64,000 nucleotides of DNA, from the NCBI GenBank assembly GCA_029008875.1, contig JAQXJP010000035.1, positions 62,001-126,000 on the forward strand, in the 5' to 3' direction. The DNA is from Lachnospiraceae bacterium. Its GTDB lineage: Bacteria; Bacillota; Clostridia; Lachnospirales; Lachnospiraceae. Under the pieces are notes generated by a model, which did no database searches, was not told the origin of the DNA, and saw nothing but the letters and a program-made list of their open reading frames with translations. This document shows, in pieces, positions 1-64,000 of the stretch (positions are counted from its first letter, which is position 1; each line of letters begins with the position of its first letter). The position numbers and the translations under genes are program-made.

Positions 1-1266
1 TGCGCTCTTGGTCCCAATCCCCGGGACCCTAAGAAGCGTATAGTAGTCAGCCTTGTTGATCTCCACCGGAAATTCCTCCAGATGGTGCACCGCCCAATTG
101 CATTTGGGGTCAATCAGTTCATGGAAATTGGGATGCCGCTCCGACAGCAGTTCGTCCGCGGAAAACCCGTAGAACCGCAGCAGAAAATCTGCCTGATACA
201 GTCGGTGTTCCCGCAACAGCTGCGGCCCCTGAACAGTACTCGGAAGGGCCTCATCCTGATTCACATTGATGAATGCCGAGTAAAACACCCGCTTCATGTC
301 AAATCGCTGATAGAGAGCCTCTGTCACGGAGATAATCTGGTAATCTGTCTCCGGTGTGGCCCCTATAATCATCTGGGTACTCTGACCCGCGGGCACAAAG
401 TACCGTGAGGGATTCTGCAGGTGGGTGCCACGGTTGGTCATCTGCCCGCAGTCCTTCCCCGGCGTCAGTTTCCAGCACTCCTCCGCCACTCTGCCGGCGG
501 CGGAATTCTCCGGGTTCCCAATCCTCGCCTTCTTGCAATCCTCCAACCTCTCCGCACTGGCAGAAATCTCCGCCATCTGCTCATAGTATGTCTTCTCATC
601 CACACAGACCCTCGCCTGCATGCTGTCCACTCCGTGGTAGGCTCTGCTCTCACGGATGCCCTCCTGAATCTGACGCATGGGCCGAAGAATATTCTTGCGC
701 GCCTTGTTGGGGGCAATCTGTCTCAGCCCGTCCGCCGTGGGGAGTTCCAGATTCACGCTCATTCGGTCACAGAGATACCCCACCTGCTCAATCACTTCCG
801 GGGAGGCTCCCGGGATTCCCTTGATGTGAATGTAACCGTTGAAATGGTACTTGGACCGCAGAAGATACAGCACCTCATACATGAGCCCCATAGTAAAATC
901 CGGGGATTGTACAATCCCGGAGCTCAAGAAAAGCCCCTCGATATAATTGCGGCGATAAAACTGCATGGTCAGGGAGCACACCTCCTCCGGTGTGAAGGCA
1001 GTGCGCACCACATCGTTGGAGCAGCGGTTCACGCAATACTTGCAATCGTAGATACACTCGTTAGTCAGCAAAATCTTGAGCAGGGAGATACAACGCCCAT
1101 CGGAGGTGAAGGCGTGGCAGATTCCGGTCTCATAGGCATTGCCCATATGCACACCGTCCCCCCTGCGCCCCACGCCGCTGGAGGTGCACGCCACATCATA
1201 CTTGGCAGCATCCGACAAAATCTTCAATTTATCCATCATATCCATATCCGTGATAATTGCAGACAT
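1..1266 (-). CDS. Radical SAM DNA modification/repair protein (rSAM linked to uracil-DNA-glycosylase-like partner), 3' end cut by window
   Basis: The reading frame is open from an ATG at 1266 to the first base of the window, giving 422 codons without a stop. A GGGAGG ribosome site lies just upstream. The radical SAM cluster motif CIYDCKYC (Cys 71, 75, 78) binds the [4Fe-4S] cluster that cleaves S-adenosylmethionine. The last visible residues, LRVPGIGTKSA, form a helix-hairpin-helix-type DNA-contact motif. The arrangement matches the family usually annotated 'putative DNA modification/repair radical SAM protein', whose usual neighbour, a uracil-DNA-glycosylase-like protein, would lie left of the window. 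Its promoter carries two LexA boxes, which supports a DNA-damage role. The substrate is unknown. I am confident of the family, less so of the exact function. Confidence 0.85.
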   Translation of the reverse strand, partial: MSAIITDMDMMDKLKILSDAAKYDVACTSSGVGRRGDGVHMGNAYETGICHAFTSDGRCISLLKILLTNECIYDCKYCVNRCSNDVVRTAFTPEEVCSLTMQFYRRNYIEGLFLSSGIVQSPDFTMGLMYEVLYLLRSKYHFNGYIHIKGIPGASPEVIEQVGYLCDRMSVNLELPTADGLRQIAPNKARKNILRPMRQIQEGIRESRAYHGVDSMQARVCVDEKTYYEQMAEISASAERLEDCKKARIGNPENSAAGRVAEECWKLTPGKDCGQMTNRGTHLQNPSRYFVPAGQSTQMIIGATPETDYQIISVTEALYQRFDMKRVFYSAFINVNQDEALPSTVQGPQLLREHRLYQADFLLRFYGFSADELLSERHPNFHELIDPKCNWAVHHLEEFPVEINKADYYTLLRVPGIGTKSA

Positions 1267-1332
1267 ATTCCCTCCCGGATCCCCACCGGAATCTCTCCGG
1301 TCTCCCGCTTCTGCCTCAAAAAAAACGAGGAC

Positions 1333-1381
1333 AGAACGTTTGTTCTATCCTCATTATAACATCCGAACATATGTTTGGCAA
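1333..1381 (-). promoter_or_regulatory. SOS promoter with two LexA boxes
   Basis: Read on the minus strand, TTGCCA (1376-1381) and TATAAT (1353-1358) are separated by exactly 17 bases. The spacer holds the 14-mer at 1364-1377 (plus strand CGAACATATGTTTG), one base from the Bacillus/Clostridium LexA consensus CGAACATATGTTCG. A second, weaker box, AGAACGTTTGTTCT (1333-1346), lies at the expected transcription start. LexA bound at either site would block RNA polymerase, so the radical SAM gene should be induced by DNA damage. Confidence 0.8.
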
Positions 1382-1409
1382 TCAAATTTTACAATAAACT
1401 TCCTTGGAA

Positions 1410-3137
1410 TTAAGCCTCTTCCAGCTGACGGTACAATTTTGCCTTCAGCTCACGGATATATTCCAGGGCCTCTGACATGGGCACGCTCTCCTGCACGGAT
1501 TTATCCCTGGTTGTAATCTCCACCACATTCTCCTTCAGGTTTCTCGGGCTGACAACCACACGGATGGGCGCGCCGATCAAATCCGCATCGGAGAACATGG
1601 CACCCGGGCGAACATCTCTGTCATCGTAGATCACATCCTCCCCGGCGCGCTGCAATTTTTCGTACAACTCATCCCCGGCCTTTTTCGCCTCCGGATCATC
1701 CGCACGAATTACACAGAGCTCGATCTCCCACGGTGCGATGGAGATTGGCCAGATTGGGCCGTACTCGTCATGGTGTGCCTCACAGATGGATGCGGCAAGA
1801 CGTCCCACACCGATTCCGTAGCATCCCATGATGGGATACTGCTGCTGACCGTTCTCATCCACATAGGTCATGTTCATGCTCTTGGTATACTTGGTTCCCA
1901 GCTGGAAAATATTGCCAACCTCAATGCCGCGCTTGATGGTGATTGCCTTCTTGCCACAGCATGGGCACACACTTCCCTCCTTAACCTTGGCGATGTCCAC
2001 GTAGGTGACATCCTTCACATCCCGCTCCAGATTCAATCCGGTCACATGGAAGCCCTCCTTGTTGGCGCCTGCCACAAGGCTCCCAATTCCCTTCAGAGTC
2101 ACATCCACATAGACTTCCACTTCCCCGGAGATGCCGCAGGGTCCGATGTATCCCGCCACAAGGGGATCCTCCTCGGTGATGTCCGCAACGTGAATTTCTT
2201 CGCCCACCAGATTGCGCAGCTTGGTCTCGTTAATCTCATAATCTCCGCGGACAAAGGCAACCACAAACTTGTCATCCGCATTTTTCTGGTATACAACGGC
2301 CTTGCAGGACTTCTCCACGTCGCTCTTCAGGAATGCGCATACCTCCTCGATGGTCTTGCAGTTTGGCGTCTCCACGTATGTGAGCTCCGCCATCTCCCCG
2401 GCGTCCTCATTCACCATCTTGTTCTCTGCCGCTTCCATGTTGGCCCGGTAGTCGCACTCCTGACAGATCACGATGCTGTCCTCCCCCACAGGGGTGAGAA
2501 GCATGTACTCGTGGGACAGATTTCCGCCCATCATGCCGGAATCGGAAGCCACGGTGATAACCTCCGGAACACCCGCTCTCTTGAAAATGCGATTGTATGC
2601 CTCGTAGCATACCTGATAATACTGTTCCAAATCCTCCTGGGAGGTGTGGAAGGAATATGCGTCCTTCATGGTGAACTCACGCACGCGAATCATTCCGGCG
2701 CGAGGTCTCGCCTCGTCGCGGAATTTCCGCTGTATCTGATAGATCATAAACGGATACTTGGTGTAGCTCTGGGCGTAATCCCGCACAAGATGCACCGCAG
2801 CCTCCTCGTGGGTCATTCCCAGCACCATGCGGGACTTGTTGCGGTCGGTAAAACGCAACAGCTCGCTTCCCACAGACTCGTACCGCCCGGACTCATCCCA
2901 CAGATCTGCGGGAAGCACCACCGGGAACAGCACCTCCTGTCCGTCGATGGCATCCATCTCCTGACGGATGATTTCCTCGATTTTCTTGGTCACTCTGCGG
3001 AGCGTCGGAAACTCGGAAAAAATACCGTTTCCCACATACTTCATGTAACCGCCCCGAACCATCAGCGCATGGCTGTCGATGACGCAATCACCGGGTCTCT
3101 CCTTAAATCTTGTTCCAACCAAATTTGCAACTTTCAT
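1410..3137 (-). CDS. proS: Prolyl-tRNA synthetase (bacterial type with editing domain)
   Basis: This 575-residue class II synthetase charges tRNA-Pro in the cytoplasm. Class II motifs are visible: the FRDEARPRAG stretch (motif 2), with GMTHEEAAVHLVRDY shortly before it, and the C-terminal YGIGVGRL (motif 3). The roughly 180-residue insertion between motifs 2 and 3 is the YbaK-like domain that hydrolyses Ala-tRNA-Pro. The C-terminal anticodon-binding domain is complete. I place the start at ATG 3137 (MKVANLV), behind AGGAGG. The frame stays open further upstream, but that part is the T-box leader. Expression should respond to uncharged tRNA-Pro through that leader. Confidence 0.96.
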   Translation of the reverse strand: MKVANLVGTRFKERPGDCVIDSHALMVRGGYMKYVGNGIFSEFPTLRRVTKKIEEIIRQEMDAIDGQEVLFPVVLPADLWDESGRYESVGSELLRFTDRNKSRMVLGMTHEEAAVHLVRDYAQSYTKYPFMIYQIQRKFRDEARPRAGMIRVREFTMKDAYSFHTSQEDLEQYYQVCYEAYNRIFKRAGVPEVITVASDSGMMGGNLSHEYMLLTPVGEDSIVICQECDYRANMEAAENKMVNEDAGEMAELTYVETPNCKTIEEVCAFLKSDVEKSCKAVVYQKNADDKFVVAFVRGDYEINETKLRNLVGEEIHVADITEEDPLVAGYIGPCGISGEVEVYVDVTLKGIGSLVAGANKEGFHVTGLNLERDVKDVTYVDIAKVKEGSVCPCCGKKAITIKRGIEVGNIFQLGTKYTKSMNMTYVDENGQQQYPIMGCYGIGVGRLAASICEAHHDEYGPIWPISIAPWEIELCVIRADDPEAKKAGDELYEKLQRAGEDVIYDDRDVRPGAMFSDADLIGAPIRVVVSPRNLKENVVEITTRDKSVQESVPMSEALEYIRELKAKLYRQLEEA

Positions 3138-3200
3138 ATGTTCCTCTTTTCCTCCTGATATGATAATGATAACTCTGTGCCTCGGGTGCTGCCTTTTCGG

Positions 3201-3243
3201 AAAAACAAAAAACGCCCAAAGCCACCTTCCATGACTTAGGGCG
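3201..3243 (-). terminator. T-box-controlled intrinsic terminator
   Basis: On the minus strand CGCCC(T)AAG pairs with CTTTGGGCG (one T-T mismatch), followed by TTTTTTGTTTTT. The stem is alternative to the antiterminator containing the T-box, so it is conditional on tRNA-Pro charging. Confidence 0.85.
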
Positions 3244-3470
3244 AATATATACATATCCGTGATACCACCTAAATTCAGCCTGCCTTGCGGCATAACTGCA
3301 CTCTGCTCAGCCGACGTTGTCGATTGATCGTCCATGATAACGGGAACATCCGATACAGGTTCATCCCTGTACTGCTCGCAGGTAGGTTCAGCACGCATCC
3401 GCCGAGAGCTTGCACCCACCGCTCTCTCTCTGAAGACTTGCTCATGCTTACTATTCTGTTCAACGCATTC
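3201..3470 (-). promoter_or_regulatory. T-box riboswitch leader of proS
   Basis: The minus-strand leader carries the conserved T-box AGGTGGTATCACGG (3257-3270), which pairs with the free CCA end of uncharged tRNA. An intrinsic terminator follows (3201-3243). Further upstream, a stem-I-like segment with GGTGGGTGCAAGC precedes TGAA-CCT-ACC, so the candidate specifier codon is CCU (3384-3386), matching proline. The T-box and terminator are certain. The specifier assignment is inference from the position of the GAA-codon-ACC pattern. Confidence 0.88.
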
Positions 3471-3476
3471 AAAAAC

Positions 3477-3504
3477 ATTTTACATAATCCGGGGAAAAAG
3501 TCAA
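3477..3504 (-). promoter_or_regulatory. Sigma-A promoter of the proS T-box transcript
   Basis: TTGACT (3499-3504) and TAAAAT (3477-3482) are separated by 16 bases on the minus strand. The expected start near 3470 leaves a leader of about 330 bases before proS, the usual T-box size. Confidence 0.7.
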
Positions 3505-3649
3505 GACATCTCCCTCACTTCTTTGCAATTTTCTCCGCATCCCCGCCGGATTTTTCATATCTTTTTCCACATGGGTATGATATCATCTAGGTAGTTTTCC
3601 GAGAAAGCAACGGACGACACAATCATAGAAAGAGGTACAGGATAACGAT

Positions 3650-4468
3650 ATGGCACAGATCATCGAGATTACGGATTTTCACACACCGGAATTGGCGGTC
3701 TACAAAAGTCTCACGGAAAATCAATTGCGCACCTATTTTGAGCCCAACGGAGGACTCTTCGTGGCGGAGAGCCCCAAAGTCATCTGCCGGGCACTGGATG
3801 CGGGCTACGAGCCCATCTCCTTTTTGGCGGAGCAGACCCATATGGACCGGGAGATTCTGGAGCTTACCGCCCGCTGTGGGGATGTCCCCGTCTACACCGC
3901 CTCACACGAACTGTTTATGACCCTCACCGGCTTCGCCCTGACCCGCGGGGCACTGTGCGCCATGAGAAGAAGACCCCTTCCCTCACCGGAAGAATTATGT
4001 CAGAATGCACGCCGGATTGCCATTCTGGAAAATGTGGTCAATCCCACCAACGTGGGAGCAATTTTCCGTTCCGCCGCCGCCCTTGGCATGGATGCGGTGC
4101 TTCTCACCCCAGGCTGCAGCGATCCCCTATATCGCCGCGCGACAAGAGTTTCCATGGGTACCGTGTTCCAGATTCCCTGGACCTACCTGACAAAGGCATG
4201 GCCCTCAGAGGGCTTGACCCAGCTTCATGAACTGGGCTTTTGCACTGCTGCCATGGCCCTTTGCAACGATTCCGTCTCCATCGCAGACCCGGCATTATCC
4301 CAAGTGAAAAAGCTCGCCATCATTCTCGGCACCGAGGGGGACGGCCTCTCTGCAAAAACCATAGCGGACTGCGATTACACCGTCAAAATTCCCATGAGTG
4401 GCGGCGTGGATTCCCTGAATGTGGCGGCCGCCAGCGCTGTCGCCTTCTGGCAGCTCAGTCTCCACTGA
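3650..4468 (+). CDS. SpoU/TrmH-family RNA 2'-O-methyltransferase
   Basis: This 272-residue protein has the three SPOUT motifs that form the knotted SAM site: NVGAIFRSA (about residue 128), IILGTEGDGL (about 224) and IPMSGGVDSLNVAAAS near the end. About 110 residues at the N terminus precede the catalytic domain and resemble the substrate-binding domain of TrmH-group rRNA methyltransferases. It probably 2'-O-methylates 23S rRNA or tRNA, but the target nucleotide cannot be told from sequence. It is a lone plus-strand gene facing the C39-like peptidase, and the two 3' ends overlap by 14 bases. An AGGATA-type ribosome site precedes ATG 3650. Confidence 0.9.
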   Translation: MAQIIEITDFHTPELAVYKSLTENQLRTYFEPNGGLFVAESPKVICRALDAGYEPISFLAEQTHMDREILELTARCGDVPVYTASHELFMTLTGFALTRGALCAMRRRPLPSPEELCQNARRIAILENVVNPTNVGAIFRSAAALGMDAVLLTPGCSDPLYRRATRVSMGTVFQIPWTYLTKAWPSEGLTQLHELGFCTAAMALCNDSVSIADPALSQVKKLAIILGTEGDGLSAKTIADCDYTVKIPMSGGVDSLNVAAASAVAFWQLSLH

Positions 4469-5270
4469 CCCCATATCCCCACAGATTCCGGGTCTGTTTC
4501 ATGATGGTGCCCAACTCCCATTTCTCTTTGGTGTTTTGAGGGCTGTTTGGATCCCGGATCTCAATCATGCCGTCCCGATCCATCCCGCACAGCACAATAT
4601 AGTGACCGTTTGCGGTAAAGTCCCCCGGCCCCACCACACAGATGATGGGATGATTGTCCTGCAACTGCTGCAGGATGTGCTCCTCATCAAAGGGTACTGC
4701 GTTCACCGTCAGCCCCATTTCCTCCGCCAGTTCCTCCATCATACTCCAGGAGGTTCCGCTGCCTTCCACATAATACCCCTCCGCCACCGCGCGCCGCGCA
4801 ACCGTATAAGGATTCTGGGAGGTATCCCCCGTCAATCCGCAGTACACCATTGCCAGGCAGGTGGGTCCGCACCCGGTTACCGCGATGAAATCATTTCCGT
4901 ACAATTCGTATCCCCAGCGTTTATCCCACTGCAAAAAAAGCGGAATCTCCCCCTTCTTTACCTCCTTTTTCACAGAGATGTCCTCCGGATTTCCCCTGTA
5001 ATCCCCATAGCCCAGCACAAAGTCCCTGGCTTCTTCGTTCCGCTCATAGAGTTCTACGAGACTCTCTGGATATGCCACGCCATCAATGCTGCCGGTCAAC
5101 TGCAGTTCCAGTGCGTCCTTTTCGCTTCCCAGGTACCGGCCAAGCAAAAACACCGCCAGAACCGCCAACACCGCCGGCATAGTCAGGATCACGCTTCGGA
5201 TTCTGCGCTTCCTCCTTCTTACGATTTTTCTTCTTGCCGCTTCATTTCTCTTTGCCACTTCTTCACTCAT
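4455..5270 (-). CDS. Membrane-anchored C39-like cysteine peptidase
   Basis: The 271 residues start with a short, very basic cytoplasmic segment and one membrane helix (about residues 26-44), so the rest is outside the cell. The second half is a peptidase C39-like (papain-fold) domain: GCGPTCLAM carries the presumed catalytic Cys134, GHYIVL gives His223 and RDPNS gives Asp240. There is no ABC transporter domain, so this is not a bacteriocin exporter; the family more likely processes or trims cell-surface peptides. AGGAGG with an 8-base spacer precedes the ATG. Its substrate is unknown and no obvious peptide substrate is encoded next to it. Confidence 0.82.
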   Translation of the reverse strand: MSEEVAKRNEAARRKIVRRRKRRIRSVILTMPAVLAVLAVFLLGRYLGSEKDALELQLTGSIDGVAYPESLVELYERNEEARDFVLGYGDYRGNPEDISVKKEVKKGEIPLFLQWDKRWGYELYGNDFIAVTGCGPTCLAMVYCGLTGDTSQNPYTVARRAVAEGYYVEGSGTSWSMMEELAEEMGLTVNAVPFDEEHILQQLQDNHPIICVVGPGDFTANGHYIVLCGMDRDGMIEIRDPNSPQNTKEKWELGTIMKQTRNLWGYGVSGD

Positions 5271-5372
5271 AAAAAAAGCCTCCTACGTCCATGGGTATTA
5301 TCCCATAAACACTAGAAGACTTCTTTAAATCCGTCGTAAGAAAATATTATGAATTTCGAAAGATTTTCTCTT

Positions 5373-6068
5373 TTAATCCCGGGACTCAATCACCAGCAAA
5401 ATCCCGTTGGAAAAATTGATATGAGCCACGTCCGCCACAATCTCATTGCTGATTCCCAGGGAATTGAATCCTGTGAGCGGATATCCGTTCAGTTCGTACT
5501 TAAATCCCTCCAGAGTCAGATTCTCCACCACCTCGGAGTAGGGAATCAGGGACACATATTTCCCGAACTGGGATTCCTTCTCCATGGAGATAGGGCCATT
5601 CACCATCCGAATCCGGTTGTGGGCATCCACCATTTCCATGGTGATTTCCTCCTCCAAGCCGATTCCCAGAAGAGATATGTTGGCCAGCACATGATCCAGA
5701 CGAGTTCCGGTGGTCCCCACCAGCACAATGTGGTCAAACCCGCGGCTGATGGCATCCCGGATGGCATGCTCCGTGTCGGTGTCATCCTTCTCCGGGGTCA
5801 GCTCCACCAGCTCCACCCGGCCGCTCCTCTTGAAGTAGGACAATGCCTCCTCACACACAGAATCAAAATCTCCCACGATAATATCCGGAGTCAGATGATG
5901 GCGATATAATGCTTCCATCCCGGCATCCGCCGCGTAAATCACATCAAACCCATCATTCTTAATCATGCTGCACACTTGGTTATCGTCCAGTATTCCGCCG
6001 CTCACAATCAAAGCTCTCATATTTTTCCCCGTCACTTTCACACAAATGTCCGTGTCCGTCATGGGCAC
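5373..6068 (-). CDS. thiN: Thiamine pyrophosphokinase
   Basis: The enzyme transfers pyrophosphate from ATP to thiamine to make the active cofactor TPP. Typical motifs are AADAGMEAL, IIVGDFDSV and the acidic EKDDTDTEHA, which bind Mg-ATP and thiamine. The start is uncertain. GTG 6068 begins one base after the rpe stop and ATG 6062 is two codons later. ATG 6019 (MRALIVSGG) matches the usual N terminus of the family but has a weak ribosome site. The close spacing to rpe indicates translational coupling. It is the last gene of the long priA-to-thiN block, the same terminal position it holds in many Clostridia. Confidence 0.9.
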   Translation of the reverse strand: MPMTDTDICVKVTGKNMRALIVSGGILDDNQVCSMIKNDGFDVIYAADAGMEALYRHHLTPDIIVGDFDSVCEEALSYFKRSGRVELVELTPEKDDTDTEHAIRDAISRGFDHIVLVGTTGTRLDHVLANISLLGIGLEEEITMEMVDAHNRIRMVNGPISMEKESQFGKYVSLIPYSEVVENLTLEGFKYELNGYPLTGFNSLGISNEIVADVAHINFSNGILLVIESRD

Positions 6069-6069
6069 A

Positions 6070-6726
6070 CTACACCTGATTCATCCTGTCCAAAAAAGCA
6101 TGGACATTCTCCTGAATGTCCCCCTGAAAAACAGCGCTCCCCGCCACGATGATATTGGCCCCCGCATCCAAGAGCCGGTTCACATTGTCCGTGGTCACGC
6201 CTCCGTCCACCTCGATATCCGCTTTCCAGCCGTTCTTGACCAGCAGTCTCTTCAACTCCGCCACCTTATCGATGGTGTAGGGAATCAGCTTCTGCCCACC
6301 AAACCCCGGATTCACGGTCATAATCAGCACCATATCCACCTGGGATAACACGTGGCGAATCATCTCGATGGGTGTGGAGGGATTGAGTGCAACCCCCGCC
6401 AACAGGCCCCTTTCCTTGATTGCCTGGATGGTGCGGTCCAAGTGCTTGCAGGCCTCCGCATGCACCGTGATAATATCTGCCCCCGCCTCCGCGAAGTCCT
6501 CGATATATCGAATAGGTTCCTCGATCATCAGATGCACATCAAACATGCGGTCCGTGCACCCGCGGATGGATTTCATCACCGGCATTCCAAAGGAGATGCT
6601 GGGCACAAAACTGCCGTCCATCACATCAATGTGGACATACTGCGCGCCCGCCTCATCCAGCAGGCGAATCTGCTCCCCCAATTTCGAGAAATCAGCGGAT
6701 AAAATTGACGGTGATAAGCACTTCAT
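6070..6726 (-). CDS. rpe: Ribulose-phosphate 3-epimerase
   Basis: This 218-residue TIM-barrel enzyme interconverts ribulose 5-phosphate and xylulose 5-phosphate in the pentose phosphate pathway. It shows the full set of family motifs: ILSADFSKL at the start, HIDVMDGSFVPSISFG (metal ligands), DVHLMIEEP, VNPGFGGQ and EVDGGV. Its AGGAGG ribosome site overlaps the stop codon of rsgA, so the two genes are co-translated. Length and motifs are normal. Confidence 0.96.
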   Translation of the reverse strand: MKCLSPSILSADFSKLGEQIRLLDEAGAQYVHIDVMDGSFVPSISFGMPVMKSIRGCTDRMFDVHLMIEEPIRYIEDFAEAGADIITVHAEACKHLDRTIQAIKERGLLAGVALNPSTPIEMIRHVLSQVDMVLIMTVNPGFGGQKLIPYTIDKVAELKRLLVKNGWKADIEVDGGVTTDNVNRLLDAGANIIVAGSAVFQGDIQENVHAFLDRMNQV

Positions 6727-6735
6727 AGTGGCCTC

Positions 6736-7599
6736 CTAATATTTGCGGATATTCTTCATTTCCTCGTATATCAAAACATAGTTGCGGTAGCGTTCCTGAC
6801 TGATTCTGCCCTCCGCCAAAGCCTCCTTGACCCCACAGTCCGGCTCGCTGATGTGACTGCAACCCTGAAATCTGCAGTAGGGCTCAAAGGGGACAAACTC
6901 CGGATAGCATCTCCACAGATCCTCCTTCTCCATTCCCGGAACATCCAGGGAGGAAAATCCGGGGGTGTCCACGATAAAAGAATCCTCCGAAATTGGGATA
7001 ATCTCGGAATGGCGCGTGGTATTTTTTCCCCGTTCAATCTTGGCGCTGATGGTTCCCGTCTCCATCCTCACATTGCTCTGGAGTGCATTGATCAGAGAGG
7101 ATTTCCCCACGCCGGAGGGTCCTGCCACCGTGGTGGTCTTCCCCTTCAGCGCCGCCTTCAGCTCCTCCAGATGAATTTGCTTTTTGGCGCTGGTAAAAAT
7201 CACAGGATAGCCGGCAGCCTCATACACGGATGCCAGACTCCTCTGTTCCTCCTCCCCCACCAGATCGCACTTGTTAAAGCAGATGGTCACCGGAAGGTTC
7301 TGGAATTCCATCATGCACAGGAAACGGTCCAACAGGTTGAAGTTGGGCTCCGGCTTTGTAGCGGCAAACACCACAAGAGCCATATCTACATTGGCAACTG
7401 CGGGGCGAATCAGCTCCATCCTGCGGGGCAGAAGTTCCTCCACGTTGCCCTTCTTGTTCTCCTCGTCAATCACGGCAATCTCCACGTCATCCCCCACCAG
7501 AGGCTTGCGCTTTTGTCTGCGGAATGCGCCCTTTGCCTTACATTCATAGATCCCGGCTCCCGCCACATAGACGTAGTAGAAGCCGGAGATTCCTTTCAT
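6736..7599 (-). CDS. rsgA: Ribosome small-subunit biogenesis GTPase RsgA
   Basis: RsgA checks maturation of the 30S decoding centre with GTP hydrolysis. The order of GTPase motifs is circularly permuted as in the family: NKCDLV (G4) comes before GPSGVGKSSLINAL (G1) and DTPGF (G3). An N-terminal OB fold and a C-terminal zinc site of the form C-x4-C-x-H-x5-C (CRFQGCSHISEPDC) complete it. I choose ATG 7599 (MKGISGF), which has AAGGGAAAGATA in front. An in-frame ATG at 7614 lies five codons upstream but has no ribosome site. It follows prkC directly, a conserved neighbour pair. Confidence 0.95.
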   Translation of the reverse strand: MKGISGFYYVYVAGAGIYECKAKGAFRRQKRKPLVGDDVEIAVIDEENKKGNVEELLPRRMELIRPAVANVDMALVVFAATKPEPNFNLLDRFLCMMEFQNLPVTICFNKCDLVGEEEQRSLASVYEAAGYPVIFTSAKKQIHLEELKAALKGKTTTVAGPSGVGKSSLINALQSNVRMETGTISAKIERGKNTTRHSEIIPISEDSFIVDTPGFSSLDVPGMEKEDLWRCYPEFVPFEPYCRFQGCSHISEPDCGVKEALAEGRISQERYRNYVLIYEEMKNIRKY

Positions 7600-7619
7600 T
7601 ATCTTTCCCTTCATATGAG

Positions 7620-9767
7620 TTACTGCTTTGTAAAGTTGACGGTATCCGTCCTCTCGTAGTCGCTGTCAAGCAGAACATCCGAGCTGGTGGTATTGCCCTC
7701 CCCATCGGTTACGGTCACCGTCTTGTACCAGGTCACTTTGATTTTTCCGGTGGAAGATCCGGTAATTCCGGATTTGGAAATGGTGTATTTCTGTCCGCCG
7801 GTCACCGGTGTCTTGTTCCAGCTGGTAATTACATTTCCGTTGGCATCGGAAAGGGTGATGTCCGCCTTTGTGGCATCCGCCGGAACGGTAAGTTCGTAGC
7901 TGCAGCTGTAGTAAACCGTGGCCGGGCCCTTGCTGATTACCAGAGATACTCCTGTTCCGTTGGCAACGGTCTTGCCGCCCTCCACACTCTGCTTGAGAAC
8001 GATTCCCTTTGCGATGGTATCGTGGTACTCTTCCGTAATTCCGGATACCACAAGCCCTGCCGCCGCGATCTCACTCTGGGCAGTAGCGGATTCTTTTCCC
8101 ACAACGCTGGGAACAACTGTGGATTTCACACCCTGGCTGATGACAAGCTTCACCTTGGCACCCTCTGTCAGGGTACTTCCTGCTGTAGGGTTCTGGGAGA
8201 TGACAGATCCGGCAGCCACCGTGTCACTGTATTCGTAGGATTTTTCGATGGATAACTTCAGCGCATCCAACGCCTTCGCCGCATCCGCCTCCGTTGCGCC
8301 CACAACGCCCGGGACGGTTACCACCTTCTCCTTGACTGCACAGGCAACCGTAACCTTTACGGAGGTGCCTTTTTCCACCATCGTGCCCTCCTCAATATCC
8401 TGGGAGAGAATGGTGCCTTCCTTGCGGTCGGATTCCACCAGCTCGGATACAAACAGGGTTAATCCCATCTTATCCAGCGCTTCCTGCGCCTCCTCCTGTT
8501 CCAACCCAATCAGGGTGATCATCTTGACTTCCGTCTCCTCCGTCTCGGTTTCCGTCACAAGCTGTGTTTCCGTCTGTGTCTGAGTCTGAGTCTCGGTATT
8601 GTCCTTGTTTTTCTTTCCGAATTTGAATACACCAAACAGACTCAAGATAAAGAAGATGATGACAATCACGATGATTACGGCCACCACAATGCCCATGATG
8701 GTCACCACTTTGTCCATCTTGGGATTCAGGATTCCGTCGTCCTCATCCTCCTCGTCCTCTTCCTCCTCATCATCCGCGAAGAAACGTCTTTTTGTCGGAG
8801 CAGCATCCTCCTCGACCTCGCTGTCGTCCTCCTCGCCGGGAGCGCTCTCCTCCAGTGTCTTATCCTTAATCTGCTGCAATTCGTCCTGGCTGATCACCTT
8901 CGTCTTCCCATTGTCCACAAGGGGAGCGATGACCACGAAATCCTCGTTGGGATTTACCAGCGCCTTGCGCAGGTCCGCCAGAAGTTCCGCCATGGACTGA
9001 TAGCGCCGGTCCGGATTTTTCTGGGCACATTTCAATATGATTTTTTCCAAACTGATGGGAATATTCGGCGCATACTCTCTGGGGGAGCTCATCTCCTCCT
9101 GGAGATGCTGGATTGCCACTGCCACCGTTGTGTCCCCGTCGAAGGGAACCCGCCCGGTGACCATCTCATACATGACGATTCCCAGGGAGTAAATGTCGCT
9201 GCGATTGTCCACGAAACCATTTCTCGCCTGCTCCGGGGATGCGTAGTGAACGGACCCCATCACATCGGAGCTGATGGTGTTGGCGGAGGCCGCTCTGGCA
9301 ATACCGAAATCGGTCACCTTCACCTTGCCCTCCGTGGAGATGATGATGTTCTGTGGCTTGATATCACGATGGATGATATTCTTGTTGTGAGCCACCTCGA
9401 TTCCTCTTGCCACCTGAATGGCAATGCTGATTGCCTCCTTGAATGACAACTGTACTTTTTTCTCGATATATGTCTTGAGGGTAATTCCCTCCACGTATTC
9501 CATCACGATAAAATGAAGGCCTTCCTCGCTCCCTACATCGTAGATATTGACGATATTGGGGTGCTCCAGCCCTGCCGCAGACTGGGCTTCCGTGCGGAAC
9601 TTCGTCACGAAGGTGCGGTCCTCGGAGAATTCCTGCTTCAGAACCTTGATAGCCACATAGCGGCCGAGAATATGGTCCATGGCTTTGTATACGTCGGACA
9701 TTCCGCCTGCCCCGACCTTGCTTATGATTTCATAGCGATCTGCTAAATACATTCCTTCTGTTAACAT
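7620..9767 (-). CDS. prkC: PASTA-domain Ser/Thr protein kinase (PrkC/PknB type)
   Basis: The 715 residues hold a Hanks-type kinase domain (ATP lysine K41 in VAIK, HRD at 133-135, DFG at 153-155). A strongly acidic juxtamembrane run (about 325-345) is followed by one membrane helix and a Thr/Gln/Glu-rich external linker. Three PASTA repeats come next, each about 65 residues and starting near a PGVVG or PSVVG motif. After the last repeat there are roughly 100 further residues of beta-rich, Ig-like appearance. PASTA domains bind muropeptides, and the kinase links cell-wall status to growth, division or spore germination. Its last gene partner upstream is the PP2C phosphatase, whose 3' end overlaps this gene's start by 7 bases. 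Confidence 0.96.
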   Translation of the reverse strand: MLTEGMYLADRYEIISKVGAGGMSDVYKAMDHILGRYVAIKVLKQEFSEDRTFVTKFRTEAQSAAGLEHPNIVNIYDVGSEEGLHFIVMEYVEGITLKTYIEKKVQLSFKEAISIAIQVARGIEVAHNKNIIHRDIKPQNIIISTEGKVKVTDFGIARAASANTISSDVMGSVHYASPEQARNGFVDNRSDIYSLGIVMYEMVTGRVPFDGDTTVAVAIQHLQEEMSSPREYAPNIPISLEKIILKCAQKNPDRRYQSMAELLADLRKALVNPNEDFVVIAPLVDNGKTKVISQDELQQIKDKTLEESAPGEEDDSEVEEDAAPTKRRFFADDEEEEDEEDEDDGILNPKMDKVVTIMGIVVAVIIVIVIIFFILSLFGVFKFGKKNKDNTETQTQTQTETQLVTETETEETEVKMITLIGLEQEEAQEALDKMGLTLFVSELVESDRKEGTILSQDIEEGTMVEKGTSVKVTVACAVKEKVVTVPGVVGATEADAAKALDALKLSIEKSYEYSDTVAAGSVISQNPTAGSTLTEGAKVKLVISQGVKSTVVPSVVGKESATAQSEIAAAGLVVSGITEEYHDTIAKGIVLKQSVEGGKTVANGTGVSLVISKGPATVYYSCSYELTVPADATKADITLSDANGNVITSWNKTPVTGGQKYTISKSGITGSSTGKIKVTWYKTVTVTDGEGNTTSSDVLLDSDYERTDTVNFTKQ

Positions 9768-10504
9768 GCCTTCACCTCGTCAGAAAATGGTCTAATAATA
9801 ATGGCAGTGATGTTGTCCTTGCCACCATTTGTATTTGCTGTGCGGACTAATTCCAGTACCTGTTCATCCACATCCACGTGTTTTCGCATGATTTGCGAGA
9901 TCACATCATCCTCAATCATATTGGATAAGCCGTCCGAGCAGAGCAACAGCTCATCCCGCTCTTCCAGCTCCACCTCGAAGAAATCCACCTCCACCGTGTC
10001 AAACACGCCGATGGCCCGGGTGATGATATTCTTCTTGGGATGCTTGCGGGCTTCGCGTTCGCCCACCTCGCCCATGCGGACCATTTCCTCCACCAGAGAG
10101 TGGTCTCTGGTAATCTGATGAAGTTTGTCAGACATCACATAGAGCCGGCTGTCCCCCACATTTGCCGCAATCAATTTGCGACCGATAATGGTGGCCACCA
10201 CGATGGTGGTACCCATCCCGCTCTTGTCTGCATCCTCGCGAGCCTCTTCAATCAATATGGAATTTGCTTTTTGAATTGCCTCATTCAGAATTGTCACCGG
10301 CTCATCGGAACTGTTTCTGGAAACGGAGGCCACCACCCGCTCGATGGTATACCGAGAGGCATACTCACCGGCCTTGTGTCCGCCCATTCCGTCCGCCACG
10401 ATGAACAGATTCGGAAGATTGCCTACCGGAGTTTCGGAAGCAAAGAAGTAATCCTGGTTCATCTCCCGCTTCACGCCGGTATCCGTCATGGAACACGATC
10501 TCAT
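9761..10504 (-). CDS. stp: PP2C-type Ser/Thr phosphatase, partner of the PASTA kinase
   Basis: This 247-residue metal-dependent phosphatase dephosphorylates PrkC and its targets. The family signatures are all present: MNQDYFF, VADGMGGHKAGEYAS, GDSRLY, LLCSDGLSNMI and GGKDNITAI, providing the Asp residues that bind two Mg/Mn ions. The start at 10504 gives the usual short N terminus (MRSCSMTDTG). It overlaps prkC by 7 bases and is preceded by its own promoter at 10582-10610, so phosphatase and kinase can be expressed apart from the upstream genes. Confidence 0.95.
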   Translation of the reverse strand: MRSCSMTDTGVKREMNQDYFFASETPVGNLPNLFIVADGMGGHKAGEYASRYTIERVVASVSRNSSDEPVTILNEAIQKANSILIEEAREDADKSGMGTTIVVATIIGRKLIAANVGDSRLYVMSDKLHQITRDHSLVEEMVRMGEVGEREARKHPKKNIITRAIGVFDTVEVDFFEVELEERDELLLCSDGLSNMIEDDVISQIMRKHVDVDEQVLELVRTANTNGGKDNITAIIIRPFSDEVKAC

Positions 10505-10581
10505 CCGCTTTTATTTCCTTTCTCTGTTACTGCAGAAAGTGTATGGTGGGAAATGCTTTTCCACCGTTCCACTATCCTCTA

Positions 10582-10610
10582 ATGTTATCATATACGTATA
10601 AAAAATGCAA
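10582..10610 (-). promoter_or_regulatory. Internal sigma-A promoter before stp-prkC
   Basis: TTGCAT (10605-10610), a 17-base spacer and TAACAT (10582-10587) lie in the only gap of more than 100 bases in the priA-thiN block. It would drive stp-prkC-rsgA-rpe-thiN. Confidence 0.6.
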
Positions 10611-10612
10611 TT

Positions 10613-11656
10613 TTACCCATTGGTATCGATATAGCGCTTGCGAAGTTGTCCGCAGGCCCCGTCAATATCCCGGCCCATCTCCCGCCGGACTGTGACCGGA
10701 ATTCCCTTTTTTTCCAATTTGGCCTTGAAAGCCGCAATCACTTCCTGGTTGGATTGCACATAGCTTCTCTCCTTGATGGGATTCACCGGAATCAGGTTTA
10801 CATGGCAGTTCATTCCGTGAATCAATGCCGCCAGCTCCTCCGCATCCCGGTTCGTATCGTTTACTCCTCCCACTAGGCTGTACTCGAAGGTCACTCTCCG
10901 ACCGGTCCGGGAGAAATAGTATTTGCAGGCATCCACCACCTCATGGATCTCGTATTTGTTGGCAACCGGCATCAATTCCAACCGTTTTTGCTGGTTGGAC
11001 GCGTGGAGGGACAGCGCCAATGTGATGGCCAGTTCCCTGTCCGCCAGTTCCCGCATTCTCGGGACAATTCCGCAGGTGGACACCGTCAGATTCCGCTGGC
11101 TGATGTTCAGCCCGTTTTCATCCGTCAACAATTCGATAAACTTCAGCAGATTGTCAAAATTGTCCAAGGGCTCACCCGTTCCCATGACCACCACGTTGGA
11201 GATGCGCTCGCCGATGTCCCGCCCGATTTTATAGATCTGGTCCAGCATTTCGGAGGGTGCAAGCCCCCGCACAAGTCCGTCCAGTGTGGAGGCGCAAAAG
11301 CGACAACCCATGCGGCAGCCCACCTGGGAGGAGATGCACACGGAATTTCCGTGCTTGTAGCGCATCAGAACACTCTCGATCACATTCCCGTCCTCCAGCG
11401 CGAAGAGGTACTTCCTGGTTCCATCCAGCTTCGAGATCTGCACCTCCTCCTTGCGCAGGCAGGTCAGATAGGCTGCGCTGGCCAGTTTTTCCCGCAACGC
11501 CTTGGAGATATTGGTCATCTCATCCCAGTTTTCAATCTGTTTTCCGTGAATCCACTGGTAAATCTGCTTGGCACGAAAGGGCTTCTCGCCCAATTCCGCC
11601 ATAAAATCCGTGAGTTCTTCCAAATTCATGGATTTGATGTCAACCTTATCACTCAT
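10613..11656 (-). CDS. rlmN: Dual-specificity 23S rRNA/tRNA adenine-C2 methyltransferase RlmN
   Basis: RlmN is a radical SAM enzyme that methylates C2 of A2503 in 23S rRNA and A37 in some tRNAs. The cluster motif C-x3-C-x2-C is CRMGCRFC, followed by ASTLDG, and GTGEPLDN and SLHASN motifs follow. The C-terminal Cys of the MGRDIDGACGQL motif is the one that forms the methyl-thiol intermediate. I choose the second ATG (11656, MSDKVD), which has GAGGA at proper distance; an ATG two codons earlier is possible. It overlaps the end of rsmB. Confidence 0.95.
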   Translation of the reverse strand: MSDKVDIKSMNLEELTDFMAELGEKPFRAKQIYQWIHGKQIENWDEMTNISKALREKLASAAYLTCLRKEEVQISKLDGTRKYLFALEDGNVIESVLMRYKHGNSVCISSQVGCRMGCRFCASTLDGLVRGLAPSEMLDQIYKIGRDIGERISNVVVMGTGEPLDNFDNLLKFIELLTDENGLNISQRNLTVSTCGIVPRMRELADRELAITLALSLHASNQQKRLELMPVANKYEIHEVVDACKYYFSRTGRRVTFEYSLVGGVNDTNRDAEELAALIHGMNCHVNLIPVNPIKERSYVQSNQEVIAAFKAKLEKKGIPVTVRREMGRDIDGACGQLRKRYIDTNG

Positions 11657-12962
11657 TTCCATTCCTCTTCATTTTCGCGATGAAAAATCCATCGTTTCCG
11701 CAATCCCCGGGGAACATTTGCTCCCTAGATACCAGGGTAAACTCCGGGTGCTCCTGCAAAAACCACTCCACATTTTCCTCGTTCTCCCCTGTGTGGATGG
11801 TGCAGGTACTGTACACCAGGGTCCCTCCCCTCTTTACATAACTGCACACGGTCCGCAGGATTTCACGCTGCAATTGCACCAGCTCCCCCTGCTTTTCCGG
11901 GGTCATCTTGTAACGGATGTCCGTCTTCTTGCCCATCACTCCAAGGCCGGAGCAGGGAAGGTCGCAGATCAGAATGTCCGCTTTTTCCACCGAGGCCTCA
12001 TCAAAAACCGTGGCATCCCAACAGATTGCCTTCATGTTGGTCAATCCGTGGCGGGCGATATTCTCCTCCAACAGACCCACCTTGTAATCCGTCAAATCCC
12101 TTGCCTCCACCATTCCGGTGCCCCGCATCATTTCCGCAAGATGAGTGCTCTTCCCTCCCGGAGCCGCACAGACATCGATGATGTAATCCCCGGGCTTTGG
12201 GTCCGCGGTATGGGCCACCATCATGGAGGAGAGATCCTGTATGTAGAAATCTCCGGCCAGGAAGGATTCCAAACCGTTCAAAAAGTCAAACCCGCTCAAT
12301 TCCAGCGCGTAGGGAAGCCGCATATTTCTCTTCACGGTCACTCCCTCCCCCTCCAGCTTGGTCACCAGTTCCTCGGTAGAAATCTGATTGAGGTTGGTTC
12401 GCACCGTGAGGGGATTTTGCTCCCCAAAAGCGTCCAGAATCCGCCTGGTCCTCTCCCTGCCGTAAGCCCGCTCCCACTGCTCCAAAATCCAGCGGGGCAT
12501 GGAGTAGGTCACCTCCCAATTGGTCAGCAGATCCCGGTTCTCATCCGGCCAGACAATCTGCTCTCTCCCCCGGGCAATGTTGCGGAGCACTCCGTTCACA
12601 AACCCGGACAACTGGGAAAAACCACGCTTTTTTGCCAATTTTACCGCCTCGTTGCACACTGCGGAATCCGGCACGGAATCCATGTGGAGAAGCTGATACA
12701 CCCCCATGCGGAGGATATTCCGAATCACCGGCTTTTGCTTTCTCACCGGCATCTTGGAAAATTGGTCGACCACGTAATCCAGCTCGATTTTCCGCTCGAT
12801 GGTTCCCTCCGCAATGCGGGTCAAAAAGGATCTCTCCCTCTTTTCCAGATACTGGTATTTGTCCAACACATCGCGAATCACCAGATGGCTGTACTGCTGA
12901 TTTTCCAGTACCTCCATCAGGATGTCCAGCGCGATGCCCCGGATATTCACAGAATCAGTCAC
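11649..12962 (-). CDS. rsmB: 16S rRNA (cytosine-967-C5) methyltransferase RsmB
   Basis: The protein has an N-terminal NusB-like RNA-binding domain (about residues 1-130) and a C-terminal Rossmann methyltransferase domain. Visible motifs are VCAAPGGKSTHLAEM (SAM binding), DLPCSGLGVMG and the catalytic YSTCTIHTGENE, with the two cysteines used for m5C chemistry. Translation starts at GTG 12962 behind GGAGG with an 8-base spacer. It overlaps the zinc peptidase gene by 8 bases and rlmN by 8 bases, so the three are tightly coupled. Confidence 0.94.
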   Translation of the reverse strand: MTDSVNIRGIALDILMEVLENQQYSHLVIRDVLDKYQYLEKRERSFLTRIAEGTIERKIELDYVVDQFSKMPVRKQKPVIRNILRMGVYQLLHMDSVPDSAVCNEAVKLAKKRGFSQLSGFVNGVLRNIARGREQIVWPDENRDLLTNWEVTYSMPRWILEQWERAYGRERTRRILDAFGEQNPLTVRTNLNQISTEELVTKLEGEGVTVKRNMRLPYALELSGFDFLNGLESFLAGDFYIQDLSSMMVAHTADPKPGDYIIDVCAAPGGKSTHLAEMMRGTGMVEARDLTDYKVGLLEENIARHGLTNMKAICWDATVFDEASVEKADILICDLPCSGLGVMGKKTDIRYKMTPEKQGELVQLQREILRTVCSYVKRGGTLVYSTCTIHTGENEENVEWFLQEHPEFTLVSREQMFPGDCGNDGFFIAKMKRNGNE

Positions 12963-13647
12963 GTCTTCTTCCTCCGGTCAGCAATATGATACGGAGCAGC
13001 TGCAGGATGGCGGAGGCTGCGCTGGCCACGTAGGTGAAGGCAGCCGACTTGAGAACCCTGCGGGTGTATACCAACTCCTGGGGCTGCAAAATTCTCTGTA
13101 CCTCCAATTGCTTCAGGGCCCGGGAGGAGGCATTGAACTCCACCGGGAGGGTCACCAGATGAAACAGAACCGCAAAGGAGAAAAAGGCGATTCCCAGATC
13201 AATCAACAGCACCGACATATTGTTCTGAAACAGCAATCCGATGAGAATCAGCGGCCAGGCCAGGGTGGAGCCGAAGTTGGCCACCGGAACCAGCGTGCTT
13301 CTCAGGGTGATTGGGAAATATCCGTTGGCATGCTGCAATACATGCCCACACTCATGTGCCGCCACTCCAACCGCGGCAACGGATCTGGAATTGTACACGG
13401 AATCCGACAGGTTGACCGTCTTGGTCTTGGGATTATAGTGGTCCGTCAAATTCCCGGAAACATGTCGCACCTCAACGTCATAGATTCCCGCATTTTGCAG
13501 AATTGCCTGGGCCGCTTGGGCCCCGGTCATCCCGGACATGCTCTGATATTTTGAATATTTATTAAATGTAGAATTAACTCTTGCCGATGCAATCATGCAG
13601 ATGATTGCACCGATCACAACCAACAGATAGGTGTAATCAAAATACAT
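12955..13647 (-). CDS. Membrane zinc metallopeptidase (YugP/Zn_peptidase_2 family)
   Basis: This 230-residue membrane protein has an N-terminal helix, a cytoplasmic or peripheral region with the zinc motif AAHECGHVLQHANGY (His, Glu, His), and two or more further helices near residues 130-185. The family sits in this exact place, between fmt and rsmB, in many Clostridia, but its substrate is not established. Its ATG shares one base with the fmt stop (TAATG), indicating translational coupling. Confidence 0.88.
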   Translation of the reverse strand: MYFDYTYLLVVIGAIICMIASARVNSTFNKYSKYQSMSGMTGAQAAQAILQNAGIYDVEVRHVSGNLTDHYNPKTKTVNLSDSVYNSRSVAAVGVAAHECGHVLQHANGYFPITLRSTLVPVANFGSTLAWPLILIGLLFQNNMSVLLIDLGIAFFSFAVLFHLVTLPVEFNASSRALKQLEVQRILQPQELVYTRRVLKSAAFTYVASAASAILQLLRIILLTGGRRRD

Positions 13648-14591
13648 TACAATCGTACTCCTTCCTCCACGTGATATCCTCTCAAAAAGGCGTCACAAGC
13701 CATTCGCTTCTTCCCCTGGAGTTGCACCTCCAGAAGGGCAAGCACACCGTCCCCGGTCTTCACATAGATGGACTCCTTGGTCACCGCAACCACCGTTCCG
13801 GGCTCCTTCTCCTCTGCGTTTTCCGGGATATCCTCATCCTTCACAACCGCCGCTTTCCAGATTTTGAGCATCTTGGTGTCCAGAAAAGTGTATGCGCTGG
13901 GCCACGGGTTTAACCCTCGAATCAGACATTCAATCGCCTTCGCAGACTTGCTCCAGTCGATTTCCCCAAACTCCTTGGTAATCATGGAGGTGTGGGTTGC
14001 CACACTGTGGTCCTGGGGAATATACTGGGCCGTGCCGTCGGTAATCATTTCCATGGTCTCCACCAAAAGCTGTGCTCCCACTTTTGCCAGTTTATCAAAC
14101 AGGCTTCCACCGGTCTCATCCTCCGCCAGCCGCACCTCCCGCTTGGCGATCATGTCCCCGGTATCCACGCCGATGTCCATGCGCATGGTGGTCACCCCGG
14201 TGATTTCCTCCCCGTTGATCACCGCCCACTGGATGGGCGCTGCCCCGCGGTACTTAGGCAGAAGGGAGGCGTGCACGTTGATACAGCCGTATTTCGCCAT
14301 GTCCAGAATGGATTGGGGAAGAATCTGTCCGAAAGCCACCACAATAATTATATCAGGATTATATTTTCTTAAATATTCCACATTGTCCGCTTCCTTGATG
14401 CGCACCGGCTGGAACACCTCAATTCCATGTGCCAGGGCACACTCCTTCACGGGGGAACAGGCGATCTCGTTGCCTCTTCCCTTGGGTTTGTCCGGCTGAG
14501 TGACAACCAATACCACCTCATGCCCCGCTTCGATAATTGCCTCCAATGTCCCCACGGAAAAATCCGGGGTTCCCATAAATATTACACGCAT
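13647..14591 (-). CDS. fmt: Methionyl-tRNA formyltransferase
   Basis: Fmt adds a formyl group from 10-formyl-THF to initiator Met-tRNA. At 314 residues it has the usual length, with FMGTPDFSV at the start, the catalytic SLLPKYRGAAPIQWA region with its preceding NVHAS, and the C-terminal OB-like tRNA-binding domain. A GGAGAG ribosome site lies over the def stop codon. It pairs functionally with def, which removes the formyl group. Confidence 0.96.
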   Translation of the reverse strand: MRVIFMGTPDFSVGTLEAIIEAGHEVVLVVTQPDKPKGRGNEIACSPVKECALAHGIEVFQPVRIKEADNVEYLRKYNPDIIIVVAFGQILPQSILDMAKYGCINVHASLLPKYRGAAPIQWAVINGEEITGVTTMRMDIGVDTGDMIAKREVRLAEDETGGSLFDKLAKVGAQLLVETMEMITDGTAQYIPQDHSVATHTSMITKEFGEIDWSKSAKAIECLIRGLNPWPSAYTFLDTKMLKIWKAAVVKDEDIPENAEEKEPGTVVAVTKESIYVKTGDGVLALLEVQLQGKKRMACDAFLRGYHVEEGVRL

Positions 14592-14593
14592 CC

Positions 14594-15070
14594 TTACTCT
14601 CCATCCTCTTCATACTGCACATCGTGAAGTGCCCCGATCACATGCTCGGTATACATATGTCCGTCCAAATGATCCAGTTCATGGCAGATGCAGCGCGCCA
14701 GAAGCTCCGTCGCCTCGATTTCGCACTCCTCCATGTCCTCATCCAGGTAGCGCGCCTTCACATAGTTGGGTCTGGTAACCTGGCCGGCTTTTCCCGGAAG
14801 GCTCAGGCATCCCTCATCTCCGGTCTGTTCCCCGGAGGTCTCCAGAATCACCGGATTGATCATAACGATGGGGCCGTCCCCGCAGTCCATCACCACAAGT
14901 CTCTTCAAAATTCCAACCTGGGGAGCCGCAAGCCCCACGCCGTTCGCCTCATACATGGTCTCCAGCATGTCCTCGATGAGAATCTCCAGTTTCTCCGTCA
15001 TCTCGGTGATCTCGCGACAGGTTTTCGCGAGCACCGGATCCCCCTGAATTCGAATATTTCTAAGTGCCAT
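14594..15070 (-). CDS. def: Peptide deformylase
   Basis: This 158-residue metalloenzyme removes the N-formyl group from new proteins. All three motifs are present: GVGLAAPQVG, EGCLSLPG and HELDHLDG (usually HEIDHLDG; the Leu is a mild change). The Cys of motif 2 and the two His of motif 3 bind Fe or Zn. I use ATG 15070 (MALRNIR), 9 bases after AGGAGG. The in-frame ATG at 15079 would abut the ribosome site and is unlikely. Confidence 0.96.
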   Translation of the reverse strand: MALRNIRIQGDPVLAKTCREITEMTEKLEILIEDMLETMYEANGVGLAAPQVGILKRLVVMDCGDGPIVMINPVILETSGEQTGDEGCLSLPGKAGQVTRPNYVKARYLDEDMEECEIEATELLARCICHELDHLDGHMYTEHVIGALHDVQYEEDGE

Positions 15071-15084
15071 TTGTATCATCCTCC

Positions 15085-17379
15085 TTAAAAACCACTCATT
15101 GGGTTGAAATCAAATTGTATGTTAATGTCCCGATAGTTCGGATTTTGGGATATCCCCCGCTCAATCCCATCCTTGATTGCAATCAGCCTGGGATAATCCG
15201 ACGTCTTCATGTAGATCACTCTGCGATACACATCGTTGACCTTGGAGATGGCCGCATCCGCAGGTCCGATCACCGCAACACCGCCGGTGGGATTTTGTTC
15301 CGGGCCAACGGCATCGGCCCGGGATTTTTCCTCCGAACCGGCGGCCCCGGCCCGGATTATTGTATCAATCTGTTCCCGCAGATATTCGGTGGCCCTTTTC
15401 AACACCTCATAATCCTCTGCGGTACACATGACCACCAGCATATTCCACACCGGCGGGTATCGAAGCATCTGCCGGTAGGCAATCTCCTCCTCGTAAAATG
15501 CCTCGTAGTCCTGATCCTTGGCGGTGGTAATCGCATAGTGTTCCGGAGAGTAGGTCTGAATCACTACCTCCCCGGGGCAATCTCCGCGCCCGGCTCTTCC
15601 CGCAGCCTGAGTCAGCAGTTGAAAGGTTCTCTCCGCCCCGTGATAGTCCCCTACGTGAAGGGAGGTGTCCGCCGCTAGGATTCCCATCAACGTTACATTT
15701 GCGAAGTCATGCCCCTTCACAATCATCTGGGTGCCGATCAGGATATCCGCCTCGCGGTTTCCGAAGGCCTGCAGGATGTTCTCATAGCTGTCCTTGCCTC
15801 TTGTGGTGTCGTAGTCCATGCGGAGAATGCGCGCCTTGGGGAAGCACGCCTGCACCATCTGCTCCACCTTCTGGGTTCCTGCCCGGTATCCGCTGATATA
15901 CTTGGAACCGCACGCCGGACAAACCCGGGGCATGGGTTCCTCATAGCCACAGTAATGGCAGATCAGTTTCCCGTTGTTGTGCTGACTCAGGGAGATATCA
16001 CAGTGGGGACACTTGATGACATTCCCGCAGGATCTGCAGGATACAATCCCCGCAACTCCACGTCGATTCAAAAAAAGCATAATCTGCTGCCCTTTTTCCA
16101 ATCGGTCCGCCATCAATTCCTGAAGCCGCCCGCTTAAGATGGAGCGGTTTCCCTGTCGAAGCTCCTCCCGCAGATCCACAACCTCACAGTTGGGCAGCGC
16201 CTTCTCCTGCACACGGTTGCGCATCTCCAGCAACCGATAATTCCCCAATTTCGCCTGGTAGTAACTCTCCACGGACGGGGTCGCCGATCCCAACACCACG
16301 CTGGCTCCGTTCACCCGCGCCCTCTCTATGGCCACCTCCCTGGCATGATAGCGCGGAGCGGTCTCACTCTTATAGGATGCCTCATGTTCCTCGTCAATAA
16401 TCACCAATCCCAAATTTGCGAAGGGAGTAAACAGTGCGGAACGAGGTCCGATCATAATATCAATATCCCCATTTTTTGCCCGCAGATACTGATCATAGCG
16501 TTCCCCCGCCGACAGCCTGGAATTCATGATGGATACCCGATCCTGAAACCGGTTTCGAAAACGCATCACCGTCTGGTAGGTGAGCGCAATCTCCGGAATC
16601 AGCACAATGGCTTGCTTGCCCTCTTCAATCACCCGGGCAATCAGCTCCATATACACTTCCGTCTTTCCGCTTCCGGTCACGCCTTTTAACAGGTAGGTTC
16701 CGTAAATGCCGTTTCTGCGGTCCTCCCAGACCGCATCCACCACCGCCTGCTGTTCCCGGTTGAGGGTCAGTTTGTATTCGCCCCGGGCGAGATGTCCCAC
16801 CGGATCCCGGTATGTGGTGAAGGCTTCCACCTCAACGAGCCCACGCTCCTGCAATCCTTTGACCACGGAGGATGCCACGTGGAGTTTCTGGGTGACCACG
16901 GAGTAATCCAGCGCCTGCCTCTGTTCCAACAGTTCCCTCAGCAGCCGGGCCCTGGCAGCCTGATGCTTCTCTTCGCATAGGGCCAGTTGCCTTCTCGCCT
17001 CATCCTCCCGCACCGCCAGTCGAATCACCCGCTGTTCCACCTGCTTCGCCTTCTGCTTCACCGGCAGCACGGTTTTCAGCGCCTGGTTCATGGTGGAGCC
17101 ATAGTTTCTGCGCATCCACGCGGCAAGGGCAATCAGCTGTGCCTCGATGGACACGCTGTTGTCCACCAACCCTGCGATGGGCTTAAGCTTGGTCACATCG
17201 TATTCTGCCCTATCCGTCAACTCCAACACATAGCCGGTGATTTCCCGATTTCCGAAAGGAATGCAAACTTGCATTCCCTCTGCAATTTTTCCCTCCAGTT
17301 CCTCCGGCACAAGATATTGAAAGGTCTTATCCAATTTTTCGATGGAAATATCTACAATAATATTGGCATAGATTGCCAC
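15085..17379 (-). CDS. priA: Primosomal protein N' (replication restart helicase PriA)
   Basis: PriA reloads the replisome at stalled forks. From GTG 17379 it has 764 residues. It shows a 3'-DNA-binding N-terminal domain (YANIIVDISIEKLDKTFQY), Walker A GVTGSGKTEVYM, the DEEH box in VIIDEEHEASYK and an eight-cysteine zinc region (CRSC, CPHC, CHYC, CPAC). I prefer the GTG start because GAGGTGA lies 5 bases before it. The longer ATG 17421 start coincides with the predicted transcription start and has no ribosome site. It is the first gene of the long housekeeping operon. Confidence 0.95.
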   Translation of the reverse strand: MAIYANIIVDISIEKLDKTFQYLVPEELEGKIAEGMQVCIPFGNREITGYVLELTDRAEYDVTKLKPIAGLVDNSVSIEAQLIALAAWMRRNYGSTMNQALKTVLPVKQKAKQVEQRVIRLAVREDEARRQLALCEEKHQAARARLLRELLEQRQALDYSVVTQKLHVASSVVKGLQERGLVEVEAFTTYRDPVGHLARGEYKLTLNREQQAVVDAVWEDRRNGIYGTYLLKGVTGSGKTEVYMELIARVIEEGKQAIVLIPEIALTYQTVMRFRNRFQDRVSIMNSRLSAGERYDQYLRAKNGDIDIMIGPRSALFTPFANLGLVIIDEEHEASYKSETAPRYHAREVAIERARVNGASVVLGSATPSVESYYQAKLGNYRLLEMRNRVQEKALPNCEVVDLREELRQGNRSILSGRLQELMADRLEKGQQIMLFLNRRGVAGIVSCRSCGNVIKCPHCDISLSQHNNGKLICHYCGYEEPMPRVCPACGSKYISGYRAGTQKVEQMVQACFPKARILRMDYDTTRGKDSYENILQAFGNREADILIGTQMIVKGHDFANVTLMGILAADTSLHVGDYHGAERTFQLLTQAAGRAGRGDCPGEVVIQTYSPEHYAITTAKDQDYEAFYEEEIAYRQMLRYPPVWNMLVVMCTAEDYEVLKRATEYLREQIDTIIRAGAAGSEEKSRADAVGPEQNPTGGVAVIGPADAAISKVNDVYRRVIYMKTSDYPRLIAIKDGIERGISQNPNYRDINIQFDFNPMSGF

Positions 17380-17427
17380 ATTCTCACCTCTGGCATCTAA
17401 AAAATAACGAAAATTCGCCATTCATAT

Positions 17428-17456
17428 ATTATATGTGATAATCCTTCCATTTACAA
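17428..17456 (-). promoter_or_regulatory. Sigma-A promoter of the priA operon
   Basis: TTGTAA (17451-17456), 17 bases, TATAAT (17428-17433) on the minus strand. The predicted start near 17421 precedes the priA GTG by about 40 bases and lies just beyond the hypA terminator, so hypA and priA are separate transcripts. Confidence 0.75.
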
Positions 17457-17501
17457 GAAAAAAGGAAACCGAGGGGACAGTATCACTGCCCCTCGATTTC
17501 C
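17455..17501 (-). terminator. Intrinsic terminator overlapping the end of hypA
   Basis: On the minus strand GGAAATCGAGGGG pairs with CCCCTCGGTTTCC around a short loop and is followed by TTTTTTC. The 5' arm lies inside the last codons of hypA, so it ends the hypB-flavoprotein-hypA transcript. Confidence 0.85.
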
Positions 17502-17830
17502 TTGATCATAAATTCATTTCCCTGTAACAAATAGGTGTGCTCACTGCCGCAATGGGGGCAGATTTTTCCGTGCTCCACCGTCCCGTATTCCTGCATGCAG
17601 TCCTCGCAGAATGTGATTGCCGGAATCTTCTCCACAATCAATTTTGCCTCCTGCATGTGTTGGGAGCGGTTCTTCACCGCCCACTTCCACACATCCTGCA
17701 AATAGGATTCGATCACGGTGGACACTTCACCCAACTGGAGAGTCACCGATTGAACCTCCGTCAAATCGTTCTCCTCTGCCACTTCCTCCACCATTTTGAT
17801 TACATGAAACACAACGCCCAATTCATGCAT
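17483..17830 (-). CDS. hypA: Hydrogenase/nickel maturation protein HypA
   Basis: HypA (115 residues) passes nickel to the [NiFe] hydrogenase active site, with HypB as GTPase partner. The N terminus MHEL keeps His2 and Glu3 for nickel, though the next residues (GVV) differ from the usual SIA/SLV. Four cysteines in CEDC and CPHC form the structural zinc site. It is 11 bases from the flavoprotein gene, so both are co-transcribed. No [NiFe] hydrogenase gene lies in the window; the neighbouring hydrogenase is the [FeFe] type, which does not need HypA. Confidence 0.9.
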   Translation of the reverse strand: MHELGVVFHVIKMVEEVAEENDLTEVQSVTLQLGEVSTVIESYLQDVWKWAVKNRSQHMQEAKLIVEKIPAITFCEDCMQEYGTVEHGKICPHCGSEHTYLLQGNEFMIKEIEGQ

Positions 17831-17841
17831 AGGTCCCCTCG

Positions 17842-20607
17842 CTATTTTTTCTTCTTGGAAAACTTAATCTTGATAGCCTGCTTTGCACCGTTCGGAAGAA
17901 TGTATTTCAACTTGTCTTCAGCCTTACGCATGGTGCTTGCCTCCGGAATATCCCTCTTCAAGTGAATGGCATCAAACTCACACTTGGTGGTGCAGATACC
18001 GCAACCCACACACTGATTCGGATCCACAATGGACGCGCCACAGCCGAGACATCTCGCTGTCTCCGCCTTCACCTGCTCCTCGGTAAAGCAAAGCTTGGAA
18101 TCACGGAAGGACCGCTGATCCACGTCCGCTTTTCTACCCGGTATCTGACGCCCGGTATTGTCATAGTTTTCCACCAGAATATCGTTTTTGTCCAACTCCA
18201 CATAGTAGTTCGGATCCCGGCCGATGGTAAGAGTAGATCCCGGTTGTACAAATCTGTGAATAGAGATTGCCGCCTGTTTTCCTGCTGCGATGGCATCGAT
18301 TGCGAATTTCGGTCCGGTAAGCACATCACCACCCACAAAAATATCATCCACAGTTGTCTGGTAGGTCACTTTATCCGCAACCGGAGCCGGTCCGGCAAAC
18401 TCCACATTCTCGTTCTGCAGCAGATCTCCCCAGACCGTCGCCTGCCCCACGGCAAGCAACACATTGCTGCACGGAATCGTCATGGTATCGTCCTCGTCGT
18501 ACTGAGGATCAAATCGTCCCTGTTCATTCGTCACACGGGTACACTTCTTGAGCACGATGCCGGTAACCTTACCATTTTCGGTGAGAATTTCCTTGGGTCC
18601 CCAGCCGCCGTGGAAAATGATTCCTTCTGACTCTGCCGCTTCGATCTCCTCCGGAAGTGCAGGCATGATATCTCTGGTCTCGAGAGAAACCTGGAACACC
18701 TTCGGGGAATCACAGCGCACCGCGGTGCGGGATACATCGATTGCAACGTTTCCGCCGCCGATAACCACCGTATCTCCCTGCAGTTTATACTGCTCGTTGT
18801 CGGTCACTGTATGAAGGAAGTCCACACCGGTCATGACGCCCTGTGCATCCTCTCCGACGACGCCGACTCCTCGTCCGCCCTGGCACCCGATTGCCAGGTA
18901 GAATGCCTGATAACCCTGATTGCGAAGCTCTTGGATGGTGATATCCTTGCCCACTTCGACGCCGGTTCTAAATTCTACGCCCATCTCCCGGAGAATATCA
19001 ATTTCAGCTGCCACGATATTCTTCTCCAACACAAAGGACGGAATTCCGTATACCACCATGCCTCCGAGCTTCTCATTCTTCTCGAAGATTGTGGGGCGGT
19101 ATCCTTTTTCCGCCAGGTAGAATGCACAGGAGATACCTGCCGGGCCGCCGCCGATGATGGCGATTTTCTCGTCAAATTCGCCTTCCACCTTAGGAATCAC
19201 CTTCTTGGGAATATACCTTGTCTCGGCATTCAAATCCTGCATGGCGATAAATTTCTTTACTTCATCGATGGCGATAGCCTCATCGATGGTTCCTCTGGTA
19301 CACGCGTCCTCGCATCGGCGGTTACATACATGGCCGCAGATAGCCGGAAGCGGATTATTTTTCTTGATCAGCGCAAGGGCATCCTGATATCTTCCCTGGG
19401 CTGCCAGCTTTAAGTAGCCCTGCACCGCAATATGCGCCGGGCAGGCAGTCTTGCAGGGAGCGGTTCCCGTCTCATGGGTATTGATGCGATTCTTGTCCCG
19501 ATAATCTTCAGTCCACATATGCGGGCCCCACTTCTGTTCGGAAGGAAGGGGCATCTGGGGATAGGTTACCTCTGAGCCGTCCTTCTTGCAGAGCTTTTGT
19601 CCCAGTGTCACGGCACCGGAAGGACAGAATTCCACGCATCGTCCGCAGGCAACACATTTTTCCTTTTCCACATGGGCCACGTAGGCGGAGCGGGACATGT
19701 TCGGCGTGTTGAACAGCTGTGAGGTGCGCAGCGCATAGCATACGTTCACATTGCAGTTACAGATGGCAAAAATCTTGTTCTCCCCGTCAATATTGGTAAT
19801 CTGATGAACGAAGCCATTGTCCTCCGCTTTCTTGAAAATCTCCAGTGCTTCCTCCCTGGTGATATAGCGGCCTCCCTTGCCGGTCTCAACCACATAGTCC
19901 GCCATATCGCCCACCGCAATACACCAGCCTTCCGGATCATCCGCACAGCCCTCGCCGTACACCTTGCGGGAACGTCGGCAGGAACATGGACTCGCCGCGT
20001 ACTTGCCCTCATATTTGTCCAGCCAGTGCGAGATGTGCTCCACTGACGCGGTTTGATTCTCCATCTCAATGGCCTTTTCCACCGGGATGACATGCATACC
20101 GATTCCGGCGCCTCCCGGCGGTACCATATGGGTAACTTTTTCCAGGGGAAGGCGGCTCATTCTCTCGAAGAAACGGGCCATCTCCGGATGTGCATCCAGC
20201 ACTTCCTGATTCATGTTTGCGAATTCGGCACTTCCCGGAACATACATGGGAAGCACATACTGTTTCTCATGCTGCGGATTTTCCCAGTTGTACTCGATCA
20301 GGCCGTTCCACGCCATCTCATCCAACTGTTTTTGCAGTTCCTCTTCCGAATACTCCGGACAAAGTTTCTTCATCTCCGCAAAGGTGCGGGGTTTGCGCTT
20401 CTCCATCTTCATCGCAATCTCCGCCTGCTCGTCCGTGCAGATAGCTGCAAGCCCCCAGTATTCCGGGGATTCCTTGGTAATCTTCTCGAGTCCCAGCATT
20501 ACAGGTGCCCGGTCCGTGATCATCTTCCCCAGTTTTACAATCGGTTCACGGATTGGCTCGTCATTTTTAACGCTGTCCGGTACGAATGGTCCCAATGGAT
20601 CTGTCAT
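17842..20607 (-). CDS. Iron-sulfur flavoprotein, GltD/NfnB-like NAD(P)H oxidoreductase with extra Fe-S domains
   Basis: The 921 residues combine several electron-transfer modules. Residues 1-300 are a Cys-rich domain (CSC near 208, C221, C229, CNCNVNVC near 283-290) of unclear class. A ferredoxin motif, CVACGRCVEFC, lies at 318-328. The GltD-type N-terminal Fe-S domain spans about 385-436. The FAD site is IGGGPAG (about 485-491) and the second nucleotide site is IGGGNVAID (about 616-624). A C-terminal ferredoxin, CVGCGICTTKC, ends it. This layout suggests electron transfer between NAD(P)H and ferredoxin-type carriers, possibly bifurcating. Lying between hypB and hypA and near the [FeFe] hydrogenase, it may be the redox partner of that hydrogenase; that is inference. 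Confidence 0.82.
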   Translation of the reverse strand: MTDPLGPFVPDSVKNDEPIREPIVKLGKMITDRAPVMLGLEKITKESPEYWGLAAICTDEQAEIAMKMEKRKPRTFAEMKKLCPEYSEEELQKQLDEMAWNGLIEYNWENPQHEKQYVLPMYVPGSAEFANMNQEVLDAHPEMARFFERMSRLPLEKVTHMVPPGGAGIGMHVIPVEKAIEMENQTASVEHISHWLDKYEGKYAASPCSCRRSRKVYGEGCADDPEGWCIAVGDMADYVVETGKGGRYITREEALEIFKKAEDNGFVHQITNIDGENKIFAICNCNVNVCYALRTSQLFNTPNMSRSAYVAHVEKEKCVACGRCVEFCPSGAVTLGQKLCKKDGSEVTYPQMPLPSEQKWGPHMWTEDYRDKNRINTHETGTAPCKTACPAHIAVQGYLKLAAQGRYQDALALIKKNNPLPAICGHVCNRRCEDACTRGTIDEAIAIDEVKKFIAMQDLNAETRYIPKKVIPKVEGEFDEKIAIIGGGPAGISCAFYLAEKGYRPTIFEKNEKLGGMVVYGIPSFVLEKNIVAAEIDILREMGVEFRTGVEVGKDITIQELRNQGYQAFYLAIGCQGGRGVGVVGEDAQGVMTGVDFLHTVTDNEQYKLQGDTVVIGGGNVAIDVSRTAVRCDSPKVFQVSLETRDIMPALPEEIEAAESEGIIFHGGWGPKEILTENGKVTGIVLKKCTRVTNEQGRFDPQYDEDDTMTIPCSNVLLAVGQATVWGDLLQNENVEFAGPAPVADKVTYQTTVDDIFVGGDVLTGPKFAIDAIAAGKQAAISIHRFVQPGSTLTIGRDPNYYVELDKNDILVENYDNTGRQIPGRKADVDQRSFRDSKLCFTEEQVKAETARCLGCGASIVDPNQCVGCGICTTKCEFDAIHLKRDIPEASTMRKAEDKLKYILPNGAKQAIKIKFSKKKK

Positions 20608-20628
20608 AATTTTTCTCTCCTTTTGTGT

Positions 20629-20656
20629 GTTATACCCTCTTTAAGTTACATTGTAA
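20629..20656 (-). promoter_or_regulatory. Probable promoter of the flavoprotein gene
   Basis: TTACAA (20651-20656), 16 bases, TATAAC (20629-20634), then AAGGAGAG before ATG 20607. Just upstream at 20665-20678 lies a small palindrome, ACGGA-ATTA-TCCGT, that could be an operator. Confidence 0.45.
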
Positions 20657-20702
20657 TATTTGTTACGGAATTATCCGTCACTTCCCCATCTCTTGCATGA
20701 TT

Positions 20703-20845
20703 ATCTATTACGCTTATCCATTGCGCTTATCTCTTACGCTTATCTCTTGCGCTTATCTCTTGCGCTTATCTCTCGCGTCTATCTCTCGCGTCTATCTGTT
20801 GCGCCTATCTCTTGCGCCTATCTGTTACGCCTATCTCTTGCAATA
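20703..20845. repeat. 13-bp tandem repeat array, 11 units
   Basis: Starting at 20703, the word TATC recurs exactly every 13 bases to 20833, giving eleven units of consensus TATCTCTTGCGCT (plus strand). Substitutions fall mainly at positions 6-8 and 12-13. The array fills the gap between hypB and the flavoprotein gene. Because 13 is not a multiple of three, the unit is read in all frames, and the short plus-strand ORFs here are by-products. Confidence 0.9.
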
Positions 20846-20862
20846 ATCTATTTTCTATCGCA

Positions 20863-21537
20863 TTAACTATTCTTGTAGTTCCTCACCTCTGTGCGAATCC
20901 AGTCCGCCCACTCGTCAAAACCCTCCCCGGTCTTGGCAGACACAAAGATCACCTTTGCATTGGGATTCAGATTCAATATCCGCTCCTTCACCGCCTCCTT
21001 GGAGAAATCATCGAAGACGCACAGTGTATCACATTTGTTGATCAATACCACGTCACAGATGGAGAACATCAGCGGATATTTTAGCGGCTTATCATCCCCC
21101 TCCGGCACGGACAAAATCATTGCGTTTTTGGTACTCCCTGTATCAAATTCCGCCGGGCAAACCAGATTGCCCACATTCTCAAGCACCACAAAATCCAAAT
21201 CTTTGGTCCCGAACTCATGGATTCCCTGGCGGGTCATATCCGCATCCAGATGGCACATTCCACCGGTGTGAATCTGAATGGCGCGAACCCCTGTCTCGAT
21301 AATTGCCTGTGCGTCCACATCCGAATCAATGTCCGCCTCCATGATGCCAATCTTCATCTCATCCTTCAGCATGGAAATCGTCCGCTTCAGCGTGGTGGTC
21401 TTGCCGGCCCCCGGCGAGGACATCAGGTTCAACAGGAATGTCCCGTCTGCCTTCAACTCCTCCCGCAAGCGGTTCGCATCCGCGTCGTTGTCTTCAAAGA
21501 TGCTTCGCTTTACTTCAATCACCTTAAAATCTTTCAT
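20863..21537 (-). CDS. hypB: Hydrogenase/nickel maturation GTPase HypB
   Basis: This 224-residue SIMIBI-class GTPase supports nickel insertion. Walker A is MSSPGAGKTT, the switch region includes EADIDSD, the metal/dimer motif is GGMCHLDADM, and the base-specificity motif is INKCDT. It lacks the long His-rich N-terminal tail of some HypB proteins. It heads the hypB-flavoprotein-hypA group and has a clear promoter with flanking palindromes upstream. The client nickel enzyme is not in the window. Confidence 0.93.
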   Translation of the reverse strand: MKDFKVIEVKRSIFEDNDADANRLREELKADGTFLLNLMSSPGAGKTTTLKRTISMLKDEMKIGIMEADIDSDVDAQAIIETGVRAIQIHTGGMCHLDADMTRQGIHEFGTKDLDFVVLENVGNLVCPAEFDTGSTKNAMILSVPEGDDKPLKYPLMFSICDVVLINKCDTLCVFDDFSKEAVKERILNLNPNAKVIFVSAKTGEGFDEWADWIRTEVRNYKNS

Positions 21538-21564
21538 TCTTGCCCCCTATGTCGTCTCTGCCAC

Positions 21565-21694
21565 TTGTGGACATACCACAGTATTTTTTGAGTTTTCTTT
21601 CTATAAATAAAATACACGGAAATCACAATATTGTCAATTTCTTTCAAGTGTGTCCTTTTTCGATCACCAACCGTCTTCTGTGGTATGACCACAG
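21565..21694 (-). promoter_or_regulatory. hypB promoter flanked by two copies of a 17-bp palindromic site
   Basis: The promoter TTGACA (21632-21637), 17 bases, TATTTT (21609-21614) is read on the minus strand. Site 1 at 21565-21581 reads CTGTGGTATGTCCACAA on the minus strand. Site 2 at 21678-21694 reads CTGTGGTATGACCACAG on the plus strand. Fifteen of 17 bases agree, and the sites lie in opposite orientation on either side of the promoter. This looks like a two-site operator with possible looping; no known regulator motif is recognised. Confidence 0.6.
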
Positions 21695-21892
21695 ACCAGT
21701 TTTGCATTTGGTTGTGGAAAATTGTCTCGGAAAATATCATATGACAGTAAGAAATAATACTATAAATGATATTATACATTATCTGATTCAGATTATCTTG
21801 TAACATTGTGCACAACTATATCTTCATCCCTTTATATACTTTTACTAAAGTCATTTCTGTATATCGGACTTTTCCTTTTCACACACCATTCT

Positions 21893-22226
21893 ACTGGCCA
21901 TTTCCCGGCTCCAGTCTCGGTTTTTACTAACGATTTTTCCTCCCTACCACCGTTCCGTTAGTAATTTCAAGGCCCAAGTCTCGGATTTTACTAACGTTCC
22001 TCCCTCCCTGCCACCGTTCCGTTAGTAATTTTCCGGCTCCGGTCTCAGATTTTACTAATGATTCCCCCTCTCTGCCGCCATTCGTTAGTAATTTCCCGGC
22101 TCCGGTCTCGGATTTTACTAATGATTCTCCCTCTCTGCCACCGTTCCGTTAGTAATTTCTCGGCTCCGGTCTCAGATTTTACTAATGATTCCCCCTCTCT
22201 GCCGCCATTCGTTAGTATTTTCTCAG
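21893..22226. repeat. 63/64-bp tandem repeat array with hairpin-forming units
   Basis: The word GTTAG recurs at 21957, 22021, 22084, 22148 and 22211, with spacings of 64, 63, 64 and 63, so a 127-bp double unit is also repeated. Each unit contains TTAGTAA and TTACTAA about 25-30 bases apart, a 7-bp inverted repeat enclosing CCGGCTCCGGTCTCGG. ORFs across it are repetitive and not convincing. It lies between the hydrogenase terminator and the hypB promoter region. Confidence 0.88.
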
Positions 22227-22307
22227 TTTCTTCGAATCTTCCCCGACAACTTCTGCGCCTCCCCTTCTCCAAGGCATAAAAATTCCTTTTGGCCCGAGTG
22301 CCTAGAA

Positions 22308-22341
22308 AAAAGAAAAAAGAGACTGTAAAACAGTCTCTTTT
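22308..22341 (-). terminator. Intrinsic terminator after the [FeFe] hydrogenase gene
   Basis: GAGACTG-TTTTA-CAGTCTC on the minus strand is followed by TTTTTTCTTTTTTC. The mirrored A/T flanks make it potentially bidirectional. It is about 165 bases after the hydrogenase stop. Confidence 0.85.
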
Positions 22342-22365
22342 CAAGGTATCACAATTCACATAGCC

Positions 22366-22475
22366 CTTTTCGAATATCTCTATTATCCCTATTCAAATAT
22401 CCTATTATCCCTATCCGAATATCCTATTATCTCTATTCGAATATCCTATTATCTCTATTCGAATATCCCTATTTT
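22366..22475. repeat. 22-bp tandem repeat array, five units
   Basis: The word AATAT recurs at 22373, 22396, 22418, 22440 and 22462, with spacings of 23, 22, 22 and 22. The consensus is close to ATTCGAATATCCTATTATCTCT. It lies in the 3' untranslated region of the hydrogenase gene, between its stop codon and its terminator, so it is transcribed. Confidence 0.85.
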
Positions 22476-22506
22476 CGCGAAACATATCCAATTCCGCACG
22501 GGAGAA

Positions 22507-23958
22507 TTAGTGGCGATGCATCTCAAAGGAATCCATATGATAATTCTTCAGGTTCTCGCCAATCAAGCGATCATCGGCCTTTGCCAACAACTCGTCGCGG
22601 GACTTCTTGCTGGAAATCATGTCGCTGTAAGCACTTGGTCCGCCGACGCATCCGCCTTCACAGGCCATACCCTCGATAAAGTCTTCCGGAAGTTTTCCTG
22701 CCTTCATGAGGAGCAGCGCCTTCTTGCATTCTGCGGCACCGTTTGCGACACAAATCTTCGGATCGCATCCTGCTTCCATTTCCCGGAGAGCCTGGACAAC
22801 CGCAGCGGTAACTCCGCCGGAATTTCCAAATCTCTTGCCATAGATAGAAGCCTCCTGATAGGAAGTTGCCGTATCCGGCTCAAGTTTTACATTCTTGGCA
22901 CGCATAATCGCGCGAATCTCGGAATAGGTGAGTACATAATCCACATTTCCTTCGATCTTCTGGTCCACAACCTCTGACTTCTTCGCGATACATGGTCCGA
23001 TGAATACAGTGATGGCATCCGGCTCCTTTGCCTTGATCATTCTGGAGACCGCACACATAGGTGACACGGTGGTGGAAACATGATCTGCCAGTTCCGGGAA
23101 GTGCTTGCGCACCATATTTACGAAGCCCGGACAGCAGGAGGTAACCTTCTTCTCCCCTTCCTTGTACGCTTCAAACCACTCTTCCGCCTCGTACTGCGCA
23201 GTCATATCTCCGCCGAGACCAACCTCGATAAATCCGTTGAATCCCACTTCGCTCATGGCCTTTTTCCAACTGTTCATAGTGATGGAAGGTCCAAACTGTC
23301 CCTCTGTGGCAGGGGCAACCATCGCATAAACTTTGTGTTCGGACTTCAATGCCTCGATGGTCTGAACAATAAATGTCTTGGAACCGATGGCACCGAACGG
23401 GCAACTGTGGATGCATTTACCGCAGCGGATACACTTCTCATCATCAATCACGGAAATGCCGTACTCGTCATAAGTGATGGCATTCACCGGACAACTGTTC
23501 TTGCAGGGGCGCTTCAGATGTGCGATGGCATTGTAAGGACAAGCCTGTGCACACTTACCACACTCTTTACACTTCTGGGGATCAATATGGGAGCGAAGTC
23601 TTCCCGCCTCGATGGCACCGAACTTGCAGGCATTGATACACGCCTTACCGATACAGTTCTGGCAATTTTCGGTAACGGTATAGCTGGAAATCGGGCAATC
23701 CTCACATGCGGAATGGATAACCTGTACCACATTGCCCTCCGCATTGCCATACAAAGCTTCTCCGCATGCAAGCTTCACACGCTGGCGGATAATCTCTCTC
23801 TCCTTATAAATACAGCAACGGAACTGTGGCTGCGGTCCCGGGATCAGCTGATACTGAAGGTTTTCTTTTTTCTCAGCCAGCTTTCCCTCAAAAGCAAGCT
23901 TTGCCACTTCATACAGTACCTCATGCTTAATCTTAATTACGTTCTCGTCTGCGTACAT
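22507..23958 (-). CDS. Monomeric [FeFe] hydrogenase, group-B-like
   Basis: The 483 residues begin with a Cys-rich region and several ferredoxin motifs: CQNCIGKACINAC, CKECGKCAQACP and CIRCGKCIHSCP. The H-cluster domain follows. Its three signatures are TSCCPGF (about 273-279; the group A form is TSCCPAW), GPCIAKKSE (about 321-329) and MACEGGCVGG near residue 430. The changes in all three relative to the classical group A enzyme fit group B, which in Clostridia is a soluble ferredoxin-dependent enzyme of unsettled direction or a sensor. HydE, HydF and HydG, needed for its cofactor, are not in the window. It is 48 bases downstream of the transporter operon and may be co-transcribed with it. Confidence 0.88.
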   Translation of the reverse strand: MYADENVIKIKHEVLYEVAKLAFEGKLAEKKENLQYQLIPGPQPQFRCCIYKEREIIRQRVKLACGEALYGNAEGNVVQVIHSACEDCPISSYTVTENCQNCIGKACINACKFGAIEAGRLRSHIDPQKCKECGKCAQACPYNAIAHLKRPCKNSCPVNAITYDEYGISVIDDEKCIRCGKCIHSCPFGAIGSKTFIVQTIEALKSEHKVYAMVAPATEGQFGPSITMNSWKKAMSEVGFNGFIEVGLGGDMTAQYEAEEWFEAYKEGEKKVTSCCPGFVNMVRKHFPELADHVSTTVSPMCAVSRMIKAKEPDAITVFIGPCIAKKSEVVDQKIEGNVDYVLTYSEIRAIMRAKNVKLEPDTATSYQEASIYGKRFGNSGGVTAAVVQALREMEAGCDPKICVANGAAECKKALLLMKAGKLPEDFIEGMACEGGCVGGPSAYSDMISSKKSRDELLAKADDRLIGENLKNYHMDSFEMHRH

Positions 23959-24006
23959 AAATACACCCTTTCTCTCTTGAAAATTCCCTTTTTTCGTTTT
24001 ACGCCG

Positions 24007-25143
24007 CTATTCTACCTTATTTTTTTTGGTTTTTCTAGACTTGTACACATCTTTATACAATTTTTTTGCGTTTGGTGCCATAATTCCAAAAAAGAAACCT
24101 GAAATTTTGTTCTTGAGAAATTCTTTGATTGCCTTTCTCTTTCTCCAGACCAGAAGAATTCCCCGTCCAAGCATGACGGCCGGATAGCACAACAGCAACA
24201 GCTCCAATACCAGAAGTAGCGTCGATACATCCTCGTAAGCCCGGGCCCGGTTTTCCCAGTAGGGATATATGATTCCCTGAGCATTCATGGAACGTGCCCC
24301 GAAATTTTTCAGGCGGTTCCATCTGGCTGTCACCTCGAATCTGGTGGAATTTTCCACCATCTCATAATCCGTTATCCCGCAAGTCTCCATCACATTCTTA
24401 AGGGTGGTGGTCCCGAAATCACTGACCGGATTTTTGATAAGAATCTCGTAGCAATCCACTGCGTAGGAACTTCCCCCCATTTCATCCTCGACTGCCATCA
24501 GTTTTTCCATGGTGTCAAAATCCACGTACACCGTGGGGATACTCTCCTTTGCCGCCTCGCTGAAATGTCCCTCATCCGCGCGCACCACGCCGCGCACCAT
24601 GTAGGTGGCATCCCCGATGGTGACCGGAAGACCTGCCACATGGCTGGATCCGAACAATTGCCAAGCCACGTTCTCATCCAAGATGATTCCGTCACTGGCC
24701 TCGTCCTCCCGGGTAAAATAGGTTCCGTCCAACAATTCCAGAGGATGGAAGAGGAAAAAATCCTTGGACACCCCAAATGCTCTCACTTCCGTTCCATCCC
24801 GCAAAGAACTGACATACAAGGTTTCCTCCACACTGTACGCATCCACCAGGGTGCGCCCATCCGCCCCGGAGGTGTCGATGGAGGCCTCCTGCATGGCCTG
24901 CGCCAGGCCTCTCTCCACACCCATGATTGTCTCCCCGGTCATTCCCGCATCTTCCGGGAAAAAGCAGGAGACCTGTGCAAAGGGTTCCTTGGAATCCCAC
25001 CGTCCCACGAACTGCTGGGGGGAAAGCTTTGACACATAGGCATGGTGCGCCAGCTCCAAAATCAAAACCGCAAGCAGGCATGCCCCCAGCAAAATATATT
25101 TGAAATAACGTTTTAGTAAACCAACGATCTTCAACCGCATCAT
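24007..25143 (-). CDS. MacB-like periplasmic-core-domain protein, truncated permease without ATPase
   Basis: The 378 residues have one N-terminal membrane helix (about 13-33) and a large external domain resembling the MacB periplasmic core domain. One more helix lies near 315-340, then a basic cytoplasmic tail (KKLYKDVYKSRKTKKNK). A normal FtsX/MacB permease has three helices after the core domain; only one is present. No ABC ATPase is encoded nearby. It follows the HlyD-like gene by 9 bases, the same partner arrangement as in MacA-MacB or YknX-YknZ. I infer a structural or sensing role rather than an active exporter. Confidence 0.7.
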   Translation of the reverse strand: MMRLKIVGLLKRYFKYILLGACLLAVLILELAHHAYVSKLSPQQFVGRWDSKEPFAQVSCFFPEDAGMTGETIMGVERGLAQAMQEASIDTSGADGRTLVDAYSVEETLYVSSLRDGTEVRAFGVSKDFFLFHPLELLDGTYFTREDEASDGIILDENVAWQLFGSSHVAGLPVTIGDATYMVRGVVRADEGHFSEAAKESIPTVYVDFDTMEKLMAVEDEMGGSSYAVDCYEILIKNPVSDFGTTTLKNVMETCGITDYEMVENSTRFEVTARWNRLKNFGARSMNAQGIIYPYWENRARAYEDVSTLLLVLELLLLCYPAVMLGRGILLVWRKRKAIKEFLKNKISGFFFGIMAPNAKKLYKDVYKSRKTKKNKVE

Positions 25144-25152
25144 TCCCTCTTT

Positions 25153-26787
25153 TTACCAGCCACTTTCCGTGAACCGAACCTGCTGGTTCGGCTCAACCGG
25201 TTTTGTGGTGGTGGTAATTACGTATTCATATCCTTCCAGCGCTCCGGAGATGGCAGAATTGGTATCATCCGAAGCAATCACTTCCACGTCCACCCGGCGC
25301 GCATAATAGCGATTCCCCAAAGGTGTGCTCTTGGATTCGATGATCAGAATGAACTTTCCGTTGGAATCCTCCCGAATGCTGCTGGTGGGGACAATCAAAT
25401 CGTAGTTGGCGCTGCGCTCACCGATGGAAAGCGTGTAATTGTCACCCGCATTGACATCCTCTCCGCTCATCTCGCACACCACCTCGCACTGGCTCTTATC
25501 CGCAGTGTTCTTCTTGATGGCAGTGACGCGTGCGTTGATATCATCCCCGTACCAGTTGTTCACCACCTTGGCCTCGTCTCCCACCTTGATTTTCTTCGCC
25601 TGTTCCGCAGTGATGGTAAACTTCAGGGTCATTCCCATATTTTCCGGCTGAATCACCATCATGGTCTCCCCGGCCGGAACAGTCTGGCCCGCGGTGTAGG
25701 TAATCTCCGTGACGGTACCCGCGATTGGGGATGTGATTTCGGCTCCCACTGCCCCCGCCTCCAGTTCGGCCAGATCCGCCCGAAGGGTCTTCAAGTTTGC
25801 ATACTGGTAGGACAGATTGATCTCGGTCTCCATAGCGGAGGACAACTGTGTCAGGTTCGCTTTTGCCGCCTCCAGTGCAGCCTCCGCCTTCTTCAGTTCG
25901 GAATTCTCCGCAGCGGCGGTTTTGTTGCTCAAAGCAGTCTGCGCGTCAGCCGTCGCTTGAGAGTAGGGCACCAGAGCCTGCTTGGCACTGGTGAGGGCCG
26001 CATTCTTGGCCGTGATGTTGGCCAAAGCGTCATTGTAGGCAGCCTCAGCCGCCGCAAGCCCCGCAGCCACATCACACCCTGTAGGTGGTGTCTGGGTTCC
26101 ATTATCATACGCCTTGTATCGATCCCACTCCGCTTTCGCGTCATCCGCCTGGCTTCTGGCCAGGGCCAGGGCGTCCTCCGCGTTGGTCACCGCCTCGCTG
26201 GCTTTCAACTCCGCCTGCTTTGCCGCATTCAGCTTATTCACCTCCGCGGTGGTATCCACTCCTGAGGAGGAAATTGCCGCAGCGTTCAGCTTATCCACCG
26301 TGGCCTGGGCCGCATCCACAGCCGCCTGGGCCGCCGCCTTCTGTGTCAGCTTTTCGTTGATGGAACTGACTCTTCCCGCTTCAATGTTGTTGCGCTGCTC
26401 CACGGTAAGTCCCGCCTGCAGCACCGCAACCTCGTAGGCCTGCTCCGCGGTGGCAACCTCTGCACGTTTTGCCACAAGCTCCTCACTCTCCGCATCCTCC
26501 AGGGTAAACAGCACGTCGCCCTTCTCCACATCACTTCCCGTCTTGACGCCCACGGTGGCAATCTTGCGAGTTTCCTTGATATTTACGGAGTACCCGTCGG
26601 AGGACTCCACATATCCGCTTCCCCGCACCTTGGAGGTGAGGCTGTCGCTCACCACTCTCTGGGTGCTGACCTCCACCAGGGAACGGTTCATAAATGTATT
26701 GGAAAAAAGAGTCAATATCAACATGATAATCAAAAAAATGATTGCAATGTTTTTAATTTTTTCTTTTCGTTCAGTCGTCATATTCAT
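25153..26787 (-). CDS. HlyD/MacA-family membrane-fusion adaptor
   Basis: This 544-residue protein has one N-terminal membrane helix (about 11-31). A split lipoyl/barrel-sandwich domain follows (VKTGSDVEKGDVLFTLED near 77-95, and GTVTEITYTAGQ near 355). A long Ala/Lys/Glu-rich coiled coil (about 105-335) lies between the halves, then a beta-barrel region. Such adaptors normally couple to ABC or RND exporters. Here it is encoded between sugar-type permeases and the MacB-like fragment, 10 bases after the permease stop. The coiled coil is longer than in most Gram-positive adaptors. Confidence 0.85.
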   Translation of the reverse strand: MNMTTERKEKIKNIAIIFLIIMLILTLFSNTFMNRSLVEVSTQRVVSDSLTSKVRGSGYVESSDGYSVNIKETRKIATVGVKTGSDVEKGDVLFTLEDAESEELVAKRAEVATAEQAYEVAVLQAGLTVEQRNNIEAGRVSSINEKLTQKAAAQAAVDAAQATVDKLNAAAISSSGVDTTAEVNKLNAAKQAELKASEAVTNAEDALALARSQADDAKAEWDRYKAYDNGTQTPPTGCDVAAGLAAAEAAYNDALANITAKNAALTSAKQALVPYSQATADAQTALSNKTAAAENSELKKAEAALEAAKANLTQLSSAMETEINLSYQYANLKTLRADLAELEAGAVGAEITSPIAGTVTEITYTAGQTVPAGETMMVIQPENMGMTLKFTITAEQAKKIKVGDEAKVVNNWYGDDINARVTAIKKNTADKSQCEVVCEMSGEDVNAGDNYTLSIGERSANYDLIVPTSSIREDSNGKFILIIESKSTPLGNRYYARRVDVEVIASDDTNSAISGALEGYEYVITTTTKPVEPNQQVRFTESGW

Positions 26788-26797
26788 CTCAATTACC

Positions 26798-27676
26798 TTA
26801 ACCCTTCACACTGCTCTGATATGCTACACCCTCGACCAGAGATTCCTCTCCGTACATGTACAACAGCAAACACGGAACCATATAGATTGTCGCTGCCGCG
26901 AAGGCCAAACCGATCTCCTGGGCATTGATCTGCGACAGGAAAATGGAGAGAGGATACATATCCGCATCCGAGAAAAATAGCAGTGGTTGCTCCACCATGT
27001 TCCAATAATCCATAAACACCAGAATTACGCAGGATGTTGCAATGCCCTTACAAATCGGCACACATATTTTGATAAAAATCTGCCACTCGTTGGCACCGTC
27101 GATTCTCGCCGCCTCAAACAGCGCCGTGGGAATCCGCTTCATATATTTGGTCAGCAGATACACGGAGAACGGTGAAAAAATTCCCGGCAACCAGATTGCC
27201 CATCTGGTGTCCAGCAGATTCATCCAATCCAGCACCAGATAGTTTGGCACCAGAGTAACCTGATATGGCATCAAAAGCAAAATCACGTAGGCAAAAAACA
27301 CGATTGCCGCCGCCTTCCCCTTCGCTCTGGTGAACCCGTAGGCTGCGAGAAACGCAACCGCAAGCTGAAACACCACGATGGGAACCACCAAAATCAGGGA
27401 ATTCCAAAACTTTATCAAGTAATCCGGACTCTTAATTAATATGGTAAAATACTGGGAAAAACTCACCATGTCCGGAATAAATTTCAAATTCACTGTCTGT
27501 GAAATAAACCCTTTTCCACCCGTCTCAGTCTTCTGAAAAATCATTCCGTAGTTGGAAGTAATCTCCGATGCCGCCATAAAGGAGTTGGTGATGGTGAGCA
27601 CAATCGGAATCAACACCAGAATGGCCGTTGACACTGCCAGGACGGTGAGAAGCACTTTTGTAAATTTCTTTTTCAT
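26798..27676 (-). CDS. Carbohydrate ABC transporter permease, MalG-like
   Basis: The 292 residues form six predicted membrane helices and carry the EAA loop EAARIDGANEWQIFIKICVP that docks to the ATPase. It belongs to the inner-membrane permeases of CUT1 sugar importers. It overlaps the MalF-like gene by 4 bases. No ATPase is encoded nearby; CUT1 systems in Firmicutes often share one MsmK-type ATPase encoded elsewhere. The substrate cannot be told. Confidence 0.92.
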   Translation of the reverse strand: MKKKFTKVLLTVLAVSTAILVLIPIVLTITNSFMAASEITSNYGMIFQKTETGGKGFISQTVNLKFIPDMVSFSQYFTILIKSPDYLIKFWNSLILVVPIVVFQLAVAFLAAYGFTRAKGKAAAIVFFAYVILLLMPYQVTLVPNYLVLDWMNLLDTRWAIWLPGIFSPFSVYLLTKYMKRIPTALFEAARIDGANEWQIFIKICVPICKGIATSCVILVFMDYWNMVEQPLLFFSDADMYPLSIFLSQINAQEIGLAFAAATIYMVPCLLLYMYGEESLVEGVAYQSSVKG

Positions 27677-28578
27677 TCTTCCTCAATGTCCTTTCCGAAA
27701 TGATGCTCCACTCCAAACATAATTCCAATCACCACAATCATAATCAGGCACATGTAGATGGCCGCCGTGGACAACTTCTGGTAATCACCGGAAGCAAAAG
27801 TATTGTTCATGTAATGCTGCAGCATATACAGGGCCCCCACAGGATAATCCCCGGTCAGCATATAGATCTCCCGGAATATCTTGAAGGAATTAATGATGGA
27901 GAGAATGGATGTAAACAAAATCATGGGTGACAGATAGCGGAGCTTCACAATGAAAAATATCTTGATTTTCCCCGCACCGTCAAGCTGTGCCACCTCCACG
28001 GCATCCTTGGGGACATTCCCCAGAGCTGCCAGAAACAGCACCATGTTATATCCCAGATTTTTCCACAGAAACAAAGAGATAATCACCAGAAATCCCGCTG
28101 AGGATTTCAACCATTCCACCGGATCTCCGCCATGCCTTGTCACGATGGCATTAATCACCCCCTTATAGTCAAACAGCACCTGCCAGATCAGCACGATGGA
28201 TGCGGTGGGCACCATGAGGGGAGTCAAAAAGCAACTGCGCAGCTGTGTTCTGGCCGGAATCCCGGAGTCCAACAGCAGCGCCAGAAGAATGGCCAGAATC
28301 ACCACCAAGGGCACTGCGATTGCCGAGAACAGCAACGTGTTCCCCATGGCCGTCTTAAATGCGTTGTTGGTAATCACATTCACATAGTTTTCCAAACCCA
28401 CAAACTCTTTGGAAATGGGGTTGTTTAAAAAGGAATAGTAGATAACAACAAGAAAGGGGAGTACGAAAAAAAGCAATACCCCCACAATGCTCGGTGTCAG
28501 GAATAATCCTGACACCGCCCTCTGTCTTTTTTCTTTGTTCCATTGCACTTTTGTTTTTTGCAATTTGCGTTTCATCAA
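27673..28578 (-). CDS. Carbohydrate ABC transporter permease, MalF/UgpA-like
   Basis: This 301-residue permease has six predicted helices, a cytoplasmic N terminus rich in Lys/Gln, and the EAA-type loop EVAQLDGAGKIKIFFIVKL near residues 190-210. It pairs with the MalG-like protein to form the channel. The gene starts 5 bases after the lipoprotein gene and overlaps malG by 4 bases (ATGA), so all are one transcript. Confidence 0.92.
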   Translation of the reverse strand: MMKRKLQKTKVQWNKEKRQRAVSGLFLTPSIVGVLLFFVLPFLVVIYYSFLNNPISKEFVGLENYVNVITNNAFKTAMGNTLLFSAIAVPLVVILAILLALLLDSGIPARTQLRSCFLTPLMVPTASIVLIWQVLFDYKGVINAIVTRHGGDPVEWLKSSAGFLVIISLFLWKNLGYNMVLFLAALGNVPKDAVEVAQLDGAGKIKIFFIVKLRYLSPMILFTSILSIINSFKIFREIYMLTGDYPVGALYMLQHYMNNTFASGDYQKLSTAAIYMCLIMIVVIGIMFGVEHHFGKDIEEE

Positions 28579-28583
28579 AACCT

Positions 28584-31001
28584 CTATTTTGTCTCACTCA
28601 AATAAATTTCCATACGGCTTTGTACTTTGGAAGCCACACTCTCTACGGACTGTTCTCCGGAGAAGTAGAACTGTGCCTCCTCGTTGATGATGTTGAAGAC
28701 GTCATTGCTCACACTTCCGCTGATTGCAGTGGTGTCTGCCAGAAGTGCCTTCACCTGATCCACATCCTCCTGAGTTGCCGGCTGAATCTCCACTTCGTAA
28801 TTGCCCCAGCCGTAGGTTCCGCCATTGTTCTCATTTTCCTTCATGGCATCCTCGCAGTATTTGTCAAAATCGTCCTGGCGAACGGAAAATCCCCAATAAT
28901 AGTTATTTTCATTGGTGTTCGGAAGATAGAACTGACGCAAGAACTCCCATGCCAGAGCTTTATCGTCGCAATTCTTGGTGATGCCGTACACATAGTTGAA
29001 GGACATGAGCGCTCCGTTGCCCTCCGCGGTAGGGTATCCGATAAAGGTGATATCATCCCCCATCACCACGCGCTGCAACTGCATATCGTTGAAATCTCCC
29101 AGATAGTACTCGGAGCAAAGGGTTTTTCCCTCGTGAAGCAGCTCTGCCGTATCCACATCATCCTCCCACTGGAAGGTCTCCGGGAACATGTTTGCGTATT
29201 CCAGCACCTGTACAAATTCTTCGTTGTCAAAATTGCAGCTTCCGCTCTCCACATCCACGAAGGTGGAGTAATTCAGATTCACCAGGTTCCGCAGTGCCTG
29301 CTCTCTCTCCATACCATAGAACAACTGGGTTCCCTCCGGCTTGCTTGCCAGAAGTGCCTGGGCGTCGCTGACGCTCCATCCCGGTTCGGTTCCCACATCG
29401 GAAGCCCTTGCGACTACGGTCTGCAAGGTAAATGAGGTGGGAAGGGCCACCAACTTGCCGTTCATCTCACATGCGGTAAGTACATTCTGCAGGAAATCGC
29501 TTCTCTTGATTTCCCCGTCGTTGTCAATCACCTCATACAAATCAGATAACAACCCCTTGGCCGCCATGCTGGTAACCTGGGAATAATCGTTGAAAAATAC
29601 AATATCGATATCGGAATCCGACACCACAGCGGTGGTAAAGCTGTCGAGCATAACCTCCCAGTCTTCCGCAGTCTCGTCATAGTACTGATCAATCACAATG
29701 CGGCAATCGGAATGTGTCTTGTTGAACTCGATAACCTTCTGCTCGAAATCGCTGTCCACGTACATACATGCCACGTGAAGCTCCGTAGCCTCCGAAATCT
29801 CGCTCTTGTCGACTTCAGTGAGGAGCGCGATTCCGCAAGTGGACTTATCCGAATTGTAATCATAGCTTCTGGTGACAACCGCCAGCCTGCCGTCGGACAA
29901 AAAGCCAAAAGCGGACACACTGGAACCGGAGATATTGTAACTGAGCCATGAGAGGAATTTCTGGGACTCTTCACTCTTCAGATTGTAGGCATCCAGCTGG
30001 GTTCCGTTGTTCACCAAAATGGTATCGTCATCGTAGGAGATAAAGTTCTCCGCCGGAATCTTGAGGCTCTCCCCAATCTGAGCCTTCTTCACGTCAACCA
30101 GGTGCATTTCCAAATCGGTATCCCCGTATCCGATCACGCCCACAGATCCGTCCGGAAGGGCGCGCACGCCGTACATGTATCCATCCAAATCGATGGTTCC
30201 GGTCTGATTTCCCTCGGAATCATACAGAGAGAGGTAGTAGAGATCCTCGTTTCCGTCATTGTCCCACTTGTTATCCAAGGTAATCAAATTGCCTTCCTTA
30301 TCCACAATCATTCCGTAGCAACTGTAGGAATACTGGTCATCAGAACTTGGAATATCCTTCTGCCACTGAATTTCACCATCCTTGGAGAGTTTCCAAAGCT
30401 GGTTCTTGTAATTAAACTCAGTCCCCATATTTTTCAGGAAGCCGGCATAATTCACCGTTCCGTCCTCTTTGGTGTACTCCTCCACCCAGTAGTTGTTCCA
30501 CTCGTCAACCGCGTCGTTCTCATTGTAACCCCAGTTATCGACAAAAAAAGCGATGACATCGTCGAAGGTTGCGCCGGAGTAATCCTTGTTGGCACTCTCT
30601 TCATCCAACTCGGAGACGTTGGCGTACACAAAGATATTGCCATCCTCGTCCACGGCCATATAGTTAATGTTCACGCCCCCCAGATAGGTCTCTTCCTCGT
30701 CATAGAAAGGCTCCGATTCCCAATATACAGTCTCCTTCTGCTCTACCAGATCGTAACTGTAGATTCCGCTACGGGTATAATCGGAATCCGAGCCACAGTA
30801 GTACAGGGTGTCCCCCTGAAATACATTGCAATAGATTCCATCACTGTAGGATTCCGGCAGTTTCTCCAGATACTCCGCCTTAAAATAGTGCTCATCCCCG
30901 GATTTGGAAGATTTCTTCCCTCCGCAGGCGCAGAGCCCGAGAGCGGTAGCCGCTACAAGTCCAAGCGCAATCCCTCTCTTGACATAACATATCTTCTTCA
31001 T
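28584..31001 (-). CDS. Solute-binding lipoprotein with N-terminal propeller-like domain
   Basis: The 805-residue precursor has a lipoprotein signal peptide with lipobox LCAC (Cys26). Residues from about 45 to 395 consist of repeated short beta segments with patterns such as DEDGNIF, DKEGNLIT and LPDGSVGV, typical of a beta-propeller. From about residue 400 (ELHVACMYVDSDFEQKVIEF) it is a classical extracellular solute-binding domain. Ordinary CUT1 binding proteins are 400-450 residues, so the propeller is an addition. It is the first gene of the five-gene transporter operon and would be displayed on the outer face of the membrane. Confidence 0.85.
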   Translation of the reverse strand: MKKICYVKRGIALGLVAATALGLCACGGKKSSKSGDEHYFKAEYLEKLPESYSDGIYCNVFQGDTLYYCGSDSDYTRSGIYSYDLVEQKETVYWESEPFYDEEETYLGGVNINYMAVDEDGNIFVYANVSELDEESANKDYSGATFDDVIAFFVDNWGYNENDAVDEWNNYWVEEYTKEDGTVNYAGFLKNMGTEFNYKNQLWKLSKDGEIQWQKDIPSSDDQYSYSCYGMIVDKEGNLITLDNKWDNDGNEDLYYLSLYDSEGNQTGTIDLDGYMYGVRALPDGSVGVIGYGDTDLEMHLVDVKKAQIGESLKIPAENFISYDDDTILVNNGTQLDAYNLKSEESQKFLSWLSYNISGSSVSAFGFLSDGRLAVVTRSYDYNSDKSTCGIALLTEVDKSEISEATELHVACMYVDSDFEQKVIEFNKTHSDCRIVIDQYYDETAEDWEVMLDSFTTAVVSDSDIDIVFFNDYSQVTSMAAKGLLSDLYEVIDNDGEIKRSDFLQNVLTACEMNGKLVALPTSFTLQTVVARASDVGTEPGWSVSDAQALLASKPEGTQLFYGMEREQALRNLVNLNYSTFVDVESGSCNFDNEEFVQVLEYANMFPETFQWEDDVDTAELLHEGKTLCSEYYLGDFNDMQLQRVVMGDDITFIGYPTAEGNGALMSFNYVYGITKNCDDKALAWEFLRQFYLPNTNENNYYWGFSVRQDDFDKYCEDAMKENENNGGTYGWGNYEVEIQPATQEDVDQVKALLADTTAISGSVSNDVFNIINEEAQFYFSGEQSVESVASKVQSRMEIYLSETK

Positions 31002-31052
31002 ACATTTCCTCCATTTGAATCATCTCATACTACATTTATTTCCTAATAATAG

Positions 31053-31081
31053 ATTATAGAATCCCATACCAAAAAACAAGG
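31053..31081 (-). promoter_or_regulatory. Possible promoter of the lipoprotein-transporter operon
   Basis: A perfect TATAAT (31053-31058, minus strand) is paired only with a poor -35 (CCTTGT at 17 bases). GGAGGAAATGT precedes the ATG at 31001. Weak -35 boxes often mean an activator is needed. Confidence 0.4.
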
Positions 31082-31137
31082 GAGAAAACCTTATGATTTT
31101 CTTAATATTTCGGATTACTTCTTCATAAATTGGAAGT

Positions 31138-32943
31138 ATGATAAATCATACCAAAATCGAACCGCAACTGCAAAATGCATTGAAAGCCACTCCCCGGGAA
31201 TTAATTCAGTCCCCCGAGCTCGCCTTCGGAAGCTCCACCGGGGTGAATGCCGTCCCAGAGTGGGATGTCATATTGCGCTACTCCGGGGAATGGGACAACA
31301 TACAATCAGCACTTCCGGAAATGGAATACACCCTGCTGTTGGGTCAATACGCCATCGCCAGACTCACGGAGCAGGAACTGTATTCCATCAGCACTCTCCC
31401 CCAAATACTCTTTGTGGAGAAAACAAAGCGTTTCTACTACGAACTCTACCACAATAAGGATCTCTTTCATTCGCCGGATACCCTCCGGGTGCAACAGCAA
31501 TCCACCTCCCTCTCCGGCCGCGGAGTCCTGGTGGCCATCATCGACTCCGGCATAGACTACTTCCATCCGGATTTCCGCAATTCCGACGGCACCACCCGCA
31601 TCGTGAAACTTTGGGACCAAAATCTCTCCCCCGATCCGTCCCGGGATTTTTTCTCCCCCGAGGGCTACCGTCTCGGGGTGGTTTTTGACGCCCAACACAT
31701 CAACCGGGCTCTTTCGGCGCCCACAGCACAGGAATCCCTGGCCATCTGCCCCAGCACGGACCGCTCCGGCCACGGCACCTTTGTGGCCGGGGTGGCTGCC
31801 GGGAACGGCTCCTCCTCCGCCGGCATTTTTCGCGGGGTGGCTTACGAAGCCGATTTGTTGGTGGTGAAAGTGGAATCCGCCTCTTTGCAGACGGACACCG
31901 GAACCGGCTCTCTGATGCAGGCCATCGACTTTTGCGTCCGGGAGAGCATAAGGCGGGGCCAGCCCCTCTCCATCAATCTGAGCTACGGAAATTCCTACGG
32001 TTCCCACGCCGGAACCTCCCTGTTGGAAAAATACATCGACAGCATCTTTGACTTTGCCAAATGCAGCATCTCCGTGGGTTCAGGAAACGAGGGAGCCGCC
32101 CCGGGCCACACCGGCGCTGACCACACGGTCCGGGGGCGCAACGAGCTTTTCATCACCGATTTTGTGACCTCTCTCTCGGTGCAGCTTTGGAAAAACTATT
32201 TGACCGACATCAACCTGGAAATCCTAACCCCCTCCATGGAAGCCCTCTATGTCACAAACATGCCCGGTGTCTCTCGCTATCGCATCGGAAATACCACCCT
32301 TCTTGTGGCATATGGTGAGCCCACGCCCTACAGCCCCTTCCAGGAAATCTACATGGAATTCTTCCCGGATTCCTCCTATCTGGCTCCGGGAATCTGGCAG
32401 TTTGCGGTCAACTCCACCGGGAGCCGGGATCCCGCCTATGAATTGTGGCTTCCGGTGGAATCCGCCATCTCCGGTTCCGCTGCCTTTTTGCAACCGGATC
32501 CCTACCTCACTCTGACCATCCCCTCCTCCTCCACCGGATGTATCACCGTGGGCGCATACGACTCTGCCACCGATACCTACGCTCCTTTTTCCGGCAGGGG
32601 TGAGTTTCGCCAAGCCCAGACAGGTCAGGCTCCCCGCCTCCCTTGGAGTGCCCATCCCCAAAAGCCGGATCTGGTGGCTCCCGGCGTGGAGATCACCTCC
32701 TGCGCTGTGGGCGGGGGCTACACCCAGCGAACAGGCACCTCCATGGCCACCCCCTTCGTGGCCGGCTCTGCGGCCCTGCTCATGCAATGGGGCATCGTGG
32801 AGGGCAACGATCCCTTCCTCTACGGGGAAAAACTCAAAGCCTACCTCTGCAAGGGAGCGCGTCCCCTTCCCGGTTTTTCCCAGTATCCCAACCCCCAGGT
32901 GGGCTGGGGCGCACTGTCCCTTGCGGACAGCTTTCCTTCCTGA
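31138..32943 (+). CDS. Csp-like subtilisin-family (S8) serine protease
   Basis: The 601-residue protein has an N-terminal prodomain-like segment (about 1-120) and no signal peptide. The catalytic triad is intact: Asp in VAIIDSGIDYFHPDF, His in RSGHGTFVAGVAAG and Ser in GTSMATPFVAGSAALL, with the oxyanion Asn in GSGNEG. A jelly-roll-like insertion of roughly 150 residues lies between the Asn and Ser motifs. This layout matches the clostridial CspA/B/C germination proteases, of which CspB is the active form that cleaves pro-SleC. The ribosome site is weak (GGAAGT directly before the ATG). No sleC or partner csp gene is nearby. Confidence 0.87.
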   Translation: MINHTKIEPQLQNALKATPRELIQSPELAFGSSTGVNAVPEWDVILRYSGEWDNIQSALPEMEYTLLLGQYAIARLTEQELYSISTLPQILFVEKTKRFYYELYHNKDLFHSPDTLRVQQQSTSLSGRGVLVAIIDSGIDYFHPDFRNSDGTTRIVKLWDQNLSPDPSRDFFSPEGYRLGVVFDAQHINRALSAPTAQESLAICPSTDRSGHGTFVAGVAAGNGSSSAGIFRGVAYEADLLVVKVESASLQTDTGTGSLMQAIDFCVRESIRRGQPLSINLSYGNSYGSHAGTSLLEKYIDSIFDFAKCSISVGSGNEGAAPGHTGADHTVRGRNELFITDFVTSLSVQLWKNYLTDINLEILTPSMEALYVTNMPGVSRYRIGNTTLLVAYGEPTPYSPFQEIYMEFFPDSSYLAPGIWQFAVNSTGSRDPAYELWLPVESAISGSAAFLQPDPYLTLTIPSSSTGCITVGAYDSATDTYAPFSGRGEFRQAQTGQAPRLPWSAHPQKPDLVAPGVEITSCAVGGGYTQRTGTSMATPFVAGSAALLMQWGIVEGNDPFLYGEKLKAYLCKGARPLPGFSQYPNPQVGWGALSLADSFPS

Positions 32944-33485
32944 CCGTAGCCCTGCCATACAACCTCCCCCTGCCTGTCCCCGACTCCCACCGTGGCCCCC
33001 CTGCCTTGCCCTCCGGCAGCCTCCTTGCGAAACCTATTTGTTCCATCTTGTTTTCTGACGGCTTGCCTGTGCTTCTCTCCATACTTACTGTCCGCCAAGA
33101 CGTGGACACCGCGGCGTCTTTGTTTGCCTGGGACGGAGTAAGGCTTCGAACACTAACTGGCTCTAAGACGTACCGTCCACTTCTTTTATGAGAAAAACCG
33201 CGGCTGTGGAACTCCCTTCGGTCAAACAGGTCCTCGCCGCGGTGGTATCAGTGTCCGGGCACGTCAAGAGCCAGTAAGTATTCTGCAGAAATACTCCGTC
33301 CCGGGCAAACGAAGGCGTCGAGGTGTTCACAGGTTGTCGTACAGTAATAAGAAGCACAGGCCGCGCCTAGAAAACCACGATTCACAAAGCGGTTTCGCAA
33401 GGAGGCTGCCGGAGGGCAAGGCAGGGGGCCGCGGTGGGAATGCCGGGAACTGGCAGTGTGGGGGAAGCTGTATGACAGGCCTGCA
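32944..33485 (-). repeat. Giant palindromic element 1 with conserved core
   Basis: The interval between the protease stop and the permease terminator is one long imperfect inverted repeat centred near 33215. The outer arm 32984-33029 (tcccaccgtgg...ctccttgcg) is nearly the exact reverse complement of 33394-33438, and pairing continues through the inner arms 33061-33178 and 33245-33370. The apex stem is ACCGCGG/CCGCGGT (33198-33204, 33237-33243). Core motifs on the minus strand: GGAGTATTTCTGCAGAA (33281-33297), GAGGACCTGTTTGA (33222-33235), GAGTTCCACAGCCGCG (33199-33214) and CTTAGAGCC followed by TCGAAGCCTTACTCCG (33134-33167). The same motifs in the same order occur in element 2. ORFs inside are fragmentary. 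Confidence 0.85.
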
Positions 33486-33486
33486 G

Positions 33487-33525
33487 TCAAAAAGAGGGCT
33501 GCACACGGTCATGTGTGCAGCCCTC
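33487..33525 (-). terminator. Intrinsic terminator of the purine permease gene
   Basis: GAGGGCTGCACAC (33494-33506) pairs perfectly with GTGTGCAGCCCTC (33513-33525), a 13-bp stem. On the minus strand it is followed by TTTTTG. It lies 18 bases after the permease stop and abuts palindromic element 1. Confidence 0.92.
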
Positions 33526-33542
33526 TGTCTGTTGAAATAAAA

Positions 33543-34970
33543 TTAAACCACCAGGAAGAACTTGATGAGGAAGATTGCGGAAATCACATAGGTGAGAACG
33601 GAAACTTCCTTTGCCTTTCCTGTGAAAAGCTTGATGACAACATATGAAATCATACCGATACCAATGCCGTGTCCGATGGAACCGGAAATCGGCATAGCGA
33701 TGAGCATCAATGTCACCGGTACAAGCTGGGACATATCGTCAAAGTTGATCTTCTTGAGACCACCGAGCATCAATACACCCACATAGATCAATGCGGAAGA
33801 AGTAGCCGCTGCCGGGATGATTGCTGCAATCGGAGCAATGAAGATACATGCCAAGAACAGGATACCTGTGATGAGTGCGGTAAGTCCTGTACGTCCGCCG
33901 GCCTCAACACCGGAAGCGGACTCAATGAAAGTAGTTACGGTAGAAGTACCGGTCATAGAACCAACGGTTGTTCCGATTGCATCGGACAACAGTGCTTCCT
34001 TCATCTTGGGCATATCTCCCTTCTCGTCAACCATTCCTGCACGGGATGCGGTACCAACCAAAGTTCCGATGGTATCGAACATATCGATGATGCAGAAGGT
34101 GATCACAAGGGTGATGACCGTGAACCAGCCGATGCTGAACAAGGTTGCGAAATCAAACTTGAACAATGTGGTAGCTACCATATCTGCGAAAGGCGGAATG
34201 AAGGATGCGGATGCGAGGGAAGCAAAAGGATTGGTTCCCAGGAACACAAACTCTCCGATCCAGTACACCACGCTGGCAATCAGCATTCCGAGAATTACGG
34301 ATGCCTTAACTCCCTTGTGGGAGAGGATAACGATTGCAAAGAATCCGATGAACATGGTGACAACAGTGAGCACCATTGCCGCATATCCGTCATCTCCCAT
34401 GCTTGACTTTGCAAGACTTGGAGTCAATGCTCCGAAGAAATCTCTCATGACATAGAACGGTCCGCCGGTGGAGGAATAGATTCCCGCATTTGATCCGAGA
34501 CCGATATTCAAAAGCATCAAACCGATTGCCGGTGCAATACCGAGACGAATGCCCAGTGGAATTGCCTCAACAATCTTGTCGCGGATATTGAGCACAGACA
34601 GAATCAGGAAAATGATACCTTCGATAAGGATAATTCCGAGAGCTGCCTGGAAAGACACAACATAGCTGGTTCCGGTGATTGCCGCAATATTTGCGACAAC
34701 AACTGCGAAAAAGCTGTTGAGTCCCATACCCGGTGCAAGCGCGAATGGTTTATTTGCCAAAAATGCCATACATACCATCGCAATAAATGAGGCAATACAG
34801 GTTGCCAGGAACACACCGTTCCACAACGGACTTCCCACGTCAAAACCGGTTAACAGGTTCGGGTTCAGGGCGATGATGTAAGCCATCGTCATGAAAGTGG
34901 TGAGACCTGCAACGATTTCCGTCTTCACCGTTGTGTTGTTTTCTTTGAGCTTAAATACTTTTTCCAACAT
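33543..34970 (-). CDS. NCS2-family purine base permease (guanine/hypoxanthine or adenine type)
   Basis: The 475-residue protein has about 12-14 membrane helices and the N terminus KTEIVAGLTTFMTMAYIIALNP typical of the AzgA/PbuG subgroup that imports purine bases by proton symport. The signature GMGLNSFFA and the TSTVTTFIES region contain residues used for substrate binding in the group. It lies downstream of the pur genes, fitting purine salvage beside synthesis. I see no purine riboswitch in its 108-base leader. Confidence 0.93.
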   Translation of the reverse strand: MLEKVFKLKENNTTVKTEIVAGLTTFMTMAYIIALNPNLLTGFDVGSPLWNGVFLATCIASFIAMVCMAFLANKPFALAPGMGLNSFFAVVVANIAAITGTSYVVSFQAALGIILIEGIIFLILSVLNIRDKIVEAIPLGIRLGIAPAIGLMLLNIGLGSNAGIYSSTGGPFYVMRDFFGALTPSLAKSSMGDDGYAAMVLTVVTMFIGFFAIVILSHKGVKASVILGMLIASVVYWIGEFVFLGTNPFASLASASFIPPFADMVATTLFKFDFATLFSIGWFTVITLVITFCIIDMFDTIGTLVGTASRAGMVDEKGDMPKMKEALLSDAIGTTVGSMTGTSTVTTFIESASGVEAGGRTGLTALITGILFLACIFIAPIAAIIPAAATSSALIYVGVLMLGGLKKINFDDMSQLVPVTLMLIAMPISGSIGHGIGIGMISYVVIKLFTGKAKEVSVLTYVISAIFLIKFFLVV

Positions 34971-35078
34971 AACTAATTCTCCTTTTCTTAATATAGTAAA
35001 AACCGCTCATCCATATTATATAGGACAAACGGTACAAAAACCATAGATAATTGGTACATTATATCTGCAAAAAGCGCC

Positions 35079-35723
35079 CTAAGCGAACAGCTCCGCCAAC
35101 TCAGAAAAGGTGTTGATGCGCTTCACGTCCTGTGCGATGGTTCCGAAGCCGTAAGCCGCATGAATAAAAGCAACCGGCCTGTCTAAGATGGAAGCTGCCG
35201 CCATGGTGGCGTCGTAATCCCCCTGGATATCCCCCACATAGGTAGCCTCCTCCAACTGGTTTCGCTCAATAATCAGGGCGATATTCTCCCCCTTTTGCTT
35301 GTGATTGTTGCCGTAGCACTCCACATCCTCCACCAGATCCCACATCCGGTAATGGTCCAAAAAGGTCTCAATGTATCCGGTTTGGCAATTGCTGACAATG
35401 TACAGGTGATACCCTGCAGCGATCAATTGCTCCATGGTGCTGCGGACTTCCGGGTAGAGTACGGCTCCGTGCTCCCGCAGATAATCCGTCTCCATCTTGC
35501 AGCAGGAGGCGAGCAGCGCAGCTCGCTTCTCCCCCTCCCAATCCGGGAACAGAATCTCTGCGATCACATCCATGGTTTTTCCCATCACGCGCTGCATATC
35601 GTCTGCGGTCAAGTCCTCCCGCTGATAGCCGCTCTGCTTCATAGCCAGATTCCACGCCTCTATCACCTGGGCAGAGGAATCCCACAGCGTTCCGTCCAAA
35701 TCAAAAATAATTCCTGCTTTCAT
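35079..35723 (-). CDS. HAD-superfamily hydrolase, phosphoglycolate-phosphatase-like
   Basis: The 214 residues have the HAD motifs: IIFDLDGTLWDS (nucleophile Asp), IVSNCQTG (motif 2), and VGDIQGDYDA (motif 4). The cap domain is the helical Gph/YqaB type. The exact phosphate ester is unknown. It lies between the purine permease and the purD side of the pur genes, with short gaps, so it is likely in their transcript; a nucleotide-phosphatase role would fit but is not shown. Confidence 0.88.
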   Translation of the reverse strand: MKAGIIFDLDGTLWDSSAQVIEAWNLAMKQSGYQREDLTADDMQRVMGKTMDVIAEILFPDWEGEKRAALLASCCKMETDYLREHGAVLYPEVRSTMEQLIAAGYHLYIVSNCQTGYIETFLDHYRMWDLVEDVECYGNNHKQKGENIALIIERNQLEEATYVGDIQGDYDATMAAASILDRPVAFIHAAYGFGTIAQDVKRINTFSELAELFA

Positions 35724-35764
35724 GGAAATATCTCTCCTAAAATCAATCTCACATCATCTGTGGC

Positions 35765-36127
35765 CTATATGCCCTTGGACTCCTTCCATTGGTTGAGCTT
35801 CTTTACAAAATGTCCCGGGCTCCAGGCCCCTTCGTCCGCAATCACCTCATTGACGTCATCCATCAACTCACAACATATAATCAAGATTCGATATACGCGC
35901 TCATAATAGGCTTCCTTGCTCTCATCATAGTGTTGCTTAATATCTCCGCCCAGTCTCACCACGTCGTTGTTGATAAAACCGCACACGGATATCGTGGTAA
36001 TTCCAAATGTGTTTTCCGTCTCCGTAAGGCTGGAAGATTGCATCTTGCGGCAATCGATAATATCATGCTCTGTGATTTTGGATTTCTCCATCCAGTGCAA
36101 AAAATCAGAATTGTCGTATTTACTCAT
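35765..36127 (-). CDS. Small conserved-looking protein of unknown function
   Basis: I do not recognise this 120-residue protein. It is soluble, acidic, starts MSKYDNSDFLHWMEKSKI, has a basic Cys-containing motif (DIIDCRKMQSS) and a helical C-terminal half ending in NQWKESKGI. There is no signal peptide or membrane helix. It is 7 bases after the purD stop with a normal coding pattern, so it is a real member of the operon. Confidence 0.7.
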   Translation of the reverse strand: MSKYDNSDFLHWMEKSKITEHDIIDCRKMQSSSLTETENTFGITTISVCGFINNDVVRLGGDIKQHYDESKEAYYERVYRILIICCELMDDVNEVIADEGAWSPGHFVKKLNQWKESKGI

Positions 36128-36134
36128 AAGTTAT

Positions 36135-37409
36135 TTACGCCTCATCGATGGCTTTTCCGATATCGTGTCTCATGTACTTGTTGTCAAACTGCACCCACTC
36201 TGTGGCCTCGTACGCCTTGGCTCTGGCCTCCTTCAGGGTGTCTGCGGTGGCGGTGATTCCCAGGACACGGCCTCCGTTTGTGACCACATTTCCCTTCTCA
36301 TCGAACTTGGTTCCGGCGTGGAAGCAGTAATAATCCTCCTTGCCCTCAAAATTCTCAAGTCCGGTAATCACCTTGCCCTTCTCGTAGGCTACCGGATATC
36401 CGTCGGATGCCAGCACCACGCAAACCGTAGCCCGATCCTCAAACTCGATCTTGATGGTATCCAGTGTTCCGTCCACACAGGCTTCCATCACATCGATGAT
36501 ATCGTTCTTCAATCTGGGGAGAACCACCTGGGCCTCCGGATCTCCGAAACGGGCATTGTACTCCAACACCTTGGGTCCTTCCTCCGTCAGCATCAGCCCG
36601 AAGAAAATAACGCCCTTGAAGGGTCTTCCCTCCGCCGCCATGGCATCCACGGTTGGCTGGAAGATCTTCTCCTGGCAGAATCGGTCCACCTCCTCGGTGT
36701 AGAAGGGGCTGGGTGAAAAATTGCCCATTCCGCCGGTGTTCAGCCCGGTGTCACCATCCCCGGCTCTCTTGTGATCCTGGGCGGAATCCATAATCTGAAT
36801 GGTCTTTCCGTCCACGAAGGAGAGCACGGAAACCTCACGGCCGGTCATAAACTCCTCGATCACCATGGTGTTGCCCGCACTTCCGAACTTTTTATCCTCC
36901 ATGATTTCCTTCACGCCGGCCTTCGCTTCCTCCAGGGTGTTGCAGATCAACACGCCCTTGCCAAGAGCCAGCCCGTCCGCCTTCAGGACGATGGGCATTT
37001 TCGCCGTCTCCAGATATTTCAGCGCAGCCTCCGGGTCGGTGAAATTCTCATACGCGGCTGTGGGGATGTGATACTTTTTCATCAAGTCCTTGGAAAAAGC
37101 CTTGGAGCCCTCCAAAATTGCGGCGTTCTTTCTCGGTCCGAACACCTTGAGGCCCTCCGCCTCGAACAGATCCACGATGCCTCCCACCAGAGGATCATCC
37201 ATACCGATGATGGTAAAATCAATAGCCTTCTCCTTTGCGAAGGCAACCAGTTTCTCGAATTCCATGGCTCCGATGGGCACACACTCCGCAAGCGCTGCGA
37301 TTCCAGCATTTCCCGGCGCACAATAGATTTTGTCCACTCTCTTACTCTTTGCAACCGCGGTGCAGATTGCATGCTCTCTTCCACCGCTTCCCACTACTAA
37401 TACTTTCAT
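36135..37409 (-). CDS. purD: Phosphoribosylamine-glycine ligase
   Basis: PurD (GARS) joins phosphoribosylamine and glycine in the second step of purine synthesis. The 424 residues have the N-terminal LVVGSGGREHAI motif, the ATP-grasp domain with KADGLALGKGV, FLMTGREVSVL-like metal region and the ARFGDPEAQV signature. AGGAGGATAAT precedes the ATG. A terminator-like hairpin separates it from purN upstream. Confidence 0.97.
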   Translation of the reverse strand: MKVLVVGSGGREHAICTAVAKSKRVDKIYCAPGNAGIAALAECVPIGAMEFEKLVAFAKEKAIDFTIIGMDDPLVGGIVDLFEAEGLKVFGPRKNAAILEGSKAFSKDLMKKYHIPTAAYENFTDPEAALKYLETAKMPIVLKADGLALGKGVLICNTLEEAKAGVKEIMEDKKFGSAGNTMVIEEFMTGREVSVLSFVDGKTIQIMDSAQDHKRAGDGDTGLNTGGMGNFSPSPFYTEEVDRFCQEKIFQPTVDAMAAEGRPFKGVIFFGLMLTEEGPKVLEYNARFGDPEAQVVLPRLKNDIIDVMEACVDGTLDTIKIEFEDRATVCVVLASDGYPVAYEKGKVITGLENFEGKEDYYCFHAGTKFDEKGNVVTNGGRVLGITATADTLKEARAKAYEATEWVQFDNKYMRHDIGKAIDEA

Positions 37410-37434
37410 GATTATCCTCCTATGCTGTTCACGG

Positions 37435-37462
37435 AAAAAACGCCTGACTTGTGCCAGACGTT
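37435..37462 (-). terminator. Intrinsic terminator between purN and purD
   Basis: On the minus strand AACGTCTG pairs with CAGGCGTT (8 bp, one G-U) around an 8-base loop, followed by TTTTTT. It lies within the 60-base gap between two genes of one pathway, so it is probably partial or regulated. Confidence 0.6.
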
Positions 37463-37469
37463 CCCCTGT

Positions 37470-38096
37470 CTATTCTGAAATCACTACGCGACCGTCTTCC
37501 ACGGTCACCTTGCCGTTGGCAATCAAATCGATGGCCTGTGGCATAATCTTCCACTCTGCCTGCTCCATGACACGGCGCTGAAGCACCTCCGGGGTATCCC
37601 CCTGCTGCACCTCCACCGCCTTCTGCAAAATGATGGGGCCGGTGTCGGTCCCCTCATCCACAAAATGCACCGTGGCTCCGGTCACCTTAACCCCGCGGCT
37701 AAGCACCCCTTCATGAACCTTGAGCCCATAGTACCCCGTTCCGCAAAAGGACGGAATCAGGGATGGATGAATGTTGATGATTCGGTTCCGGTAGTTCGCA
37801 ATCATCTGGGGGGGAATCACCACCAAAAATCCCGCCAGGACCACCAGATCCACCTGGTAGGAATCCAGTTTTTTCAAAAACGCATCATTGAAGGCATCCC
37901 TTGTCTCAAACTCCTTGGGAGAGATGCAGATTCCCTCAATCCCGTGCTGCTTTGCCCTCTCAAGTGCATAGGCTCCCGGGTTGTTGCTGATCACAACGGC
38001 AATCTGCGCGTTGGTGATGGTCCCGTTATCGATTGCATCTATAATTGCCTGGAGGTTTGTCCCCCCTCCCGACACGCACACTGCAAGCTTTATCAT
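37470..38096 (-). CDS. purN: Phosphoribosylglycinamide formyltransferase (folate-dependent)
   Basis: PurN transfers formyl from 10-formyl-THF to GAR. It has 208 residues, with CVSGGGTNLQAI at the start, the catalytic NIHPSLIPSFCG and the second site GATVHFVDEGTDTGPI. The gene overlaps purM by 4 bases (ATGA). The catalytic Asn, His and Asp are all in place. Confidence 0.97.
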   Translation of the reverse strand: MIKLAVCVSGGGTNLQAIIDAIDNGTITNAQIAVVISNNPGAYALERAKQHGIEGICISPKEFETRDAFNDAFLKKLDSYQVDLVVLAGFLVVIPPQMIANYRNRIINIHPSLIPSFCGTGYYGLKVHEGVLSRGVKVTGATVHFVDEGTDTGPIILQKAVEVQQGDTPEVLQRRVMEQAEWKIMPQAIDLIANGKVTVEDGRVVISE

Positions 38097-39118
38097 TTGA
38101 GATCCACACCTTTCTCGCCGTCCACAATGCGGCCCACAACGTAGGGGGTGTCACCCGCCTGGCGCATGGCATCCATGGCCTTGTCCACATCCGCGGGATC
38201 CACCGCAACGATCATGCCAAGACCCATGTTGTAGGTGTTGTACATCATCTGTTCCTCCACCTGTCCCTCACGGGCCATCATGGTGAAGATGGGAGGAATC
38301 GGGTAGCTGTTCTTCTCAATAACAGCCCGCTTTCCTTCCGGGAGCATACGGGGAATATTCTCGTAGAATCCGCCCCCGGTGATATGGCTACAAGCCTTCA
38401 CCCGGACACCGGCATCCTTCACAGCCTTCATGGCCTTCACATAGATGCGGGTGGGAGCGATGAGCGCCTCTCCCAGAGTGGTTCCCAGCTCCTCGTGGTA
38501 GGTGTTCAGGGTTTCCTTATCCATCTTGAAGATTTTGCGAACGAGAGAAAAACCGTTGGAATGTACACCGGTACTTGCCATTCCGATGAGCACATCCCCC
38601 GCCTTCAAATCATGGCCGTCGATGATGTCCTTGCGCTCCACAACACCCACTGCAAAACCGGCCAGGTCGTACTCGTCCTCCGGCATAAGTCCCGGATGCT
38701 CTGCGGTCTCCCCGCCCACCAGGGCACATCCGGACTGCTTACAACCCTCTGCGACGCCGCCCACGATGGTGGCAATCTTCTCCGGATAATTCTTGCCACA
38801 TGCGATATAGTCAAGGAAAAATAATGGTTCTCCGCCGGCACATGCCACGTCGTTGACGCACATTGCAACAGCGTCGATTCCGATGGTGTCATGCTTGTCA
38901 AGAAGGAATGCAAGCTTTACCTTGGTTCCGCATCCGTCGGTTCCGGACAACAGCACCGGGTCTTCCATCTCCTTGATCTTCGCCAGGGAAAAAGCGCCGG
39001 AGAAGCCGCCGAGGCCGCCCAACACTTCCGGTCTCATGGTCTCCTTTACGGAAGCCTTCATCAATTCCACCGACTTGTATCCGGCCTCAATATCAACACC
39101 TGAATTCTTGTAATCCAT
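38093..39118 (-). CDS. purM: Phosphoribosylformylglycinamidine cyclo-ligase
   Basis: PurM (AIR synthetase, 341 residues) closes the imidazole ring with ATP. DGCGTKVKLAF, VNDVACAGGEPLFFLDY and GGETAEHPGLMP are family motifs. I choose ATG 39118 (MDYKNSGVD) behind GGAGG; an upstream in-frame start at 39142 lacks support. It has its own promoter with a nearby palindrome. Confidence 0.97.
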   Translation of the reverse strand: MDYKNSGVDIEAGYKSVELMKASVKETMRPEVLGGLGGFSGAFSLAKIKEMEDPVLLSGTDGCGTKVKLAFLLDKHDTIGIDAVAMCVNDVACAGGEPLFFLDYIACGKNYPEKIATIVGGVAEGCKQSGCALVGGETAEHPGLMPEDEYDLAGFAVGVVERKDIIDGHDLKAGDVLIGMASTGVHSNGFSLVRKIFKMDKETLNTYHEELGTTLGEALIAPTRIYVKAMKAVKDAGVRVKACSHITGGGFYENIPRMLPEGKRAVIEKNSYPIPPIFTMMAREGQVEEQMMYNTYNMGLGMIVAVDPADVDKAMDAMRQAGDTPYVVGRIVDGEKGVDLK

Positions 39119-39132
39119 TATGTTTCCTCCTT

Positions 39133-39191
39133 CATTGTTCACAATGTTTTTCTGTACCTCTAGTATAACTACACGGCCCCATATTTTCCAA
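39133..39191 (-). promoter_or_regulatory. purM promoter and adjacent palindrome
   Basis: TTGGAA (39186-39191), 18 bases, TATACT (39162-39167) on the minus strand. Downstream, CATTGT-TC-ACAATG (39133-39146) is a 6-bp-arm palindrome located in the transcribed leader and could be an operator. It does not match the Bacillus PurR box. Confidence 0.5.
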
Positions 39192-39290
39192 TTATATATT
39201 ATTATGTTTTTTATTAGTCATTCTAATAAATACGCCCGTGAAACTAAATGATACTTATAAATAAAAGGAGGCATCCACGGATTTACCCGG

Positions 39291-41033
39291 CTAAATCTTG
39301 GAGAAGTTTTGGGACTCCCTCTTCAAATTGTTGGCCACCTCACTGTTTTCCTCCATCTGCACATGGACGGTGGAGATGGATTCCACCAAAGCTTCCACGC
39401 TGACCGCCGCGTTGGACACGCCGCCTGCGCTCTCCTCCACCGCCCGGTTAATGCCGTCGATGGCCTGGGACACATCGGTCATGGTGCTTAAGATATCGTC
39501 CGCGGTGGCGGATGATGCCTCCATGGAGTCGTTGATTCTGCTGGCATCCTGACTGTACTGGCGCCCGCCCACCACGAAGGACTCAAACTCCGGAAGGATG
39601 GTCTCATTCACATACTGAATAATCTTCTCGGAGGAAGCCACAAGGCCGTGGACCGCCTCCACCACCTGCTCATTGATCTCCTGAATATGATTTGCGGTCT
39701 CTCTGCTGGAGTCCGCCAGCTGGCGTATCTCATCCGCCACAACCGCAAAGCCCCTGCCGGCCTCCCCGGCTCTCGCCGCCTCGATGGAAGCGTTCAATGC
39801 CAGGAGGTTGGTCTGCCCGGAAATGCTTAAGATATCCTCGGTGAGCTGGGACACCTTCTCCACGCTTCTGCTGTTTTCCAGCGCAGCGTTCATCTCCTCG
39901 GTAATCTCCCTCATGACCACATCCGTCTTCTCCATATTTTCCGTGGCAGTGCGCTCCAAATCCGTGGCCCGGGCCATCATCTCCTGGGAATACCGGGCAA
40001 TTTCCTTGGTCTGCCCCGCCATCTGCTTCACCTTTTCCTCCGCCGCAATGGTATCCCCGCTGACGGTGTTCGTGGTGGCCGATACCTCCTCCATGGTGGC
40101 GGACAACTCCTCCATAATTGCGGAGATGTCATTGGCGCTGTCATTGGAAAAAGCAACCGACTTGGACACATTCCCCACAACCCCGTCCAGAACGTTGGAA
40201 TTGTTCACGATCTTGCCCATGATTGTCTGCAGGGTTTCCATAAAGAGATTGATGCCGTTTCCCAGCCGACCGATCTCATCCCCGGATTTTACGGCCACAC
40301 GCATGGTCAGGTCCCCCTGCCCCTTCTGGATGCGGTCGATGATGTCCGTCAATTCCCGGGTCTGCTTCTTCAGGGGATTCACCACACCACGCATAATGAT
40401 AATCAAGGTGATTGCAAATGCTCCGCAAACCAAAATCGCCATAACGATTTGGACGGCGGTGCTCAGCTGATAGGTCAGGGACTGGCTGGCCTTCAGCCGC
40501 TCCATCTTTGCGGTGTTCATGGCAATCAACTCGTCGATCATGGGTTCCAGCTGATTGCTCCAGCCGTAAAAGACATTGTCTGCGTAGACGAAGGCTTCAT
40601 TGGGATTTTGCTCCGCGTAGGAGAGAATCTTATCCGTGGACCCTTCCGCATCGGACAATTCCGCAAAGACGCTTTGAATCAGCTCATATTCCTCCGAGGA
40701 AAAATAGTCGTCCATCTCCAGGATTTCCTCCTTGTAGGCCGCCACGTCCTCCGACTGCACTGCCAATTCATCCCGCACCTTTGCCAGCAAATCCTTATTG
40801 GTAGGATTTGCGCAATAAGACAAAATCAATTTTTGCGTTTTGGTGAATGCCAGGTCGATTCCATCCAGGCAAACCTGAGCCCTTAAGCCCCGCCCGGAAA
40901 TCTTTTCGGTTCCGCTGTGATTTGTCCCCAGCGACGATATGCCAAGCCCGGCAGAAAGAATACCGATTACGCCCATGAGCATAACCGGTATCATGATTTT
41001 CCTTAAGATCGAAGATTTCTTGATTTTTTTCAT
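39291..41033 (-). CDS. Methyl-accepting chemotaxis protein
   Basis: This 580-residue transmembrane chemoreceptor has helix 1 near residues 13-33, a four-helix-bundle-type external sensor (about 35-190), helix 2 near 192-215 and a HAMP domain. The cytoplasmic signalling domain ends in the trimer-contact hairpin [16 protein letters not shown]. It would control CheA and thus flagellar motion. It has its own strong promoter but lies between purE and purM on the same strand. The ligand is unknown. Confidence 0.95.
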
Positions 41034-41068
41034 CGTCGGTTCCCCTCTTTCCCCATAAATCTACCCTT

Positions 41069-41098
41069 ATTCTACCTTCGGGGAAAAATGCGTGTCAA
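41069..41098 (-). promoter_or_regulatory. Sigma-A promoter of the chemoreceptor gene
   Basis: TTGACA (41093-41098), 18 bases, TAGAAT (41069-41074), with AGAGGGGA before ATG 41033. It is a sigma-A type, not the sigma-D type common for chemotaxis genes. Confidence 0.7.
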
Positions 41099-41138
41099 CG
41101 GCAACCGCTGATGGATTTTTACGTTCTATGACAAATTT

Positions 41139-41639
41139 TTAATAATTCCGATATCCCACTTCCTGGAGGTGCGCATTTTTGGCTTTCACCTGCTCCTTCA
41201 TATCGGTGGTATACTGCTTTAACTTTGCCAACATGGCATCATCCCCCACAGCCAGAATTCTCGCTGCCAGGATAGCCGCATTTTTGGCGCCGTCAATGGC
41301 GACGGTGGCCACCGGGATTCCCGGGGGCATCTGCATGATGGAATACACCGCATCCATGCCGTCCAATTTTTTCCCGGAAAGGGGAACTCCGATCACCGGA
41401 AGTGCAAATAATGCCGCGCACATTCCCGGAAGCGCCGCCGCCATACCGGCACCGGCGATCATCACCTTCATTCCGTCCGACTCCGCTGCCCTCGCCCACG
41501 CAATCAGCTCATCCGGCTCACGGTGAGCCGAGATAATCTGCATCTCATAATCAATTCCCAGTTCTTCCAGCATCTCTGCGGCCTTCGACATAACGCCCAA
41601 ATCCGAATCACTGCCCATGACAATTCCTACTGTTGCCAT
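41139..41639 (-). CDS. purE: N5-carboxyaminoimidazole ribonucleotide mutase
   Basis: PurE class I (166 residues) interconverts N5-CAIR and CAIR. The signatures GSDSDLGVM, ISAHREPDEL and AGAGMAAALPG are present. No purK follows in the window, so N5-CAIR synthetase must lie elsewhere if used. AGGAGG precedes the ATG, and it is 24 bases after the M29 peptidase gene. Confidence 0.96.
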   Translation of the reverse strand: MATVGIVMGSDSDLGVMSKAAEMLEELGIDYEMQIISAHREPDELIAWARAAESDGMKVMIAGAGMAAALPGMCAALFALPVIGVPLSGKKLDGMDAVYSIMQMPPGIPVATVAIDGAKNAAILAARILAVGDDAMLAKLKQYTTDMKEQVKAKNAHLQEVGYRNY

Positions 41640-41662
41640 CTCTCATCCTCCTATTGTTCTAT

Positions 41663-43699
41663 CTACTTCAAAAATGCCTCCAAGGGCACATTGAGTTCCT
41701 CCGTTCCCGGAACCACAAATCTTCCATCCCGGATAATGGCAACCTCAGCGCCATCCTTCTGCACCGCAATCACCGCCCCCAACTCATCATACGGGATGGT
41801 AATGTCGGTATGGCAGTTAAAGTAAGCCTTGGACGCATCCGTCTTGCGGAGCGCGGAAATCGCGTTTTCTCTTGCCACAATGACCTTGCCGTCCGGGTTG
41901 TAGCTCACGTTGTCCTCATCGTAAGAGTAACAGGTGTCCCCCACCGCAAAGTGAGGTCCGGTCTTCTCCGCAATCAAAATCGGAAGCTTATCCGCGATGT
42001 CATAATCCCTGGCCATCCGGAACGCCGTGGTGTTGGTGCCGATGGCAAACTCTCCCATGGGGAGGGTGGTGTGGTGATGCAACACGTTGTCAAACACGTA
42101 TTTTCTGCCCTCCTCAGGGTCCTCGAAGTTGGTGCATCCGTAGGAGGTGATCATCCCGTCCGTGAAATCCATCTCCAGATTCAGATAATTGAGTCCCTCC
42201 AGATACACCTGGCTCACGTGAAGTTTCCCGTTTGTTCCCTCCAGAACCGGGGAGGTGAACACCTCCCCCACCGGAATGTTCACATCGGCGACGCAGTTCT
42301 CAAAGGCAGTCTGCCGGCTTCTATCCTCCAAATCCCAGATCTTGACCTTCAGGTCGGTCCTGTTGCCGTTGCACCCAAGAATATGGACATAATCCGCGGT
42401 GTCCAGCACATCGATCAGTTTTTGCTGCATGGTCTGATACAGGGAGTAATCCAGGGTATTAATCTCCACGGTCTTTGCAAAAATCTCCTCATACCTGTCC
42501 CCGATGGACGCAACCGGGTAAGCGATAACCGTGAAGCTGCGCTCCTCACCGTGGATATAGGAGTAGATCAGCTGCATGCTCTCGTTCTGCAATTGCACAT
42601 CCAGCTGCTGCTGTTTGGAGGAATACTTGGGATTCTCGCTCTTGGTCTCCGGCGAGAAGGGCTCCTCACCGAACACCTCAATCACCGCAGGCCCGCCGTA
42701 TCCGGGGGCAATCCCCTTGTTCTTTTCCAGCGCGGTCTTAATGCACTCCAGGGTACGCTCAATGTAAGCCTTATCCATCCAGAGAGCAGCATCCTCCCTG
42801 TGGTCATAATCGTACTGCTTGTTTGCGGAGGAGGAGTAAGGCTTTGCAATGGACCGCAGATGAATCTTGGAAAAATTGCAAACCGCCGCCCTTGCCATCC
42901 GCTCGAAGCCGAGGGGATAGCGGATCTCCACCACCGACTTTTTGGTGATGTCCTTGCCGCAGGTGGCAAACCCGATGCGGTACCCTTCCGTGTAGGTGTC
43001 CGCCATGGCCTGGATTTCCTCCTGGGACAGCGTATTCAGAAAACGGGCACTCTCCAGCTCGTCCCTGCCCACATATAGACCGTATCGGTACAGGTGGGCG
43101 GTGTCGGACAAATCCCCCTCCATGAGGAGCTCCATCACCCCATCCTTATCCGGATCCAGCATGCCATCTATCCTGCGCTCCTGGAACAGCTCCGCGTTGT
43201 CGTGCATAAAGGAGTACACACTCGCCCGCACTTCCTCCGGGGTTGTCTCCGAATCCTCCAGCAGATTGTATATCTCCACCACCAGCTCCGCGTACAGCGT
43301 CAGATTCAGGATGTTTCCCTCAAACACCAGACTGTTGCCTGCCATAATCCGGGAATAGACAGCAGCGAACAATTGTCCGTAATCCTCCCCGATTGCAGAG
43401 ATGGCATAGCGGTGGTTGCTCAGGTGCGTCTTGTAGTTCTCCCCCGAAATGCCACCGTAGAGCTGCCGGTTCAAATCGGCGCCCCGCTCTGCGCTCATGC
43501 GCTCCAGTTCTCCGCTCCACGCCTCCTTCACAATGGAATTCTGCAACAGCAGATAGGAAGCCACCTGGGAAAAATATCTGCCAATCTCCCCGTCCATGGC
43601 GGGATCTCCTGCAATCTCCTCAAGCCGCCCCATCACAAGTTCCAGCCTCTCGCCAAACTCCTCGCGAATCCGGCTGATATATTCTTCGTATTTCGTCAT
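41663..43699 (-). CDS. M29-family aminopeptidase with a large N-terminal extension
   Basis: The C-terminal ~370 residues match M29 (AmpS/AmpT-like) metallo-aminopeptidases. PVGEVFTSPVLEG and PMGEFAIGTNT give the metal Glu residues, PHFAVGDTCYSYDE the His/Tyr, and NCHTDITIPYDE the final His-x-Asp. Typical M29 enzymes have about 410 residues; this one has 678. The first ~300 residues are a helix-rich domain (MTKYEEYISRIREEFGERLE) I do not recognise. There is no signal peptide, so it is cytoplasmic. It lies next to purE without obvious pathway link. Confidence 0.8.
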   Translation of the reverse strand: MTKYEEYISRIREEFGERLELVMGRLEEIAGDPAMDGEIGRYFSQVASYLLLQNSIVKEAWSGELERMSAERGADLNRQLYGGISGENYKTHLSNHRYAISAIGEDYGQLFAAVYSRIMAGNSLVFEGNILNLTLYAELVVEIYNLLEDSETTPEEVRASVYSFMHDNAELFQERRIDGMLDPDKDGVMELLMEGDLSDTAHLYRYGLYVGRDELESARFLNTLSQEEIQAMADTYTEGYRIGFATCGKDITKKSVVEIRYPLGFERMARAAVCNFSKIHLRSIAKPYSSSANKQYDYDHREDAALWMDKAYIERTLECIKTALEKNKGIAPGYGGPAVIEVFGEEPFSPETKSENPKYSSKQQQLDVQLQNESMQLIYSYIHGEERSFTVIAYPVASIGDRYEEIFAKTVEINTLDYSLYQTMQQKLIDVLDTADYVHILGCNGNRTDLKVKIWDLEDRSRQTAFENCVADVNIPVGEVFTSPVLEGTNGKLHVSQVYLEGLNYLNLEMDFTDGMITSYGCTNFEDPEEGRKYVFDNVLHHHTTLPMGEFAIGTNTTAFRMARDYDIADKLPILIAEKTGPHFAVGDTCYSYDEDNVSYNPDGKVIVARENAISALRKTDASKAYFNCHTDITIPYDELGAVIAVQKDGAEVAIIRDGRFVVPGTEELNVPLEAFLK

Positions 43700-43729
43700 A
43701 TGATTACCTCGTTTTGTTCGGGATGCGCA

Positions 43730-44059
43730 CTACAGCACAAATCCCATAATGTAGGTTCCGCCCCAGCAAAGCAGGGCCAGAACGGAAAAAATCAGAGCCA
43801 ACCGGGGGAAAAGCACAAAGGAATCCTCCTCCTTAAGGCTCTTGACGGAAAACCCCAGGCATCCCATTGTCCCAATCATGGCAACCACGCCTGCGCTCCC
43901 GAAATAGGTGGACAATCCGCCTCCACGGTGGAAGGCCAGCATCACAAAAATACCGTATAGGATAATCAAAAGTAACGCCACAACGCTTGTTATGATTCCC
44001 AGTTTTGAATGGGTTTTCTCGGTGAACTTAAAGCGCTCACGCCTTCTATGAAACAGCAT
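43730..44059 (-). CDS. Small membrane protein of unknown function (DUF6142-like)
   Basis: The 109-residue protein starts at ATG 44059 (MLFHRRRERF), 8 bases after AAGGAGG. A basic N terminus precedes three predicted membrane helices (near residues 22-44, 52-70 and 82-105). The overall look matches small Lachnospiraceae membrane proteins of the DUF6142 type. It overlaps the VanZ-like gene and is likely co-transcribed with pyrE. Confidence 0.7.
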   Translation of the reverse strand: MLFHRRRERFKFTEKTHSKLGIITSVVALLLIILYGIFVMLAFHRGGGLSTYFGSAGVVAMIGTMGCLGFSVKSLKEEDSFVLFPRLALIFSVLALLCWGGTYIMGFVL

Positions 44060-44528
44060 CCTTCTTGCCTCCTTGCCCAACCTTTTTTCTGCTGAACAGC
44101 AAAAAGATCAGATAGCCCAAAAATCCTCCCAGTGTGTTGAGCAGCAAATCATCCACATCAAAGCATCCCAGTTTAAAAACCAGCTGCACCACTTCCACAC
44201 CCAAACTCAGGCAGAAGGAGAACAGAACCGTAAAAAACAGGTTGCGGCACCTTGCATTCATGCGGGGCAGCAGATAGCCGAAGGGCATAAAAGCCACCAC
44301 GTTGCCTATGACGTTGAGCACAAACGCTCGGGGATAGAGAGCCCTGCTATTGTAAAAACGCATAATTTCCCGGAACAGAGTCAGGTTATATCGGTAGTCC
44401 TGAATGTTGTCCGCCCTTCCCATTCTCTCGGAGAAAAAGAGAAGGTAAAACAAAACAATCAGATAGACACACAATAGCACGCGGTATATGATTTGCCTTT
44501 TCCTGCGACCGTTAGTTTTTGCAGCCAT
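44046..44528 (-). CDS. VanZ-family membrane protein
   Basis: The 160 residues form four to five membrane helices with the family pattern NVIGNVVAFMPFGYLLP and VEVVQLVFKLGCFDVDDLLLNTLGGFLGY. VanZ proteins give low-level teicoplanin tolerance in enterococci, but most chromosomal members have unknown roles. It overlaps pyrE by 17 bases, so it is translationally linked to it; this pairing has no known pathway reason. Confidence 0.88.
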   Translation of the reverse strand: MAAKTNGRRKRQIIYRVLLCVYLIVLFYLLFFSERMGRADNIQDYRYNLTLFREIMRFYNSRALYPRAFVLNVIGNVVAFMPFGYLLPRMNARCRNLFFTVLFSFCLSLGVEVVQLVFKLGCFDVDDLLLNTLGGFLGYLIFLLFSRKKVGQGGKKDAVS

Positions 44529-45195
44529 ACTGCTGATAGTATGCGTCGATTGCGCTCTTGATGGTATCGTCGATCACCACTCTGCCCTGGCACTCGCGAT
44601 TGTAGAGATGCTCAACCACCTCGTCCATGGTGACGATGGCCTTCGCATCAAACCCATAGCGTTCCCGTATCTCATCCAGGGCGGACACCTCTCCTCCCTG
44701 TCCCACTTCCATTCGGTTCAGGGAAACCATCAGGCCGACGATGGTCACATCCGCTGCCCCTCTCACCTTCGGAACCGTCTCCTCCATGGATTTTCCGGAG
44801 GTGGTGACATCCTCAATCATGACCACCCGGTCCCCGTCCTGCAGCTTGCTTCCCAGAAAGCTGCCCTTATCTGCGCCGTGATCCTTCTCCTCCTTGCGGT
44901 CCGAACAGTAGCGGATCTCCTTTCCGTAAAGTTCGCTGTAAGCGATGGCGGTCACCACGCTGATGGGAATTCCCTTGTATGCCGGTCCGAACAACACATC
45001 AAAATCATCTCCGTAGTTATCATGGATGGCCTTCGCGTAGTACTCGCCCAGCTTCTTAAGCTGTGATCCGGTCACATAGGCACCTGCATTCATAAAAAAG
45101 GGAGACTTCCGCCCACTCTTCAATGTGAAATCTCCGAACTTGAGCACGTCGCTCTCCACCATAAATTCAATAAATTCCTGCTTGTACTGTTCCAT
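44512..45195 (-). CDS. pyrE: Orotate phosphoribosyltransferase
   Basis: PyrE (227 residues) makes OMP from orotate and PRPP. The PRPP loop is VVMIEDVTTSGKSMEET, and the flexible loop region is RKEEKDHGADKG. GGAGG precedes the ATG by 9 bases. It is separated from the other pyr genes by about 600 bases containing an opposing small transcript, so it is expressed on its own or with vanZ. Confidence 0.96.
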   Translation of the reverse strand: MEQYKQEFIEFMVESDVLKFGDFTLKSGRKSPFFMNAGAYVTGSQLKKLGEYYAKAIHDNYGDDFDVLFGPAYKGIPISVVTAIAYSELYGKEIRYCSDRKEEKDHGADKGSFLGSKLQDGDRVVMIEDVTTSGKSMEETVPKVRGAADVTIVGLMVSLNRMEVGQGGEVSALDEIRERYGFDAKAIVTMDEVVEHLYNRECQGRVVIDDTIKSAIDAYYQQYGCKN

Positions 45196-45402
45196 TTATG
45201 AAAACCTCCGTATCTATAATAAGTTTAAACCCGATAATCCAAAAATAGTCTAACATACATAACCTGTTTTTGCCAGTGCTACCTTCCCCGCCTTTTTTCC
45301 CACTTTTCATGGTGTTTTGCCCCTTTTTGCGTAAATTATGCACAAAATTTATGTTCGTTTTTGTAATTGTTTGACAATTTTAAAATATTTTGTATTTTTA
45401 TC

Positions 45403-45430
45403 TTGCAATTTATTTTTCCATTGCTATAAT
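45403..45430 (+). promoter_or_regulatory. Plus-strand promoter with extended -10
   Basis: TTGCAA (45403-45408), 16 bases, TATAAT (45425-45430) preceded by TGC, an extended -10 element. It sits in very AT-rich DNA and another TTGACA lies at 45371-45376. The predicted start is near 45437. Confidence 0.7.
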
Positions 45431-45709
45431 AAAGACATAAACAAGAGAGAGAAAAAAAGAAAGAAAACAAAAAGGAGAGATCGGAAGTCTCCGGAAAAGG
45501 AGGTACGGACCACCAGAAACAGAATCGCATTCGTTTGAGGTATTGCAAGAGGAAAACGTGACACAATCCTAAGAATAAAATGAATCAGTACTAGTCAGAA
45601 GAAATCATTCATATATAGTACGATTCCAAACGTCACAGGACAACAGATCGAGGAATAGCGAGAACGAACAAGAACGTAACACCAAATTTAACAAGGAGGT
45701 AACGGTCCA

Positions 45710-45727
45710 ATGGACGAGATAGTTTAG
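45710..45727 (+). CDS. Five-codon ORF (MDEIV) in the small transcript
   Basis: ATG 45710 follows a perfect AAGGAGGT by about 10 bases and encodes MDEIV before TAG. GTCC-AAT-GGAC can fold over the start codon. The stop codon lies in the 5' arm of the terminator stem, so ribosomes here would disturb termination. No gene follows on this strand. Confidence 0.35.
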   Translation: MDEIV

Positions 45728-45774
45728 AAGGCGACATCGATGATGAAACTCCCGATGTCGCCTTCTTATTTTGT
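45726..45774 (+). terminator. Intrinsic terminator of the plus-strand small transcript
   Basis: AGAAGGCGACATCG (45726-45739) pairs perfectly with CGATGTCGCCTTCT (45753-45766), followed by TATTTTGTG. A 14-bp stem. Confidence 0.85.
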
Positions 45775-45801
45775 GTCTTATTTTCGCCGTCTCTGTCGCT
45801 C

Positions 45802-46707
45802 TTATTCGTGCACTGCGCCCACCAAATCTGTCAGATTTTCCACCTGATACCGCTTCATGTAGTTTTCGATTCCCTCCACAATCTCTTCCGTCACTTTGGG
45901 ATTGGTAAAGTTGGCGGTTCCCACAGATACCGCGGTAGCACCCGCCAGAATCATCTCGATGGCATCCTCCGCATTCATGATTCCCCCCATCCCGATAATC
46001 GGAAGGGAAACTGCCTGGGCAGTCTGGTAAACCATCCGGACAGCAACCGGGTGAATGGCAGGGCCGGACATTCCGCCGGTCTTATTTGCCAGGACGAATC
46101 GCTGACGATGAATATCAATCTTCATGCCGGTAATGGTGTTGATGAGAGAGAGGGCATCCGCCCCGCCGGCCTCCGCCGCTCTGGCCATCTCCGTAATGTC
46201 CGTCACGTTGGGGGACAGTTTCATGATGATGGGCTGTTTCGCATGCTTTTTCATTTCCGCAGTGATGGCTTCCACCGCCCTGGGATCCTGCCCGAAAGCG
46301 ATTCCGCCCTCCTTCACGTTGGGGCAGGAAATGTTGATTTCCATCATGTCGATGGGTTCCTCCGCCAAACGCTCCACAACCGCAACATATTCCTCCGTGG
46401 AATGTCCGCAGACATTCACGATAATTCTGGTGTCATATTGCTGCAAAAAGGGAATATCCCTCTGGCAGAACAGATCGATTCCCGGATTCTGAAGCCCCAC
46501 GGCGTTGAGCATTCCGCCGTACACCTCCGCCACCCGGGGGGTGGGATTGCCTTCCCACGGCACATTGGCAACCCCCTTGGTCACAACCGCGCCCAGTTTA
46601 TTCAAATCCACAAACTCCGAAAATTCCGCTCCGGATCCGAAGGTTCCGGAAGCTGTCATAACCGGATTCTTCAAGGTTACCCCACAGAGATTTACACTTG
46701 TGTTCAT
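45802..46707 (-). CDS. pyrD: Dihydroorotate dehydrogenase catalytic subunit (class 1B)
   Basis: PyrDB (301 residues) oxidises dihydroorotate with FMN and passes electrons to PyrK. NISCPNVKEGG contains the class 1 active-site region, and MTASGTFGSG binds FMN. GVANVPWEGNPTPR is the usual start-side motif. The gene overlaps pyrK by 4 bases. Class 1B enzymes use NAD as final acceptor, as expected in an anaerobe. Confidence 0.96.
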   Translation of the reverse strand: MNTSVNLCGVTLKNPVMTASGTFGSGAEFSEFVDLNKLGAVVTKGVANVPWEGNPTPRVAEVYGGMLNAVGLQNPGIDLFCQRDIPFLQQYDTRIIVNVCGHSTEEYVAVVERLAEEPIDMMEINISCPNVKEGGIAFGQDPRAVEAITAEMKKHAKQPIIMKLSPNVTDITEMARAAEAGGADALSLINTITGMKIDIHRQRFVLANKTGGMSGPAIHPVAVRMVYQTAQAVSLPIIGMGGIMNAEDAIEMILAGATAVSVGTANFTNPKVTEEIVEGIENYMKRYQVENLTDLVGAVHE

Positions 46708-47525
46708 TGCAGTTCCACCTCCTCGGCACGAAATACGGGACCATCCATACAGATTCGCCTGTTGTTCACGTTGCTGTGCCCATCCTTTTCCTTGGTCTTA
46801 CAAACGCAGGCCAGACATGCACCGATGCCGCAGGCCATTCTCTCCTCCATGGAGATAAAGCATTCCATGCCGCGCTCCTTGGCCAGCGCCTTCAGCGCCC
46901 GAAGCATGGGTGTCGGTCCGCAGGCGTAGATGACATCCGCCTCAAGTTTGTTCGCCATAATCGCATCGATGACATTTCCCTGTGTTCCTACACTTCCGTT
47001 CTCGGTTGCCACGTAGCTCTTGCATTGCTCCTTGAACTCTTCCAGCAAAAAAGTCTCCGCATCACGATATCCCATCACTGCCTGAATCTGGGGAATCTCC
47101 TGCCCGTTTTCCAGCCCCTGTGCCACACCTGCCCGAATGTCCTTGGCCAGTTGGAGCATGGGCGGAACACCAATCCCTCCTCCAATCAGGAAAGCACGCT
47201 TCCCCGGGAGGACACGAAATCCGTTTCCTAAAGGGCCTATAATTCGGATGCTGTCCCCCTCCTTCATTTTGGAAAACTCCTCGGTTCCCGTCCCCTCTCC
47301 GGTGACGCGGTACACCAGGCGAATGGTTCCCTTCTCCCGGTCAATTCCGCACAGACTGATGGGTCTGGGCAAGAGTTTCGAGGAATCATTGCAGTACACA
47401 GACACAAACTGTCCCGCCTTTGCCGCAGCCGCAATGTCCTTCGTCTGCAATGTCAAATCAAAAATTCCGTTGCCCAGCGCCTCCTGAGACACCACAACAG
47501 CCAATTCTTCAAACTTATTTGCCAT
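46704..47525 (-). CDS. pyrK: Dihydroorotate dehydrogenase electron-transfer subunit
   Basis: PyrK (273 residues) carries FAD and a [2Fe-2S] cluster. RPISLCGID and GTEEFSKMKEGD mark the FAD domain, GGGIGVPPMLQLA the NAD site, and CGIGACLACVC with a distant Cys the cluster. ATG 47525 (MANKFEEL) behind GAGGAG is the start; the frame extends upstream without a ribosome site. It lies 13 bases after pyrF. Confidence 0.96.
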   Translation of the reverse strand: MANKFEELAVVVSQEALGNGIFDLTLQTKDIAAAAKAGQFVSVYCNDSSKLLPRPISLCGIDREKGTIRLVYRVTGEGTGTEEFSKMKEGDSIRIIGPLGNGFRVLPGKRAFLIGGGIGVPPMLQLAKDIRAGVAQGLENGQEIPQIQAVMGYRDAETFLLEEFKEQCKSYVATENGSVGTQGNVIDAIMANKLEADVIYACGPTPMLRALKALAKERGMECFISMEERMACGIGACLACVCKTKEKDGHSNVNNRRICMDGPVFRAEEVELQ

Positions 47526-47538
47526 GTTTCTCTCCTCA

Positions 47539-48471
47539 CTAACGGCTTGCAAGCGCTCCGCCGATGTCCGCAATCATGTCCTCCACTGCTGCCCGGGATG
47601 CGTCTGCAAAATTTTCCGGGGTGATTCCCATTTCCTTGTATTTATCCTGCTTGTATGCGGCGATGATTCCTCTGGAGGAATTCACGATAGCCCCAAGTCC
47701 GTCCTCGTTGAAGAAATGAACCAGATCGGCTCCCTTTCCTCCCTGGGCACCGTATCCTGGCACAAGAATAAAGGACTTGGGCATAATCTTGCGGAGAATC
47801 TTGCCCTGCTCCGGGTAGGTTGCTCCCACAACTGCACCCACATAACTGTAGGAATCTCCCATGCAATCACTTCCCCACTGGGCGACCTTCTCTCCAACCC
47901 ACTCGTAGAGCGGTCTTCCGTCGATCAGGCGGTCCTGAAACTCACCGCTGGACGGATTGCTGGTCTTTACAAGAATAAAGATACCCTTTTTTTCCTCTTT
48001 ACATACATCCACGAAAGGTTTGATTCCATCCGTTCCCAGATAGGGATTCACGGTGGCAAAATCCTCGCTGAAAGCGGAGTAGCTCCTGCTTCCGATCTGC
48101 ACCTTGCCAAGATGTCCCACTGCGTATGCAGCGGAGGTGGATCCGATATCCCCTCTCTTTACATCTCCGATGACCACCAGATCCTTCTCATGGCAGTAAT
48201 CCACGGTCTTCTGGAATGCCTTCACACCCTCCACGCCAAATTGCTCATACATCGCAATCTGCGGCTTCACGGCAGGAATCAAATCGTAAGTTGCATCCAC
48301 AATCGCCTTGTTGTACTGCCAGATTGCCTCCGCTGCCCCGGCCGGTGTCTCCCCGAACTCCTCAAAAGCCTTCTTCTGGATGTGCTCCGGAACGTAGGAC
48401 AGCATGGGATCCAATCCCACCACAATCGGCGCTCCCGTCTTCTTGATCTTGCTCACTAATTTGTTAATCAT
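47539..48471 (-). CDS. pyrF: Orotidine 5'-phosphate decarboxylase (long type)
   Basis: PyrF (310 residues) makes UMP from OMP. The catalytic motif GDVKRGDIGSTSAAYA and the N-terminal VVGLDPML identify the longer type-2 enzyme common in Clostridia. AGGAAGGG precedes the ATG. It is the first gene of pyrF-pyrK-pyrD. Confidence 0.96.
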   Translation of the reverse strand: MINKLVSKIKKTGAPIVVGLDPMLSYVPEHIQKKAFEEFGETPAGAAEAIWQYNKAIVDATYDLIPAVKPQIAMYEQFGVEGVKAFQKTVDYCHEKDLVVIGDVKRGDIGSTSAAYAVGHLGKVQIGSRSYSAFSEDFATVNPYLGTDGIKPFVDVCKEEKKGIFILVKTSNPSSGEFQDRLIDGRPLYEWVGEKVAQWGSDCMGDSYSYVGAVVGATYPEQGKILRKIMPKSFILVPGYGAQGGKGADLVHFFNEDGLGAIVNSSRGIIAAYKQDKYKEMGITPENFADASRAAVEDMIADIGGALASR

Positions 48472-48510
48472 AGCATTCCCTTCCTCTCTCGATTCTCATT
48501 ATCTTAACCT

Positions 48511-48538
48511 ATCATACATAAAATATCCGATTTTTCAA
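48511..48538 (-). promoter_or_regulatory. Sigma-A promoter of pyrF-pyrK-pyrD
   Basis: TTGAAA (48533-48538), 16 bases, TATGAT (48511-48516). The leader of about 35 bases is too short for a PyrR attenuator and I see none. Confidence 0.65.
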
Positions 48539-48557
48539 GGCATTCCCTCAAAATACT

Positions 48558-49040
48558 GCCCTCATTTCCCTCACGCTTTGGCGGACGCACCGCACCCCGG
48601 TGGGGGGATAGTTCAAAAAAGCATGATTTTATAGCACTTGCGTTTTGACTTCTTCGATGATATTTGTCCGCCCAAATATGGACACGACCTACGGGATGTA
48701 CGCGGCAGGCGGAATATTTCTGCAGACGTATTAGCGGCTCTGCGCGACGGCTTAGCCTTGTGGCGCGAGCGAGGACCTGTTTGAGCTCGGCGCGTATATC
48801 TGATAGAACGCCTAAAGCGCGAGTTCCGCAGCCGCGCCGATAAGACAAGGCTAAGGCAGCGCTTAGAGCCGGTTTACGTCGAAGCCTTATTCCGACTGCC
48901 GTGTACATCCCGTAGGTCGTGTTCATATGTGTTCGTACAAATAATTGAAGCCAAAACGCAAGTGCTTAAAATCTATGCCTTTTCTCAAATCCCCCCACCG
49001 GGGTGCGGTGCGTCCGCCAAAGCGTGGGGGAAATGAGGTG
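48558..49040 (+). repeat. Giant palindromic element 2 with conserved core
   Basis: The whole interval is one inverted repeat centred at 48800. The outer arm beginning near 48562 (catttccctcacgctttggc...) is almost exactly the reverse complement of the one ending near 49036, through ACCCCGGTGGGGGGAT. Pairing continues through CACTTGCGTTTTG and ACACGACCTACGGGATGTAC to CTTAGCCTTGT. The apex stem is GGCGCG/CGCGCC (48762-48767, 48833-48838). Core motifs on the plus strand are GGAATATTTCTGCAGAC (48711-48727), GAGGACCTGTTTGA (48771-48784), GAGTTCCGCAGCCGCG (48821-48836), CTTAGAGCC (48862-48870) and TCGAAGCCTTATTCCG (48879-48894). It ends 9 bases before the pyrC stop codon. Confidence 0.88.
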
Positions 49041-49049
49041 GAAAATTGA

Positions 49050-50372
49050 TTATGCCCGAAAGACGATGTTTCCGTCGCAGACGGTGCACACCACCCGCCC
49101 GGTGACTTCGCGGCCGTCGAAGGGAGTGTTGCGCCCCTTGGAGGCGAAGGTGTTCACATCGATCTTGTAGGTGGCATTGGGGTCAAAAATAACAATGTCC
49201 GCCGCCTTGCCCGGCTGAATATCCCCTCTGTCCACGGGAATCAGTCTGGCCGGATTGTAGCTCATCTTCTCTGCCATCTGCATGGGGGTCAGATAGCCTC
49301 CCAGCACAAGCTCGGAGTAGGTCAGACACGCGGCGGTCTCCAGCCCCACGATACCGAAGGGAGCCTTCTGCATGCTGGTGTTTTTCTCCTCGAAGGTGTG
49401 GGGGGCATGGTCCGTGGAAATGACATCCATGGTTCCGTCCGCCAATCCTTTTTTCAGCGCCTCCACGTCCTCCGGTGCACGGAGAGGCGGATTCATCTTG
49501 TAGTTGGTATCCGCTCCCGGCTGGTTCACAAGTCTTCTGCAATCCACGGAGAGGGCCTCCACCTTCTCGATGTCGTCGGAGGTCAGGGTGAAGTGATGGG
49601 GGCATACCTCCCCGGACACTTTCAGGCCATCCTTCTTTGCCAGGCGAATCATTTCCACGGAATCCCTGGTGGAACAGTGGCACAGATGGAGTCTCGCACC
49701 GGTCTCCTTCGCCAGGAGAATGTCCCTGGCCACAATCACATCCTCCACGGAGTTGGTGATGCCCGGAAGGCCCAGTTCCTCCGCCTTTGCGTCCGCGTTC
49801 ATGACACCGCCGTTCACCATATTGATATCCTCGCAGTGGGCCAACACCGGAATGTCCAGTTTCGCGGCAATCTTCATTGCCTCCCGGTATATCTGGGCGT
49901 TCATGACGGACTTTCCATCCTCGCTGATGGCGGGACATCCCGCAGCCACCATCTCCTCGATGTCCGCAAGCTGTTCTCCCTTTTGACCCTTGGTCACGGC
50001 TCCCACCTGCAGCACATGGATACACTTTCCTGAGGCACATTTCTCGTGGACGTACCTGATGACCTCCACATTATCCGCCACCGGCTTGGTGTTGGGCATG
50101 GCCAGCACCGTGGTGTATCCTCCGTGAGCCGCCGCCTGCATTCCCGTAATGACATCCTCCTTGTGGGTGAGTCCCGGATCCCGCAAATGCACATGCATGT
50201 CGATAAAACCGGGCATGACAAAACAGCCCTTCGCATCGATCACCTCATCCGCCTTTTCCATGCAGTTTGGCTCGATTCGCTCCACCTTATTGTCTCTCAC
50301 AAAGACATCTGCCACCTCATCCGTCTGTGTGGCAGGATTGATTACTCTTCCGTTTTGAATCAGTATTGTCAT
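49050..50372 (-). CDS. pyrC: Dihydroorotase (class I)
   Basis: This 440-residue binuclear zinc amidohydrolase cyclises carbamoyl aspartate. DMHVHLRDPG, the DAKGCFVMPGFID lead-in and STDHAPHTFEEK carry metal ligands. I choose ATG 50372 (MTILIQ) with AAGGAG five bases ahead; GTG 50378 is possible. It is 9 bases after nfo, so it belongs to the dapA-dapB-nfo transcript rather than to pyrF. Confidence 0.95.
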   Translation of the reverse strand: MTILIQNGRVINPATQTDEVADVFVRDNKVERIEPNCMEKADEVIDAKGCFVMPGFIDMHVHLRDPGLTHKEDVITGMQAAAHGGYTTVLAMPNTKPVADNVEVIRYVHEKCASGKCIHVLQVGAVTKGQKGEQLADIEEMVAAGCPAISEDGKSVMNAQIYREAMKIAAKLDIPVLAHCEDINMVNGGVMNADAKAEELGLPGITNSVEDVIVARDILLAKETGARLHLCHCSTRDSVEMIRLAKKDGLKVSGEVCPHHFTLTSDDIEKVEALSVDCRRLVNQPGADTNYKMNPPLRAPEDVEALKKGLADGTMDVISTDHAPHTFEEKNTSMQKAPFGIVGLETAACLTYSELVLGGYLTPMQMAEKMSYNPARLIPVDRGDIQPGKAADIVIFDPNATYKIDVNTFASKGRNTPFDGREVTGRVVCTVCDGNIVFRA

Positions 50373-50381
50373 AGCCACTCC

Positions 50382-51212
50382 TTATATCATCCATTCACGA
50401 ATCATTGCAATTTCCCTGGCATATCCCTCGTCGTCGTTGGGCGTCTCCAGGATAAAGGGTTTTCCCTGTAAAAGGGGATGGGTTGCCACCCGCCGTAGCG
50501 CCTCCGCCCCGATTGCGCCCTCACCGATCTTCTGATGACGGTCCTTGTGAGAGTTGCAGGGATTCATACTATCGTTAAAGTGTACGGCCTTGAGGCGGTC
50601 CAGGCCGATTACCCGGTCGAACTCCTCCAGCACCTCATCCAGATGGTTGACGATATCATAGCCCCCATCCCACACATGGCAGGTGTCGAAGCAGACGCCG
50701 ATTTTATCCTTCAACTCCACCAGTTCGATAATTCTCTGGAGTTCCTCGAAGCTTCGCCCCACCTCGGAGCCCTTCCCCGCCATGGTCTCCAGGAGCACGG
50801 TGGTGGTATGCTCCGGCCGAAGAGCCCTGTTGATGGCATCCGCGATGAGGGGAATCGCCACATCCTCCCCCTGCCCCACATGGGAGCCCGGGTGAAAATT
50901 GTAGTAGTTTCCCGGAACATATTCCATGCGCTCCAAATCCTCCGCCAGCACATTGCGGGAAAACTCCCGGATATCCGGCTTTGCCGCGCATACATTCATG
51001 GTGTAGGGCGCATGGGCCACCAGCTTTCCGAAATGTTCCCGCCCCATCAAAGCCACAAGGGCCGACGCGTCCTCCGTTTCGATGGCCTTGGCCGAACCTC
51101 CCCTGGGATTTCTGGTAAAGAAAGCAAAAGTATCGCCCTCCAGCTTCAGCGCCATCTCTCCCATGGCCTCAAATCCCTTGGAGGAGGACAAATGATTTCC
51201 AATATATATCAT
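50382..51212 (-). CDS. nfo: Deoxyribonuclease IV (AP endonuclease)
   Basis: Endonuclease IV (276 residues) cuts at abasic sites in base-excision repair with three zinc ions. Recognisable motifs are NFHPGSHVGQGEDVA, GVCFDTCHVWDGGYD and KAVHFNDSMNPC. It is placed between dapB and pyrC with short gaps; the grouping is not functional in any obvious way. No LexA box is seen nearby. Confidence 0.95.
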   Translation of the reverse strand: MIYIGNHLSSSKGFEAMGEMALKLEGDTFAFFTRNPRGGSAKAIETEDASALVALMGREHFGKLVAHAPYTMNVCAAKPDIREFSRNVLAEDLERMEYVPGNYYNFHPGSHVGQGEDVAIPLIADAINRALRPEHTTTVLLETMAGKGSEVGRSFEELQRIIELVELKDKIGVCFDTCHVWDGGYDIVNHLDEVLEEFDRVIGLDRLKAVHFNDSMNPCNSHKDRHQKIGEGAIGAEALRRVATHPLLQGKPFILETPNDDEGYAREIAMIREWMI

Positions 51213-51229
51213 AGGTTATGCATCCCTTC

Positions 51230-51991
51230 CTATTTTGCCGCAATCACATCCGCCATGTCGTACATTCCGGCAGGCTTTCCTGCCAGGAACTTGGCGGCCT
51301 CCACAGCACCTTTGCCGAATACTCCTTTGGAGTACGCTGTGTGCTTGAACTCAATCACCTCGTCCATCCCCGCAAAGATGACCTCGTGCTCTCCTACAAT
51401 GTTGCCTCCCCGCACCGCGGAAATACCAATCTCCTTCGGATCTCTTTTTGCCCGCTCCTGACTTCTGTCGTATTTGTAGGTGTAGGCATTATCCAATGCT
51501 TCGTTCATGGAATCCGCAAGGGCCAGTGCAGTTCCGCTGGGCGCATCCAGTTTTTGATTGTGATGCTTCTCCACGATTTCCATGTCATATCCCGCAGGGG
51601 CAAAAACCAGAGCCGCCTTTTTCAACAGTTCCATCAGGGTGTTAATCCCCAGAGACATATTTGCGGACTTTAAGATTGCGACCTTCTTTGCGGTCTCGGA
51701 TACTTTTTCCAGCTGCGCATCGCTAAGTCCCGTGGTGCACAGCACCACCGGTACCTGCTTGTCCGCACAGTAGTCAAGCAGCCCGTCCACTGCCGCCGCA
51801 TTGGAAAAATCAATGATGGCATCCGCCTGCACATCGCACTGGGCAATGTTGGAAAAAACCGGGTAGTCATTGGCAACTTTATCATACACATCGATTCCTG
51901 CAACGATCTCCACCTCCGGATCCTCCCTGCAGATACCGGTGATAACCTGTCCCATTTTTCCGTTGCATCCGTTCATAATTACTCTGGTCAT
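51230..51991 (-). CDS. dapB: 4-hydroxy-tetrahydrodipicolinate reductase
   Basis: DapB (253 residues) reduces the DapA product with NAD(P)H. MNGCNGKMGQVI binds the cofactor and EKHHNQKLDAPSGTA is the catalytic signature. It follows dapA after an 82-base gap with a hairpin. Confidence 0.97.
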   Translation of the reverse strand: MTRVIMNGCNGKMGQVITGICREDPEVEIVAGIDVYDKVANDYPVFSNIAQCDVQADAIIDFSNAAAVDGLLDYCADKQVPVVLCTTGLSDAQLEKVSETAKKVAILKSANMSLGINTLMELLKKAALVFAPAGYDMEIVEKHHNQKLDAPSGTALALADSMNEALDNAYTYKYDRSQERAKRDPKEIGISAVRGGNIVGEHEVIFAGMDEVIEFKHTAYSKGVFGKGAVEAAKFLAGKPAGMYDMADVIAAK

Positions 51992-52019
51992 GTTCTGTTC
52001 CTCTTTTCTGTTATGTACA

Positions 52020-52051
52020 AAGAATCGCCCACAAGCATTGCAGGCGATTCT
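52020..52051 (-). terminator. Hairpin between dapA and dapB, possible partial terminator
   Basis: AGAATCGCC pairs with GGCGATTCT (9 bp, 52021-52029 and 52043-52051). On the minus strand it is followed only by TTGTAC, a poor U-tract, so it is more likely an RNA-stability or attenuating hairpin. Confidence 0.4.
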
Positions 52052-52073
52052 ATTTTATCTTATCCGGCGATGG

Positions 52074-52964
52074 TTACGCAAGATTTATACCATATTCTTT
52101 CATCACTTGAGCAAGTTTTGCCGCATTTTCTTCGCCCATCGGTGAGAGTGGTGCGCGAAGAGGTCCGACCTCAAGGCCCATCAAGTTCATGGCTGTCTTA
52201 ACCGGAATCGGATTCACCTCGGAGAACAATGCGTCTACCAGAGGGAGCGCTTCCCTCTGCAATCTCTGTGCGGTTGCCAAATCTCCGTCGAAGAAGCTCT
52301 GACACATCCGGTGAACCTGTGCCGGGGCAACATTGCTCCACACGGAGATTACTCCGATGGCACCGATGGCCATGAGAGGTACCACAAGTCCATCCTCACC
52401 GGAATACATATCCAGCTTTCCGTCGGTCAGATACATGGTCCGTGAGGCCTGCGCCATGTTGCCGGTGGCCTCCTTCAGTCCCACAATGTTCTCCTCCGTC
52501 TTGAACAGGGTGGCCACCGTCTCCGGCAGCAGATTGCATCCCGTTCTGCTGGGCACATTGTACATAATAATCGGTGTTTTCACACTCCGGGCGATGGCGC
52601 TGTAATGTGCAACCAATCCCGCCTGCGTCGCTTTATTGTAATACGGAGTAACAATCAACAGTCCGTCAGCGCCGGCCTCCTGAGCCTCCCGGGACAGCTG
52701 AATGGCAGTGCGCGTACAGTTGGATCCTGTCCCCGCGACTACCGGAACCCGGTGTCTCGTAAACTCAACTGCCGCTTTGATCACATCTGCATGCTCTTCC
52801 ATGGTAAGCGTAGCGCTCTCGCCGGTGGTGCCTGCGATGACAATCGCATCGGTTCCTCCCGCGATCTGCATATCGATAAGCTCTGCCAACTTATCATAGT
52901 TGACTTCCTCGTTGTTTTTCATCGGTGTCACGATTGCCACACCGGCTCCCTTAAAAATGGCCAT
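52074..52964 (-). CDS. dapA: 4-hydroxy-tetrahydrodipicolinate synthase
   Basis: DapA (296 residues) condenses pyruvate and aspartate semialdehyde, the first committed step to DAP and lysine. The Schiff-base lysine is in IVGLKEATGN, the Tyr in YNVPSRTGCN, and the entry motif in PYYNKATQAGL. It heads dapA-dapB-nfo-pyrC and is controlled by the lysine riboswitch upstream. Confidence 0.97.
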   Translation of the reverse strand: MAIFKGAGVAIVTPMKNNEEVNYDKLAELIDMQIAGGTDAIVIAGTTGESATLTMEEHADVIKAAVEFTRHRVPVVAGTGSNCTRTAIQLSREAQEAGADGLLIVTPYYNKATQAGLVAHYSAIARSVKTPIIMYNVPSRTGCNLLPETVATLFKTEENIVGLKEATGNMAQASRTMYLTDGKLDMYSGEDGLVVPLMAIGAIGVISVWSNVAPAQVHRMCQSFFDGDLATAQRLQREALPLVDALFSEVNPIPVKTAMNLMGLEVGPLRAPLSPMGEENAAKLAQVMKEYGINLA

Positions 52965-53012
52965 AGTTTTACTCCTTTTTTATCTTATAGATATGTATTA
53001 CTCCCATCAAAA

Positions 53013-53040
53013 GTGAAAAAAACCAGCTCACAGAGCTGGT
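53013..53040 (-). terminator. Riboswitch-controlled terminator before dapA
   Basis: ACCAGCTC-TGT-GAGCTGGT on the minus strand followed by TTTTTTCAC. It lies 30 bases after the lysine aptamer. Confidence 0.88.
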
Positions 53041-53234
53041 CAATTATCGATTGCATTCACAGAATCGAAAACGATAGCTCCCCATCTTGCGATGACAGTC
53101 ATAGGGTTGTTCACCCTATGCCCAAGAGGACACCTGCAGAATTGTGCCCCTTTCGGCGTTCCTCCCTTTCAACTATGCTCATCTGCGACTGCCGCATCCC
53201 ATAGAATACTGATAATTCACGCAACCTCTATCTT
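53013..53234 (-). promoter_or_regulatory. Lysine riboswitch (L box) of dapA
   Basis: The minus-strand leader shows the L-box landmarks in order: GATAGAGGTTGCG (53221-53233), ATTATCAGTA, GTTGAAAGGGAGGAACGCCGAAAGGG and the closing GGGGAGCTATCG (53074-53085). The terminator follows. Lysine binding should stop transcription of dapA-dapB-nfo-pyrC. Recognition is by conserved motifs against the known L-box pattern; no covariance search was run. Confidence 0.85.
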
Positions 53235-53254
53235 CTATTCATTTGACTTTGCTT

Positions 53255-53283
53255 ATCATAACACCAACCGGGTATGATGTCAA
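53255..53283 (-). promoter_or_regulatory. Sigma-A promoter of the dapA operon
   Basis: TTGACA (53278-53283), 17 bases, TATGAT (53255-53260), immediately before the lysine aptamer. Confidence 0.85.
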
Positions 53284-53311
53284 CGCCTCCCGCCACAATC
53301 GCGGAACACTT

Positions 53312-53797
53312 CTATTTCTCGGATGCAATGTTATAGATTTCATCCACCCTGGAACGCAAGTCCTCCCCCAGCACACGCCCGGTGAAAACAATGGTGACGT
53401 CCTCCGGTTTTGCGGCCAGAAGGCTGTCGATATCCTCCATGGTGATGACACCGTGATCCACAAGCCCGAGAATCTCATCCATCACCAACATATCGCATTC
53501 CCCGGTGGAGATTACTTTCTTTCCATAGTTAAAGCCGTTCTTCAAGTTGGCACACTCCTCCGCCTTTTCCTCGTCGGAGAGTTCATCGAAACCTTTTTCG
53601 GACTTTGCAAAGCGGAAAAATTTTAACTCCGGCTCAAGCCTTGTCAAAAAAGATATTTCCTTTTCTTCTTTGGATTTCAGAAATTGAATTACAACAACAT
53701 TTTTCCCGCAGCCGGCCGCCAACAGAGCCTTGCCAAGAGCTGCCGTGGATTTTCCATGCCCCTCACCATAGTATACGGAAACGACACCCTGTTCCAT
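53312..53797 (-). CDS. cobO: Corrinoid adenosyltransferase (CobO/BtuR type)
   Basis: This 161-residue P-loop enzyme (GEGHGKSTAALG) transfers the adenosyl group from ATP to reduced corrinoids, making coenzyme B12. MDEILGLVDHG and VFTGR are family motifs. It is slightly shorter than E. coli BtuR. No other cobalamin genes are nearby, so it may serve salvage. It has its own promoter. Confidence 0.9.
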   Translation of the reverse strand: MEQGVVSVYYGEGHGKSTAALGKALLAAGCGKNVVVIQFLKSKEEKEISFLTRLEPELKFFRFAKSEKGFDELSDEEKAEECANLKNGFNYGKKVISTGECDMLVMDEILGLVDHGVITMEDIDSLLAAKPEDVTIVFTGRVLGEDLRSRVDEIYNIASEK

Positions 53798-53846
53798 AGC
53801 TTTCCTCCATCTGTCTCATCGAAATGTTCGTCTCATCAATATGGGT

Positions 53847-53875
53847 AAAATATCATAATCCATGGCATTTTGCAA
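53847..53875 (-). promoter_or_regulatory. Sigma-A promoter of cobO
   Basis: TTGCAA (53870-53875), 17 bases, TATTTT (53847-53852); GGAGGAAAGCT precedes the ATG. No cobalamin riboswitch is visible. Confidence 0.6.
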
Positions 53876-53902
53876 CTCATATCGCAAAAAGTGCTGCCCT
53901 TT

Positions 53903-54529
53903 TTACTCGGCGAATTCTATTTTGCTGACGGAAACCTCGTAGGCAACCCGCTGCTCCACCTCGGTCTCACTGATTTTCTTCACATATTCCCGACTTTGAA
54001 TTCTCCCCCAAATCTGCACATGGGCTCCCACCTCAAACCCGGAGGCAAATCTGGCATTCCGTCCCCAGCAGATGCAGGGAATGTAATCGGACTTCCCGTA
54101 GGACCGATTGACAGCGATAAGCAAGTCCGCAATCTCTCTCCCCAGCGGCGTTTTGCGGTATACGGACTCCTTGCAGATGAAGCCGTCCAAAAAAATCTGA
54201 TTACTTGCGCTCTCGTCGTCCGCATCGCTTAACAATTCCATCTCTCTGGCAAACACGGACAACACCAGACGATTCTTTTTCTCCTCATGGCGATTAAACG
54301 AGCGAAACTGTCCCGTTATGTAAACGTACTGTCCCTCCATGTCCTGTGACACATCAATCAATCGCTCCGATACCATTACCGGAATGTAATCCGCGAAATT
54401 GGAGAGTCGGCTCACAGCCACATCTACCATATAAAAGCCCTCCCCGTACACTTCGTGACTGTATCTGAAGTCGGATACAATCTCTCCTACGATTGACACT
54501 TGGTTGTTTTCAATTAATTTATCTGTCAT
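53903..54529 (-). CDS. Single-stranded-DNA-binding-like protein with two OB folds
   Basis: The 208 residues appear to be two OB-fold SSB domains in tandem. The first (about 1-100) runs from QVSIVGEIVSDFRYSHEVYGEGFYMVDV to VYITGQFRSFNRHEEKKNRLVL. The second (about 110-205) runs from NQIFLDGFICKESVYRKTPLGREIADLLIAV to IQIWGRIQSREY-like strands. The second has the SSB feature of a PLGREIADLL helix and CICWGRNARFA. It lacks the acidic SSB tail that recruits repair proteins, so it is not the main SSB. It is divergent from typA and stands alone. Confidence 0.78.
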   Translation of the reverse strand: MTDKLIENNQVSIVGEIVSDFRYSHEVYGEGFYMVDVAVSRLSNFADYIPVMVSERLIDVSQDMEGQYVYITGQFRSFNRHEEKKNRLVLSVFAREMELLSDADDESASNQIFLDGFICKESVYRKTPLGREIADLLIAVNRSYGKSDYIPCICWGRNARFASGFEVGAHVQIWGRIQSREYVKKISETEVEQRVAYEVSVSKIEFAE

Positions 54530-54677
54530 GAATCTTCTCCCTTCCTTTTGTGGAATATTTGTCGATTACTTTTTACCATTGGGACAAGGAGATAAATTCG
54601 CAAATCCTGTCGACAAGCAAATTCTTTCGTTTTCTTTCCCTTCCGGCTTTCGAATTCTTGGTTTTTTCATAAAATGA

Positions 54678-54705
54678 TTGCGTTTGGGGCAAATTGTGAT
54701 AGAAT
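54678..54705 (+). promoter_or_regulatory. Sigma-A promoter of typA
   Basis: TTGCGT (54678-54683), 16 bases, TAGAAT (54700-54705), giving a leader of about 65 bases before ATG 54775. Confidence 0.6.
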
Positions 54706-54774
54706 AGGAAAGGTTATCGTAAATGAGTGAAAAATGATTTTGCCGCAGGATATGGCGGCGGAACGGAGAGAAAT

Positions 54775-56625
54775 ATGCAGACAACAAGAGAGGATGTTCG
54801 TAACATAGCAATCATCGCCCACGTTGATCACGGCAAGACCACATTGGTGGATGAACTGCTGAAGCAAAGCGGTGTGTTCCGCGAGAACCAGGAGGTTCAG
54901 GAGCGTGTCATGGATTCCAACGACATTGAGCGTGAGCGCGGAATCACAATTCTTTCAAAAAATACCGCCATTGATTACAAGGGCGTAAAAATCAATATTA
55001 TCGATACTCCGGGACATGCGGACTTCGGAGGCGAGGTGGAGCGTGTTCTGAAGATGGTGAACGGGGTAATCCTCGTGGTTGACGCCTTCGAGGGAACCAT
55101 GCCACAGACAAAATTCGTGTTGATGAAGGCCCTTGCCCTGGATCTTCCGGTCATTGTGTGCATCAACAAGATGGACCGCCCGGAGGCAAGACCGGATGAG
55201 GTCATCGATGAAGTTCTTGAACTTTTGATGGATTTGGATGCCTCCGATGAGCAGTTGGATTGCCCGTTCCTCTTTGCATCCGCAAGGGAGGGATATGCAA
55301 CCCTTCACCAGGGCGACGAGAAAAAGGATATGATGCCGCTTCTGGACACCATCATCAACTATATTCCCGCACCAACCGGCGATCCGGACGCAAGCACACA
55401 GGTGCTGATCAGCACCATCGATTACAACGAATATGTGGGGCGCATCGGAATCGGCAAAGTGGACAACGGCACCCTGAAAGTGAACCAGGATGCGGTCGTT
55501 GTCAACCACCATGACCCGGACAAGCTTCAGAAGGTGCGAATCAGCAAGCTGTATGAGTTCCAGGGTCTGAACAAGGTGGAGGTGACCGAGGCACACATCG
55601 GTTCCATTGTGGCCATCTCCGGAATTTCCGATATTCACATTGGAGACACCATTTGCTCCCCGGATTCCCCGGTGGCAATTCCGTTCCAGAAGATTTCGGA
55701 GCCCACCATCTCCATGAATTTTATTGTCAATGACAGCCCTCTGGCCGGACAGGAGGGAAAATATGTAACCTCCCGCCATATCCGCGACCGTTTATTTAAG
55801 GAGCTGAACACCGACGTTTCCCTCCGGGTGGAGGAAACCGAGAGCGCCGACTCCTTCAAGGTATCCGGGCGCGGCGAGCTTCACCTGTCCGTATTGATTG
55901 AAAATATGCGCCGGGAAGGCTTTGAATTCGCCGTGAGCAAGGCGGAGGTTCTCTACAAGACCGACGAACGTGGCAAAAAGCAGGAGCCCATGGAGATTGC
56001 CTACGTGGATGTGCCGGATGAATTTACCGGAGCCGTCATCTCCAAATTACAGCAGCGCAAAGGGGAACTCCGCAACATGGGCTCCATCGCAGGGGGATAC
56101 ACCCGTCTGGAATTCCGCATTCCTTCCCGTGGATTAATCGGCTACCGCGGCGAGTTCATGACGGACACCAAGGGAAACGGTATCATCAATACCATTTTTG
56201 ACGGATATGACGAGTTCCGCGGCGAGATTGCTTACCGTGCAACCGGATCCCTCATCGCCTTCGAGGATGGGGAGTCCGTGGCGTACGGCCTCTTCTCCGC
56301 CCAGGACAGAGGAACCCTCTTCATTGGTCCCGGCGAGCGGGTATACTCCGGAATGGTGATCGGCCAGTGTGCAAAGGCGGAGGACATCGAGCTGAATGTC
56401 TGCAAGAAAAAGCACCTGACCAACACCCGTTCCTCCTCCGCGGACGAGGCACTCACCCTTGTTCCGCCCCGCATCTTAAGCCTGGAGCAGGCCCTGGACT
56501 TCATCGACACCGATGAACTTTTGGAGGTTACTCCCACCAGTCTTCGCATCCGCAAGCGCATCCTGGATCCGACCTTGAGACGCCGTGCCGGATATGCAAA
56601 AAAGGCGGCAATGAATCAAAACTGA
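54775..56625 (+). CDS. typA: Translational GTPase TypA/BipA
   Basis: BipA (616 residues) is an EF-G-like GTPase for ribosome assembly and stress growth. HVDHGKTTLVD (G1), RERGITI (G2), DTPGHADFGGEVE (G3) and NKMDRPEARP (G4) are clear, and the C-terminal BipA-specific domain ends in LRIRKRILDPTLRRR. I choose ATG 54775 (MQTTREDV) with GGAGAG ahead; an in-frame ATG at 54727 adds 16 unlikely residues. A strong terminator follows. Confidence 0.97.
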   Translation: MQTTREDVRNIAIIAHVDHGKTTLVDELLKQSGVFRENQEVQERVMDSNDIERERGITILSKNTAIDYKGVKINIIDTPGHADFGGEVERVLKMVNGVILVVDAFEGTMPQTKFVLMKALALDLPVIVCINKMDRPEARPDEVIDEVLELLMDLDASDEQLDCPFLFASAREGYATLHQGDEKKDMMPLLDTIINYIPAPTGDPDASTQVLISTIDYNEYVGRIGIGKVDNGTLKVNQDAVVVNHHDPDKLQKVRISKLYEFQGLNKVEVTEAHIGSIVAISGISDIHIGDTICSPDSPVAIPFQKISEPTISMNFIVNDSPLAGQEGKYVTSRHIRDRLFKELNTDVSLRVEETESADSFKVSGRGELHLSVLIENMRREGFEFAVSKAEVLYKTDERGKKQEPMEIAYVDVPDEFTGAVISKLQQRKGELRNMGSIAGGYTRLEFRIPSRGLIGYRGEFMTDTKGNGIINTIFDGYDEFRGEIAYRATGSLIAFEDGESVAYGLFSAQDRGTLFIGPGERVYSGMVIGQCAKAEDIELNVCKKKHLTNTRSSSADEALTLVPPRILSLEQALDFIDTDELLEVTPTSLRIRKRILDPTLRRRAGYAKKAAMNQN

Positions 56626-56648
56626 TCACGGCGGCAACGCAAAATAAT

Positions 56649-56682
56649 AAGGGGATGAATCCGCGGATTCATCCCCTTTATT
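56649..56682 (+). terminator. Intrinsic terminator of typA
   Basis: AAGGGGATGAATCC-GC-GGATTCATCCCCTT, a perfect 14-bp stem followed by TATT. It may also act on the opposite strand. Confidence 0.9.
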
Positions 56683-56762
56683 AATTCTCAACCTACACTC
56701 GTTTTTAGTTTCTCTAATCCTTAGCTTCACCGGCTTTTTAGCCTTCACCGCTTCTTTCTATT

Positions 56763-57365
56763 CTACTGTACTTCCTTGGATGCATAGTAATCGGCAAACA
56801 GCTGTCTCGCCGCGCTCATGGTGTCCTTGGATATCTGAGGAAGTTCGGAGCCCCACGCCTTTTCCGCGAGCTTGAAGCCCTTCTCCATGGCTGCCTCCAT
56901 CTTCTTCATTTTCTCCACATCATCACCTGCAAGCGCACTGGCAAAATCAAACAATCTCTGGGATGTCTGCTTCACCCCGTAGTAGCCGTCCTCCGCAACA
57001 TCCTCTTTCGCCTGGGCAATGGTTTCCGGATCCACATTCTTGAGGTTCTCCGGTGAGAACAAGCTGGCAAGCCCTGCGGTATTGGCCTGCTGTCCCATCA
57101 TTTTCTGGACCATCTCCATGAACTGCTGCTGGCGGGTTGCCTGTTCATCCTTCAACTGCTGCACCAGAGCTGCCCGGTCCTCCTCGCTCATCTTGGTGAC
57201 GGAATAAGCGCCCTTTCCGGTTGTTGCTGTGCTCTTCTCGTACACAACGCCGCTCTCTGTGGTCTTTTCACCCTTGGTGCCCTCGTCCTTCTTTGCGGAT
57301 GACTTTCTCCCGTATACATCATATGCATCCACCTTGGTTGCACCGGATACTGAATTCACTGCCAT
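56763..57365 (-). CDS. Unknown protein under a sigma-D (flagellar) type promoter
   Basis: I do not recognise this 200-residue protein by function. It starts MAVNSVSGATKVDAYDVYG, has a polar low-complexity segment (about 20-50), then amphipathic helices (EEDRAALVQQLKDEQATRQQQFMEM near 61-85 and a helical C-terminal half). It has no signal peptide or membrane helix. AAGGAGG precedes the ATG and a perfect sigma-D-type promoter lies 68 bases upstream. This suggests a flagellum- or motility-linked role; such SVSG-type starts are also seen in secreted or rod-associated flagellar proteins, which is only a hint. Confidence 0.7.
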   Translation of the reverse strand: MAVNSVSGATKVDAYDVYGRKSSAKKDEGTKGEKTTESGVVYEKSTATTGKGAYSVTKMSEEDRAALVQQLKDEQATRQQQFMEMVQKMMGQQANTAGLASLFSPENLKNVDPETIAQAKEDVAEDGYYGVKQTSQRLFDFASALAGDDVEKMKKMEAAMEKGFKLAEKAWGSELPQISKDTMSAARQLFADYYASKEVQ

Positions 57366-57432
57366 TGTTTTTCCCTCCTTAGAAAATAGTCTTCCCGAAT
57401 TCCGTTTCGGGTTTGTTGATACTTCATCTACT

Positions 57433-57459
57433 ATATCGGCATTTCCTGTTCATAGTTTA
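57433..57459 (-). promoter_or_regulatory. Sigma-D/FliA-type promoter
   Basis: On the minus strand TAAA (57456-57459), exactly 15 bases, GCCGATAT (57433-57440) matches the sigma-28 consensus TAAA-N15-GCCGATAA at 11 of 12 positions. There is no competing sigma-A promoter close by. Confidence 0.78.
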
Positions 57460-57463
57460 CCTC

Positions 57464-57499
57464 TAAAACAAAAAAGAGCTATTTTTCATAGCCCTCTTT
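57464..57499 (-). terminator. Intrinsic terminator after the FakA-like gene
   Basis: GAGGGCTAT-GAAAA-ATAGCTC on the minus strand (one bulged G) followed by TTTTTTG. It ends the glnA-to-FakA-like transcripts before the sigma-D promoter. Confidence 0.8.
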
Positions 57500-57526
57500 G
57501 TGCGATTCCATTGGGATTCTCAATGA

Positions 57527-57787
57527 CTAGCCCTGGAGACCTCTCTGCTGGCGGTCCATATCCTCCACCACAATATCGTAGATCTCCCCCAGCGTTCTGG
57601 CATACTCGAGAATTTTCCACGGCTCATTAGTATGGAAATGAATCTTGATGGGATCCCCATCCCCTCCCACTGCGAGAAGGCAATCCCCGGCAAAATTACC
57701 GCTGATATAATCAAAGATTTCATCCTCATCCAGATCGTCCCCGTCGATCAACAACTGGGTATCATAACGAAATTCCAATTCTTCCAT
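57527..57787 (-). CDS. Stand-alone FakA/DAK-phosphatase-like domain
   Basis: The 86 residues resemble the middle, phosphatase-like domain of FakA (YloV): RYDTQLLIDGDDLDEDEIF, GDCLLAVGGDGDPIKIHFHTNEP and ILEYARTLGEIYDIVVEDMDRQ. In FakA this segment is part of a ~550-residue fatty-acid kinase with an N-terminal DAK2 kinase domain; here the kinase is missing. It is not an obvious pseudogene, having its own start, spacing and terminator. It follows dapL by 46 bases. Confidence 0.72.
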   Translation of the reverse strand: MEELEFRYDTQLLIDGDDLDEDEIFDYISGNFAGDCLLAVGGDGDPIKIHFHTNEPWKILEYARTLGEIYDIVVEDMDRQQRGLQG

Positions 57788-57833
57788 CTAATCCAACCTC
57801 CTATTTCAGTGCTTAACCGATAGCAGTATTTTA

Positions 57834-59048
57834 TTACAAAGCCTTGATTCTCTCAAGTGCTTTCACGGTATTCTCGTAATTTCCGAAGGCGGTGAGCCGG
57901 AAATATCCCTCCCCGCTGGGTCCGAATCCGGAACCCGGAGTGCCCACCACATTGGCCTTCTCCAGAAGATAATCAAAGAATTCCCAGGAGGTCATCTTGT
58001 CCGGAGTCTTCAGCCAGATGTAAGGTGCGTTCACGCCCCCGTATACATCGAAGCCGGCATCCTTCAGGCCTTCCTTGATTGTTCTCGCATTGTTCATATA
58101 GTAAGCCACCTGCTTGGCCAGCTGTTCCTTCCCGGCCGGAGAATATACCGCCTCGCCGGCGCGCTGCACAATGTAGGGCGCCCCATTAAACTTGGTTCCG
58201 TGACGGCGGGCCCACATGCTGTGGAGGGAAACCTCCCCGCATTTCAGTTCCTTCGGAACCACGGTAAAGCCGAGACGCACGCCGGTAAAGCCCGCATTTT
58301 TGGAAAAACTGCGGAGCTCAATGGCGCAGGTTTTTGCCCCTTCACACTCATAGATGGAATGTGCCACGTTATCCTCACTGATGTACGCCTCATAGGCAGC
58401 GTCATAGATAATTACGGCGCCGTTTTTGTTGGCATAATCCACCCACAGCTGTAACTGGTCCTTGGTGAGGGTGGTTCCGGTGGGATTGTTCGGCAGGCAG
58501 AGGTAAATCATGTCCGGAACCTCCTTCGGGAACTCGGGCACGAAATGGTTCTCCGCGGTACAGGGCATATAGATGACATCGCTCCAGGTCTCCGTCTTCG
58601 GATCGTAGGTTCCGGTTCTCCCCGCCATCACGTTGGAATCCACATATACCGGATATACCGGATCGCACACCGCGATGCGGTTGGTCACCGCAAAAATCTC
58701 CTGAATATTTCCGGAGTCGCTCTTGGCTCCGTCGGACACAAAGATCTCATCCGCAGAGATATCACAGCCCCTTGCCTTGTAATCATTTTCCGCAATGGCA
58801 CTTCTCAAGAATTCATAGCCCAAATCCGGTGCATAGCCGCGGAAGGTCGCCGCATCCCCCATCTCATCCACCGCCTTGTGCATGGCCTCGATGATCGCGG
58901 GCGCGATGGGCTGTGTCACATCGCCGATTCCCAGCCGGATGATATCCTTATCCGGATTTTCCTCCTGAAATGCTGCCACTTTCTTGCCGATAGTGCTGAA
59001 CAGATAGCTGCCCGGCAATTTTTGATAGTTTTCGTTAATCTGATACAT
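57834..59048 (-). CDS. dapL: LL-diaminopimelate aminotransferase
   Basis: DapL (404 residues) converts tetrahydrodipicolinate directly to LL-DAP using glutamate. The N terminus [17 protein letters not shown] and the PLP-lysine motif [15 protein letters not shown] are diagnostic, with [10 protein letters not shown] upstream. Together with dapA and dapB in this window it gives the short DAP route; dapF is not seen. AGGAAGG precedes the ATG. Confidence 0.96.
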
Positions 59049-59105
59049 ATTTTTTCCTTCCTGTTAAGCACCGGGCATACTTTACCCTTGCCAAACTATA
59101 ATTTT

Positions 59106-59657
59106 TTATTCTTCACCCATTAGTTTTAGTATCATCTGCGCGGTCTCAATCAGACCGGTTCCGTTATCCATACTGCGTTTTTGAATGTAGCGATGAGCTT
59201 CCTCTTCCGTCATGTGATTTTGTTCCATCAAAAGAGTCTTTGCCTGCTCCATGATTTTGATTTCCTCTTCGCTGCGCACCCGGGGCTTGAGTCTTCGCCG
59301 CCGTCTCTGCTGCGTGATCTCATTGTCCATCCGCTCCAGGGTCTCCAACAGTTCCTGCACTTTGAGCGGCGTCTCGAGGCATATCAAATTTTCCGCATCC
59401 CCATTCTCCAGCACATTTGCCGATGCAATGAGCAGCATATGGAAATCTCCGGGCAAATACTCCAACAATTCCCCATACATCATGTCAACAAAACGATAAC
59501 CGCATATGACGATGCCATTCTCCAGATTTTCCACCTGCTGCAACGCTTGTGCTCCCGTAGTACAGACTGCTGTAACCGGATACCCGCTCTGTGCCACAAT
59601 CTTTTTGACACTCTGGGCGATTTCCATCTTCGGAAAAGCGATTACAATATTTCTCAA
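59106..59657 (-). CDS. ANTAR-domain antitermination regulator with degenerate receiver
   Basis: The 183 residues consist of a receiver-like domain (about 1-115) and a C-terminal ANTAR RNA-binding domain (about 120-183: EEEIKIMEQAKTLLMEQNHMTEEEAHRYIQKRSMD). Where a receiver should have its phosphorylated Asp after the third strand, this protein reads GIVICGYRFVDM, so phosphorylation is unlikely. Homologues beside clostridial glnA act as transcription antiterminators for nitrogen genes. It lies 18 bases after glnA. Confidence 0.88.
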   Translation of the reverse strand: MRNIVIAFPKMEIAQSVKKIVAQSGYPVTAVCTTGAQALQQVENLENGIVICGYRFVDMMYGELLEYLPGDFHMLLIASANVLENGDAENLICLETPLKVQELLETLERMDNEITQQRRRRRLKPRVRSEEEIKIMEQAKTLLMEQNHMTEEEAHRYIQKRSMDNGTGLIETAQMILKLMGEE

Positions 59658-59675
59658 TCTTATGGCCTCGTTCTG

Positions 59676-61007
59676 TTAAATTTTGTATAGATACTCTTTG
59701 ACTTCCCACTCTGTCACAAAACTGCGGTAGCGGTTCCACTCCGACTCCTTGGCCTCCACATATTTGTTAAAGATATGATCACCCAAAACTTCCTTCACAA
59801 AGGGATCCTTCTTCATCTCCTCCAGCGCCAGATCCATGCTCAGCGGAAGGGATTCAATGCCCAATTCCTCCTTCTCCTCGTCCGTCATCTCGTAGATATT
59901 GCGATCCACGGCCTTGGGCGGAAGGGTGTGATTCTCAAGTCCGTCCAACCCCGCTGCGAGGCAGAGCGCCAGCACCAGGTAAGGGTTTCCGGAAGGGTCC
60001 GGACTGCGCAACTCCACGCGTCTGCTGTCCCCCTGGGAACTGGGGATGCGAATCAGCGGGCTTCGGTTCATGGTGGACCATGCAATGTATGCCGGAGCCT
60101 CGTCACCGCCCAGAATTCTCTTGTAGGAATTGATCAGCGGGTTGGTGATGAGGGTCATGCCCTTGATGTGCTCCATGACTCCACCCATAAAATAGTAAGC
60201 CTCCTGGGACAACTGGTACTCATCGTCCGGATCGAAGAACACATTTTTTCCATCCCTGGACAGAGACATATTGATGTGCATTCCGGAGCCGTATGCATCG
60301 TTTCTTGGCTTGGGCATAAAGCTTGCAAAAAGGCCGTGCTTTTTGGCGATGGTCTTGATGGCCAGTTTGAAGGTCATGATGTTATCCGCGGAACTGAGGG
60401 CTTCATCATAATTAAAGTCAATCTCATGCTGTGCCGGGGAAACCTCATGGTGGGAAGCCTCAATCTCGTATCCCATATCCTCCAGGGTCAGCACCATATC
60501 CCTGCGCGCATTCTCCCCCATGTCCACCGGTCCCAAATCAAAGTAGCTGGCTGTCTCGTGGGTGATGGTGGTGGGCTGGCCGTTCTCGTCCTGGTTAAAC
60601 AGGAAGAACTCACACTCCGGTCCCACGTTGAAGGTATACCCCATCTTCTTCGCTCTCTCCACCTGCCTGCGCAAGATATAGCGGGGGTCTCCCGCAAAGG
60701 GCTCTCCCTTTGCGTCGTACACATCACAGATAATTCTCGCCACCTTTCCCTGCTGCGGTCTCCAGGGGAAGATGGTGAAGGTATCCAAATCCGGATACAG
60801 GTACATATCCGATTGCTCGATTCTCACAAATCCCTCTATGGAGGATCCGTCAAACATGCACTGGTTGTTCAATGCCTTTTCCAGATTGCTTGCGGTGATT
60901 GCCACATTCTTCAGTGTCCCGAAAATATCCGTGAACTGGAGACGGATAAATTCCACATTCTCCTCCTCCACAATTCGATAAATATCTTCCTTCGTATATT
61001 TACTCAT
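59676..61007 (-). CDS. glnA: Glutamine synthetase type I
   Basis: GlnA (443 residues) makes glutamine from glutamate, ammonia and ATP. FDGSSIEGF, HHEVSPAQHEIDF and NRSPLIRIP are the standard active-site motifs, and the length is that of the GSI-alpha/feedback-inhibited form. ATG 61007 (MSKYTKED) overlaps the hisA stop (ATGA) and has AAGGAGAG ahead. Its coupling to the ANTAR gene suggests nitrogen control. Confidence 0.96.
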   Translation of the reverse strand: MSKYTKEDIYRIVEEENVEFIRLQFTDIFGTLKNVAITASNLEKALNNQCMFDGSSIEGFVRIEQSDMYLYPDLDTFTIFPWRPQQGKVARIICDVYDAKGEPFAGDPRYILRRQVERAKKMGYTFNVGPECEFFLFNQDENGQPTTITHETASYFDLGPVDMGENARRDMVLTLEDMGYEIEASHHEVSPAQHEIDFNYDEALSSADNIMTFKLAIKTIAKKHGLFASFMPKPRNDAYGSGMHINMSLSRDGKNVFFDPDDEYQLSQEAYYFMGGVMEHIKGMTLITNPLINSYKRILGGDEAPAYIAWSTMNRSPLIRIPSSQGDSRRVELRSPDPSGNPYLVLALCLAAGLDGLENHTLPPKAVDRNIYEMTDEEKEELGIESLPLSMDLALEEMKKDPFVKEVLGDHIFNKYVEAKESEWNRYRSFVTEWEVKEYLYKI

Positions 61008-61801
61008 GTTCTCTCTCCTTCCGCTGTGGATTTGCAAAAATCCAGCACCTTTTCCATTTCCATATTTCCGCCGAACAAATCCAGCGCACTTCCGATGGTG
61101 ACGTGCAACCGGTTCTGTCCCAGTTTGTATATTTTTTGCAGGTCACAAAAATCGTGCACCCCTCCGGCGTAGGTAATGGGGATTTTCCCCCATGTCCCAA
61201 GCAGTTTTACCAAGTCCTCCTCGATTCCGCCGGCCTTTCCTTCCACATCCACCGCGTGAATCAGAAATTCACTGCAGTATTCCGCGAAAAAGTCCAACTT
61301 CTCCGGCGTAATCTTCTCCTCGGTAAATTTCTGCCAGCGGTCCGTCACAATGTAGTACCCGTCACCTCGGTATCTGCAGGATAAATCCAGCACCAAATGC
61401 TCTTTTCCCACGGTGTCCCGCAGTCTGTCAAGCCGCTCATAGTCCACTTTCCCGTCGGAAAAGACATAGGAGGTCACCACCACCTGCCGTGCTCCCGCTT
61501 CCAGGTATTCCCCGGCGTTTTCCGCGGTGATTCCGCCGCCCACCTGAAGTCCTCCCGGGTAGGCCGCAAGCGCCGACAATGCCTGGGCTTTGGTGGCTTC
61601 GTAATACTCCGTTCCCTCTTTGTTCAACAGAATGATGTGCCCGCCTTTGATTCCCAGATTCTTGTAAAACCTTGCAAAGTACGCCGCGTCCTGCTCTGCC
61701 ACAAAATTCTCCTTGGCAAAACTTCCGACATCCTTTAGACTGCTGCCCACGATCTGCTTGACCTGTCCATTGTGAATGTCAATACAAGGTCGAAATTCCA
61801 T
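61004..61801 (-). CDS. hisA: Eukaryotic-type HisA (ProFAR isomerase)
   Basis: The 265 residues match the eukaryotic subgroup of HisA rather than the usual bacterial one: FRPCIDIHNGQVKQIVG, VGGGITAENAGEYLEAGA and ITYAGGVHDFCDL. The enzyme isomerises ProFAR in histidine synthesis. No other his gene is present. The stop codon overlaps the glnA start, and HisA chemistry precedes the glutamine-dependent HisFH step, which gives a loose link to nitrogen metabolism. Confidence 0.87.
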   Translation of the reverse strand: MEFRPCIDIHNGQVKQIVGSSLKDVGSFAKENFVAEQDAAYFARFYKNLGIKGGHIILLNKEGTEYYEATKAQALSALAAYPGGLQVGGGITAENAGEYLEAGARQVVVTSYVFSDGKVDYERLDRLRDTVGKEHLVLDLSCRYRGDGYYIVTDRWQKFTEEKITPEKLDFFAEYCSEFLIHAVDVEGKAGGIEEDLVKLLGTWGKIPITYAGGVHDFCDLQKIYKLGQNRLHVTIGSALDLFGGNMEMEKVLDFCKSTAEGERT

Positions 61802-61821
61802 ATTCTAATCCCCGATTTTTC

Positions 61822-61863
61822 AAAAAATGGGTAAAGAAGCCCCTTGCATGGGCCCCTTTACCC
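61822..61863 (-). terminator. Intrinsic terminator in the hisA-glnA leader
   Basis: GGGTAAAG pairs with CTTTACCC (8 bp) with an inner GGGCCC/GGGGC element, followed by ATTTTTTG on the minus strand. It ends the surface-protein gene, and it also lies downstream of the promoter at 61873-61901, so it can act as an attenuator for hisA-glnA. Confidence 0.8.
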
Positions 61864-61872
61864 TCGTTCCAA

Positions 61873-61901
61873 ATAATAGCATAAAATTTTTCAGATTACA
61901 A
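61873..61901 (-). promoter_or_regulatory. Promoter of hisA-glnA-ANTAR overlapping the upstream stop codon
   Basis: TTGTAA (61896-61901), 17 bases, extended TGC-TATTAT (61873-61878). The -35 contains the TAA stop of the upstream gene. Transcription would start just before the terminator hairpin. Confidence 0.55.
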
Positions 61902-64000
61902 GGCTCTGGTATACATCGCCCGCACCAGATATCCGTAGCTGCAGCAGGTGCGATATCCGGCAAAAGCCCCGTTGGCAGGGTTGCAGGGTCCGATCCCGTA
62001 CTGCGCCACATAGATGGGGTAGGAGGGATATCCGGTATATTGATTGCGAAGCCACACGCGGCTTCCCCATCCCAGCCTCGCCCAGGCATCGCTTGCCGCC
62101 TGGATGCTGGGATAATACACGGCGCTGTCAAATCCCCCGGAATTCAACCCAGATATGGGATAAGTATCCGGCACTCCATCCAGATTCATGTCCCAGAACC
62201 AGTTCCACGGTGCCCCCGCCATGTATCGGTAACAATCCCCCATCTCCGGGATAAAGAGGTAATCCAGGGTGGTCTCCGCAGCCACCGCGCTGGCCGCCAT
62301 GGGCGTATTCAACCCCATGTCTGCCCTGGTGCAGGGCGCCTGCTGGGAGGGACTGTAATTGTAGAACATTCCGGAGTAGGAACGATTCACGGTGGTATCG
62401 GTGAGCTTGATTCCCAGAAGATCCGTCCATTCCCCGGAATTCAGCTGCTGCCTTATGGAGCTGGTGGCCCAGACGGCGTTTGCCCCGAAGGCATATCCCC
62501 CCGCTCCGGAGGGAGTCATGGCCACAAACAAAGCTCCCTCGTTTCCGGAATGATCGGTCACATAATGGGTTGTCACACAGGCAAAATATTGGTAGTTTCC
62601 CATACAGTAGCGATAGTCCATGACCCCGGGGGCAATCTCCTGCCAGACGGCATACAGGCATACCTCCTCCCCGTCCCGGTCCGTCAGATTGCACACCGAC
62701 TCCTCGTTGAGCCACTGTGCCCCGTTGAAGGAGCGGTCCCTTGCGGTGACGGAATTCTGGGTGCTGATTGCGCCGGAATCCGTGCTCCAACCCATGAACA
62801 CATACCCGGTACGCAGGAACCGGTTGCGGGGCAGAGGCATCTCCTCGTCATAGTGCAGCGCCATGCTCTCCATCTCCCCGGTTGCATCACTGTTTGGGTC
62901 AAAGCGGACGGAATAGGTGATGGGAGTCCAGCGGGCGGTGAGCACGATATCCCCCGCCACGTTCAAAACATAGTCCTCCGACACTGTGACCTTTCCATTT
63001 CCCTTCGTTTGCGATGCGGGATTTTCGCCGGTTACATCCAGCTCCCATCCTTGGAACAGATACCCGGTGCGCTGGGGTGTGGGAAGTTCCCCCAGAGGCT
63101 TTCCGTAGGTTGACCGGATGCTCTCCACATCGCAGGCCCCTCCGTTGGCGTGGAAAGTAACCTCATATTTGCATGCCTCGAAGCAGGGCACAAGCTCCAT
63201 ATTCCGCTCCGCCAGGATGGTCTTGACCGGCTGACTTGCCGATTCCCCGCCATCGCTGTCCCCATCCTCCGGCGCAGCCTCCTCTGCCGGGATCCATCCC
63301 AGGAAATCGTATCCGATCCTTGTCATCTCCGGAAGATTTTTCTCCGCCAGATCGGTTGCCAGGATTGCGTCCCTCCCCTGCAGGCGAATCTCATACACCT
63401 GAAACTCCCGACAGGTGATGTTCCCCGCGCCATCCAGAGCAGCCGCGTAATAGTGTCCGGAGTTTTCCAACCGATAAGCGGCACAATTCCCCTCACGGAA
63501 GTCCACGGCCTCCATCTGTGGGTCCACGCTTCCCAGATAGACACTCTCCGTCCCGGTTCCCAAATCCTCCGCCTCCAGAGTGACATCCACGTAGGTGCTG
63601 GCCTCACTGCTCACCTGTATCTGCAGTGACGGCGCAAGGTCATCCACCCATGTTGCATGCCAGATTTTGCCTTGCTCCACATATTCCGGCTGTAATGAAT
63701 TCCCCCTCTCATCCTGCCAACCGGCAAAGGACCAGCCCTCCTTTTGGGACGTCGGGATTTTCCCTCCGTCCTCTGCCTCCACACGGTAGTCTCCCGTCCC
63801 TCTTCGGGCGACGGACACCCGGATGGGTGTGGAATTGCCCATAGTGTCATCCAGGTACATGGTGCAGTATCCAACCTCCTTTGCAGGAAAAATGCCATCC
63901 CTCCCAACGGCCCACAACTTCCCCTCTGCATCCGCATATATGAGGGCATTGCCCAGAAGGGAATACAGATACGTCAGTCGTTGTGTGTAGGAGGAATCCT
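61896..64000 (-). CDS. Large cell-surface protein with InlB/Listeria-Bacteroides repeats, 5' end outside window
   Basis: The frame is open to the right window edge (no stop or convincing start up to 64000), so at least 701 residues are present. At least four InlB-type B-repeat/Flg_new-like units can be seen by their YSVRFDPN or YEVTFHANGG starts and GYxFxGW cores (for example GYDFLGW, GYLFQGW, GYVFMGW). The C-terminal ~190 residues form a separate domain rich in Tyr, Trp and Ser (GSRVWLRNQYTGYPS, SYGYLVRAMYTRAL), similar to the formylglycine- or DUF6273-like tails of Clostridial surface proteins. The signal peptide must lie upstream. There is no LPxTG motif at the C terminus. Confidence 0.75.
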   Translation of the reverse strand, partial: DSSYTQRLTYLYSLLGNALIYADAEGKLWAVGRDGIFPAKEVGYCTMYLDDTMGNSTPIRVSVARRGTGDYRVEAEDGGKIPTSQKEGWSFAGWQDERGNSLQPEYVEQGKIWHATWVDDLAPSLQIQVSSEASTYVDVTLEAEDLGTGTESVYLGSVDPQMEAVDFREGNCAAYRLENSGHYYAAALDGAGNITCREFQVYEIRLQGRDAILATDLAEKNLPEMTRIGYDFLGWIPAEEAAPEDGDSDGGESASQPVKTILAERNMELVPCFEACKYEVTFHANGGACDVESIRSTYGKPLGELPTPQRTGYLFQGWELDVTGENPASQTKGNGKVTVSEDYVLNVAGDIVLTARWTPITYSVRFDPNSDATGEMESMALHYDEEMPLPRNRFLRTGYVFMGWSTDSGAISTQNSVTARDRSFNGAQWLNEESVCNLTDRDGEEVCLYAVWQEIAPGVMDYRYCMGNYQYFACVTTHYVTDHSGNEGALFVAMTPSGAGGYAFGANAVWATSSIRQQLNSGEWTDLLGIKLTDTTVNRSYSGMFYNYSPSQQAPCTRADMGLNTPMAASAVAAETTLDYLFIPEMGDCYRYMAGAPWNWFWDMNLDGVPDTYPISGLNSGGFDSAVYYPSIQAASDAWARLGWGSRVWLRNQYTGYPSYPIYVAQYGIGPCNPANGAFAGYRTCCSYGYLVRAMYTRAL

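Follow-up and report, generated by a model that had tools for sequence, protein, structure and literature searches.

A patchily distributed foldback element with a kernel shared across phyla lies between pyrF and pyrC in a Lachnospiraceae genome

Dispersed palindromes are usually lineage-specific. The described systems closest to the element reported here are the REP sequences and REPINs with their Y1 enzymes (RAYT, TnpA-REP), MITE-like foldback elements and the large structured bacterial RNAs collected in Rfam. The element was found in a window of 64,000 nucleotides from a Lachnospiraceae bacterium and resembles each of these in part. Like REP/REPIN, it consists of dispersed intergenic palindromes with a GC-closed apex hairpin and probable single-strand folding, and some copies of the host genome end in REP-like ends that also flank a Y1 gene. 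Like MITEs, it is non-autonomous and multi-copy with inverted-repeat ends, three copies in one other genome (G256) having identical ends, and it shares with the large structured RNAs a long folded unit and conserved internal loops. Judged from sequence, there is about an even chance that it is a dispersed non-autonomous foldback element of which a folded single strand, most likely DNA, is recognised by a putative trans-acting factor.

Two foldback elements in the window

The element under study (E2) occupies positions 48560..49038 (+ strand), between pyrF (TIGR02127; 47539..48471, -) on its left and a pyrC-type dihydroorotase gene (TIGR00857; 49050..50378, -) on its right. The inverted repeat of about 480 bp that the first-pass annotation had placed between these two genes was recovered as a single hairpin, with nested arms of 50 nt (98% complementary), 56 nt (88%), 37 nt (81%) and 27 nt (81%), all within 48560-49038. 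The outermost left arm (48560..48609, +) is private to E2 within the host genome and is 98% complementary to the outermost right arm (48989..49038, +). Folded as RNA, the + strand reaches -322.8 kcal/mol compared to -164.9 +/- 5.8 for shuffles (n=100, none as low; z -27), and the - strand gives a z of -22. Within the hairpin, a core at 48710..48894 (+) is matched with 74.5 bits by the covariance model R1, which was built from the kernel-pattern sites of the window's genome. The kernel itself (48771..48836, +) is made up of GAGGACCTGTTTGA, a central hairpin and GAGTTCCGCAGCCGCG.

A second copy (E1) is located at 32997..33428 (-), between a subtilase gene (Peptidase_S8 with a CspB prodomain; 31138..32943, +) on its left and, convergent with it, a Xan_ur_permease gene (33543..34970, -) on its right. 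Its core (33134..33298, -) matches R1 with 197.5 bits, and its kernel was located by the kernel pattern search at 33199..33235 (-). The motif GGAATATTTCTGCAGA is found at 48711 (+) in E2 and, with 1 mismatch, at 33282 (-) in E1 (chance expectation 0.04 per window), while GAGTTCCGCAGCCGCG is found at 48821 (+) in E2 and, again with 1 mismatch, at 33199 (-) in E1 (0.03 per window). E1 is the second palindrome which had been said to carry the same motifs in the same order on the opposite strand. Alone among 16 copies compared, E1 has its kernel region flipped relative to the outer arms.

The first-pass annotation had named a match to a known Rfam family as an argument against its reading. Rfam release 15, used at the gathering threshold on the window and 20 related loci, returned only T-box, lysine riboswitch and tRNA matches, and permissive scans of E2, E1 and sets of five and eight loci gave sub-threshold matches only. 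MIR5048 overlaps one related element (L108) with 24.8 bits, compared to a gathering score of 160. Among the openly accessible published papers searched, none contained the kernel strings in this sense, the matches being unrelated sequences. The T-box leader (3234-3472, -) and lysine riboswitch (53067-53238, -) of the window are ordinary. The window also holds three neighbouring tandem arrays, at 20688-22473, with unit lengths of 13, 64 and 22 bp.

Copies in the host genome and relatives in other phyla

The kernel pattern matched the host genome at 15 sites; 59 other genomes scanned alongside had no match. R1 gave 20 matches in the host genome, among them E2 and a copy from which most of the middle is deleted (L041). 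These look like about 18 physical copies, with the contig-end pairs C13/C36 and C22/C37 each merged as one, and the genome contains one more REP-bounded palindrome (L164) that has lost the kernel. In the genus, R1 matched once in each of the genomes G016 and G073, giving carriers in 2 of 61 other genomes (3 of 62 with the host), and a similar kernel pattern gave carriers in 2 of 146 other genomes of an order sample (3 of 147 with the host).

A wider pattern, GAGGACCTGTYTGAN{7,37}RAGTTCCRCAG, run on species genome contigs, matched 69 stretches grouped into 37 genomes, where rough arithmetic predicts about 0.1 chance matches. According to their record titles, the carriers include Lachnospiraceae and Eubacterium among the Bacillota, Prevotella and Bacteroidaceae among the Bacteroidota, and also Betaproteobacteria, Gammaproteobacteria (HTCC2207, MOLA455), Coriobacteriia, groups of Patescibacteria, and Omnitrophota. 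The distribution is patchy over several phyla, with many copies in some genomes, and the kernel usually lies inside a long hairpin in relatives from several unrelated phyla. No gene family is common to the neighbourhoods of all 69 loci, the larger clusters being repeat copies or conserved loci. Viral contigs and phages gave no match to the element, and four plasmid records gave E values of 0.06-0.2 with 20-21 matching bases only. In three of these records the kernel sits in a hairpin, and their shorter kernel, used as a query in a Bacteroidales sample, was found at 16 sites in 5 of 119 genomes (reversed-pattern control, 0). In the Aureibacter plasmid pAT2 (L113), the short-kernel hairpin is located directly before two tyrosine recombinase genes. 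The first-pass annotation had made its reading depend on homologues outside this genome; relatives came from the genus, order, Bacteroidales and cross-phylum searches, and the multi-copy occurrence speaks for a mobile or dispersed element.

The kernel and the nature of the folded strand

The kernel of about 32 nt consists of GAGGACCTGTYTGA, a GC-closed mini-hairpin and GAGTTCCRCAG, and lies in an internal loop of the long hairpin, flanked by covarying stems. The apex reads GC-GNA-GC in 27 of 29 seven-base middles and GC-GNNA-GC in all six eight-base middles, one of which alone is GNRA, and it has NNA at 16 of 16 Bacteroidales sites. A peptide encoded in the kernel was ruled out, as the seven- and eight-base middles break any frame. 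Beside the kernel, stem positions 2-4 are paired in 97, 86 and 88% of 65 distinct elements, compared to 39-41% with re-dealt partners. Among 25 equal-length elements the covariation score was 0.464 (shuffles, 0.112 +/- 0.017) and 92.7% of the cells were paired (shuffles, 73.8%), and the covariation signal was lost when partners were slid by 1-3 columns. In the same set, pairs with both partners altered numbered nine, which does not stand out from the shuffles (mean 7.9, with 125 of 500 reaching this count), and the kernel helices, being invariant in it, are uninformative either way.

Across 74 copies from 33 genome groups, isolated mismatches read on the kernel strand comprise 46 G-T and 13 A-C; by genome group, G-T prevails in 17 and A-C in six, with 10 ties (p = 0.035). 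The bias is weaker in the host genome's own copies (70 vs 47) and opposite in E1 (G-T 3 vs A-C 7), a reversal that a strand rule would predict, since in E1 the kernel and the outer arms have opposite orientations. Besides G-T, mismatches of the G-A and T-T kinds are numerous. These comparisons support a core that is strand-specific, folded and under selection, for which the cross-phylum kernel sequence and the G-T/A-C asymmetry speak better than arm pairing does.

At 11 of 19 Bacteroidales, Ilyobacter and plasmid-type sites, and in none of 380 shuffles, complementary stretches form an interleaved pair some 49 nt past the kernel. The stretches, CTTGATC..GTTACTTTTG..GATCAAG..CAAAAGTAAC and variants, lie downstream of the kernel in loci L112, L173, L174, L177 and L181-L185, and as the linker of 0-2 nt was judged too short for both stems together, they may represent two alternative hairpins and not a pseudoknot. 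They are among the features that would suit a structured non-coding RNA, in which the transcript of the kernel strand would fold as a rod, bind protein at its internal loop and act in trans, the copies having spread by riding on repeats. The strand-specific mismatch bias and the preservation of the internal-loop sequence across phyla while the stems change point the same way, and U-U/T-T and G-A mismatches would also fit RNA. However, Rfam holds no such family at the gathering threshold, redundant copies are many per genome and the interleaved pair may, as noted, be read otherwise. Kernel orientation relative to genes is mixed, and one site has opposite orientations in different species, so that the strand cannot come from read-through transcription. 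We regard such an RNA as possible, though a good deal less than an even prospect.

As for the folded strand, single-stranded DNA is favoured with middling confidence and RNA is considered rather doubtful. DNA and RNA are equally compatible with the conserved kernel, with the G-T bias and with the mismatches of the G-A and T-T kinds. DNA would also fit the mixed orientation, the inversion in place described below and the short GC-stem hairpins, a kind reported in PMC10527192 as exceptionally stable in DNA form (CGCGAAGCG, for example). Relative to GC skew, kernel orientation is unbiased (8 vs 11), and capture on the lagging strand is therefore unsupported. Fourteen host copies have a mechanical ORF on each side, and in no case are the two ORFs divergent, although at least one such ORF, beside E2, is not the true gene.

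Dispersal, arm maintenance and relation to known systems

Signs of recent dispersal come from genome G256, where three near-identical copies with the same ends but different flanks lie within about 4.3 kb together with partial copies, and look recent; read by eye, their flanks show no obvious target duplication. A clean empty site was not obtained, the single same-genus genome compared having no alignable one. Genes for Y1_Tnp (PF01797) are present at close frequencies in 25 of 37 carriers and 87 of 147 order-sample genomes, and absent from 12 of the 37 carriers, including HTCC2207 and MOLA455, and from G256. Reverse transcriptase (RVT_1, PF00078) was found in 4 of 9 carriers, the window's genome having none, and the TnpB zinc domain (PF07282) in 2 of 9. 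As each is missing from some carriers, all three were rejected as universal partners, and among the enzymes tested none is consistent across carriers.

The host genome has two Y1_Tnp genes (L018 and L019), the former flanked by inverted copies of REP-like ends of the GGGACGTTCCTTTTGTCAC type. At least five complete palindromes of this genome, and one that is split between contigs, are bounded by such ends, as would be expected of giant REPINs mobilised by the host's REP-associated Y1 transposase. Yet most other copies, E1 and E2 included, lack these ends, and the ends also bound unrelated DNA; together with the carriers devoid of Y1_Tnp, this makes such mobilisation fail as a general account, and we consider it improbable, although it may apply to the REP-bounded subset. 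The other DNA bounded in this way (L162, C25:43964-45526; L163, C35:145722-146717) includes a gene and a tandem-repeat stretch. The product of that gene is presumably a glycoside hydrolase.

When each copy's two arms are matched to one another, 13 of 14 genome copies score 61-120 against a shuffled maximum of 30, while between copies 24 of 91 pairs exceed the shuffled 95% level, most clearly in the groups L030/L035, L004/L014 and L003/L006/L009. The earlier statement that outer arms pair with themselves and are unrelated between copies hence holds for most, a few groups being kin. Percent identity was dropped as a measure of arm kinship, shuffled arms scoring equally high. Both inversion signs of template switching are present, one in the kernel region of E1 and one in Lachnoanaerobaculum genomes, where a stretch of 6.3 kb is collinear except for a 188-bp element, which is inverted in place. 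The genes flanking the latter are, as we take them to be from their sequence, plsX and rnc. Template switching between long inverted repeats can, according to PMC8604942, homogenise arms and invert spacers without selection, and arm pairing alone is for this reason no proof of selection. This weakens the proposal that conserved loops with covarying stems denote a selected structure, for which kernel conservation across phyla and the mismatch asymmetry are the stronger evidence of selection. Unselected old quasipalindromes, kept perfect by template switching alone, would account for the spacer inversions and for arms that match inside a copy while mostly differing from one copy to another, but they leave the cross-phylum kernel conservation and the strand bias unexplained, are hard to square with the former, and are very improbable.

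For the dispersed foldback element favoured here, the following course of events may be envisaged. When single-stranded, most likely as DNA at the replication fork, the kernel strand would fold and be bound by the putative trans-acting factor, leading to dispersal of copies. Between dispersal events, template switching inside the hairpin would keep both arms alike and at times invert the middle, while selection would shield the unpaired bases of the kernel from being 'corrected'. Template switching combined with a selected kernel would explain why arms are paired within a copy and different between copies, and the element offers a natural system for separating arm homogenisation by template switching from selection on the middle. 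A multi-copy kernel that is almost letter-identical across phyla, with no consistent partner gene among those tested, also suggests a recognition event not named in the sources searched.

Set against the known systems, the large structured RNAs of Rfam differ in that the present elements match none of them at the gathering threshold and occur as many inverted, redundant copies per genome. Unlike in MITEs, it is the centre and not the ends that is conserved, the ends differing between most copies of one genome, and neither a target duplication (by eye, in the G256 copies) nor a parent transposase was found. Compared to REP/REPIN, the elements are hundreds of bases long, number 20 copies here rather than hundreds, exist in some carriers without any Y1_Tnp, and have a kernel kept across phyla. 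With confidence a little short of even, we tentatively place them in a cross-phylum foldback family of which one folded strand would be recognised by a putative host-encoded or other factor, in a mobile or RNA system that would be neither Y1/REP, nor TnpB, nor a retroelement.
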